DNA of 44,535 nt from Prevotella sp. (GCA_016286575.1 JAEETB010000005.1:1-44535); one strand, 5' to 3'. Counted from the stretch's first letter, positions 1-44,535 are shown. Program-made: numbers and translations. Notes: generated by a model not told the origin, from the sequence alone.

Positions 1-235
1 CCCATGGATACAGAAACACCGTTTCTATATCGAACATGAGGAACAAGATGGCGAAGAGGTAGAATCCCACCGTCATAGGCAACCACGAGCTGCCTCGCGT
101 GGGGATACCACTCTCATACGGCTCACCTTTCACCTTCGCGTAGGACCGCGGTCCTATCAGCTTGGCTACAACATAAGCCGCCACCACCAATGTAATAGCC
201 GTCAACAAGACGGTAATTAACAAAGCAAAGTTCAT
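1..235 (-). CDS. nuoA: NADH-quinone oxidoreductase subunit A, partial (C-terminus outside window)
   Basis: Manual reverse translation from ATG at 235: MNFALLITVLLTAITLVVAAYVVAKLIGPRSYAKVKGEPYESGIPTRGSSWLPMTVGFYLFAILFLMFDIETVFLYPW; the YESGIP and FYLFAILFLMFDIETVFLYPW motifs are typical of NuoA. Not listed in the ORF track. Confidence 0.93.
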   Translation of the reverse strand, partial: MNFALLITVLLTAITLVVAAYVVAKLIGPRSYAKVKGEPYESGIPTRGSSWLPMTVGFYLFAILFLMFDIETVFLYPW

Positions 236-274
236 AAAATAAATATAATGTTATAACAATATTGTTTCTTGGTG

Positions 275-282
275 CAAAGGTA
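275..282 (-). promoter_or_regulatory. Bacteroidetes -7 box (TACCTTTG) for nuoA
   Basis: CAAAGGTA on + strand, 40 bp upstream of the nuoA ATG; matches TAnnTTTG. Confidence 0.6.
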
Positions 283-347
283 ATAAAAAGTTTTGAGATA
301 GCAAAACAAAAATTGGCAAAACTTAATAGAATTACAAAAAATATGCG

Positions 348-355
348 TACTTTTG
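348..355 (+). promoter_or_regulatory. Bacteroidetes -7 box (TACTTTTG) for the AsmA-like gene
   Basis: TACTTTTG 30 bp upstream of the GTG start at 385. Confidence 0.55.
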
Positions 356-384
356 CAAAGTCAAACTAAAACTTCTGGAGAATT

Positions 385-2259
385 GTGAACAAAAACGCCT
401 ATAGAAAGCCATTGAAGATTGCAGGCTATACATTAGCAGGCATCGTCAGCTTCTTAATGATCATTACCCTGATCATCAATTATGGTCCTGTGCAAAACAA
501 AATAGTAGAAGAAGCAAACAAAGCACTTCAGGAAAAGATACCAACAAAAGTGAATATCGACCATATCAGGGTGAACTTACTCTACCAGGAAGTCAGCATC
601 CATGGCGTTGAGATTGAGGACTTACAGAACAGGAAAATGCTCCAATTAGATAAGGTAAGTGCAGATATCAAGTTCCTTCCTCTCCTTTCTGGCAAGATTG
701 TACTCGAAGGTGGTGATGTAGAAGGCCTGAAGGCACTCATCGTGAAGCCCTCAAAGGAAGAACCTGCTAACTATCAGTTCCTGATTGATGTTTTTCAGAA
801 TAAAGACAATAAGGACAAATCAAAGAAAGAGACAAAGAAAGACAGTGGCAAGCGATTTGCCGTTGACCTGAATCATATTAATATCTATGATATCAATGTT
901 AAATACAATGACTATGATATCCAATTAGAACGCGGGAACTACACAAAAGAGTTACAAGGAAGCCATTTCGTCATCCTGCAGAACGGTAAAGCCAAGTGGG
1001 AAGCAACAACTAAAAAAGGGAAAGAGTCAAGGGTTGTAGGTATTGGACTCCTGTCTGCAGTTCTCTCAAGCGAGGGAGACAAGCTCCTTACACTTAGAGA
1101 TTTCAGATACCAGACAGACAATCACAAACCACGCAAAAATGCCAATAAGCCCAAACGCGGATTCTTCGACATGGGACATCTCGACATAACAGCTGACTTA
1201 AAAATGACCCTGAACCATATTAGCAAAGATTCCATCAATGCCACCATCACCAAAGGATATGCATCGGACTCCATCATGGGTATGGACATCAAGGATCTTA
1301 GATTCACCGTGGCAGCCAATAAGCAAAAAGCATATATCACAGACTTGGCTGTTCTTCAAAAGAGCACTAGTATCAGGGTGCCTGAGGCCGAGATCAACTT
1401 CCCAAATAAAGAAAAAGGTACAGGACTAACCTACGTGGCCAAGAATATCACAGGAAAAGCCTTCCTGACAGATATTGCACGTCCGTTTGCGCCTGTCCTC
1501 AGTAACTTTAAACTTCCACTTCTGCTGAATCTGAAACTGACTGGTACAGACAACACGATGGAATTCAGAAATATCAGAGTCTTCACGGAAGACAGAAAGT
1601 TCGTCTGTGCCAGCACTGGTATCATGAGGAATATGAAGGACGCCAAGAAGCTAACCCTCCATTTCGAGGTAATCGACATGGTAGCCAAACCTGGAATCAA
1701 GGATAAAATCATCAACCAGTTCTCCGTCAAGAAGTTTATGATGAGACAGCTCTACGCTTTGGGAACCATCAGATATCACGGAAACTTCGACATCCTATGG
1801 AAAAAGGAGCAATTTCGCGGCAGGCTCAACACTGAGGTTGGTAACATCAATTTTGAATTTGCCGTTGACAATGCAGACAAATATCTCACCGGCTCCATCA
1901 ACACCAATGACGTGATCATGGGGAAACTGTTTGAAGTTAAAGACTTAGGGGCTATCGACTGCACAGCAGATTTCAAGATAGACATCTCCAAGCCCAGGAC
2001 ATTGAAGATGCGTCAACAGAAAGGCGGCAAATTGCCTATTGGCACTGTCGAGGCACAAGTGAACGACTGTGTATACAAAACGACACACATCAGAGATGTA
2101 TACGCTACCATCAACAGCGACGGTGCTCTGGCTGATGGAAATGTGGAGGTAAGAGGAAAGCACACTGCTCTGGTTGTGAATTTCTCACTCACAAATACAG
2201 AGCAGATGTCTAAAATGAAGATTAAGCCTGGACTAAAGTTCAGGGAGATGGCTCAATAG
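385..2259 (+). CDS. AsmA-like membrane-anchored protein
   Basis: 624 aa ORF (GTG start), N-terminal TM helix then a sequence like the AsmA N-terminus (NKIVEEANKALQEKIPTKVNIDHIRVNLLYQEVSIHGVEIED). Confidence 0.65.
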   Translation: MNKNAYRKPLKIAGYTLAGIVSFLMIITLIINYGPVQNKIVEEANKALQEKIPTKVNIDHIRVNLLYQEVSIHGVEIEDLQNRKMLQLDKVSADIKFLPLLSGKIVLEGGDVEGLKALIVKPSKEEPANYQFLIDVFQNKDNKDKSKKETKKDSGKRFAVDLNHINIYDINVKYNDYDIQLERGNYTKELQGSHFVILQNGKAKWEATTKKGKESRVVGIGLLSAVLSSEGDKLLTLRDFRYQTDNHKPRKNANKPKRGFFDMGHLDITADLKMTLNHISKDSINATITKGYASDSIMGMDIKDLRFTVAANKQKAYITDLAVLQKSTSIRVPEAEINFPNKEKGTGLTYVAKNITGKAFLTDIARPFAPVLSNFKLPLLLNLKLTGTDNTMEFRNIRVFTEDRKFVCASTGIMRNMKDAKKLTLHFEVIDMVAKPGIKDKIINQFSVKKFMMRQLYALGTIRYHGNFDILWKKEQFRGRLNTEVGNINFEFAVDNADKYLTGSINTNDVIMGKLFEVKDLGAIDCTADFKIDISKPRTLKMRQQKGGKLPIGTVEAQVNDCVYKTTHIRDVYATINSDGALADGNVEVRGKHTALVVNFSLTNTEQMSKMKIKPGLKFREMAQ

Positions 2260-3473
2260 AGTTGCTCTGAACGCTCGATGATTTCCAGACACATGCGACT
2301 GTTATGATAAGGACATTTCCAAAAACCGGCCTTATCGTCGACTGTATTCAGTGAACCGTCAGGATGACGGCTCCAGAACCACTCGCCATTCTCCCAGTCG
2401 ATAAGCTGATCCTTAATGTAGTCCCAGCAACGCTGAGCCTTCATAAAAGCGGCCTCATCTCCAAAATGCTGATAGAGATTAAACCACCCCACAACATTCT
2501 CAGCCTGAACCCACCAATGCAGGTCGTCATCCGTATGTCCTGTATCCAGATTAGCCTCATGAATCATGGAGCCATCAGGACGGAGGCCCTTCTCTGAGGC
2601 TTTTGCCACCTCACGGACAACGGGTTCCACTTTATCTATCACCTTTGAATCATCGAGCACCAAAGCCGCCTCATGCATCAGCCAGGAACATTCGATATCA
2701 TGTCCATAGCTTTCCAGGTGGCCTGCTCCACGTGTCCAATCCATATCGAAGAAAAGATCGAGATGATGTGTCTCTGGATTTAGAATCTTATCAGTAAAAA
2801 TGCCGATAATATTGCGGAGTGAAACTTCGAGCTCTGGAGATTTCCATATACGATAGAGGTTCGCATAAGGCTCAATGATATGAAGATGCGTATTCTGCGA
2901 TTTGGGGTAGTTCGCGTCAAACTTGGAGAGACGCATATCATCCATCTTCCCCCACTCTCTCGTACACGCTTCAATATAACCATTATGCTCTCCATCAAAA
3001 GCATGTTCCTCTATACAATGATATAGTTGAATGGCACAGTCGAGAGCTTCACGATCACCAGTAGCTCGCGAATATTCCGACATGCCATAAATGGCGAATC
3101 CTATCGCATAGAACTGCTTTTTCGTATCAAGCGGACGACCTTTACAGTCCACACTCCAATAGACTCCCCCATATTCTTCATCAATGAAATGTTGGAGAAA
3201 ATACTCCTTGGCACGGGTTGCTGCCTCCAGATACTCAGGATTACCAAGAACACGATAGGCAGCTGAGAACGACCAAAGGATCCGTGCATTGAGAATGGCA
3301 CCTTTAGCAGCTTCTGGATGAAGTACATTCTGGCCATCTATACGGCCATAGAACCCTCCATTTTCATGGTCTGTCATTTTGTCAAGCCAGAAACGCAGGA
3401 TGTTGTTTTGAAGAACATCCTGCATCTCGCTTCTCATTTTATTAATTTCTATCTGATTCATTGTTTTGGCCAA
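2253..3473 (-). CDS. AGE-family epimerase, likely cellobiose/mannobiose 2-epimerase
   Basis: 406 aa; (a/a)6-barrel style motifs (NARILWSFSAAYRVLGN, GYIEACTREWG, HWWVQAENVVGWFN); context with GH130 and mannanases. Confidence 0.85.
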   Translation of the reverse strand: MAKTMNQIEINKMRSEMQDVLQNNILRFWLDKMTDHENGGFYGRIDGQNVLHPEAAKGAILNARILWSFSAAYRVLGNPEYLEAATRAKEYFLQHFIDEEYGGVYWSVDCKGRPLDTKKQFYAIGFAIYGMSEYSRATGDREALDCAIQLYHCIEEHAFDGEHNGYIEACTREWGKMDDMRLSKFDANYPKSQNTHLHIIEPYANLYRIWKSPELEVSLRNIIGIFTDKILNPETHHLDLFFDMDWTRGAGHLESYGHDIECSWLMHEAALVLDDSKVIDKVEPVVREVAKASEKGLRPDGSMIHEANLDTGHTDDDLHWWVQAENVVGWFNLYQHFGDEAAFMKAQRCWDYIKDQLIDWENGEWFWSRHPDGSLNTVDDKAGFWKCPYHNSRMCLEIIERSEQLY

Positions 3474-3477
3474 TAAT

Positions 3478-4872
3478 TTATTCTATCGCTCGTACCTTCT
3501 TCAATTCTCCACTGATTTCATGGATACGCTTGGTCGTCAGCGGATAGAACCACACAACGACAATGGCCAGAGCTGCAACGGCAGCTGGTATAAAGCTCAT
3601 CAGCCATCGGAGTACCAGAAGCGCACTCTCGGGCTGAGTAGCACCTGCGTCGAGCTGGGCACTATCGGTAATATAGCCGAAGCCTGAGAGCAACCAGAGA
3701 ACAGCAGCGCCACCGATAGCTCCACCAAACTTCTGAGCCATAGATGCGGAAGAGAATATCAGACCCGTAGAAGCTGTCTTGAACTTCAATTCAGCATAGT
3801 CAGACACATCAGCATACATACTCCAAATCAATGGTGACATAATACCCGTAAAGATGGAGATGACGATTTGAAGAATCAACATCGTCCAGAAACCTGAAGG
3901 TGTGCAAGGTACAAAGAAGAAAGAAATACTCAGCACAACCAACGCAGCGTTCACAAGAATGAACGTCGTCTTCTTACCCAGCTTATTGGCGATGGGTACA
4001 CAAAGGGCTACACCAGCCATATTCGACACCTCACCAACTCCAAGGAACAGTCCAGAATAGAATAGGAACATAATTCCAAAGAGCGACAGACTCACATCAG
4101 AGCCAATAATATCGAGGAAGAAGTAAGCCACCGTCGCACCGCGTACAGTATTAAAGAGATTTGAACATAAGGCTGCACCAATCAACAACCACCAAGGCTT
4201 ATTTGACAACAGTGACTTGAAATCGTTACCTACACTTACCGTTGAAACGGTCTTTAGATGTTCTTTCGTAAGCAAGAAACATAAGATAAACATCACGAAG
4301 CAAGCAGAGGCAATGACAACCATACCCCAGAACCAGCCCTCAGGTGTCTTATAGCCACCGAACATGTTTGTCAGTGGTTCCCAAAGGAACAGGGCAATGA
4401 AAGAACCACCATAGGCAAAGAACATACGGAAGCTGGAGAATACCGTCTTTTCATTGGTATCATCAGTCATCACACCCAACATCGCACCATAAGGCACATT
4501 GATTCCTGTATAAACAGTCATCATCATGATATAGGTTACATACGCCCAAATGAGCTTGGCTCCATATGACCAGTCTGGAGTGGTAAACAGAAGAATACCA
4601 CAGATAGAGAACAGAGGAGCCACCCAGAGTAGATAAGGACGATACTTACCCCACTTGGTATTGGTACGGTCTGCAATAATACCCATCATTGGGTCAGAGA
4701 CAGCATCCCAAATACGCGTTACAAGGACCAATACACCTGCATCAATCAGTGAAAGTCCGAAGATGTTAGAGTAGAATATTGGAAGATAGTATGAAAACAC
4801 TTTCCAAAATGTCGATGACGACATGTCACCAAAACCGTATCCGATCTTCTCAATTAATTTAGTTTTAGCCAT
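3478..4872 (-). CDS. GPH-family (MelB-like MFS) sugar:cation symporter
   Basis: 464 aa; KIGYGFGDMSSSTFWKVFSYYLPIFY N-terminus, DAVSDPMMGIIADRT motif, ~12 TM segments. Confidence 0.87.
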   Translation of the reverse strand: MAKTKLIEKIGYGFGDMSSSTFWKVFSYYLPIFYSNIFGLSLIDAGVLVLVTRIWDAVSDPMMGIIADRTNTKWGKYRPYLLWVAPLFSICGILLFTTPDWSYGAKLIWAYVTYIMMMTVYTGINVPYGAMLGVMTDDTNEKTVFSSFRMFFAYGGSFIALFLWEPLTNMFGGYKTPEGWFWGMVVIASACFVMFILCFLLTKEHLKTVSTVSVGNDFKSLLSNKPWWLLIGAALCSNLFNTVRGATVAYFFLDIIGSDVSLSLFGIMFLFYSGLFLGVGEVSNMAGVALCVPIANKLGKKTTFILVNAALVVLSISFFFVPCTPSGFWTMLILQIVISIFTGIMSPLIWSMYADVSDYAELKFKTASTGLIFSSASMAQKFGGAIGGAAVLWLLSGFGYITDSAQLDAGATQPESALLVLRWLMSFIPAAVAALAIVVVWFYPLTTKRIHEISGELKKVRAIE

Positions 4873-4874
4873 AA

Positions 4875-6038
4875 TTATGCTTTTTTATTTTTTACAATAA
4901 GTTTTTTGATAGTTTCAACTGAAGCTGCCGTGTAGAGGCCGTCCTCTGGCGTGTTCATGCAGTAATCGATGAGTTTATCGATCGTCGACGTCGCCACATG
5001 CATGCGGGTGTCGGCAGAGGCGTAGTAGATAAAGACCTTTCCATCCTCATCCGCAATCCAACCATTGGCAAAGGCCACGTTCATCACATCACCCAAATAC
5101 TCGTCGCCCTCCGGCACAAGGAAATAGCCACCAGGACGGGCAATCACTTCCGTAGGATCATCGAGGGCCGTCATATATATATAGAGTACATAACGCAGAC
5201 CGTCGGCCGTAGCCCTTACGCCATGAGCCAGGTGCAGCCATCCCTTCGGGGTCTTGATGGGATGCGGGCCCTCACCGTTTTTCACCTCTGTAATCGTGTG
5301 GTACTTACGCTCGTAGATAATCTTCTCATCCTTAATCTCAGCATGTGTAATATCATCTACGAGAGCCCAACCGATACCACCTCCAGAGCCTGTGTCAATA
5401 AAGCCATCCTGAGGACGGGTATAGAAAGCGTACTTTCCATCCACAAACTCAGGATGGAGCACCACATTACGCTGCTGACTCTTAGTCTTCAAGTCGGGCA
5501 GACGATACCAGGTCTTCAAGTCTTTGGTACGGGCGATAGCTGCTGTTGCCGTGGCTGCAGAAAGATTACCAGGCTGCGAATCGTCGTGGCGCTCGGCACA
5601 GAATACACCGTAGATCCAGCCATCCTCGTGTTGTGTAATACGCATATCATAGATATTGGTGGCAGGTATCACATCGTCGGGCATGGTGATGGGTTCATCC
5701 CAGAAGCGGAAATTATCGATGCCGTTAGGTGACTCTGCCACTGCAAAGAAACTCTTACGATCTGCTCCCTCCACACGAACCACAAGCACATACTTACCTT
5801 TCCACTTGATAGCACCTGCATTCAGCGTGGCATTGCACATGATGCGTTGCATCAGGTAGGGGTTATCCTGCTCATTGAAGTCATACTTCCACTCCAAAGG
5901 AATATGAGCAGCTGTCACTACAGGATACTTATATTTATCATAGATACCATTACCCCATTCTAAGGGCTCGTTGTGACGGATAAGCAACTCCTCGTAATGA
6001 GTACGCAAGGCTAATACTTTCTGTTCAAATTCTGTCAT
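4875..6038 (-). CDS. GH130 4-O-beta-D-mannosyl-D-glucose phosphorylase-like
   Basis: 387 aa; sequence character of GH130 (NATLNAGAIKWKGKYVLVVRVEGADRKSFFAVAESPNGIDNFRFWDEPI, GPHPIKTPKGWLHLAHGV) plus mannan operon context. Confidence 0.9.
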   Translation of the reverse strand: MTEFEQKVLALRTHYEELLIRHNEPLEWGNGIYDKYKYPVVTAAHIPLEWKYDFNEQDNPYLMQRIMCNATLNAGAIKWKGKYVLVVRVEGADRKSFFAVAESPNGIDNFRFWDEPITMPDDVIPATNIYDMRITQHEDGWIYGVFCAERHDDSQPGNLSAATATAAIARTKDLKTWYRLPDLKTKSQQRNVVLHPEFVDGKYAFYTRPQDGFIDTGSGGGIGWALVDDITHAEIKDEKIIYERKYHTITEVKNGEGPHPIKTPKGWLHLAHGVRATADGLRYVLYIYMTALDDPTEVIARPGGYFLVPEGDEYLGDVMNVAFANGWIADEDGKVFIYYASADTRMHVATSTIDKLIDYCMNTPEDGLYTAASVETIKKLIVKNKKA

Positions 6039-6060
6039 ATCTTTTGTTATTTCAAACTGA

Positions 6061-7182
6061 TTACTCTGTTATTTCTTTCAAGAACAGAGTTTTATCATTA
6101 TTATAGAACTCCACGAAATAGGGAGCATCCGGTTTCGATGTAGATGGGCCGAACCACTCTTCCTTGTAATTACGCCAGGTGAGTAGATAACTGATAGGGA
6201 ATTTCTCAACAGCTGGTAAAAGGGTAGATGTCCACCATGTAGGTTCTGACAGGTTCTTCATGCCCGTCTCTGTAAGAGCAGGAATAAGTCCGTGTTCCTT
6301 GGCTACCTCACAAAGCACCGACAGGTTCTGCTTGGTTCGCTCAACGAAGGCTTCCTTCTCTTCTGGCACCCACTGATAGCCATCAAGACCAAGCATATCC
6401 ACACGATCGTCGCCAGGATAGCGATCAAGAAGACGCTCTGCCGTCAGATTATCCTGACAGCCAGGAGAATATGCCCACACCAGATTGTCAAATCCATCAG
6501 CAATAAGTTTGTCTTGTAACAAATTCCACAAGGCTTTGTACTCTTCCGCAGTACATAGTTTCTCACCCCACCAGAACCACGAGCCGCTGTTCTCATGCCA
6601 AGGACGGAAAATCAATGGAATCTTTTCACCATCAGCAGTCTTCAATGAAGCAAGGAAGTCGGAAACGCGCTGGATCCATGTCTGGAAGATGTCATATCTC
6701 GAACCTCCCTCAAGGACGTTCTTCACGACAGTGCTGTCCGACACATCCCATGCAGTACCCTCAGGAAACTTCTGTCCTGCATTGCCACCGCCCTCGATAG
6801 TAGTAACAGGGTTACGAGGATGCCAACTGATGGTGATGATACCACCACGGTTATAATGATTAAGGATCTCCTCTCTCATACGGGTGAAGGGTACGCTGTC
6901 GAGATTCTTCTCGTCACCCATCTCGATGCCTCCGAGTTCAAAACCCATCACGGCAGGCCAGTCGCCACAAACGTTCTTGACGTCACTTGAATCCTTGTCA
7001 TATTCCCAAGTGAGTCCATAGAACGGATCGTCCTGATGCCCATACATGATTCCTTTCTGACGGAGAGTGTCAAGACGTTCCAACAACTGCTGAGCTTTGG
7101 TCTTTACGGGCTCAGCTTTCTTTGTCGTTGTACAGGCTACCACTGTTACAGTGGCTATCGCCATTGCAAAAATTTTCTTCAT
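6061..7182 (-). CDS. GH26 beta-mannanase, lipoprotein
   Basis: 373 aa; lipobox TVVAC; RPWHENSGSWFWWG (acid/base region) and ALTETG (nucleophile region). Confidence 0.92.
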   Translation of the reverse strand: MKKIFAMAIATVTVVACTTTKKAEPVKTKAQQLLERLDTLRQKGIMYGHQDDPFYGLTWEYDKDSSDVKNVCGDWPAVMGFELGGIEMGDEKNLDSVPFTRMREEILNHYNRGGIITISWHPRNPVTTIEGGGNAGQKFPEGTAWDVSDSTVVKNVLEGGSRYDIFQTWIQRVSDFLASLKTADGEKIPLIFRPWHENSGSWFWWGEKLCTAEEYKALWNLLQDKLIADGFDNLVWAYSPGCQDNLTAERLLDRYPGDDRVDMLGLDGYQWVPEEKEAFVERTKQNLSVLCEVAKEHGLIPALTETGMKNLSEPTWWTSTLLPAVEKFPISYLLTWRNYKEEWFGPSTSKPDAPYFVEFYNNDKTLFLKEITE

Positions 7183-7189
7183 ATCTGCA

Positions 7190-8494
7190 CTATTTTGTCA
7201 ATTCATTCATACGATCCACTTGTGACTTGATGATCTGGAGCGTGGAAGTATCACCCGCAAAAACAGAATTAAGTCCCTGGGCCTCCTGAGCCGGGTCTCC
7301 TGTGTAATCATCGCCAACCTGCCATTGGTCAGTATGTTTAGGTTTGGCAAGGCCACCCCACCCCCAGAAATTACAGCCAGCGAAGTATCCACCCTGCTCA
7401 GCATTATCACCTACGAGCGAGAACACATACTCATAGAATCCGTCACGTCCTCTCGTTGGCGTTTCCAACTCGAATTTGAAATCATCTCTTGGATAACCAA
7501 ACTCCTCCATGACGAGTGGTTTCTTAATTCTCTCACAGATGGCAAGATGGCGGTCAATATACTCTTTCGTATTCTCTTTGGCACGCGGCAGATTATCTAT
7601 CAACGAGTCAGGCTTTGCCCACCCCCAATTATAAGGCCAAAGGTGAATGTTGGCATAGTCGATATTGGTATCTGCCGTGATACGCTCCCAACAGGCAAAA
7701 TCACCTTCACAGCCCCAGGCTCCTTCAGATCCGATAGAGATCAAATGGTTAGGATCAAGACTACGGATAAGTGCTGAAGCCTCTGCTAACCACTTCTCGA
7801 AGGCGGGCAGAGCCTCTGTCGAGAAAGCACGGGGCTCATTACCGATCTGCCAGGACATGATGGCAGGGTCATCCTTGTAGGCAAGACCAGTATAACGGTT
7901 AGTACGCCCAAGGATGAAACGGACATAATCGTAGAACAACTCATGTGCCTTTTGGTTTGTGGCATATTTGCTCATTGCCTGCATGAAGGCGGGATACCCA
8001 TCTTCATTGGGACGAGGCTGCTTGCCCGCGCCAGCATGTTCCAAATAGAAGCCATAACCACCGCTCCATTCCCAAGAGTTATTCAAATAAAGTACGGCTA
8101 CCATCTTGCGTTTTCCCATTTCCTGAAGGAGGAAATCAAGACCAGCCAAAATTGTATCGTTATATTCGCCTGGAGACACCTGAAGTGTCGGTTCCACCTT
8201 CGTGGTGACACCACGCACGCCGTCAGAACCTACAAGCACACGGAGATTATCGATACCCATTCCTTTCATCAAGTCAAGTTCCTTGCACAAACGTTCACGG
8301 TCTCCACCCTGTCCTTCAGAACCGAGAATAGCGCCGTACCAGAAATTCGTTCCTACATAATAGTACGGCTTTCCATCACGCACAAAATGTCCATTTTCAA
8401 CCTTAACGAATGAAGGAGATTGAGTTTCCTGCTTTTGTTGACATGCCGTGACAAGCACCGCCCCAACTACAGCCATGAAGAGTTTCAATTTCAT
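7190..8494 (-). CDS. GH5 beta-mannanase (GH5_7-like), lipoprotein
   Basis: 434 aa; lipobox VLVTAC; WQIGNEPRAF and LVMEEFGYPRD catalytic motifs. Confidence 0.9.
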   Translation of the reverse strand: MKLKLFMAVVGAVLVTACQQKQETQSPSFVKVENGHFVRDGKPYYYVGTNFWYGAILGSEGQGGDRERLCKELDLMKGMGIDNLRVLVGSDGVRGVTTKVEPTLQVSPGEYNDTILAGLDFLLQEMGKRKMVAVLYLNNSWEWSGGYGFYLEHAGAGKQPRPNEDGYPAFMQAMSKYATNQKAHELFYDYVRFILGRTNRYTGLAYKDDPAIMSWQIGNEPRAFSTEALPAFEKWLAEASALIRSLDPNHLISIGSEGAWGCEGDFACWERITADTNIDYANIHLWPYNWGWAKPDSLIDNLPRAKENTKEYIDRHLAICERIKKPLVMEEFGYPRDDFKFELETPTRGRDGFYEYVFSLVGDNAEQGGYFAGCNFWGWGGLAKPKHTDQWQVGDDYTGDPAQEAQGLNSVFAGDTSTLQIIKSQVDRMNELTK

Positions 8495-8524
8495 TGAAAT
8501 TTTAGCTTTTTAATTATTTCGGTG

Positions 8525-8556
8525 CAAAGATACAACTATTATTTCAAATTACCAAA
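8525..8556 (-). promoter_or_regulatory. Promoter of mannan operon: -33 TTTG (8553-8556), 20-nt spacer, -7 TATCTTTG (8525-8532)
   Basis: Read on minus strand: TTTG-N20-TATCTTTG, matching the Bacteroides consensus TTTG-N19-21-TAnnTTTG; 30 bp upstream of the GH5 ATG. Confidence 0.75.
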
Positions 8557-8607
8557 ATGTTTGCAAGAAAAAACACGCGAAACTGACAAATTGATAAGAC
8601 ACACACA

Positions 8608-8691
8608 ATAAGCGCCACTTATTACGGAATAAATGGCGCTTAATTACAAATAAGTGTATCTTATTTTTCAATAAGACTATCTTATGAAAAG
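8608..8691. repeat. Four tandem 21-bp units with internal palindrome ATAAG-N5-CTTAT (candidate operator array)
   Basis: Units: ATAAGCGCCACTTATTACGGA (8608), ATAAATGGCGCTTAATTACAA (8629), ATAAGTGTATCTTATTTTTCA (8650), ATAAGACTATCTTATGAAAAG (8671); exact 21-bp spacing; 3 of 4 are perfect ATAAG-N5-CTTAT. Confidence 0.85.
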
Positions 8692-8696
8692 TAATC

Positions 8697-9578
8697 TCAA
8701 ATCTGATGATAACGGATAAGACCTGCAAGCGGTGTCTTGATAATGGTTCCCGTATGACGGCCGATAGCGGCAACTGCCTCACGAAGCTGGTCCTGATAAT
8801 GGAAGGCTACGCTGCCAACGAACGAAACAGGAAGATCCTGACGACCATAGGGCGCTATATGGACACGTAAGAAATCGGTAAAATTCTGTACAACGACATC
8901 ATGGACACCCTGGTTATCGAGGTGGCCGCTGATAAACTCAGACAAAGAAGCCAGGAAACGGTTGGCAAGAGGCTGACGGTATACACGATTGATTATTTCG
9001 GGCAGTTTCAGCTTCGTTTCCGACTCAAAGGCATGCAACACATCTTCAGAGATCACGCCACAATAAAGATCGTGAATAAATCTTTTACCAAGGGCTGCGC
9101 CACTGCCTTCATCGCCCAGAATATACCCCAATGCAGGCGTATGCTGTACAATGCCATTACCGTCGTAGAGGCAAGAGTTGGCTCCAGTACCCAGTATACA
9201 AGCAATACCCTCTTTGCGACCACAAAGAGCACGAGCAGCTCCAAGCAGATCACTATGAGCCTCGACAACCGAAGCCTGAGGGAAGAGTTCACAGAGCAGA
9301 GAGGACATCAGCTGTTCCATTTCTGGGCGTACTCCGCTGCCATAGAAATAGACGGCATAGGGGAAATCTGGGGTAAGTATGGAAGAGCTACGCAATTTCT
9401 GAACATCGGGATGGGACCCCATGCGGCCCATAAACTCCTCGCGAATGATCTGGACAATCTGCTCACGCGACTGATGGATGGGGTTAATGCCCTGAGTAGT
9501 GAGGACTACGGGTTGATGACTGGCTGTGACAATCGTCCAATCGGTCTTAGTGCTTCCACTATCTGCAATTAATATCAT
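8697..9578 (-). CDS. BadF/BadG/BcrA/BcrD-type ATPase, N-acetylglucosamine kinase-like
   Basis: 293 aa; MILIADSGSTKTDWTIV phosphate-binding motif, ACILGTGANSCLYDG, GYILGDEGSGAALGKR. Confidence 0.85.
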   Translation of the reverse strand: MILIADSGSTKTDWTIVTASHQPVVLTTQGINPIHQSREQIVQIIREEFMGRMGSHPDVQKLRSSSILTPDFPYAVYFYGSGVRPEMEQLMSSLLCELFPQASVVEAHSDLLGAARALCGRKEGIACILGTGANSCLYDGNGIVQHTPALGYILGDEGSGAALGKRFIHDLYCGVISEDVLHAFESETKLKLPEIINRVYRQPLANRFLASLSEFISGHLDNQGVHDVVVQNFTDFLRVHIAPYGRQDLPVSFVGSVAFHYQDQLREAVAAIGRHTGTIIKTPLAGLIRYHQI

Positions 9579-9607
9579 AACTTCGTATATTTTTAAGTTT
9601 TCGACTG

Positions 9608-9615
9608 CAAAAGTA
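9608..9615 (-). promoter_or_regulatory. -7 box (TACTTTTG) for the BadF-type kinase gene
   Basis: CAAAAGTA on + strand, 30 bp upstream of start; TTG core (CTTG) 20 nt further upstream. Confidence 0.55.
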
Positions 9616-9657
9616 TAAAAAAAGACTTAATCATGCAAGAAATTCAGTTTTTTTTCT

Positions 9658-9665
9658 TACCTTTG
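9658..9665 (+). promoter_or_regulatory. -7 box (TACCTTTG) for the MscS-family gene
   Basis: TACCTTTG 23 bp upstream of ATG 9689. Confidence 0.6.
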
Positions 9666-9688
9666 CACTACGATTTACAATGTAACAG

Positions 9689-12034
9689 ATGAAACGTATT
9701 CTTATAATAATTGTCCTCCTGGTGGGCATCATCTCTAAGACGGATGCTGTCCTGAAGGAGAAAGACCTGGAGCAGACACTGACAATTCTTCAGGCCGAAC
9801 TGGAACAGTACAACAACGAACTGAGCCGTCGCTCTACCATGCGAAAAGAGCGCACGAAGCAACTCATCACACAGTTGCTGCTGACCATGAAGCAAGCCGA
9901 CCAGAATGCGCTGATGCTCTATTCTCAGCATCAAGAGAACGTATTCGACATGACCTATGCTTGTCATGAAGCCACCAAACTGTACCGCGATTTCCACAAA
10001 CGTCAAATACCTTTCACAGAGTTTCTGGAAAAGAACGGAAGGGAGTTAGCTCGGTATGACAGTCTCATCACACGTCTCGAGGCCATGCCGGAAATCATGA
10101 CCACAAAGTACGGCAAGTCGAAACGAGACTCTTGTCTAGCACTTGCCAAAAGCATCCGTCGCATGCTGGGCGAAAGTGAATATCAACTGAAACGGAATAT
10201 ACATCATTATAATCACACAGAACAAAGACTGAGCGAGTTGAACAACTATGCCCAGAAACGCTATAGCGACATACAACAAAGCATCTTTATCAACGGCGAC
10301 GAGAGCTACCCCACCCTGCTGAGTCATTTCAAAAGACGTTGGAGCTCAATCACAGAAACTATCCAAAAAAAATATACAACCGGATCCCCATCCAATTCTC
10401 AATGGAGCGGCAGATGGATTATATTCACATTCTCTGCCATTCTGTTTTACATCATCATCGCCATTGTCCTAAACCAGCTGTTCTTCCGATTCATGATGCC
10501 CAAGCGGCTCGATACCGAAGAATTCCGAAAGAAACGGGCCTGCATCATCATGGCCACTACGACCATCACCTTCGCCATTATCCAGGGAGCCATCAGCGTC
10601 ATTGGCACAGGGCAGAACTATCCATTCCTCTATATGGCGTCGAACTTGCTGGTGGAGTATGCCTGGCTTCTGGGTGTCATTCTGATTTCATTGCTATTGC
10701 GCGTCAAAGGTGAGCAGATTGGCAGTGCATTTCGCATTTACGCGCCGCTGATTGTTGTTGGCTTTATAGTTATTGGATGCCGTATCATTCTGATACCCAA
10801 CGAACTTGTTAATTTCATTCTACCACCAGTTTTACTGATATGCGCAATCTGGCAATGGATTGTTATCAGACGTCACAACTCAAACATTCCACGCTCAGAC
10901 ATTTTCTATACTTACGTATCACTTGTGGTGTTCGTTGCTGCTGTCTGTTGCTCGTGGGCAGGATATACGTTACTTGCTGTACAACTGCTCATCTGGTGGA
11001 TCATGCAGCTGACTTGCATTTTGACCATTACCTGTGTCAGTCAGTATCTCAGACTCTATGCCGAACGGAAAGGATTTGATCAGAAGCCCATCACCCAGAC
11101 ATGGGCCTACAACTTTGTCGAGAAAGTGGTGATGCCTGTATTGAGCGTAAATTCTGTCATGCTGAGTATCTACTGGGCAGCAAAGGTATTTAATTTAAGC
11201 GAACTATGCTGGAAGATTTTTAAGTACAATTTTATTGACATGGAGAATCTTCAGGTTTCCGTCTTGAAACTCTCAATGGTCATTACCATGTGGTGCCTCT
11301 TCCGATGGATCGCCCGCACCATTCTTGCCTTGTTGCGCGTACACTACGAGACCAGTGATCCCACAACTGCAGCCTCAAGGGAAGTCATGGGAAAGAACGT
11401 GATACAAGTCTTTGTCTGGGGTGTGTGGTTGATGATTTCGCTCTCACTATTCCACATCAGCGTCACTTGGCTGCTCGCCATTTCTGGTGGTCTATCCACC
11501 GGTATCGGTTTCGCATCAAAGGATATCATTGAAAACATTTACTACGGCGCCTCACTGATGGCAGGTCGCATCAAAGTTGGTGACTGGATAGAGATTGACG
11601 GACGCATGGGTAAGGTGATGAGCATCAGTTACACCTCGACCGTAATAGAATCACTTTATGGTGAGGTAATCACCTTCCAAAACGCACAACTCTTCGCGAA
11701 GAATTATAAAAATCTGACGAGGAATCACGGTTATGTTCTGGCCGTAGTACCATTTGGAGTAGCCTATGGTTCTAACCTAAAACAGGTCACGGAACTCATA
11801 GAGGGGGCACTGAACAACATGAAACACCAATGGATAGACCGCTCAAAACAGGTGAAGTGTGTCGTTTCTGAAATGGCTGATTCGAGTGTAAACTTCAATC
11901 TTTTTGTCTGGGCTGATGCTCCCAAGAAATCGTACGTGGTCAGCGACGTTTTGAAGTGTGTATACGAAACACTGAACGAGCATAACATTACTATCCCGTT
12001 CCCACAAAGAGACATTCATGTCATTAAAGATTAA
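9689..12034 (+). CDS. MscS-family mechanosensitive ion channel with N-terminal coiled-coil
   Basis: 781 aa; C-terminal MscS core (LAISGGLSTGIGFASKDIIENIYYGASLMAGRIKVGDWIEIDGRMGKVMSISYTSTVIESLYGEVITFQNAQLFAKNYKNLTR). Confidence 0.92.
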   Translation: MKRILIIIVLLVGIISKTDAVLKEKDLEQTLTILQAELEQYNNELSRRSTMRKERTKQLITQLLLTMKQADQNALMLYSQHQENVFDMTYACHEATKLYRDFHKRQIPFTEFLEKNGRELARYDSLITRLEAMPEIMTTKYGKSKRDSCLALAKSIRRMLGESEYQLKRNIHHYNHTEQRLSELNNYAQKRYSDIQQSIFINGDESYPTLLSHFKRRWSSITETIQKKYTTGSPSNSQWSGRWIIFTFSAILFYIIIAIVLNQLFFRFMMPKRLDTEEFRKKRACIIMATTTITFAIIQGAISVIGTGQNYPFLYMASNLLVEYAWLLGVILISLLLRVKGEQIGSAFRIYAPLIVVGFIVIGCRIILIPNELVNFILPPVLLICAIWQWIVIRRHNSNIPRSDIFYTYVSLVVFVAAVCCSWAGYTLLAVQLLIWWIMQLTCILTITCVSQYLRLYAERKGFDQKPITQTWAYNFVEKVVMPVLSVNSVMLSIYWAAKVFNLSELCWKIFKYNFIDMENLQVSVLKLSMVITMWCLFRWIARTILALLRVHYETSDPTTAASREVMGKNVIQVFVWGVWLMISLSLFHISVTWLLAISGGLSTGIGFASKDIIENIYYGASLMAGRIKVGDWIEIDGRMGKVMSISYTSTVIESLYGEVITFQNAQLFAKNYKNLTRNHGYVLAVVPFGVAYGSNLKQVTELIEGALNNMKHQWIDRSKQVKCVVSEMADSSVNFNLFVWADAPKKSYVVSDVLKCVYETLNEHNITIPFPQRDIHVIKD

Positions 12035-12049
12035 AAAAATTGTATTTTT

Positions 12050-12081
12050 TTTGGTTGTTTTGAATAAAATGCGTATTTTTG
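12050..12081 (+). promoter_or_regulatory. Promoter of kdsA operon: TTTG-N20-TATTTTTG
   Basis: TTTG at 12050-12053, 20-nt spacer, TATTTTTG at 12074-12081, 10 bp upstream of the kdsA ATG. Confidence 0.7.
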
Positions 12082-12091
12082 CAACATCATT

Positions 12092-12856
12092 ATGAGTAGC
12101 AAAACAACCATTATAGCTGGTCCATGTGTCATCGAGTCGGCAGAACTGCTCGACACAGTGGCGCGTAAGTTGGTGGAAATCAACACCAAACTAGGTACCG
12201 ATATCATTTTCAAAGCCTCGTTTGACAAGGCGAATCGTACATCAATCCATTCCTTCCGAGGCCCAGGACTTGAACGTGGACTGCAGATGCTGGCTGACGT
12301 GAAAGCCAACTATGGCCTCAGGATTCTAACCGACATCCATGAGAGTTATCAGGCAGAGCCAGTCAGTGAAGTATGCGATGTGATCCAGATTCCAGCCTTC
12401 CTTTGCCGTCAGACTGACCTGCTTGTCGCTGCCGCCAAGACTGGACGGACAGTGAATATCAAAAAGGCACAATTTCTTAGTGGGCTCGACATGCGTTATC
12501 CTGTTGAAAAAGCTCTTGATTCAGGTGCGAAGGATGTCTGGCTGACTGAACGCGGCAATATGATGGGTTACAACAACCTTGTGGTCGATTTCCGTAATAT
12601 CCCCGATATGTTGGAGTTGGTACCTACGGTTATCATGGACTGTACACATAGCGTACAACGGCCTGGCGGGTCTGATGGTAAAACAGGCGGTGATCGGAGA
12701 TTTGTACCACAAATGGCAATGGCGGCAAAAGCCTTTGGAGCTAATGGATTTTTCTTTGAGGTACATCCTCATCCAGACGAAGGTCTCAGTGATGCTGCAA
12801 ACATGTTGGAGCTCGACCATCTGGAAGCTCTGGTTGAAAAACTGATTAAAGCATGA
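12092..12856 (+). CDS. kdsA: 3-deoxy-8-phosphooctulonate synthase
   Basis: 254 aa; IAGPCVIES, FKASFDKANRTS, DCTHSVQRPGG, FFEVHPHPDEGLSDAANML. Confidence 0.97.
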   Translation: MSSKTTIIAGPCVIESAELLDTVARKLVEINTKLGTDIIFKASFDKANRTSIHSFRGPGLERGLQMLADVKANYGLRILTDIHESYQAEPVSEVCDVIQIPAFLCRQTDLLVAAAKTGRTVNIKKAQFLSGLDMRYPVEKALDSGAKDVWLTERGNMMGYNNLVVDFRNIPDMLELVPTVIMDCTHSVQRPGGSDGKTGGDRRFVPQMAMAAKAFGANGFFFEVHPHPDEGLSDAANMLELDHLEALVEKLIKA

Positions 12857-13803
12857 AGGAAGCTAAAGAATACGCTATACAATGTTTCAAGGACGAAGCA
12901 GAAGCTGTGCTGGGCCTTGTCTCACAACTTGATGACAGTTTTGACAAAGCTGTTGAATTAATGTATGGGTGCAAGGGGAAAATCATCGTCACTGGCGTAG
13001 GCAAGAGCGGACACATCGGCGCAAAGATTGCCGCTACCCTTTCAAGCACAGGCACACCATCATTCTTCATTAATCCACTCGACGTGTTCCATGGCGACTT
13101 GGGGGTAATGACTTCCGACGATGTGGTGCTGGCTATTTCTCATTCAGGACAGACTGACGAGCTTCTGAGGTTTATACCAATGGTTTTGCAGATGCAGATA
13201 CCCATCATTGGCATGAGCGGGAATCCGCAGTCACTTTTGGCTAAATATTCGACTTGTCACCTGAATGTGTACGTCGAAAAAGAAGCCTGTCCGATGAACC
13301 TCGCTCCTACAAGTTCCACCATGGCACAATTGGCAATGGGTGATGCTTTGGCAATTGCGTTAATTGAGAAGCGAGATTTCCAGCCCAGGGACTTCGCACA
13401 GTTTCATCCTGGTGGTGAACTCGGAAAACGACTGTTGACGACAGCACAGGATGTGATGTTTAAAGATGACCTGCCCGTACTCCCACCAGAGATGCATTTA
13501 GGCGAGGCTATTATCCTGGTGAGCAAAGGAAAACTCGGACTGGGTATTGCTGAGGTAGATGATAAAATTGTGGGACTGATCACTGACGGTGATATCCGTC
13601 GCGCTATGGAGAAGTGGCAGGCGGAATTCTTCAACCGAACGGTAAGCGACATCATGACACGCACTCCCAAGACCGTCAGACCAGAGACAAAGATTACGGA
13701 AATTCAGAGAATCATGAATAAATATAAAGTACATTCGGTGTTAGTGATCGATGAAGAGAACCACCTTCTGGGGGTAGTTGACCACTACTCGTGTATGATA
13801 TAA
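12853..13803 (+). CDS. kdsD: KpsF/GutQ-type D-arabinose-5-phosphate isomerase (SIS + CBS)
   Basis: 316 aa; GVGKSGHIGAKIAATLSSTGTPSFFINPLDVFHGDLG, SHSGQTDEL, two CBS domains; ATGA overlap with kdsA. Confidence 0.95.
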   Translation: MKEAKEYAIQCFKDEAEAVLGLVSQLDDSFDKAVELMYGCKGKIIVTGVGKSGHIGAKIAATLSSTGTPSFFINPLDVFHGDLGVMTSDDVVLAISHSGQTDELLRFIPMVLQMQIPIIGMSGNPQSLLAKYSTCHLNVYVEKEACPMNLAPTSSTMAQLAMGDALAIALIEKRDFQPRDFAQFHPGGELGKRLLTTAQDVMFKDDLPVLPPEMHLGEAIILVSKGKLGLGIAEVDDKIVGLITDGDIRRAMEKWQAEFFNRTVSDIMTRTPKTVRPETKITEIQRIMNKYKVHSVLVIDEENHLLGVVDHYSCMI

Positions 13804-13823
13804 AAGATTGAAAGCAAGGCTTT

Positions 13824-16800
13824 ATGAAGACTATAAAGAAACTATTGATTGTGTTACTGCTCACTCTGCCTCTGGTTGTGGCAGCTGACTATCTGTTTAA
13901 AACACTGGATGCACGCGACGGTCTGACATCCAGTCAGGTGAACTGTATATTAAAAGATTCGCGGGGATACATCTGGTTTGGTACTCCAGCAGGGCTCTAT
14001 CGCTACGACGGTTACTCGTTCAGGAACTTCCAGAGTGACTCACAAGATGGTTCATCACTTAACGACAGCTATATCAATGCCATCCAGGAAATGCTCGATG
14101 GTAACCTATTAATCCAAACCTCTTCAGGCTATTGCATCTATCACCCTCAGACAGAAACGTTTGAGCGCGATATGAAGCAGACTTTTGCACGCATGGGTAT
14201 TGAAACGATTCCTTCCATCGTATACATCGACAGACATAAAAATCTCTGGGGAGCCATTCCCAACAAAGGCGTTGTGTGTTACAACCAGCAACAACAGCTA
14301 CTTTACGAATTCGGCTATACCGATGACGCACACGGAGTGCCTCAGGGGGTTGTGTGCTCCATCAGCGAATGCCGAGATGGTGCCATTATCGTATACGATG
14401 ACGGACGTATGGTCTGCTGTGATGTAATGCATCAGCAACATACCGTGTGGGCTGCAGAAGGTATCCCTACGCTGAAACGTCACAGATCAAAATCACTTAG
14501 AGCATTCTCTGATCAGATGGATAATATCTGGCTCTATGGACAGGGGACCTTATATATGTATAACAAGAGTTCCGACGCCTGGGAATCATCTATCGGTGAA
14601 CAGTTAGGACTGACGAATGTTGGTGTCGACCGTAATATCAATAGCATGGCTGGTGACCGTAACGGCAACATTTGGATAGGCTCTGACCAGCTAGGCCTTT
14701 TGAAGATGGATGTCAACACCCACCAGATTGAAAACGTACAACCTCGTAATATCAATGATAACCAATTGGCAAAGGATAATATAGGAATCCAGAGCGTTTA
14801 CGTGGATGACACGGATCTACTATGGGTAGGAACAGAAAAATCTGGCGTAGCTTACTCTGGTGACTATATCTATCGTTTTGGTTCCAACCTTTTAGGTGAT
14901 ATCACAGCGATGACACAGGATGCCAATGGTAAGATTTGGTATGGTACGAGTGATCGTGGCATCATCGACTATACGGGACAACTTGCTAGTTTGAAGGTTT
15001 CTTGTATGGAGACTACACCTGATGGCAGCCTTTGGGTAGGTTCCAAACGCAATGGACTGACCAGGATCAATAATAGCGGCTCTACGATCTTCTCATTAGC
15101 GAAGGATAGCATCAGCACCCTGATAGATGATCATGTAAACGACTTGTGTGTAGATAAGATCGGAAATCTGTGGATTGCCACCAATGGAGGTCTTCAGGTG
15201 TACAATCCGAGAATGAACTCTTTCTCATCCTACACCCGAGAGAACGGCAAGCTAAATACTAACAATATTACTTGTCTCTTCTATAACAAGAACGGCAAAG
15301 AGAATATTATGTTTGCCGGTACAGCTGAGGGACTAGTCATCTTGAATCTGTCGAATACAGAGAAGAAGGTGGTAACAGGAAACTCCAACAACATCAAAAC
15401 TTTCACGAATAACTATATTACACAGGTATTCCAAGACTCAAGAGGGTTAATTTGGGTAGGAACACGCGAAGGTTTGAACATTCTTAATATGGATACCGAC
15501 GACCTTGACTATCTGACAGAGAAACAAGGTCTTTGCAACAATAACGTCTGCGGAATAGCCGAAGACAAGAATCACAGTATCTGGGTAACCACCAGCCGAG
15601 GTGTGAGCCGCATCGTGGTACAGCGTAACCATGAGGATGGCACGAACAACTACGGTCTGTACAATTACAGCACCTCTGATGGCCTTCAGAGCAATGAGTT
15701 CAATCACGGTTCTATTCTGACTCGTGACGATGGTAATGTTCTACTGGGTGGTCTCTTTGGCGTGAATTGGGTCATCCAGAAAGGCAACGACGATAACGAC
15801 GCCCTGCCCCGTGTGATGCTAACCCAGTTGTATATCGGAGAAGAGGAAATCCTCACTGGCCACGAGTATGGCGATAGAGTCATACTGCCACAGGCTCTTA
15901 ATGAGACTAACAAGATTAACCTGGGCCATGACCAGAACACCTTCACTATCAAGTTTGCAGCAGGAAACTATAACCAAAGTGAGCGTCTGCAATTCATGTA
16001 CTGGATGGAAGGAAAAGATGAGGACTGGCGTAATGGTAATGCCCTTACCCACGGAGTGACATTTAAAGATCTCAGTAGTGGCAAATATACCCTCCATGTA
16101 AAAGCTATCAGTGCCGAAGGTGCTGTCAGCAACCAAGAACGTGTCCTGGAAATCGCGATTGAGCGTCACTGGCTATTATCATGGTGGATGATTGTTGCCT
16201 ACATTATCCTGGCTGTAGTCACCATTTACTTCTGGCGTATCGGACTTAAACAGATCAAGGCTATTCGTCAGAGAAAGAATGCGGTCATTAACGAACTAAA
16301 GTTGCAACGCGAAGAGATTAAGGCTGCCAGTGATGACCTTCGCCAGCCTATGGCCCGCATGACCTCAATCATTGGTAACCTGTCAGAGAAAGAAACCACA
16401 CTTGAGGAGAAGGAACAACTTAATGCTCTCCACTCTCAGATGCTCCAGATCATCACTCGAGTGGCCGATATGCAGATGAACCTGGAGAATCCTGAAGAGA
16501 AAGCCAAGAATACTGTTCAGGATCGACTTGAACTCAATGGAAAGGGTGAGATAGAGTTGCCTGAAATCGGTGACACCTTGACTGCTGAGAGTACACGTTC
16601 TAGAGCTGCCCTTGATTCACCAACCGCCAAGTTCACCGTTGTCATGATTGATGATAACGAGGACTTCCTGAAATTCGCCTCAGCTAAGTTGAAATACGTC
16701 TACGATTTCCATATCTACAATGATATCGAGAAAGCTGCAGATGATTTGGAAGAAATGAAATGTGATATCGTAGTATGTAAACAAGAGATGAGTCCTATGA

Positions 16801-17606
16801 CTGGTAGCGATCTCTGCAACCAGCTGAAGACAAATATTGTCACTCAAAAGATGAAGTTTGTGCTGATGACTGATGGTGTGCTAACACCTCAGGACATGCG
16901 TTCTAAGAACATCACTCTTTCTGCCGACGACTATCTCGCAAAGCCGTTTAACATGCAAGAAGCATGTATGCGTTTCAATAAAGTTCTTGGTTTAGGTGCC
17001 ATCAATGTAAACAGTAACCTGATTGAAGGTGCAGAAACCCGTATGCTGGAGGAACGTAACACAAGTATGACGACTGCTACTGAGAGTATGGGACTTGAGG
17101 TCATCCAAACTGATACCGATACAGAGACGACGAGTGATGACCCAATGAACATCGTCGATACAACTATCGTCAACAAGAACCAGTTGGCTCGCAAGGGTAG
17201 TAACTTGCCAGAGGGTATCTTGCCCGAGTATGAGAAAAGCGAGGAATCGACATCCGACTACTCAATGCTCGACGAGATGGATCAACAGCTGTTGAAGAAT
17301 ATCGAGCAGTACGTGATGCAGAACATGAGTCGAGGCCAGATTAGTCTTGAAGAAATGGCCAGCGCCATGGGTATGGGACGTGTTCCCTTCTTCCACCGCA
17401 TCCGAAACCTGACAAATAAGACACCTGCAGAGGTCGTGCGCGATATGCGTCTGAAACATGCTTGTATTCTTCTGAAACGTACCAATATCAACATGAGTGA
17501 GCTGGCAACAAACATTGGTTTCCTGACAGCAGAGAATTTCATTAATATTTTCAAGGAGAAATTTGGTATGACACCCCTTGAATACAGATTAAAACACCGC
17601 AAATGA
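13824..17606 (+). CDS. Degenerate hybrid two-component-like regulator (propeller repeats, Y_Y_Y, TM, pseudo-DHp, pseudo-receiver, AraC HTH)
   Basis: 1260 aa; repeated Reg_prop motifs (LKDSRGYIWFGTPAGLYRYDG, FQDSRGLIWVGTREGLNILN), TM near 16165-16230, DHp-like SDDLRQPMARM, REC-like VVMIDDNEDF...CDIVVCKQEMSP...ADDYLAKPF, C-terminal AraC (FINIFKEKFGMTPLEYRL). No HATPase_c N/G1/G2 boxes between DHp-like region and receiver. Confidence 0.9.
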   Translation: MKTIKKLLIVLLLTLPLVVAADYLFKTLDARDGLTSSQVNCILKDSRGYIWFGTPAGLYRYDGYSFRNFQSDSQDGSSLNDSYINAIQEMLDGNLLIQTSSGYCIYHPQTETFERDMKQTFARMGIETIPSIVYIDRHKNLWGAIPNKGVVCYNQQQQLLYEFGYTDDAHGVPQGVVCSISECRDGAIIVYDDGRMVCCDVMHQQHTVWAAEGIPTLKRHRSKSLRAFSDQMDNIWLYGQGTLYMYNKSSDAWESSIGEQLGLTNVGVDRNINSMAGDRNGNIWIGSDQLGLLKMDVNTHQIENVQPRNINDNQLAKDNIGIQSVYVDDTDLLWVGTEKSGVAYSGDYIYRFGSNLLGDITAMTQDANGKIWYGTSDRGIIDYTGQLASLKVSCMETTPDGSLWVGSKRNGLTRINNSGSTIFSLAKDSISTLIDDHVNDLCVDKIGNLWIATNGGLQVYNPRMNSFSSYTRENGKLNTNNITCLFYNKNGKENIMFAGTAEGLVILNLSNTEKKVVTGNSNNIKTFTNNYITQVFQDSRGLIWVGTREGLNILNMDTDDLDYLTEKQGLCNNNVCGIAEDKNHSIWVTTSRGVSRIVVQRNHEDGTNNYGLYNYSTSDGLQSNEFNHGSILTRDDGNVLLGGLFGVNWVIQKGNDDNDALPRVMLTQLYIGEEEILTGHEYGDRVILPQALNETNKINLGHDQNTFTIKFAAGNYNQSERLQFMYWMEGKDEDWRNGNALTHGVTFKDLSSGKYTLHVKAISAEGAVSNQERVLEIAIERHWLLSWWMIVAYIILAVVTIYFWRIGLKQIKAIRQRKNAVINELKLQREEIKAASDDLRQPMARMTSIIGNLSEKETTLEEKEQLNALHSQMLQIITRVADMQMNLENPEEKAKNTVQDRLELNGKGEIELPEIGDTLTAESTRSRAALDSPTAKFTVVMIDDNEDFLKFASAKLKYVYDFHIYNDIEKAADDLEEMKCDIVVCKQEMSPMTGSDLCNQLKTNIVTQKMKFVLMTDGVLTPQDMRSKNITLSADDYLAKPFNMQEACMRFNKVLGLGAINVNSNLIEGAETRMLEERNTSMTTATESMGLEVIQTDTDTETTSDDPMNIVDTTIVNKNQLARKGSNLPEGILPEYEKSEESTSDYSMLDEMDQQLLKNIEQYVMQNMSRGQISLEEMASAMGMGRVPFFHRIRNLTNKTPAEVVRDMRLKHACILLKRTNINMSELATNIGFLTAENFINIFKEKFGMTPLEYRLKHRK

Positions 17607-18838
17607 CAAGCAATAAGAACCAATTAGCAGGAATAGTCACCATACTATTCCTGCTGATTTCTCTCTATACTAAAGCACAAAGCAGCGATTCGCTTACCAT
17701 CAGTCAGATGCAAGAGATGGGCATTGTTTTCTCAGAGAACAATAACGTAGAGCTATTGATGTCGGGCAAAGAAAAGTTTGCAAGACTATTCGAGGACATC
17801 CGCCAAGCCAAACAAAGCGTCCATCTGGAGTATTTCAATTTCAGGAACGACTCTATCGCATCCTTACTCTTCGATATCCTCAGGGAAAAACGCAAGGAAG
17901 GCGTAGAGGTAAGAGCAGCTTTCGACGGATTCGGAAACGACTCCAACAATCAACCATTAAAAAAAGAACATCTTGACAAACTACACGCTGATAGCATTGA
18001 TATCTACGAATTTGATCCCATCAGATTTCCATGGATCAATCATATCTGGCCACGTGACCATCGGAAGATTGTTGTCATCGATGGGCATATCGCCTATACT
18101 GGTGGAATGAATGTGGCTGACTATTATATTGTGGGTACAGAACAGGTTGGTGAATGGCGGGATATGCACTGCCGCATTGAGGGTTCGGCCGTTAACGATC
18201 TGCAGAAAATATTCGTCAGATTCTGGAAGAAGTTGGCAAAGGAGGAATTGACTGACCCGAAATACTTCCAGGGAACGACCGCCGGCAACAAGATGGTGGG
18301 TATCGCCAACCGCGAGCCTCGTACGTCGAATGAGATCATGCGCCGATTCTATGTGAATGCACTCGACAACGCGAAGGACTCGGTGAAGATCATCAATCCC
18401 TACTTCATGCCTACAAACAAAGTCATCAAAGCCTTGAAACGATGTGCTGAACGCGGTGTAAAAATGGACATCTTGATTTCATCTAGATATGACGAGCCGT
18501 TGACACCAGACATCGTCATGTACAACATGAAGAAACTGATTAAGCGCGGAGCCCATGTATGGCGTTACCGTCCTGGTTTCCACCATTCTAAGATTATGAC
18601 TGTTGACGGTAAATTCTGTACCGTTGGCAGCACAAATCTTGATGCCCGCGGTCTACGTTATGATTATGAAGTCAACGCACTGATCATCGACAAACAGACA
18701 ACCCAAGAGTTAGACCGGAAATTCATCGAAGACACAGGTAAAAGCGACTATATCTCTATGGAGGAATGGAAGAAAAGCCGCACCACATGGCAAAGATTCA
18801 AAGGATGGTTTGGTCACCTGCTAACCTTCTTACTATAA
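17603..18838 (+). CDS. Phospholipase D / cardiolipin synthase-like protein with N-terminal signal peptide
   Basis: 411 aa; two HKD motifs (HRKIVVIDGHIAYTGGMN; HHSKIMTVDGKFCTVGSTNLD); signal-like N-terminus IVTILFLLISLYTKAQS; ATGA overlap with upstream gene. Confidence 0.88.
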   Translation: MTSNKNQLAGIVTILFLLISLYTKAQSSDSLTISQMQEMGIVFSENNNVELLMSGKEKFARLFEDIRQAKQSVHLEYFNFRNDSIASLLFDILREKRKEGVEVRAAFDGFGNDSNNQPLKKEHLDKLHADSIDIYEFDPIRFPWINHIWPRDHRKIVVIDGHIAYTGGMNVADYYIVGTEQVGEWRDMHCRIEGSAVNDLQKIFVRFWKKLAKEELTDPKYFQGTTAGNKMVGIANREPRTSNEIMRRFYVNALDNAKDSVKIINPYFMPTNKVIKALKRCAERGVKMDILISSRYDEPLTPDIVMYNMKKLIKRGAHVWRYRPGFHHSKIMTVDGKFCTVGSTNLDARGLRYDYEVNALIIDKQTTQELDRKFIEDTGKSDYISMEEWKKSRTTWQRFKGWFGHLLTFLL

Positions 18839-18841
18839 CAA

Positions 18842-20011
18842 ATGAAACGCGATACGACGATATCAATTTGCAAAGGCATTGCCATTATCTTGATGGTAAT
18901 AGCACATGCTGAAGCACCTGGCTGGCTCTGCAAATTCATCTTCGAGTTCCACATGCCATTATTCTTCATCACCGCTGGCTATTTCTTTTCACTGAAATAT
19001 CTCGATGACGAGGCAACCTTTGTCAAGAAACGCATCAAAGGACTCTACTGGCCTTTTGTAAAATGGTCTGTATTCTTCCTGATAATTCACAACTGGATGT
19101 TCGACATTGGGATTCTCAACGAGCGATATGGCAACGAAATGGGAGGTGTTACACATCCATATACATGGCATCAGATACAGCAGAATCTATGGAATATTTT
19201 CACAGCTATGGGAGGATATGACCAATTCCTATGTGGAGCTTTCTGGTTCTTCCGTGGATTATTTGTAGCAAGTATCCTATACCTTATATTATATAAGGTG
19301 TTAGATGTTGGCACAAACTACATGACTGCTAAGACGAATAAAGCATGGAAGGTAAAGGAAGCCATCCCTTACATGATTTGCCTGTTAATGCTCATCCTCT
19401 GTGGATGGAAAACACACGAGGGACTGAGAATTGTTACTCTCGTACAAGGAGGCTATCGTGATTTGATGGGCTGTTTCTTCTTTGGTTGTGGATTTATCTT
19501 CAGACATTATGTCGACAGATACAAACAGCTGACGTCTCGATACTATGCCTCTGTGTGGATAACTATACTCTTTGGAATTGTCGTCGGACTATTCTCCACG
19601 TATCTGACAGCTAACATGAACTGGCGTTCTACATATACCCAGTTCCTGTCATTACCCATCCCTGCCCTATTGGGATTCCTGATGACCTATAACATCAGTA
19701 GTTGGCTAGATAAGCATGAGGGGAGACTCAAGCAATTCCTTACCTACACAGGTGATCATACGCTCAATATCTTTATCTTCCACATCATCTCCTATAAAGT
19801 TGTCAGTCTCTTAAAAATATGGTACTACGGACTTGACATCCACCAGATAGGATGCCACATGGTAATCCACGAGTACTCTCAACAAGACTATTTCTGGATT
19901 CTATATACAATAGCAGGAGTAGGTATCCCACTCGGATTTACATGGCTCAACGATTGTATCAGAAAAAGAATCAGAGAATATAGAGCATCATCTGGATCTC
20001 AGGCTCACTGA
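18842..20011 (+). CDS. Acyltransferase family 3 membrane protein
   Basis: 389 aa, multi-TM; ISICKGIAIILMVIAHAEAP...FHMPLFFITAGYFF motif of acyltransferase_3. Confidence 0.87.
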   Translation: MKRDTTISICKGIAIILMVIAHAEAPGWLCKFIFEFHMPLFFITAGYFFSLKYLDDEATFVKKRIKGLYWPFVKWSVFFLIIHNWMFDIGILNERYGNEMGGVTHPYTWHQIQQNLWNIFTAMGGYDQFLCGAFWFFRGLFVASILYLILYKVLDVGTNYMTAKTNKAWKVKEAIPYMICLLMLILCGWKTHEGLRIVTLVQGGYRDLMGCFFFGCGFIFRHYVDRYKQLTSRYYASVWITILFGIVVGLFSTYLTANMNWRSTYTQFLSLPIPALLGFLMTYNISSWLDKHEGRLKQFLTYTGDHTLNIFIFHIISYKVVSLLKIWYYGLDIHQIGCHMVIHEYSQQDYFWILYTIAGVGIPLGFTWLNDCIRKRIREYRASSGSQAH

Positions 20012-22121
20012 TGCCTTTGGCCTGAATTAAATGAGCCTCATTCTCAATAATAAACTCTTTGTCATGTCCAGATTCCTTCAGATAACGATGGAAACAATCT
20101 GCCGCATCATCAATGCTTCCACTGAACCACAGGCTATAGCCATAGTTAAGCAGGTCATCCTCTGATGGTTCCTCTACTGAGAGTAATTGACGATAAAGAT
20201 GATCAGCCTGTTCATACTTCCCATCACAGGTCAGTGTCCAAGCTAATACACGATTCACATGCTCATCATCGGGTGACTCATAATTCAGGCGGAAGAGAAC
20301 CTTCTCAGCATCTTCATATCGTCCAAGATTAGTCTGGCAAACTGCTCGATTTAACAGATAGCTCTTTTTCTCAGGTTGGATGGCAACCAATTGGTCATAC
20401 ATTTCCAATGCTTCTCTATAACGTTCTTCAGCAAACAATATACGAGCATACCCTCTCATGGCCCGTTCATTTCCCGGCTGCATCTCCAACGCACGAGCAT
20501 AGCTCTCCAAAGGCTGATATCCCATATAGCCAGCCATCATATAATATTGGAAGTCACGGCGGTGGTCCCCATAGTTCATCAATAGTTTTAAAGCTTCATT
20601 CAGTTTCTTCTTCTTAATCAGGAAAGCCGTCATTTCATTAAAACAACTTTCCAAATGAGTACTTCTGAATATGGGGTTTTGGAAAAAGAGATAACTACCG
20701 TCAGTCGGTGAGAAGATATTCCTAAAACAATCGCGCTGCTGGAAGAGTCTGAAGAATCTGTAGATATCCTGCAAATAAGTTCTGCGAATATATGCAGGCT
20801 TCTGACTTTCCTCCATATCAATTTCGTAAAGTGCAACTTCTCCTCTATTTATCATCTCTCGAACCTGGGGAGGGATACTGTTAATCACCTGGGAAAAAGC
20901 CAACAAGAATGAATATTTATCACTGTTGCAGAAAGGGCCACTATTTAACATCTTCTGCAAAAAAAGGCTATTCTTAAACTTACCCAGAGCCTCCGTAACA
21001 GATGGATGGTCTGAATAGAAAGGCACGAACCAATTTGCCAGTTCCGTAAAAAAAGGAAAACGCTTCATCTGCGAGAAGCCTCCAAAATAGATATCCGATC
21101 CCTGCTTTTGCATGTCAACCATCCGATGGAAACTGGCCTCCATCTTCTCCATGTTTTTCTCGGTCTCGTCAGGATGCAGAATATCGTTGAGTTCATCCTC
21201 CTCTTGCTCCAAGACGCCGTTCTTGGAAATTCGGAATCCCTGACTCTTTATCAAGTCGGGCATGATTTCCTGTTGTATGGTGGCATTATCTGCCTCAGCA
21301 TTGATACAATAGATAATCTGTTGCTGAAGTTCTACCAAATCCTGACAGACCGCCTCGTCTTCGAGAATTTTCTCCACCAATTGCACTTTCTCTTGGTAAA
21401 TATTCTGTCCTATTTCTGGATGAAGAGCGAAAACCCATCCAACCAAAGCACGCTGACGTACGAATTCGTCTGATGACTGCTGATATACATGCACCAACAT
21501 ACGGAACTTCGCCATATCAAACTGATTAATGGTTGAAAGCATCACACTACTGATGAGCAACTGTTGGTCATTGGTATCCAATGTCGGCGAAAGGATCATG
21601 TCCTCCATGGACGAGGCAAAGCCATCTGACCATAGCCCACTTGTCAGAATATAGTCAAAAAGAATCACCATTGACTCGTGATGACGTGCGTATATTTCTT
21701 TCTTTTTCGTTTCCGAAACATGTTCTGGTTCCAAATCAGCCATTGCAATGTCAGACACGAACGACTCCAACTCCTCACGTATGACCAGAGGTGACCAATC
21801 ACGTGGTGTCATGTGGGCTTTCAGCATTAAAGACGAAAGATAGGGAGTATGACGTACAGTATAGTTAATGGCGATATTTGAGCATAACACATACATACGC
21901 TGTAACAGGTTCTCATAAAGACTCGGCAGTTGTGGATCCTTGAAACCACGACGCCAATAGTCTGCCATCAACTGATAGTCAGTTCTGATGGCGAAAAGCC
22001 TGTCGGTATTGATCTGATGGGGATGTACTGAAAGGAAGGCTTCCAGTGTTTGGATAGCCTCACCGAGACGTCGGTTTTTCAGGTAGCCGAATACCTGATT
22101 CAGTGACTCACTCTGTACCAT
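19971..22121 (-). CDS. Tetratricopeptide-repeat protein with uncharacterised N-terminal region
   Basis: 716 aa; C-terminal TPRs (RYREALEMYDQLVAIQPEKKSYLLNRAVCQTNLGRYEDAEKVLFRL). No signal peptide evident. Confidence 0.8.
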   Translation of the reverse strand: MVQSESLNQVFGYLKNRRLGEAIQTLEAFLSVHPHQINTDRLFAIRTDYQLMADYWRRGFKDPQLPSLYENLLQRMYVLCSNIAINYTVRHTPYLSSLMLKAHMTPRDWSPLVIREELESFVSDIAMADLEPEHVSETKKKEIYARHHESMVILFDYILTSGLWSDGFASSMEDMILSPTLDTNDQQLLISSVMLSTINQFDMAKFRMLVHVYQQSSDEFVRQRALVGWVFALHPEIGQNIYQEKVQLVEKILEDEAVCQDLVELQQQIIYCINAEADNATIQQEIMPDLIKSQGFRISKNGVLEQEEDELNDILHPDETEKNMEKMEASFHRMVDMQKQGSDIYFGGFSQMKRFPFFTELANWFVPFYSDHPSVTEALGKFKNSLFLQKMLNSGPFCNSDKYSFLLAFSQVINSIPPQVREMINRGEVALYEIDMEESQKPAYIRRTYLQDIYRFFRLFQQRDCFRNIFSPTDGSYLFFQNPIFRSTHLESCFNEMTAFLIKKKKLNEALKLLMNYGDHRRDFQYYMMAGYMGYQPLESYARALEMQPGNERAMRGYARILFAEERYREALEMYDQLVAIQPEKKSYLLNRAVCQTNLGRYEDAEKVLFRLNYESPDDEHVNRVLAWTLTCDGKYEQADHLYRQLLSVEEPSEDDLLNYGYSLWFSGSIDDAADCFHRYLKESGHDKEFIIENEAHLIQAKGISEPEIQMMLYIL

Positions 22122-23043
22122 ACCTTATTTTTTTAGATAGCCATTGCTGGGCTGTTTCAATATCTTTCTGACTCGGAAGAGCGGCATGCTGGAATTTAAG
22201 CGTATCAGGAAGGTTCTTCAGAGTCTGATCCGTTATAATATAATATTTCCGGATAATATCTCTATAGTTCCTCACACCATATTTGTTGATGGAATCACAT
22301 GCCTCATTATAACCTTTCAGGAATGCTCTCATTTGATGCTGACGGTTTTTATCGTCCATACCCTTTGAACGGAACACAAACACCCCCATCTGCATGTCCG
22401 ACTTGCGGGAATCAAACAATATCTTATGCTTTGCAAGGAGAGCTTGTGTTGCATAAGGCTCTGTTAAAATGAGGGCATCCATCTCATTATTCTCCAACAT
22501 CTTCAGACGGACGTTGACATCATTCACCTGAATACGGAAGACACGCTCAGGCTTCAACTTCGCACTATCCACCGCCATATCACTCAACAAGTCTGTAATG
22601 GAATAACGCGTCATGGCAACCATCTTGTCATCCAGATGCTTCAGGTCATTGATACGCTGTTGCCTATTACTGATAAGCAACCAATATGCATTTGTCGATG
22701 TCCAATACTTGATCGGAGTACCAGACTTCATCATGCGTTCCGCCCTTACAATATCAGTTATAGAGCCCTCAACACGATTCCGCATCAGCGCTGTATCGCA
22801 GTCCATTTGTGCAGAAAACTGCTTCAGACGAATATCCACTGCCGGATCAAAAAACTGACGTTCTTTAGCCACAAAAACAGGCAAGCAGTCAAGTGTCGGC
22901 ATCACTGCAACTTTCAGGGCTGCGGAATCTTCGCGAAACAGTCTGAGACGTTGAGCTTGATTCAGACGTTTCGTCTCTTCATACGACTGTCCACATCCGA
23001 CAATCAATGATATAATCACAAAAATCAGTAAAAATCTCCTCAT
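22108..23043 (-). CDS. NMT1/THI5-like ABC-type substrate-binding lipoprotein (orphan)
   Basis: 311 aa; lipobox LIVGC; KVAVMPTLDCLPVFVAKERQFF, DALILTEPYATQALLAK; no permease or ATPase gene nearby. Confidence 0.72.
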   Translation of the reverse strand: MRRFLLIFVIISLIVGCGQSYEETKRLNQAQRLRLFREDSAALKVAVMPTLDCLPVFVAKERQFFDPAVDIRLKQFSAQMDCDTALMRNRVEGSITDIVRAERMMKSGTPIKYWTSTNAYWLLISNRQQRINDLKHLDDKMVAMTRYSITDLLSDMAVDSAKLKPERVFRIQVNDVNVRLKMLENNEMDALILTEPYATQALLAKHKILFDSRKSDMQMGVFVFRSKGMDDKNRQHQMRAFLKGYNEACDSINKYGVRNYRDIIRKYYIITDQTLKNLPDTLKFQHAALPSQKDIETAQQWLSKKIRYGTE

Positions 23044-23051
23044 AACGCGTG

Positions 23052-23059
23052 CAAAGATA
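23052..23059 (-). promoter_or_regulatory. -7 box (TATCTTTG) for the substrate-binding lipoprotein gene
   Basis: CAAAGATA on + strand, 8 bp upstream of the ATG at 23043. Confidence 0.55.
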
Positions 23060-23074
23060 CAACTTTTTTCTCAC

Positions 23075-23102
23075 TTTTCACTTTTCACTTTTCATTTTTC
23101 AC
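23075..23102. repeat. Tandem 7-bp repeat (TTTTCAC)4, one unit TTTTCAT
   Basis: TTTTCAC TTTTCAC TTTTCAT TTTTCAC read directly between two divergent -7 boxes. Confidence 0.85.
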
Positions 23103-23112
23103 TTTTTTTTCG

Positions 23113-23120
23113 TACCTTTG
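23113..23120 (+). promoter_or_regulatory. -7 box (TACCTTTG) for radA
   Basis: TACCTTTG 9 bp upstream of the proposed radA ATG at 23130. Confidence 0.6.
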
Positions 23121-23129
23121 TTGCCAATT

Positions 23130-24515
23130 ATGGCAAAAGATAAGATTGCATACGTATGCTCCAACTGCGGACAGGAGTCGCCGAAGTGGATTGGAAAATG
23201 CCCCGCTTGTGGGCAGTGGAACACATTTAAGGAAGTTCGTATTGCTGGTGACACAAAACAGAAAGCCGCCACAACAGCTGCAGCTACCACAGGACATGCT
23301 CTGCGGAAAAACAAGATCCTGAAACTCAACGACATTTCAGACCAAGACGATCCACGTATAGACATGCGTGACGAGGAACTTAACCGTGTATTAGGCGGCG
23401 GTCTCGTTCCGGGTTCCATCGTTCTCTTAGGTGGAGAACCTGGCATAGGCAAATCCACACTCTCACTTCAGACCATGCTTCGCATGCCTGAGAAGAAAAT
23501 TCTCTACGTCAGTGGTGAGGAGAGTGCACATCAACTTAAAATGAGATCCAACCGTATCCCCCACGAAGAGAACGATAATTTCCTTATCCTCTGCGAGAAC
23601 TCTCTAGAGAATATCTTTGACCATATCAAGGACAGTCAGCCCGAGTTGGTTATTATCGACTCTATCCAAACCATCATGACAGAAGATGTAGAGTCCTCCG
23701 CTGGCTCTATTGCCCAGGTGCGCGAATGTGCCTCTTCCCTACTTCGCTTTGCCAAGACAAGCGGTGTACCTGTCATCCTGATTGGCCACATAACCAAAGA
23801 AGGAACCCTTGCTGGACCAAAGATTCTGGAGCATATCGTTGATACCGTTATCCAATTTGAAGGCGATCAGCACTACATGTACCGCATTTTACGTAGCATC
23901 AAGAACCGCTTTGGTTCTACTGCCGAACTTGGCATCTATGAGATGCAGCAAAACGGATTGCGACAAGTCTCCAATCCATCAGAGCTTCTGCTAACTCAAG
24001 ACCGCGAGGGCCTATCTGGCATCGCCATCACTTCCGCCATAGAAGGAATACGCCCATTCCTCGTTGAAACACAAGCACTTGTATCTACAGCAGCCTATGG
24101 AACTCCACAACGCTCGGCTACTGGCTTCGATCAGCGTAGACTGAACATGCTGTTAGCCGTTCTCGAGAAGCGCGTGGGCTTTAAATTGGCTCAGAAAGAT
24201 GTATTTGTGAATATTGCTGGAGGATTGCGAGTTACTGATTTGGCAATGGATCTGAGTGTAATCGCAGCTGTTCTCTCGTCGAATGTCGACACACCCATTG
24301 AGGCTGGTTGGTGTATGGCCGGTGAGGTTGGCCTTTCAGGAGAGGTTCGACCCATCAACCGTATAGAGCAAAGAATAGCCGAAGCTGAGAAGTTGGGATT
24401 CACAGATATGATCATTCCCAAATATAATCTGCAAGGCTTCGACAAGAAGAAATACCACATCAACCTCCACCCCGTTCGCAAGGTTGAAGAGGCACTCCGT
24501 GCCCTGTTCGGTTAA
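23130..24515 (+). CDS. radA: DNA repair protein RadA (start re-assigned from 23049)
   Basis: MAKDKIAYVCSNCGQESPKWIGKCPACGQWNTF zinc finger, GEPGIGKST Walker A, C-terminal Lon-like domain; the 23049 start would translate the promoter and repeat. Confidence 0.95.
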   Translation: MAKDKIAYVCSNCGQESPKWIGKCPACGQWNTFKEVRIAGDTKQKAATTAAATTGHALRKNKILKLNDISDQDDPRIDMRDEELNRVLGGGLVPGSIVLLGGEPGIGKSTLSLQTMLRMPEKKILYVSGEESAHQLKMRSNRIPHEENDNFLILCENSLENIFDHIKDSQPELVIIDSIQTIMTEDVESSAGSIAQVRECASSLLRFAKTSGVPVILIGHITKEGTLAGPKILEHIVDTVIQFEGDQHYMYRILRSIKNRFGSTAELGIYEMQQNGLRQVSNPSELLLTQDREGLSGIAITSAIEGIRPFLVETQALVSTAAYGTPQRSATGFDQRRLNMLLAVLEKRVGFKLAQKDVFVNIAGGLRVTDLAMDLSVIAAVLSSNVDTPIEAGWCMAGEVGLSGEVRPINRIEQRIAEAEKLGFTDMIIPKYNLQGFDKKKYHINLHPVRKVEEALRALFG

Positions 24516-24523
24516 GGGAAAAA

Positions 24524-24552
24524 AAGAAAGCCATCTTCACGATGGCTTTCTT
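24524..24552. terminator. Bidirectional hairpin terminator between convergent radA and xylanase
   Basis: AAGAAAGCCATC-TTCAC-GATGGCTTTCTT, perfect 12-bp stem with A- and T-rich flanks. Confidence 0.85.
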
Positions 24553-24568
24553 AATGGATAAAAACACT

Positions 24569-26488
24569 TTATTTGACTACCTTCTTACCATTTATGATAT
24601 AGAGACCAGAAGGGAGATTGTCGAGCGATGTTGCTGACATGCGCATACCATTAAGGTTGTAGATGCCTTTCGAGGTATCAAGGTTCTTGTCGACCTCAAT
24701 CTTGCTGATGTTGGTAGATCCGGGCTCGCCACCGTTCAGGCCACGAACAAATCCGGCATAAACGTGCTTGCGGTAAAGATCGAGATCCCAGATGCCAACA
24801 GGCTCACTAGCGCGCCAACCGCTATTGGCTGGTGCATCGGTTGGACACCACTGACAAATACCCCACTGCTGAGCGGCGGGAACCAGACGGAAATACTCAC
24901 TGAAAATCCACTCGTAAAACTCGGCCATCTTCTTATGCTGGTCCTCAGTAAGCTTAGAAGCAGCAACACCTTGGTTCTGACCATTGGGAACATAACCCAT
25001 ATCCATCTCGCTGACGCGAACCAACTTGCCCGAGTTGGCCATCACCTGGAACATACCGGTAATGGCTTTCTTCAGATTGTTCTGCGAAGTAGAGTTCTCG
25101 TAATAAGAAATGTGCATCTGAGTGCCGATACCATCGATCTTGGTGACGCCGTCGGCCTCCCACTTCTTAATCCAATTGACCATTGACCAAACTTTCTTGC
25201 TGGCACTGACACCATCTTTGGTGGTGATATCCCAAACGCCTTCGAGGTTGTAGTCGTTGATGAAGAGCTTCACATCGCTGGGGCCATACTTGCGAGCCAG
25301 ACGACAAGCCTCACGAATATAGTTGAGGTCGCCTAAATAGTCCTGCCAATAGAAATTATCGCCGCCGACATCCCATGTGGCATCGGGATTACCACTGGGG
25401 TTGTAAGCTGTAGAGTGCTGCAGTGCGTAATTACCCTCGCCATCGTCGCCGCCACCACTGATAGCCTCGTTGACGAGATCCCAGCCTTTCACCTTTCCGT
25501 CGCAAGCTTCCATCATGCCCTTGATCCATTGATCCATAGCGCCAACAAGTGCATCGTACATCTCCTGCTTGGTCTGAGGAATCATCTTACCCTTATAACC
25601 CTCGAACTTGATGCTCTTAATATAGACATCGCCAGTAAACTCGACAGTGTTAACCTGCAGCAGCACAAAATTTCCATCGATGGTGGGCTTTACATCGATA
25701 ACGACGTCCTGCCAATCGGTTGTGAAATCATAGCTGAGATTAACTCCTGTAGCGGCATCGCCATCGTTGTTGGTGTTCCAATCGCCTAAGTGACCGGTCA
25801 TCTTTCCTGCCTTAGATCCCTTAACGGTGATGGTCATCTTATACTCCTTACCGGCAGTGAGCGCTATATCGGTCATTGCCTGGAACTGCACATCCCACGC
25901 ATTGGTGTTCTGCTGAGAGCACTTCACAACGAGACCGTTGGTGGCGTCGGAGCTGATAGAGAAACCAAATTGGGCCTTATCCGATGTCCAGCCGACACTC
26001 GAATCTTGGGTGAAGTCCTTGCTGGCTACAGTGGTATAAGTCTCCTCGGATGTGGGGTCGGGTTTGTCGCCAATCAACTTGAGCAACCAGGCTTTGGGCT
26101 GCTGAGAGTGCCATGCGAGCGTGTGACCATAAACGTTGAGTCCAGCTTCGGTAGCAGATTTTATGTATTTCTTAACGGTCTCGAAGTTCATATTTCCGTT
26201 ACCGTCTACGCAACTGGACATTTTCATAGCGTTGCCCGCAACCGTCTCGGTGAAGTTCTTGTCGATCATGCTCTTGAACGTAGCGTTGCTGAGATAGTCG
26301 GGAACGGTTGTTCCGGAACCGAGTTTGAAATTGGGATACTTCGAAGTATCGATGTAATCTTTAAGAGCTTTGTAATCATCGAGGTAACGATAGTTATCAT
26401 CGTTGGGCTTACCCAACTCAAATTTTTCTTGGGCATATGCCGGAATAAAAAGACCGGCAGCAAACATGAGTAAGAATATTTTCTTCAT
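24569..26488 (-). CDS. GH10 endo-1,4-beta-xylanase with CBM-like insert in catalytic domain and C-terminal sorting-like tail
   Basis: GH10 motifs GHTLAWHSQQP, GWDLVNEAISGG, RVSEMDMGY; ~150 aa beta-rich insert (SKDFTQDSSVGW...VYIKSIKFEGYKGK) between them; signal peptide MKKIFLLMFAAGLFIPAYAQ; tail GIYNLNGMRMSATSLDNLPSGLYIINGKKVVK. Start set to 26488 (ORF track began at 26638, upstream of the -7 box). Confidence 0.92.
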   Translation of the reverse strand: MKKIFLLMFAAGLFIPAYAQEKFELGKPNDDNYRYLDDYKALKDYIDTSKYPNFKLGSGTTVPDYLSNATFKSMIDKNFTETVAGNAMKMSSCVDGNGNMNFETVKKYIKSATEAGLNVYGHTLAWHSQQPKAWLLKLIGDKPDPTSEETYTTVASKDFTQDSSVGWTSDKAQFGFSISSDATNGLVVKCSQQNTNAWDVQFQAMTDIALTAGKEYKMTITVKGSKAGKMTGHLGDWNTNNDGDAATGVNLSYDFTTDWQDVVIDVKPTIDGNFVLLQVNTVEFTGDVYIKSIKFEGYKGKMIPQTKQEMYDALVGAMDQWIKGMMEACDGKVKGWDLVNEAISGGGDDGEGNYALQHSTAYNPSGNPDATWDVGGDNFYWQDYLGDLNYIREACRLARKYGPSDVKLFINDYNLEGVWDITTKDGVSASKKVWSMVNWIKKWEADGVTKIDGIGTQMHISYYENSTSQNNLKKAITGMFQVMANSGKLVRVSEMDMGYVPNGQNQGVAASKLTEDQHKKMAEFYEWIFSEYFRLVPAAQQWGICQWCPTDAPANSGWRASEPVGIWDLDLYRKHVYAGFVRGLNGGEPGSTNISKIEVDKNLDTSKGIYNLNGMRMSATSLDNLPSGLYIINGKKVVK

Positions 26489-26523
26489 ATATAGAATGTT
26501 GATAATAATTGAATTGACGGGTG

Positions 26524-26531
26524 CAAAGGTA
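26524..26531 (-). promoter_or_regulatory. -7 box (TACCTTTG) for the GH10 gene
   Basis: CAAAGGTA on + strand, 35 bp upstream of the GH10 ATG. Confidence 0.6.
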
Positions 26532-26648
26532 CATAAAAAATAATAAATGAAGTAGTTTAACCATACTTTAATTCGTAGAAAACTATTAAAAAAGTAAAAA
26601 AAGCCAAATCTCTGTGCCCATATGCCGCTATGTTTCATTTTTTATTCG

Positions 26649-26656
26649 TACCTTTG
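26649..26656 (+). promoter_or_regulatory. -7 box (TACCTTTG) for pgk
   Basis: TACCTTTG 47 bp upstream of the pgk ATG. Confidence 0.6.
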
Positions 26657-26703
26657 TGGTCTCTTAAAAAGAAGTTTTTCACATTATTAATAATATTAAG
26701 ATT

Positions 26704-27975
26704 ATGACTATCAACGAATTCAACTTTGCCGGTAAGAAGGCAATCGTACGTGTAGATTTCAACGTACCCCTTGATGAGAATGGTAAGATTACTGACGACA
26801 CCCGTATCCGTGGTGCACTCCCCACTCTGAAGAAGATCCTTGCTGATGGTGGTGCTACTATCATCATGAGCCACATGGGTAAGCCCAAAGGTAAGGTAAA
26901 CCCCAAGCTCTCTCTGGGTCAGATCCGTGAGGCTGTTGAGAAGGCACTCGGTGTTCCCGTTGCTTTTGCTCCCGACTGTGCTAAGGCTGCTGATGCTGCA
27001 AAGGCCCTGAAGATGGGTGAGGCTCTGCTGCTCGAGAACCTGCGCTACTATCCTGAGGAAGAGGGTAAGCCCGTAGGTATCGATAAGGCTGATCCTGCTT
27101 ACGACGAGGCTAAGAAGGCTATGAAGGCCAGCCAGAAGGAGTTCGCCAAGACACTGGCTTCTTATGCTGACTGCTACGTAATGGACGCCTTCGGTACAGC
27201 TCACCGCAAGCACGCTTCTACTGCTGTTATCGCTGACTACTTCGACGCTGACAACAAGATGCTGGGTCTGCTGATGGAGAAGGAGGTTCAGGCTGTTGAC
27301 AATGTGCTCTCTAACATCAAGCGCCCGTTCGTGGCTATTATGGGTGGTTCTAAGGTTTCTTCTAAGATTGGTATCATCGAGAACCTGCTGGGTAAGGTTG
27401 ACAAGCTCATCCTCTGCGGTGGTATGACTTATACCTTCTCTAAGGCTCACGGTGGCGAGATTGGTCAGTCAATCGTTGAGCTCGACAAGCTGGATGTAGC
27501 TCTGGGCGTTGAGGAACTGGCTAAGAAGAATGGTGTAGAGCTCGTTCTGGGTTCTGACTGTACAGCTACTGATGGTCTCGACTTCTCTTCGATGACTGTT
27601 AAGGAGGGGGCTAAGATCATTACCTGTCCTGCTAACAAGATTCCTGCTGACCTGCAGGGTGTTGACGCTGGTCCTGAGAGCCAGAAGGCATTCAAGGAGG
27701 CCATCAAGGGTGCTAAGACCATTCTGTGGAACGGTCCTGCTGGCGTATTCGAGTGCGACACATTCACCCCAGGTTCTCGCGCTATCGGCGAGGCTATCGC
27801 TGAGGCAACTGCCGAGGGTGCATTCTCTCTGATTGGTGGTGGCGATTCTGTAGCTTGTGTTAACAAGTTCGGTCTGGCCGACAAGGTAAGCTACATCTCT
27901 ACTGGTGGTGGTGCTCTGCTCGAGGCCATCGAGGGAAAGGTGCTTCCTGGTGTAGCTGCTATCAAAGGTGAGTAA
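26704..27975 (+). CDS. pgk: Phosphoglycerate kinase
   Basis: 423 aa; [68 protein letters not shown]; strong codon bias. Confidence 0.98.
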
Positions 27976-27987
27976 TCATCTGCCACT

Positions 27988-29352
27988 TTGATTCGAATTC
28001 AGAAAACCATCCTTGCACTGCTGGTCATCATTCTGGCGGCATGCAGTTCTTCGGATGATACAACTCAGAATATTGTCCCTGACGACACACCCGATGCCGT
28101 CAGGGACGATGGTATTGGCACAGTTGTCAAACTGAGTCAAGGCACACTGGTCTGGGCTGATGCATCTGAGACGCAGACCTATACCTATAGCTATCGCTCC
28201 CACGACGCTTCTGGCGACACCATTCGCCTGACGGCACTCATCGGATGGCCCAAAGCCGATGTCCGCCCCAAAAACCTCATCATCGGTTGTCATATCACGA
28301 TTACCGACGACGCTAAGGCTCCTAGCAATTTTGGTAACAGCGATGCTACCAGTGATGTGGGAATGCTCATGATGTATACTATCGGTGGCAATGCTCCCTC
28401 CAGCAATTCACTTGTCATCATGCCCGACTACGAAGGATATGGAGGGACTGTCAGTCGAACACACCCATATCTTTGTCAAGAGTTGACAGCCCGTCAGGTC
28501 ATTGATGCCGTTCGTGCCGGCATGAAACTGTTTAAGGAGCAGAACGGTGAGATGTCCGATAGCTGGAAGAGTGTGGCTGTCGGCTACTCCCAAGGTGGCG
28601 CTGTGGCAATGGCCACACATAGGATGATCGAACAAGCCGGACTCTCCGACGAACTCCATTTCTGTGGTTCCGTCTGTGGTGATGGTCCATACGACCTCAT
28701 TGCCACCTTCCGACAGTATATCAACGATAACAAGATCTTTTTGCCTACCGTCGTGCCCCTGATTATCAAAAGCTTTTGCGAAAACATGCCCACGCTGAAG
28801 GCCTACGAACCAGAAGTTTTTCTGACCGCTGGTTTCGTCAGTTCTGGTGTGCTCGACATGATTAGTCGGAAGACACTGAGCACTGGCCAGATACAAGATC
28901 GTCTCATGGCTTATGCAGAAGCCCACCCTGAGGATTTGCAATTCGGCTTCGACGATAGTGGCGACTATCTGCGCCCCGATATGATCATGCGCCCTGAGTG
29001 TATTGCCTATCTCAAAGGCGAAAACGTAGCTGAGACTGATAGGCCGAAAGTCGAGGCGCTGATGCAGGCACTCGAGGCCAATACCATTTGGGCGCCTTGG
29101 GCTGGGTATGGCGAATGGCAACCTCAGCACCCCATCATGGCTTTTCACTCTGTCACTGATGAGGTTGTGCCCTTCGTCAACTACCTTCAGGCACTTGACT
29201 ACTGCCAACAATACGTCAACGGGCGACGTTTCTCGAGCAGTTTCTTCAATACTCACACCACTGCAGGCTATATGTTCTTCGGATACCACTGCACCGACTT
29301 AATGGATATTCTGCTACAGGGAAAAGCCTCCGTCGCGAACATCGATCAATAA
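27988..29352 (+). CDS. Secreted alpha/beta-hydrolase lipoprotein (secretory-lipase-like)
   Basis: 454 aa; lipobox IILAAC; nucleophile elbow GYSQGGAVAM; TTG start 12 bp after pgk stop. Confidence 0.72.
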   Translation: MIRIQKTILALLVIILAACSSSDDTTQNIVPDDTPDAVRDDGIGTVVKLSQGTLVWADASETQTYTYSYRSHDASGDTIRLTALIGWPKADVRPKNLIIGCHITITDDAKAPSNFGNSDATSDVGMLMMYTIGGNAPSSNSLVIMPDYEGYGGTVSRTHPYLCQELTARQVIDAVRAGMKLFKEQNGEMSDSWKSVAVGYSQGGAVAMATHRMIEQAGLSDELHFCGSVCGDGPYDLIATFRQYINDNKIFLPTVVPLIIKSFCENMPTLKAYEPEVFLTAGFVSSGVLDMISRKTLSTGQIQDRLMAYAEAHPEDLQFGFDDSGDYLRPDMIMRPECIAYLKGENVAETDRPKVEALMQALEANTIWAPWAGYGEWQPQHPIMAFHSVTDEVVPFVNYLQALDYCQQYVNGRRFSSSFFNTHTTAGYMFFGYHCTDLMDILLQGKASVANIDQ

Positions 29353-29371
29353 CAATTAAAACGAACAAACT

Positions 29372-30253
29372 ATGGTAGAACTCAAAAACGACTACATCTC
29401 TATCCGAGTATCAGAGAAGGGTGCTGAGCTCCAGAGCATCCAAGACAATAAAGGTAAGGAATACCTCTGGCAGGCCGATCCCATGTTCTGGCCTCGCCAC
29501 TCTCCTATCCTCTTCCCCATCGTCTGCAGTGTTAACAACGAGACCTATCGCGTAGATGGCAAGGAATACCATCTGCCTCGTCACGGTTTTGCCCGCGATG
29601 CCCAGTTTAAGCTGATTTACCAGAGTGAGCGCAAAGTCACTTTCGCCCTCGAATCCTCCGAGGAGACTCACAAGGTCTACCCCTACGACTTCACCCTCTC
29701 CGTCAGCTATGTCCTCGACGACAATAAGATTGGTGTCATCTGGCATGTCCGCAACGACGATACCCATGAGATCCACTTCCAGATAGGAGGCCATCCCGCC
29801 TTCAATATTCCTGGCATGAAGGCAGGCGACAATCAAAGCGGACGCATCCGTCTCGACAATACTGAGCTAATGGATGCACTTCACAGTTACGGCGACGGCT
29901 CTCACGAGATGGACGAAGTGCCCTTCGTCGAAGCAGAGAATGGTCTCATGGAGTTTTCCGATAACACCTGGCGCAACGATTCCATCAAGATCCACAAGAG
30001 CCAGCTCCACCGTGCCGAACTCCTGGGTACTGACGGTGAGCCTGAGGTAACCGTTGACTTTCGTACACCCGTTGTTGCCTTTTGGAGTCCATACGGCAAG
30101 CAGGCACCTTTCGTCTGCATCGAACCCTGGTACGGCATCGGCGATCCACGTGGTTTCAGTGGTGAATTCAAAGATAAGCCACTCATGAATCACCTCCAGC
30201 CTGGCGCCTCGTTTATGTCGAAATACGAGATAACCATCCGCAAAGATCTCTAA
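29372..30253 (+). CDS. Aldose 1-epimerase family protein (GalM/LacX-like)
   Basis: 293 aa; ISVRVSEKGAELQSIQDNKGKEYLWQ-type start, WPRHSPILFPIVCSV, GGHPAFNIP, FVCIEPWYGIGD. Confidence 0.87.
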   Translation: MVELKNDYISIRVSEKGAELQSIQDNKGKEYLWQADPMFWPRHSPILFPIVCSVNNETYRVDGKEYHLPRHGFARDAQFKLIYQSERKVTFALESSEETHKVYPYDFTLSVSYVLDDNKIGVIWHVRNDDTHEIHFQIGGHPAFNIPGMKAGDNQSGRIRLDNTELMDALHSYGDGSHEMDEVPFVEAENGLMEFSDNTWRNDSIKIHKSQLHRAELLGTDGEPEVTVDFRTPVVAFWSPYGKQAPFVCIEPWYGIGDPRGFSGEFKDKPLMNHLQPGASFMSKYEITIRKDL

Positions 30254-30319
30254 GGAACAACTCAAACGTTTTCGCATAAAAATATCTAAGGTTGATATAC
30301 AACCTATCGAAATAGTTTG

Positions 30320-30327
30320 TATCTTTG
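30320..30327 (+). promoter_or_regulatory. -7 box (TATCTTTG) for the 80-aa small protein
   Basis: TATCTTTG 49 bp upstream of ATG 30377. Confidence 0.55.
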
Positions 30328-30376
30328 CACCAGAAAAAGGTTCAAAAAACAAACAAACGTAAAAATTAAAACAGCT

Positions 30377-30619
30377 ATGAGTAAGAAATTTGTAATCGGA
30401 GACCGTTTGAAGGATGAGTGGATCTCAGTATTAGACACTGACAAGAAGAAGCTCGAGTTTACAAATCACCTGGCCAGCGCCAAGGAGTTCCTGCTGGAAG
30501 AGGATGCGCAGATCAACCTGCAGAAGATTCAGGAGACAGGCTACTTCTCTGACCTCCAGATCTACATGAAGGAGGATAATAAGGCCTACAAGATTGACGA
30601 ACGTGACTCATTCATGTAA
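30377..30619 (+). CDS. Small uncharacterised protein (80 aa); start re-assigned from 30317
   Basis: MSKKFVIGDRLKDEWISVLDTDKKKLEFTNHLASAKEFLLEEDAQINLQKIQETGYFSDLQIYMKEDNKAYKIDERDSFM; the ORF-track start overlaps the -7 box. Own promoter and terminator. Confidence 0.7.
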   Translation: MSKKFVIGDRLKDEWISVLDTDKKKLEFTNHLASAKEFLLEEDAQINLQKIQETGYFSDLQIYMKEDNKAYKIDERDSFM

Positions 30620-30635
30620 GAAAAGACAAAAAGAA

Positions 30636-30662
30636 AAAAGCTCCCGATTTTGGGAGCTTTAT
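30636..30662. terminator. Bidirectional hairpin terminator
   Basis: AAAGCTCCC-GATTTT-GGGAGCTTT between convergent genes. Confidence 0.85.
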
Positions 30663-30675
30663 TCTTTGATATCAT

Positions 30676-31689
30676 TTATGATCGTAATGCTCTGTTAAAA
30701 CACCAATTTACCACACGAGGCATATTATGACAAAGCCAGCCAAGAAATCTAATAGTTGATGGTTTGAAGAAGAATCGGGCGAAACGATCTTCTTTCCTCA
30801 TTCTCTCAAACAGAGCAGCATTTACCTCACGAAACGGACGACCGGATGTAATAGCCTCAGCAGCATTACGGGCTGTTTCAAAAGCAGCTTTAATGCCTTC
30901 AGAGGTAACACGATTAGCAAAGCCTCCTGCATCACCAATGAGAATCACACGGTTATGGAGTGGATAGTCATTTTTCGAGTACATATAACAACCAAAAAGC
31001 TTTGTCTCGGGAATGTTCATCTCTTTTAGTATTTCACGGAACTTCTGGGGAGTTGCAAACTCGTCACCATAACCGATAGCATCAAACTCACTATTGGGGA
31101 AACGGTAAAAATAACCTCTTAGATCATAGTACTTAGACATGTTTACCTCAATAGCATTATCTGGTGACTTCTTGACATACTGTTCCAAGATAAGGAAACC
31201 ATTATCATGGTTATTAGTAAGAAAATGACGTACACTACTCGTTGAGCCATCGGCACCTACCAGATAACGACAGGCAATTTGCTCACCTGATTTCAGAGTC
31301 ACCACCAATCCGTCATCTTGTTCATCATAACGTAAGAATGCTCCTTGTTTGAACTCACCCCCTAAGGACTTGTAGAGTTCCAGCAATTGGTTGTCGAACT
31401 CCTTACGTTTTACAAGCCGAAGCTCAGTACCGGTCTCAATATCACAACGGTTGTCATTTTCAATCGTCACACGAATCTTACGAATACTATTGTATTCATA
31501 TTTAAATCCGGGAATGAGTTCATCGAGCAGTTTCCAACATTTTGGAGTTAGTCCGCCACCACATAGTTTATCACGAGGGAATGTGGCACGATCGATAAGT
31601 AGGCACGATACACCGGCCTTTTTCAACAAATAACCACAAACAGATCCGGCAGGACCAGCTCCAATAATGACTACATCAAATTTTCTCAT
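30676..31689 (-). CDS. Geranylgeranyl reductase-like FAD-dependent oxidoreductase, paralog 2
   Basis: 337 aa; DVVIIGAGPAGSVCGYLLKKAGVSCLLIDRATFPRDKLCGGGLTPK, LVGADGSTSSVR, LIGDAGGFANRVTSEGI. Confidence 0.87.
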   Translation of the reverse strand: MRKFDVVIIGAGPAGSVCGYLLKKAGVSCLLIDRATFPRDKLCGGGLTPKCWKLLDELIPGFKYEYNSIRKIRVTIENDNRCDIETGTELRLVKRKEFDNQLLELYKSLGGEFKQGAFLRYDEQDDGLVVTLKSGEQIACRYLVGADGSTSSVRHFLTNNHDNGFLILEQYVKKSPDNAIEVNMSKYYDLRGYFYRFPNSEFDAIGYGDEFATPQKFREILKEMNIPETKLFGCYMYSKNDYPLHNRVILIGDAGGFANRVTSEGIKAAFETARNAAEAITSGRPFREVNAALFERMRKEDRFARFFFKPSTIRFLGWLCHNMPRVVNWCFNRALRS

Positions 31690-31701
31690 TGGATTTCTTA
31701 A

Positions 31702-32754
31702 TTACTTGTGGAATGTCTCACGTTTCATCTTCGCATCGAAGAGCCACTTGATGACCTTCGGATAATGCATGAACCAACGGATAAGTCGCCAACCGATGGG
31801 GCTGAAAAAGAATTTAAAGACCTTTATCTGATGCTCCATCTTGAGGAATTCATCGGCATTTGTCTCTTTAAACGATTTACCTTCAACGATGGCACGCTTG
31901 GCATTGGCTGCGGTCTTAAAGGCGTCATAGAGACCCTCGCCCGTCAGTTTGTTGGCAAATCCGCCAGCATCGCCAATGAGAATCACATTGTCTGCCGTAT
32001 GGGGAACAGTGTTCAGAGGGATATACGCACCACAAATACGACCTTCCTCAACACCAAACTTGGTGAGCACTTCACGGAAATTAGCCTTATGGCGAGGCAC
32101 ATTCTCGTTAGATTCCAAGTTGGCGTAGCCATACATATCGCGACCTATGCTTGAGAACTTATAGAACACACCTGGCTTGTAGTTGCTCGAAAAGTGAACA
32201 AACACGTCGTCATCTTTCTCGCCCTCGCTAAACTGCTCAAGGAATAGGGCGTGCAACTTGGGCTCGCCGTGAATCTGACGACGGATCAGGCTGTTGGCAC
32301 CATCAGCACCAACCAGATAGCGGCACAAAATCTGCTCACCAGACTTCAGAGTGACGAGGACTCGGCCATTAGCCTGTTGTTCGAAACGTGCAAAGGAACC
32401 TTTCAGGAACTGACCACCATGATTCTGATAATACTGCAAAAGCGTGTAGTCGAAATCCTTACGACGCGTCATACGGATAGCATACTCTGACTGGAACTCA
32501 CAGACAGGGTCGTTCTCGAATTGGCAACGCATACGCGTGATGGGACGATAGTCATAAGTAATACCAGGCAACAGCATGTCGAGCAGACGCCAGGCCTTTA
32601 CCGTCAAGCCACCACCACAAACTTTGTCTCGTGGGAACGTGGCCTGATCAACTAACAGACATTCAACACCGGCCTGCTTCAGCAGACTACCACAAACGGA
32701 GCCGGCAGGACCGGCTCCGATTATCAATACTTCGACTTGTTTCATTTCACTCAT
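31702..32754 (-). CDS. Geranylgeranyl reductase-like FAD-dependent oxidoreductase, paralog 1
   Basis: 350 aa; EVLIIGAGPAGSVCGSLLKQAGVECLLVDQATFPRDKVCGGGLTVK, LVGADGANSLIRR, LIGDAGGFANKLTGEGLYDA. Confidence 0.87.
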   Translation of the reverse strand: MSEMKQVEVLIIGAGPAGSVCGSLLKQAGVECLLVDQATFPRDKVCGGGLTVKAWRLLDMLLPGITYDYRPITRMRCQFENDPVCEFQSEYAIRMTRRKDFDYTLLQYYQNHGGQFLKGSFARFEQQANGRVLVTLKSGEQILCRYLVGADGANSLIRRQIHGEPKLHALFLEQFSEGEKDDDVFVHFSSNYKPGVFYKFSSIGRDMYGYANLESNENVPRHKANFREVLTKFGVEEGRICGAYIPLNTVPHTADNVILIGDAGGFANKLTGEGLYDAFKTAANAKRAIVEGKSFKETNADEFLKMEHQIKVFKFFFSPIGWRLIRWFMHYPKVIKWLFDAKMKRETFHK

Positions 32755-34920
32755 TTACTCTTTGTCTAACAAGATCTTCATCATCTCGACAGCAGCCTTC
32801 GCTACAGAGGTGCCGGGACCGAAGATAGCAGCAACGCCTGCCTGGTAGAGGAAGTCGTAGTCCTGAGCCGGAATAACACCACCAGCGATAACCATAATAT
32901 CCTCACGTCCAAGCTTTTTCAGTTCTTCAATCAACTGAGGGATGAGGGTCTTGTGACCAGCTGCGAGTGAAGAGGCACCGACCACATGGACGTCGTTCTC
33001 CACAGCCTCGCGAGCAGCCTCGGCAGGCGTTTGGAACAGTGGTCCCATGTCGACGTCGAAACCACAATCGGCATAACCTGTTGCCACAACCTTTGCACCA
33101 CGGTCGTGACCGTCCTGACCCATCTTGGCAATAAAGATACGTGGACGGCGACCCTCCTTCTGTGCGAACTCATCGGTCAGCTTGCAAGCCAACTCGAAGT
33201 CGCTATCGTTCTTTGATTCTGAACTGTACACACCTGAAATTGTTCTGATTACTGCTTTATAACGACCTACGATGTCCTCGCAGGCATCTGAAATCTCACC
33301 CAGCGTACAACGCAACTGTGCGGCCTTGACAGCCAGGTCGAGCAGGTTGTTCTCGCTCTTGCGGCCTTCCTTGAAGTCCCGTACACACTCGGTAATAGCC
33401 TTGAGTGCAGCCTGACATGCGGCCTCGTCGCGGCTCGAGCGCACTTCCTTAAGACTCTCCTCCTGCTGCTTGCGTACAGCGGTGTTGTCGACCTCGAGGA
33501 TATCTATGGGATCCTCGTGCTCCAAACGGTACTTATTGGTACCGACGATGGTCTGGACGCCAGAGTCGATACGAGCCTGAGTACGGGCAGCTGCCTCCTC
33601 GATACGCATCTTGGGCAGACCTGTCTCGATGGCCTTGGCCATACCACCCAGCTTCTCAATCTCCTGAATGTGCTCCCAAGCCTTGTGAACCAACTCGTTG
33701 GTCAGGGTCTCCACATAGTAAGAACCTGCCCAAGGGTCAATCTGCTTGCAGACCTTGGTCTCGTTCTGGATGTAAATCTGGGTGTTACGGGCAATACGCG
33801 CCGAGAAGTCAGTAGGCAGGGCGATAGCCTCATCAAGCGCATTGGTGTGCAGCGACTGGGTGTGGCCCAAGACAGCTGCCATAGCCTCGATACAGGTACG
33901 GCCTACATTGTTGAAAGGATCCTGCTCAGTGAGCGACCAACCAGAGGTCTGTGAGTGGGTACGTAGGGCGAGTGACTTCGGATTCTTGGCGCCGAAACTC
34001 TTCACAATCTTCGCCCACAACAGACGACCAGCACGCATCTTGGCAATTTCCATGAAGTGGTTCATACCGATAGCCCAGAAGAACGACAGACGAGGAGCGA
34101 ATGCATCCACGTCGATACCGGCATTCACACCCGTACGCAGGTAGTCCATACCATCAGCGAGGGTGTAAGCCAACTCGATGTCAGCCGTAGCACCTGCTTC
34201 CTGCATGTGATAACCTGAGATAGAGATGCTGTTGAACTTAGGCATCTTCTGTGAGGTGTACTCGAAGATATCGGCGATGATCTTCATAGAGAATGCAGGT
34301 GGATAGATATAGGTGTTACGCACCATGAACTCCTTCAGAATATCATTCTGGATAGTACCTGCCATCTCCTCCAACTGAGCGCCCTGCTCCAGACCTGCCA
34401 CGATGTAGAATGCCAGGATAGGCAGTACGGCACCGTTCATGGTCATAGACACTGACATCTTGTTCAAGGGGATGCCAGAGAAGAGCACCTTCATGTTCTC
34501 CTCATTACAGATACTTACACCAGCCTTACCCACGTCACCCACTACACGGGCGTTGTCGGGATCGTAACCACGGTGTGTAGGTAGGTCGAAGGCAACGGAA
34601 AGTCCCTTCTGACCAGAAGCCAGGTTACGGCGATAGAAAGCGTTTGACTCCTCAGCGGTAGAGAATCCGGCATACTGACGGATAGTCCAAGGCTTGAAGG
34701 GGTACATCATCGAATACGGACCACGCAGATATGGGGGAATACCGGCTGTGAAGTCAAGATGCTCCATACCTTCGAGGTCTTCCTTCGTATAAACCGGACG
34801 AACCTCAATGTGCTCTGGGGTCTTCCAGTTTGCCTCAATATGATTGTCTTTAATCCACTTGGCACCATCCTGAGCCTTGATGCCTGCATAGATATCAATA
34901 TCTTTAAACTGTTTACGCAT
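32755..34920 (-). CDS. mutB: Methylmalonyl-CoA mutase large subunit
   Basis: 721 aa; [59 protein letters not shown]12-binding [33 protein letters not shown]. Confidence 0.98.
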
Positions 34921-34939
34921 AATTCAAGTCTCCTATTCT

Positions 34940-36793
34940 TTAAATACCAAGTTTCTGATTATATTCTTTCAATGTCTCAAGCACGTTGCACTTCACATGA
35001 ACGAAGTTCTCGATGCCGGCAGCCTTCAGGTCCTCCATACAGGCAGGAGCACCAGCAACGACGAACATAGCACGGCCATTCAAATACTTGAAGGCAGGGA
35101 TAGCGTACTCAGCATACTCATCGTCACTCGAGCAGATGACCACGATGTCGGCCTTGGCCTCAAGGGCTGCATCAACACCCTCCTCAACGGTCTTGAAGCC
35201 GAGGTTGTCAATCACCTTGTAACCAGCACAAGCCAAGAAGTTACAAGAGAACTGTGCACGGGCCTGACGCATGGCCAGATTACCGATCGTGAGCATAAAG
35301 GCTACAGGGACCTTGGTCTCCTCGGTGTGGATGCGGAGATCTTCGAAATCGGCAGCCAGACGGGTTGAAGAGATAGCCTTGAAAGGATGCTCCTCTTCGT
35401 CAGCCTGACCACAGCAGCAACCACAAGCCTTGGCCTTCTTACCCTCACTCTTCTCTGTGAAGTTGGGGAACTGGTTGGTACCCAACAGGAATTCCTTACG
35501 CTTGGCTGCATCACCATGACGCTTCACGTTGGTAGCATTGATATCATCCTGGATAGTTCCAGCCTTGACAGCAGCCAGGAAACCGCCCTCCTCTTCTACT
35601 TTCAGGAAAATCTTCCAAGCCTCCGCTGCCAGTGCATCGGTCAGATGCTCAATGTAGTAAGAACCAGCTGAAGGATCGACGATGCGGTCGAAATGACTCT
35701 CCTCCTTAATCAGCAACTGCTGGTTGCGGGCAATACGCTCAGAGAAGTCTGTAGGCTCTTCATAAGGAGCGTCGAAGGGGGTTACCACCATCGAGTGAAC
35801 ACTACCCAGAGCTGCACTCATGGCCTCGGTCTGAGAACGGAGAAGATTCACGTAACTATCGAATAAAGTCTGATTATAAACTGATGTTGAGGCATTTACG
35901 ACCATCTTACAAGAAGAATCTTCCTTCGGATCATACTGCTTGACGATCTGAGCCCAGAGCAAACGAGCGGCACGGAACTTGGCAATCTCCATGAAATAGT
36001 TCTCACTAACGCCCATGTTAAACTTGATGCTCTTGGCTGCAAGGTCTACATCTACGCCAGCGTCTGTCAACTGCTGCAAATATTCATTACCCCAGGCCAG
36101 AGCATAGCCCAGTTCCTGAACGATATAGGCACCTGCATTATTGAGTCCGTCGGTGCTGACAGCGATGCAGCGGAAGTTAGGATAATCCTGCAAAGCTTCT
36201 ACGAGCTTAGGACCAAACTCCAAGATCGGGGTCACATCCTTGCCTTTCATCACCATCTTTGCCATGGGATCCCACTCGATGGAGCCGACTACCTTCTCCT
36301 TGTCGTAGCCCTTCTTCTGGAAGAACTCAACCAGAATCTGAGCGAGTTCTACAGAGTGACGGGGACAAGTGGCGAAGTTCACCTCGACAATATCACAAAT
36401 GATACCATCAAGCAAAGCCTCAACTGTTTCTTTCGAAACCAGTTTGCCTGGCAGTTTGAAACCAAGCGAGTCAATACCTTTGTTCAGGATATCAAGAGCC
36501 TTTTTGTTGGCCTCCTTGGGATCATTCACTACAATGTTCTGACGAACATACCATGAGTTAGAGTCCTTCTTGTTACCACGCACGAACGGGAACTCTCCTG
36601 GGAGAGCGTCGGGTGTCTTCAGATTCGCCAGGTCTTCACGACGATAGAAGGGCTGAACATTAAAACCTTCATTTGTTCTCCATACCAGTCGTTTCTGGAA
36701 GTCGGCACCCTTGAGGTCGACCTGAATCTTGTCAAGCCACTCCTGAGTTGTCGGCGCAGTAAACTCGGTAAAGAGTTTCTCTTTGTTTGCCAT
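34940..36793 (-). CDS. mutA: Methylmalonyl-CoA mutase small subunit
   Basis: 617 aa; mutase-like barrel and degenerate B12-like C-terminal domain; 20 bp upstream of mutB. Confidence 0.95.
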   Translation of the reverse strand: MANKEKLFTEFTAPTTQEWLDKIQVDLKGADFQKRLVWRTNEGFNVQPFYRREDLANLKTPDALPGEFPFVRGNKKDSNSWYVRQNIVVNDPKEANKKALDILNKGIDSLGFKLPGKLVSKETVEALLDGIICDIVEVNFATCPRHSVELAQILVEFFQKKGYDKEKVVGSIEWDPMAKMVMKGKDVTPILEFGPKLVEALQDYPNFRCIAVSTDGLNNAGAYIVQELGYALAWGNEYLQQLTDAGVDVDLAAKSIKFNMGVSENYFMEIAKFRAARLLWAQIVKQYDPKEDSSCKMVVNASTSVYNQTLFDSYVNLLRSQTEAMSAALGSVHSMVVTPFDAPYEEPTDFSERIARNQQLLIKEESHFDRIVDPSAGSYYIEHLTDALAAEAWKIFLKVEEEGGFLAAVKAGTIQDDINATNVKRHGDAAKRKEFLLGTNQFPNFTEKSEGKKAKACGCCCGQADEEEHPFKAISSTRLAADFEDLRIHTEETKVPVAFMLTIGNLAMRQARAQFSCNFLACAGYKVIDNLGFKTVEEGVDAALEAKADIVVICSSDDEYAEYAIPAFKYLNGRAMFVVAGAPACMEDLKAAGIENFVHVKCNVLETLKEYNQKLGI

Positions 36794-36850
36794 AGAGTTT
36801 ATACGTTAAATTATTATATAAGTTTGTTTTAAGTTACACTTAACAGGCGA

Positions 36851-36858
36851 CAAAGGTA
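36851..36858 (-). promoter_or_regulatory. -7 box (TACCTTTG) for mutA operon
   Basis: CAAAGGTA on + strand, 57 bp upstream of the mutA ATG. Confidence 0.6.
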
Positions 36859-36963
36859 CAACTTTTTTAGCCAAAAAAGCGCTTTGAATTGTGAAATAAA
36901 TAAAAAATTGGTTTTTATTCAAATTTTGATGCACAAAAATGCTTGGAATGAGCAATTTTTAAG

Positions 36964-36971
36964 TAACTTTG
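36964..36971 (+). promoter_or_regulatory. -7 box (TAACTTTG) for the YidE/AspT-like operon
   Basis: TAACTTTG 47 bp upstream of ATG 37019. Confidence 0.6.
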
Positions 36972-37018
36972 CAGCGCGTAATGAGAAAATACGTAGAAAA
37001 AAAACGTTAGTATAGATT

Positions 37019-38716
37019 ATGGATTCTTTTCAATGGCTTAAAGATCTCTTTACCACAACTGACTCTGTGGCACATATCACATTGCTGTATGCCATCGTCA
37101 TTGCCATAGGTGTCTATTTGGGTAAGATTAAAATCTTTGGAGTTTCTCTTGGCGTAACCTTCGTGCTCTTTGCTGGTATTCTTGCCGGGCACATCGGCTT
37201 TACTGCTCCAACACCCATTCTGACTTTCGTTCAAGATTTCGGACTCATTTTGTTCGTCTTCATGATCGGTATGCAGGTAGGACCTGGCTTCTTTGAGAGT
37301 TTTGGTACCCAGGGCATTAAACTCAATGGATTGGCTGCTACAGCTATCTTATTGAACATTCTCGTGATGTTCGCCTGCTACTATATCTTCTTCGACACCA
37401 ATAACCCGACAAACCTGCCAATGATGGTGGGTACGCTCTATGGTGCCGTAACCAACACCCCTGGACTTGGAGCTGCCAACGAGGCCCTGAGCACGGTGTT
37501 CCCCAATGGTACGCCACAGATTGCCTCTGCCTATGCTTGTGCATATCCCCTCGGTGTTCTTGGCATTATTGGCGCTACTATATTAATAAGGTATATATGT
37601 AAGGTCAAGTTGGAAAAAGAAGAGGAACAGCTGAAAGAGATGGAGGGCACTAAGACCAACAAGAAGCCTTACAAGATGTATCTGGAGGTGACCAACCAGT
37701 ATCTGGAAGGTAGGACGATCTTGCAGGTTCACGACTTTCTGAACCGTGACTTTGTATGCTCACGCATCGAGCACGATGGGGATATTTCCATCGCCAATCG
37801 TAATACGGTACTCCATCTGGGCGACAAAATGCTTATTGTCTGTGCAGAAGCCGACCATGAGGCCATCATCGCATTTATCGGTCCGCTGATTGACATCGAC
37901 CTGGAGCAGCAACAACAAGAGGAGCCGATGATCTCCAAAGGTGTGCTGATCACTAATCCGAAGATTAACGGCAAGACTTTGGCATCCATGCATTTCTCGA
38001 GTGTTCACGGTGTGAACGTAACCCGTGTTACTCGTCATGGCATCGACCTATTTGCCTCAGCAAGCCTGCCTCTGCAAGTGGGTGATAAAATCAGGGTAGT
38101 AGGCCCTGAGGACGCTGTTGAACGCGTAGCCGTCCGCATGGGTAACTCCAGCAACAAGCTGAATGCACCCAACATCGCCACCATATTCGTGGGAATTTTC
38201 CTTGGACTGATTTTCGGTTCTCTCCCTTTCGCAATCCCAGGCATGCCTGTCCCTGTCAAACTCGGTTTGGCTGGTGGCCCGTTGATCATTGCCATTCTCA
38301 TTGGTCGATATGGTTACAAGATACACCTCGTTACCTATACCACCACGTCGGCAAACATGATGCTGCGCGAGATTGGACTCGTACTCTTCCTCGCCTCAGT
38401 AGGCATCAAGGCGGGTGCTGGGTTCTTTGAAACCGTTGTTCAGGGTGATGGACTGCTTTACGTGCTGACAGGTTTCTTCATTACCATCATTCCTATTTTG
38501 GTGGTAGGTCCTATCGCACGTCTGAAATTCAAGTTCAACTACTTTACCATTGCAGGTATGGTGGCTGGTACCTATACCGATCCCCCTGCCCTGGCCTATG
38601 CCAATAGCATCTGTTCAAAAGAGGCACCTGCTTTGGGTTACTCGACGGTCTACCCGTTATCGATGTTCCTCAGAATCTTTACGGCACAGATTATCGTCCT
38701 ATTCTTCTGCGGATAA
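37019..38716 (+). CDS. YidE/AspT-family putative transporter with duplicated Asp-Al_Ex domains and central RCK_C (TrkA_C) domains
   Basis: 565 aa; two membrane halves ([43 protein letters not shown]) flanking two RCK_C-like segments. Confidence 0.88.
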
Positions 38717-38765
38717 AAGATTGATGTGACATAAACATAAATATATAATAATACTCGTAATAAAA

Positions 38766-39788
38766 ATGAATAGCTTCAGACTACTGCTCTGTGGTATCAT
38801 GCTGGCAAGCGCCTCGGCGGGAATGGCTCAAGGAGCCAAGAATATACGCTTGAACGAGATTTTGCCAAACAATACCGCAAGCATTCAGGATGAATTCGGA
38901 CAACGTGAGGCTTGGATAGAGTTGGAGAACACCTCGTTCACCACATACAACATCCGAGGTATGTACCTGACGACAGACCGAAGCGTCCTTGACCCTCAGA
39001 TGAGCGTTCCTGAGCGTATCAAACGCATGAGCGTCATCCCAAACGGCGAGCCTCGCACCCAGATTACAGGCCGCCAGCATGTCGTGTTCTTCTGTAACTC
39101 AAACCCTGCACAAGGCAAGTTACACCTCTCACTCTCCATTCCCATGTCAGAGCCTGTATGGATTGGCTTCTACAACGGAAACGCTGTAGAACTCATTGAC
39201 TCCGTCACCGTTCCTGCCCTTGCTGCCGACCAGAGCTATGCCCGTCATGGCAACACATGGAGCATCAAGTCACCAGAGAACGTCACACCTGGTATTGAGA
39301 ACTTTATCAAGACAGATGAGACGAAAGATGCCAAGCTGAAACGTGAGGATCCCCACGGGTTCGGAATCACACTCCTCGCCATGGGTATCGTGTTCTTCTG
39401 TCTGGCTGTGCTCTTCCTGTTCTTCTGGATCTTCGGACTTATCATGCGCAACCTCGAGACAGCAAAGAAGGTGGTTAATACCCAACCCATCAAGCCTATC
39501 ACCAAGACCGTTGAGGTAACCCATGATATTGCCCATGCTACTGGAAACATCCTGCAAGACGGTCTAAAGACCAAGGGTATCGACAAGGAAGTCTATATCG
39601 CAGTTATCTCCATGGCTCTGAAGCAGTATCAGGATGATGTACACGACGTTGAGAGTGGTATTATCACTATCAAATCCCACCAGACGGGGTGGTCAGAAGA
39701 AAGCAGTCAGATGACGCACTTCTCTAAGCCAGTGATTCCGACAAGTCACAACGCGCCACAAATTCCCACATCACCTGAGATCCGTTAA
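38766..39788 (+). CDS. Lamin-tail-domain-like plus OadG-like (Na+-decarboxylase gamma subunit) fusion protein
   Basis: 340 aa; signal peptide; IRLNEILPNNTASIQDEFGQREAWIELENTS lamin-tail-like; OadG-like TM GFGITLLAMGIVFFCLAVLFLFFWIFGLIM; followed by biotin carrier and OadB genes. Confidence 0.75.
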   Translation: MNSFRLLLCGIMLASASAGMAQGAKNIRLNEILPNNTASIQDEFGQREAWIELENTSFTTYNIRGMYLTTDRSVLDPQMSVPERIKRMSVIPNGEPRTQITGRQHVVFFCNSNPAQGKLHLSLSIPMSEPVWIGFYNGNAVELIDSVTVPALAADQSYARHGNTWSIKSPENVTPGIENFIKTDETKDAKLKREDPHGFGITLLAMGIVFFCLAVLFLFFWIFGLIMRNLETAKKVVNTQPIKPITKTVEVTHDIAHATGNILQDGLKTKGIDKEVYIAVISMALKQYQDDVHDVESGIITIKSHQTGWSEESSQMTHFSKPVIPTSHNAPQIPTSPEIR

Positions 39789-39822
39789 GCGTTTATTGTT
39801 TATAGATTATAGTTTTTAGAAG

Positions 39823-40281
39823 ATGAACAAGTATCAATATAAAGTACAAGGCGTCGATTATGACGTAGAGATAGAAGAAGTAGAGGGTAACGTAGCAAAA
39901 GTCAATGTGAACGGTATCCGTTTCGACGTTGAGTTAAAGCAGCCCATCAACCCCACAAGTTCACTGAAGAAAGTGCGTGTAGAGGCCCCCAAGCCCGTAG
40001 CACGCCCAGCTATTCCCACAGCAGCACCCGCCGCTGCTCCTGTGGCTCCTGCAGCACCCGCCGGCGCAGGTTCACCCATCAAGGCTCCTCTGCCTGGAAC
40101 AATTATTGAACTGAAGGTGAACGTCGGTGACACCGTGAAGCAGGGTGACTGTGTGCTGGTACTCGAGGCGATGAAGATGCAGAACAACATCGAGTCGGAA
40201 TACGAAGGAACAGTTACTTCCATCACAGTAAAACAGGGCGAGACGGTTATGGAAGGTACCGTACTGCTCACAATCGGATAA
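39823..40281 (+). CDS. Biotin carboxyl carrier subunit of Na+-translocating decarboxylase
   Basis: 152 aa; Ala/Pro linker (AAPAAAPVAPAAPAGAG) and EAMKM biotinylation motif. Confidence 0.92.
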   Translation: MNKYQYKVQGVDYDVEIEEVEGNVAKVNVNGIRFDVELKQPINPTSSLKKVRVEAPKPVARPAIPTAAPAAAPVAPAAPAGAGSPIKAPLPGTIIELKVNVGDTVKQGDCVLVLEAMKMQNNIESEYEGTVTSITVKQGETVMEGTVLLTIG

Positions 40282-40287
40282 GTCACC

Positions 40288-41445
40288 ATGGATTTAGGAC
40301 AGTTTATCATACAGAACTTTAATGAGTTCCTTACCTATACGGCATTTGCCAATGCCACTGTGGGTAACCTCATAATGATTGCAGTGGGAGCCTTCTTCAT
40401 CTGGCTTGCCATCAAGAAGGATTTCGAGCCGCTGCTGCTCGTGCCCATCGGACTTGGTATCATCCTCGGAAACATTCCCTTCCGTGCTGATGCCGGATTA
40501 GAGATCGGACTCTATGAGGACAACTCCGTACTGAATATATTCTATCAAGGTGTACGACAAGGCTGGTATCCGCCTCTGATTTTCCTCGGTATCGGTGCCA
40601 TGACCGATTTTACGGCACTTTTGGCTAATCCAAAGCTGATGCTGATTGGCGCATCTGCACAGTTTGGTATCTTCGGTGCATATATGGTAGCACTCGCCAT
40701 GGGCTTTGAGCCATCACAGGCTGCAGGTATCGCCATCATTGGTGGTGCCGATGGTCCTACCGCTATCTTCCTCAGTTCAAAGCTCTCGCCCAACCTGATG
40801 GGTGCCATCGCAGTGTGCGCCTATTCATACATGGCGCTCGTGCCAGTCATCCAACCGTTTATTATGCGTCTGCTCACCACAGAGAAAGAGCGCGTCATCA
40901 AGATGAAACCTGGTCGCGAGGTTTCTCAGACAGAACGCATCCTCTTCCCTATCATCGGACTGTTGCTGACCACCTTCATTGTACCTTCTGGTTTGCCCCT
41001 GTTAGGTATGCTCTTCTTCGGTAACCTACTGAAAGAAAGCGGAAAAACAACCCGTCTGGCAAAAACCGCTGGCTCAGCCTTGAATGATATCGTCGTGATG
41101 TTACTTGGTCTCACAGTGGGTTGCTCTACACAGGCTTCCGAGTTCCTGACATTTAATACAATCAAGATCTTTGCCCTGGGTGCTATGGCATTCATGATTG
41201 CTACCGCCTCAGGTGTCTGCTTCGTGAAGATCATGAACCTCTTCCTGCCTGAGGGTAAGAAACTGAACCCACTGATTGGTAATGCCGGTGTATCGGCTGT
41301 TCCGATGGCAGCTCGTATCAGCAACAACCTCGGACTGGAGTACGACCGTCACAATTTCTTGCTCATGCATGCCATGGGCCCGAATGTGGCTGGTGTTATT
41401 GGTTCTGCCGTTGCTGCTGGTGCCTTGTTAGGCTTCCTTTCATAG
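40288..41445 (+). CDS. Na+-translocating decarboxylase beta subunit (OadB/MmdB)
   Basis: 385 aa; ANATVGNLIMIAVGAFFIWLAIKKDFEPLLLVPIGLGIILGNIP, IGGADGPTAIFLSSKL, GNAGVSAVPMAARIS. Confidence 0.95.
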   Translation: MDLGQFIIQNFNEFLTYTAFANATVGNLIMIAVGAFFIWLAIKKDFEPLLLVPIGLGIILGNIPFRADAGLEIGLYEDNSVLNIFYQGVRQGWYPPLIFLGIGAMTDFTALLANPKLMLIGASAQFGIFGAYMVALAMGFEPSQAAGIAIIGGADGPTAIFLSSKLSPNLMGAIAVCAYSYMALVPVIQPFIMRLLTTEKERVIKMKPGREVSQTERILFPIIGLLLTTFIVPSGLPLLGMLFFGNLLKESGKTTRLAKTAGSALNDIVVMLLGLTVGCSTQASEFLTFNTIKIFALGAMAFMIATASGVCFVKIMNLFLPEGKKLNPLIGNAGVSAVPMAARISNNLGLEYDRHNFLLMHAMGPNVAGVIGSAVAAGALLGFLS

Positions 41446-41475
41446 GAAATTTACACCTAAAAAACGTTATAATTT

Positions 41476-41518
41476 AAAAAATCCCCGTATTTCTTTGTGA
41501 AAGCGGGGATTTTTTTTT
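41476..41518 (+). terminator. Intrinsic terminator after oadB
   Basis: AAAAAATCCCCG / CGGGGATTTTTT perfect 12-bp stem with inner TTTC/GAAA pairing, followed by T-tract. Confidence 0.85.
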
Positions 41519-41525
41519 ATCTTTG
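41494..41525 (+). promoter_or_regulatory. Promoter nested in terminator: TTTG (41494-41497)-N20-TATCTTTG (41518-41525)
   Basis: Exact match to the TTTG-N20-TAnnTTTG pattern; 28 bp upstream of the SBP ATG. Confidence 0.65.
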
Positions 41526-41553
41526 CAAGCGAAACAGAAATCAGGACTCATTG

Positions 41554-42498
41554 ATGAAAGCTAAACTGATAGTATTGTTCTTGCTTTTAGGTATGGTTAC
41601 GAGTAGCCATGCCCAGACGAAATTGGTTTTCACACCCCAATGGACGGCGCAGGCTCAATTTGCGGGTTTCTATGTCGCTGAAGCCAAAGGATTCTATAAA
41701 GAGGCTGGGCTTAATGTCAGCATTGAGCACCCCTCGGCATCGAATCCCAACGTCAATCGTCTCAAAGTGGGTCAAAGCCAGTTTATCACGCTCCATCTGG
41801 TGTCGGCAATGAAGTTCATCGACCAAGGCTTACAATTGGTGAATATACTTCAGCATTTCCAGCAGAACATGCAGGTGATTGTTTCTCACACCCCATTAAA
41901 AGGTATCGAGAGCCTCAGAGGAATGAAGATTGGTCATTGGAAGTCTGGTTTCTCCGAATTGGCATTCTCTTTAGATAACAAGTATAACCTAGGCATCCAG
42001 TGGGTACCATTTATCTCTCACGTCAACCTCTACATCTCCAAGGCCATCGACGCTACAATGGCTATGAGTTATAATGAGTTTTACCAGTTGATCATCGCAG
42101 GACAGAAGATCCAGAAGAATCAGACCCTGTATTTCCGCGATATTGGCTACAACGTACCTGAAGACGGTATCTACACAACTGCCCAATTCTATAAGAGCCA
42201 CAAAAAGGAAGTTGAGAAATTTGCCGAGGCCACCCGCAAAGGATGGGAATGGGCCTACAACAATCCTGATGAGACACTCGATATTGTCATGATGTACTGT
42301 CAGGCCAACAATGTAGCTACCAACAGAGGCATTCAAAAATGGATGCTGGAGGAGTGTCTGAATGCGCTCAAGGATATCCATACTGGTAAGCGCCCTTACA
42401 CCCTGAATCCCCAAGGACTGGCTTTAGCCAATAAGTTGATGGCAGAGGGTAACATCATCAAGCAGCCTATTTCTTATCAACAAATCACAAAGCCATGA
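41554..42498 (+). CDS. NMT1/THI5-like periplasmic substrate-binding protein (start re-assigned from 41497)
   Basis: 314 aa; signal peptide MKAKLIVLFLLLGMVTSSHAQ; KLVFTPQWTAQAQFAGFYVAEAKGFYKEAGLNV. The track start 41497 lies inside the terminator hairpin. Confidence 0.87.
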   Translation: MKAKLIVLFLLLGMVTSSHAQTKLVFTPQWTAQAQFAGFYVAEAKGFYKEAGLNVSIEHPSASNPNVNRLKVGQSQFITLHLVSAMKFIDQGLQLVNILQHFQQNMQVIVSHTPLKGIESLRGMKIGHWKSGFSELAFSLDNKYNLGIQWVPFISHVNLYISKAIDATMAMSYNEFYQLIIAGQKIQKNQTLYFRDIGYNVPEDGIYTTAQFYKSHKKEVEKFAEATRKGWEWAYNNPDETLDIVMMYCQANNVATNRGIQKWMLEECLNALKDIHTGKRPYTLNPQGLALANKLMAEGNIIKQPISYQQITKP

Positions 42499-44535
42499 AG
42501 ATACCTAAGGAATTCTCACCACAACACTCGTTCGCTGCCAGGCTGACGCTATGGGTGGTCTTAACGACCATGGTCATCTTCATCATTCTGACTGTTATCG
42601 TTACCGACATCTCCACTTCTGCCATGATGGAGATGTCGACACAGGATTCTCAGAGCCGCATGGAACTTGCCAACGAGAAGGTCAACAGCACATTCATGGG
42701 TGTTGAGATTGCTATCGACAATGTCATACCTGAGGTAGAGAGTACCCTGAATTCTCCAGATAACATCTATCCGATCCTGAAGAAACTGCTCGAACTCAAT
42801 CCCAGCATCATTGGTTCAACAGTGGCTTTTGAGCCCAACTACTACCCCTCAAAAGGAGAGTTTTTCGCACCTTATGCCTATAAGGATTTTAACTATAACG
42901 TCCTCACCAAACAATTAGGAACTAAGGATTACCAGTATCACTATATGGACTGGTATCAGATACCCAAACTGCTCAATAAGAGATATTGGAGCGAGCCTTA
43001 TTACGACAAAGGAGGAGGCGAACAAATGATGACTACTTTCTCTTGCCCGTTGTACGACAAGGATAATAAGATGTATGCCATCATCACTGCCGATGTCTCT
43101 CTGGACTGGCTTTCTGACATGATCAAGCAGAGCGACCTCGAATTCAATGAGTGGTTATTGCGCAGTCATCAAAATGAGGAAGACATCGAGACGGATGAGA
43201 ACTTCCTCTATAAGCACGCCTATACCTTCATCATAGGACGTAGCGGTACCTATATCGCCCATCCTGCGAAAGAGCGCATCCTCAACGAGACCTATTTCGT
43301 CAATTCATTTGAGACTGCTGACAGCCTTGACGAGAATATCGGCTATGAGATGCTGGAAGGTAAAACAGGAATAGGGAGAATTGACAGAGACGGCACTGAG
43401 TTTGTCATGATCTATGCACCCATCGAGCGCACTGGATGGTCCATGTGTACAGTCATCCCTGCCAAAGTCATCTATCGTATGGCTATCATCGTGGGAATCA
43501 TCATTATTGGGACCATGCTGCTCGGACTCATCATCCTTTACATCATCTGCCGAACGACCCTGAAACGTATAACCCGTCCACTAGCGCGTTTCAGCCGTTC
43601 TGCCAATGAGATAGCCCAAGGCAACTTCAATGCCCCGCTTCCTGAAATAAAGACGAAGGATGAGATGAAAGAACTCTACGATTCTTTCAAGATGATGCAG
43701 ACCTCATTGACCGACCGTGTTGAGGAACTGAAGGTGGCCAACGAGTCAAAAGGACGTATCGAAGGTGAGCTTCAGACGGCCAGAAGCATACAGATGTCCA
43801 TGATTCCCAAAATCTTCCCTGCCTATCCAGAACGCACGGATATGGACATCTTTGCCAAACTGACCCCTGCCAAGGAGGTTGGCGGCGACCTTTATGACTT
43901 CTTCATCAGGAACGAGAAGTTGTATCTCTGTATCGGTGATGTGTCAGGAAAGGGTGTTCCTGCTTCCCTTCTGATGGCTGTGACGCGCAGTCTGTTCCGA
44001 ACGGTATCCAACCACGAAAGCGACCCAGCCAAGATTGCTGCCCTCATCAACGATGCCATGTCAGAAGACAATGTGGAGATCATGTTCGTCACGTTGTTAA
44101 TAGCTGTCCTCGACCTGCCTACAGGTCTGATGCGCTACTGCAATGCAGGACATTGCGCACCTCTTATTCTCGATACAGAGGCTCATCTGCTGCCCATCAT
44201 CGCCAATCTGCCCATTGGTCTGGCTCCCCAGTTTAAATTCGAAGGCCAGCAGGTGGTCATCAAACCAGACACCACGATTTTCCTTTACACCGACGGCATC
44301 ACTGAGGCAGAGAACCCAGAGCATGAGCTTTTCGATGATGAACGCCTGATGAAGGTTGCCAAAAAGTGTGTCGAAGAAAACATTATCTTACCTGATGATA
44401 TTGTCAACGAAATAGAACAATCGATCCACCAATTTGTGAAAGACGCAGAACAAAGTGACGACCAGACCATGATGGCTGTTCGCTACACCAAGAAAGAAGA
44501 GGCGGCACGTCTGAAACGAAGTATCACACTTCCCA
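42495..44535 (+). CDS. SpoIIE-type PP2C phosphatase with periplasmic Cache-like sensor and HAMP domain, partial (3' end outside window)
   Basis: Manual translation from ATG at 42495 (ATGA overlap with SBP): MKIPKEFSPQHSFAARLTLWVVLTTMVIFIILTVIV..., HAMP-like RITRPLARFSRSANEIAQGNFNAPLPEIKTKDEMKEL, phosphatase motifs AKEVGGDLYDFF, IGDVSGKGVPASLLMAVTRSLFR, YCNAGHCAPLI, FLYTDGITEAEN, DDQTMMAVRY. Open to window end; absent from ORF track. Confidence 0.93.
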   Translation, partial: MKIPKEFSPQHSFAARLTLWVVLTTMVIFIILTVIVTDISTSAMMEMSTQDSQSRMELANEKVNSTFMGVEIAIDNVIPEVESTLNSPDNIYPILKKLLELNPSIIGSTVAFEPNYYPSKGEFFAPYAYKDFNYNVLTKQLGTKDYQYHYMDWYQIPKLLNKRYWSEPYYDKGGGEQMMTTFSCPLYDKDNKMYAIITADVSLDWLSDMIKQSDLEFNEWLLRSHQNEEDIETDENFLYKHAYTFIIGRSGTYIAHPAKERILNETYFVNSFETADSLDENIGYEMLEGKTGIGRIDRDGTEFVMIYAPIERTGWSMCTVIPAKVIYRMAIIVGIIIIGTMLLGLIILYIICRTTLKRITRPLARFSRSANEIAQGNFNAPLPEIKTKDEMKELYDSFKMMQTSLTDRVEELKVANESKGRIEGELQTARSIQMSMIPKIFPAYPERTDMDIFAKLTPAKEVGGDLYDFFIRNEKLYLCIGDVSGKGVPASLLMAVTRSLFRTVSNHESDPAKIAALINDAMSEDNVEIMFVTLLIAVLDLPTGLMRYCNAGHCAPLILDTEAHLLPIIANLPIGLAPQFKFEGQQVVIKPDTTIFLYTDGITEAENPEHELFDDERLMKVAKKCVEENIILPDDIVNEIEQSIHQFVKDAEQSDDQTMMAVRYTKKEEAARLKRSITLP

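Follow-up and report, generated by a model that had tools for sequence, protein, structure and literature searches.

The window analysed here, the whole stretch of 44,535 nucleotides from Prevotella sp. (GCA_016286575.1 JAEETB010000005.1:1-44535), carries a gene with the layout of a hybrid two-component regulator (HTCS) that lies between a kdsD-type gene and a cardiolipin synthase gene. We refer to it as the pseudo-HTCS. Throughout the window we found no tRNA and no Rfam match. The features discussed below are as follows.

9689-12034, plus strand: MscS-type mechanosensitive channel, at the head of the conserved cluster
12092-12856, plus strand: kdsA, Kdo-8-phosphate synthase
12853-13803, plus strand: kdsD-type arabinose-5-phosphate isomerase, ending 20 bp upstream of the pseudo-HTCS
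13824-17606, plus strand: pseudo-HTCS gene, 1260 codons, with 80 full-length orthologs
13887-16160, plus strand: periplasmic sensor, residues 22-779, Reg_prop propellers and Y_Y_Y (Pfam, PDB, AF2/Foldseek)
15966-16160, plus strand: Y_Y_Y, residues 715-779 (Pfam)
16176-16241, plus strand: single TM helix, residues ~785-806, running on into the cytoplasmic helix (sequence; AF2)
16305-16478, plus strand: pseudo-DHp hairpin, residues 828-885, the most conserved segment (conservation, dN/dS, AF2, hhalign)
16332-16334, plus strand: D837, at the phospho-acceptor His position (102-row alignment; canonical-His alignment)
16632-16973, plus strand: pseudo-receiver, residues 937-1050 (Response_reg; AF2 REC fold; Foldseek)
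16779-16781, plus strand: K986, replacing the acceptor Asp directly after invariant C985 (102/102 rows)
16845-16856, plus strand: Q-K-M-K (1008-1011), at the place of the HTCS-receiver S/CHIP motif (alignment to 12aw)
17019-17081, plus strand: conserved motif I-E-G-x-E-T-R-M-L-E-x-x-N-x-S-M-T-T-A-T, opening the REC-HTH linker
17265-17603, plus strand: AraC-type HTH, residues 1148-1260 (HTH_18; column entropy 0.54)
17603-18838, plus strand: cardiolipin synthase (cls), its start overlapping the pseudo-HTCS stop by 4 bp
18842-20011, plus strand: acyltransferase family 3, with a homolog in 48/80 loci

Pfam (Reg_prop 110 bits, Y_Y_Y 40, Response_reg 42, HTH_18 56) and AF2 together recover the HTCS layout described in the earlier note: two propellers and Y_Y_Y precede the single TM helix, and a DHp-like hairpin, a receiver fold and the AraC HTH follow it. 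The periplasmic sensor matches PDB 4a2l at 1.7e-61, and an AF2 model of this region (765 aa, pLDDT 76.9) finds the same structure, the heparin-sensing HTCS BT4663, as its best Foldseek match (E 4e-42). For residues 780-1260, AF2 predicts a long helix that runs from the TM segment into the hairpin (helices 4-76 and 81-106 of the model), then a full receiver fold joined to the HTH through a disordered linker, with Foldseek matches to receivers and AraC HTHs (REC TM-score to target up to 0.88); at a mean pLDDT of 72.5 and a pTM of 0.32, the arrangement of the cytoplasmic domains is not readable from this model. Past its conserved opening motif the REC-HTH linker is variable and disordered (low AF2 pLDDT). 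The best NCBIfam match, PorZ of the T9SS, was rejected at 87 bits against a curated cut-off of 260, as was homology to PorZ as an LPS sensor, the match being a generic one that other propeller proteins of the same genome exceed (90-106 bits).

In terms of protein class, the pseudo-HTCS has the Reg_prop/Y_Y_Y sensor and C-terminal AraC-type HTH of HTCSs, and lacks three of their defining features: the acceptor His, HATPase_c and the acceptor Asp. By combining, in a single chain, a TM segment with a DNA-binding domain and one or more two-component core domains, it qualifies as a hybrid transmembrane transcription regulator, and its Response_reg profile match without the conserved acceptor Asp is that of a pseudo-receiver (PsR/ALR).

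The earlier note had proposed that the DHp His is replaced by Asp at codon 837 and the receiver acceptor Asp by Lys at codon 986, and that no HATPase_c domain is present, and each of these losses is borne out. In the translated ORF D837 sits in S-D-D-L-R-Q-P-M and K986 in D-I-V-V-C-K. When the profiles of 13 pseudo-DHps and 8 canonical DHps from the same genome and its congeners were compared with hhalign, SDDLRQPM aligned over SHELRTPL (E 3.9e-05), with D837 falling exactly on the canonical His and the adjoining acid, Arg and Pro retained. In Pfam, HisKA reached 14.6 bits, short of its cut-off (26.9), and HATPase_c did not appear at E<=0.1. As a control, an identical scan of five further HTCSs encoded by this genome gave 87-100 bits for HATPase_c, 44-58 for HisKA and 83-91 for Response_reg, so the search was sensitive enough and the absence of HATPase_c is real. 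Likewise, HATPase_c is not among the Pfam families matched by at least two of 52 members of the pseudo-HTCS family, while Response_reg and HTH_18 are matched by 52/52. A HATPase_c domain is ~110 residues long, and the ~50 residues (886-936) between the hairpin end and the receiver leave no room for one. The profile searches thus detected neither a hidden HATPase_c nor a phospho-His, either of which the earlier note would have taken as refuting its reading. A shifted phospho-acceptor at the invariant H870 was considered and rejected, as at this helix-2 position a His is likewise found in the HTCS L003 (RNAHRLL; by eye). Without HATPase_c autophosphorylation is impossible, and without His and Asp there is no His-Asp phosphorelay; with all of these absent, the pseudo-HTCS can neither autophosphorylate nor carry a His-Asp phosphorelay.

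The receiver has also lost a feature that lies outside the phosphotransfer residues. In Bacteroides HTCSs the S/CHIP motif, in the alpha3-beta4 loop, touches the DNA-binding domain and holds it off DNA until phosphorylation, and its mutation in BT4124 leads to phosphorylation-independent DNA binding (PMC11253607). This motif is present in 4/5 of the control HTCSs and absent from the pseudo-HTCS. With Asp and His lost and S/CHIP replaced, both the phospho-switch and its lock are gone.

A species-representative genome scan gave the 80 full-length orthologs, at 62-97% identity, in Prevotella/Xylanibacter and mostly from the rumen; the pseudo-HTCS was found in 22/60 sampled genomes of the genus. 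Two overlapping ortholog collections provided 102 aligned rows, with 94 distinct sequences among them. The residue at 837 is D in 79/102 rows, E in 23/102 and H in none. C985 and K986 are invariant, with K986 encoded by both AAA and AAG, and its presence in isolate genomes as well (for example L053 Xylanibacter ruminicola Ga6B6, L037, L038, L057, L063, L072 and L103) excludes a MAG assembly artefact. The changes are not due to chance, and the possibility that they are unique to one strain, named in the earlier note as grounds for rejecting its reading, is not what we find. That note also had the DD pair, the Thr and the KPF Lys surviving, and D943, D944, T1016 and K1040 are indeed present in the window protein; D943, T1016 and K1040 proved invariant, but position 944 is D in only 70/102 rows and S, N or T in 32/102. 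Elsewhere in the receiver Y1037 is kept in 98/102 rows, the T+1 residue (1017) is acidic in 101/102, K1011 occurs in 100/102 and F1012 is invariant. The two cysteines of the pseudo-receiver, C985 (16776-16778), which directly precedes K986, and C998 (16815-16817), are unchanged across the 102 rows.

Conservation is highest in the pseudo-DHp and the HTH. Mean column entropy is 0.52 bits in the pseudo-DHp and 0.54 in the HTH, compared with 1.07 in REC and 1.90 in the REC-HTH linker. Median dN/dS (Nei-Gojobori, over measurable pairs, and approximate given that dS is saturated in many of them) is 0.058 for the whole gene, 0.025 for the pseudo-DHp, 0.030 for the HTH, 0.051 for REC and 0.053 for the periplasmic domain, so that the pseudo-DHp is lowest and the HTH next; against the nearest ortholog, L035 (dS 0.78), the ratio for the entire gene is 0.019. 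The dN/dS values and the invariance of the altered residues together uphold the proposal that the intact ORF is under selection. The phosphorylation-dead state is fixed and strongly conserved within one Prevotella clade of at least 80 species.

The order kdsD - pseudo-HTCS - cls is found in 80/80 loci, the pseudo-HTCS usually starting 5-24 bp past kdsD and its stop often overlapping the cls start, with kdsA at 78/80 loci and the MscS-type gene at 66/80, where contig ends may account for some absences. The Kdo (LPS) operon serves an outer-membrane component that is essential. The pseudo-HTCS lies outside any PUL, although a PUL link is usual (if not strictly defining) for HTCSs. Congeners with no copy have kdsD next to cls (14/14), which identifies the pseudo-HTCS as a clade-specific insertion. 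Among 294 genomes from 178 genera of the order, with the best few candidates per genome scored, no further copy was found beyond the genus at E<=1e-30, and one gain within the genus is the simplest reading. A promoter-like TTTGG-n19-TATTTTTGCA, of the -33/-7 Bacteroidota type, lies at 12050-12083 just upstream of kdsA; it is conserved with nearly fixed spacing in 35/77 loci, and comparable promoters also occur in genomes without the pseudo-HTCS. Footprinting upstream of mscS and kdsA identified no operator, and operon position alone is no proof that the operon is the target of the pseudo-HTCS.

In a tree of the sensor region the pseudo-HTCS family forms one clade (support 100), sister to a clan of GH31-linked HTCSs with a support of 86 in what is a quick tree with long branches elsewhere; the GH31 label of the neighbouring genes was assigned by inspection, without Pfam. 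This clan includes full HTCSs of 1350-1411 aa and several reduced forms, in which the sensor is joined to HATPase_c alone, to a short tail alone, or to a pseudo-DHp and AraC HTH without REC or HATPase_c. To the first of these belong L002, from the same genome as the pseudo-HTCS (contig C117, 1-2091), and L156-L167; in these propeller/Y_Y_Y/TM proteins HATPase_c is present (64-75 bits where scanned), and the DHp His, a receiver and an HTH are absent.

We also observed a second kinase-less family (L184-L191, in eight genomes), with the order sensor, TM, pseudo-DHp hairpin and AraC HTH. Its motifs (NEELRQPF, SDEMRRPF, SDELRLSF, TDEMRSSF, SDNLRHSF, TKELSEPF and NDELHQPF) replace the phospho-His by E, D, N or K, an acid in most. 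Since this family nests among kinase-bearing HTCSs, its His replacement appears to have arisen independently of that in the pseudo-HTCS. Here the hairpin is the sole connection between TM and HTH, which provides the best available argument that such a hairpin can transmit a signal mechanically.

These observations enable us to propose a model for the pseudo-HTCS. We consider it likely, from its sequence and predicted fold, to be a phosphorylation-independent, membrane-anchored transcription factor derived from a hybrid two-component regulator, whose hairpin would couple the sensor to the HTH. In this model, a ligand or a change in envelope state would alter the dimeric propeller/Y_Y_Y sensor, and the resulting movement would travel along the continuous TM-pseudo-DHp helix. 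The hairpin, which probably dimerises into a four-helix bundle, would then act together with a locked pseudo-receiver to set the spacing or availability of the HTH pair. K986, which is charged and lies close to D943 and to the acid at 1017, probably locks the receiver in one conformation and turns it into a scaffold; conversely, conservation of T1016 and Y1037 (the Y-T coupling residues) and of K1040 could mean that the receiver still switches between two states. Its targets would probably be envelope genes, among them the Kdo/cardiolipin operon. Signalling by conformation, as the earlier note proposed, is what we infer, and the apparently independent origin of a second kinase-less family strengthens this. 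More tentatively, and with slightly less than even confidence, we suggest that two separate Prevotella lineages have turned HTCSs into mechanical TM transcription factors through a His swap (usually to an acid) and ATPase loss, one of them with a Lys-locked structural receiver, which would now couple an envelope signal to Kdo/cardiolipin expression without phosphorylation.

It could be argued that the gene is simply decaying, an HTCS in the process of being lost whose ORF is open by chance, given the degenerate state of several domains and the series of truncated HTCS relatives in the genus. The measured purifying selection refutes this: dN/dS is ~0.02-0.06 with its minimum precisely in the degenerate DHp, all 94 distinct sequences are intact, the altered residues do not vary and synteny holds throughout, leaving this reading almost no chance of being correct. 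A split system, in which ATP-driven control would come from a second polypeptide within a heterodimer, for example the propeller-HATPase_c protein L002, is very unlikely. Within its own genome the pseudo-HTCS has its closest paralog in L002 (205 bits against 101 for the runner-up), which brings a HATPase_c without HisKA, REC or HTH, and reduced GH31-linked relatives occur in 16/22 genomes with the pseudo-HTCS and in 0/38 without it (Fisher 5e-10). However, the tree groups the L002 type with the GH31-linked full HTCSs and apart from the pseudo-HTCS clade, the co-occurrence is confounded by common ancestry, which may explain it, the reduced relatives are missing from 6/22 genomes (some incomplete), and no acceptor His or Asp remains for phosphotransfer.

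Two further explanations retain the protein as a functional regulator. Control of the receiver by other chemistry at C985-K986 (lysine acylation, thiol modification or small-molecule binding), with a hairpin that merely dimerises, would account for the invariance of C985, K986 and C998, and ligand binding or redox governs other pseudo-receivers (PMC12632262, PMC5965902). We nevertheless regard this as unlikely, as the receiver is less constrained than the hairpin. The protein might instead be a constitutive DNA-binding repressor or activator with the sensor as a membrane tether only; loss of the inhibitory S/CHIP, whose mutation frees BT4124 (PMC11253607), would be compatible with this. The strong constraint on the periplasmic domain suggests sensing, and makes a constitutive binder distinctly improbable.

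Several known systems come close to the pseudo-HTCS. It shares the propeller/Y_Y_Y sensor, TM and DHp-receiver-AraC order of Bacteroides HTCSs such as BT4663, and differs from them in having no acceptor His, HATPase_c, acceptor Asp, S/CHIP lock or PUL setting. In BT4236 the DHp His is replaced by Gln (Q848) and a phosphorylation-independent mechanism has been suggested, the features reported for this and other non-consensus HTCSs being only the His change and a CSIP-EK contact motif (PMC11253607); the pseudo-HTCS has additionally lost the ATPase and Asp, and this state is fixed clade-wide. Pseudo-receivers, or aspartate-less receivers, likewise keep the fold without the acceptor Asp, and share the pattern of a retained first acidic residue, Thr and Lys with a variable second acid, although Lys is seldom found in place of the Asp (4% of ALRs for Arg, Lys and His combined; PMC12632262, PMC4395418). 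Relative to these, the pseudo-HTCS keeps the Y-T coupling residues and has receiver and pseudo-DHp united in a single membrane protein. In the parts of the work on DivL-type pseudo-histidine kinases considered here (PMC4211667), kinase function is abandoned and the domain kept for signalling; the pseudo-HTCS lacks the ATPase domain itself and carries its output HTH on the same polypeptide. The combination of TM, DNA-binding and two-component core domains is shared with hybrid transmembrane transcription regulators, and the passages of their survey considered here sort proteins by domain content and are silent on missing catalytic residues (PMC10269533). Within the open-licence literature we found no HTCS described as having lost His, HATPase_c and Asp together. 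Single defects are already known, from pseudo-receivers and BT4236; what appears new, no earlier description having been found, is the fixed combination. The Kdo/cardiolipin setting, loss of S/CHIP, restriction to one clade and partial loss of D944 go beyond the earlier note.

The pseudo-HTCS offers a natural separation of function, in which all known phosphotransfer chemistry has gone and the DHp hairpin is still the most constrained part, and it makes the mechanical role of DHp and receiver folds directly testable. Control of pseudo-receivers has been described as unsolved (PMC12632262). An HTCS-derived regulator is here placed within a Kdo (LPS) operon rather than a glycan-use locus, and counts of HTCSs by sensor domain overestimate the number of phosphorylating systems in Prevotella.

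Among the reduced relatives, the propeller/Y_Y_Y/TM proteins L177 (7593-10199, plus strand), L178 (11519-14134, minus strand) and L169 have a cytoplasmic tail of only ~40 residues. These short-tail proteins share with the HATPase_c type an acidic peptide at the C terminus that approximates (I/V)EEAV(L/I)MDDE, and in genomes G037 and G031 one type lies in tandem with the other.
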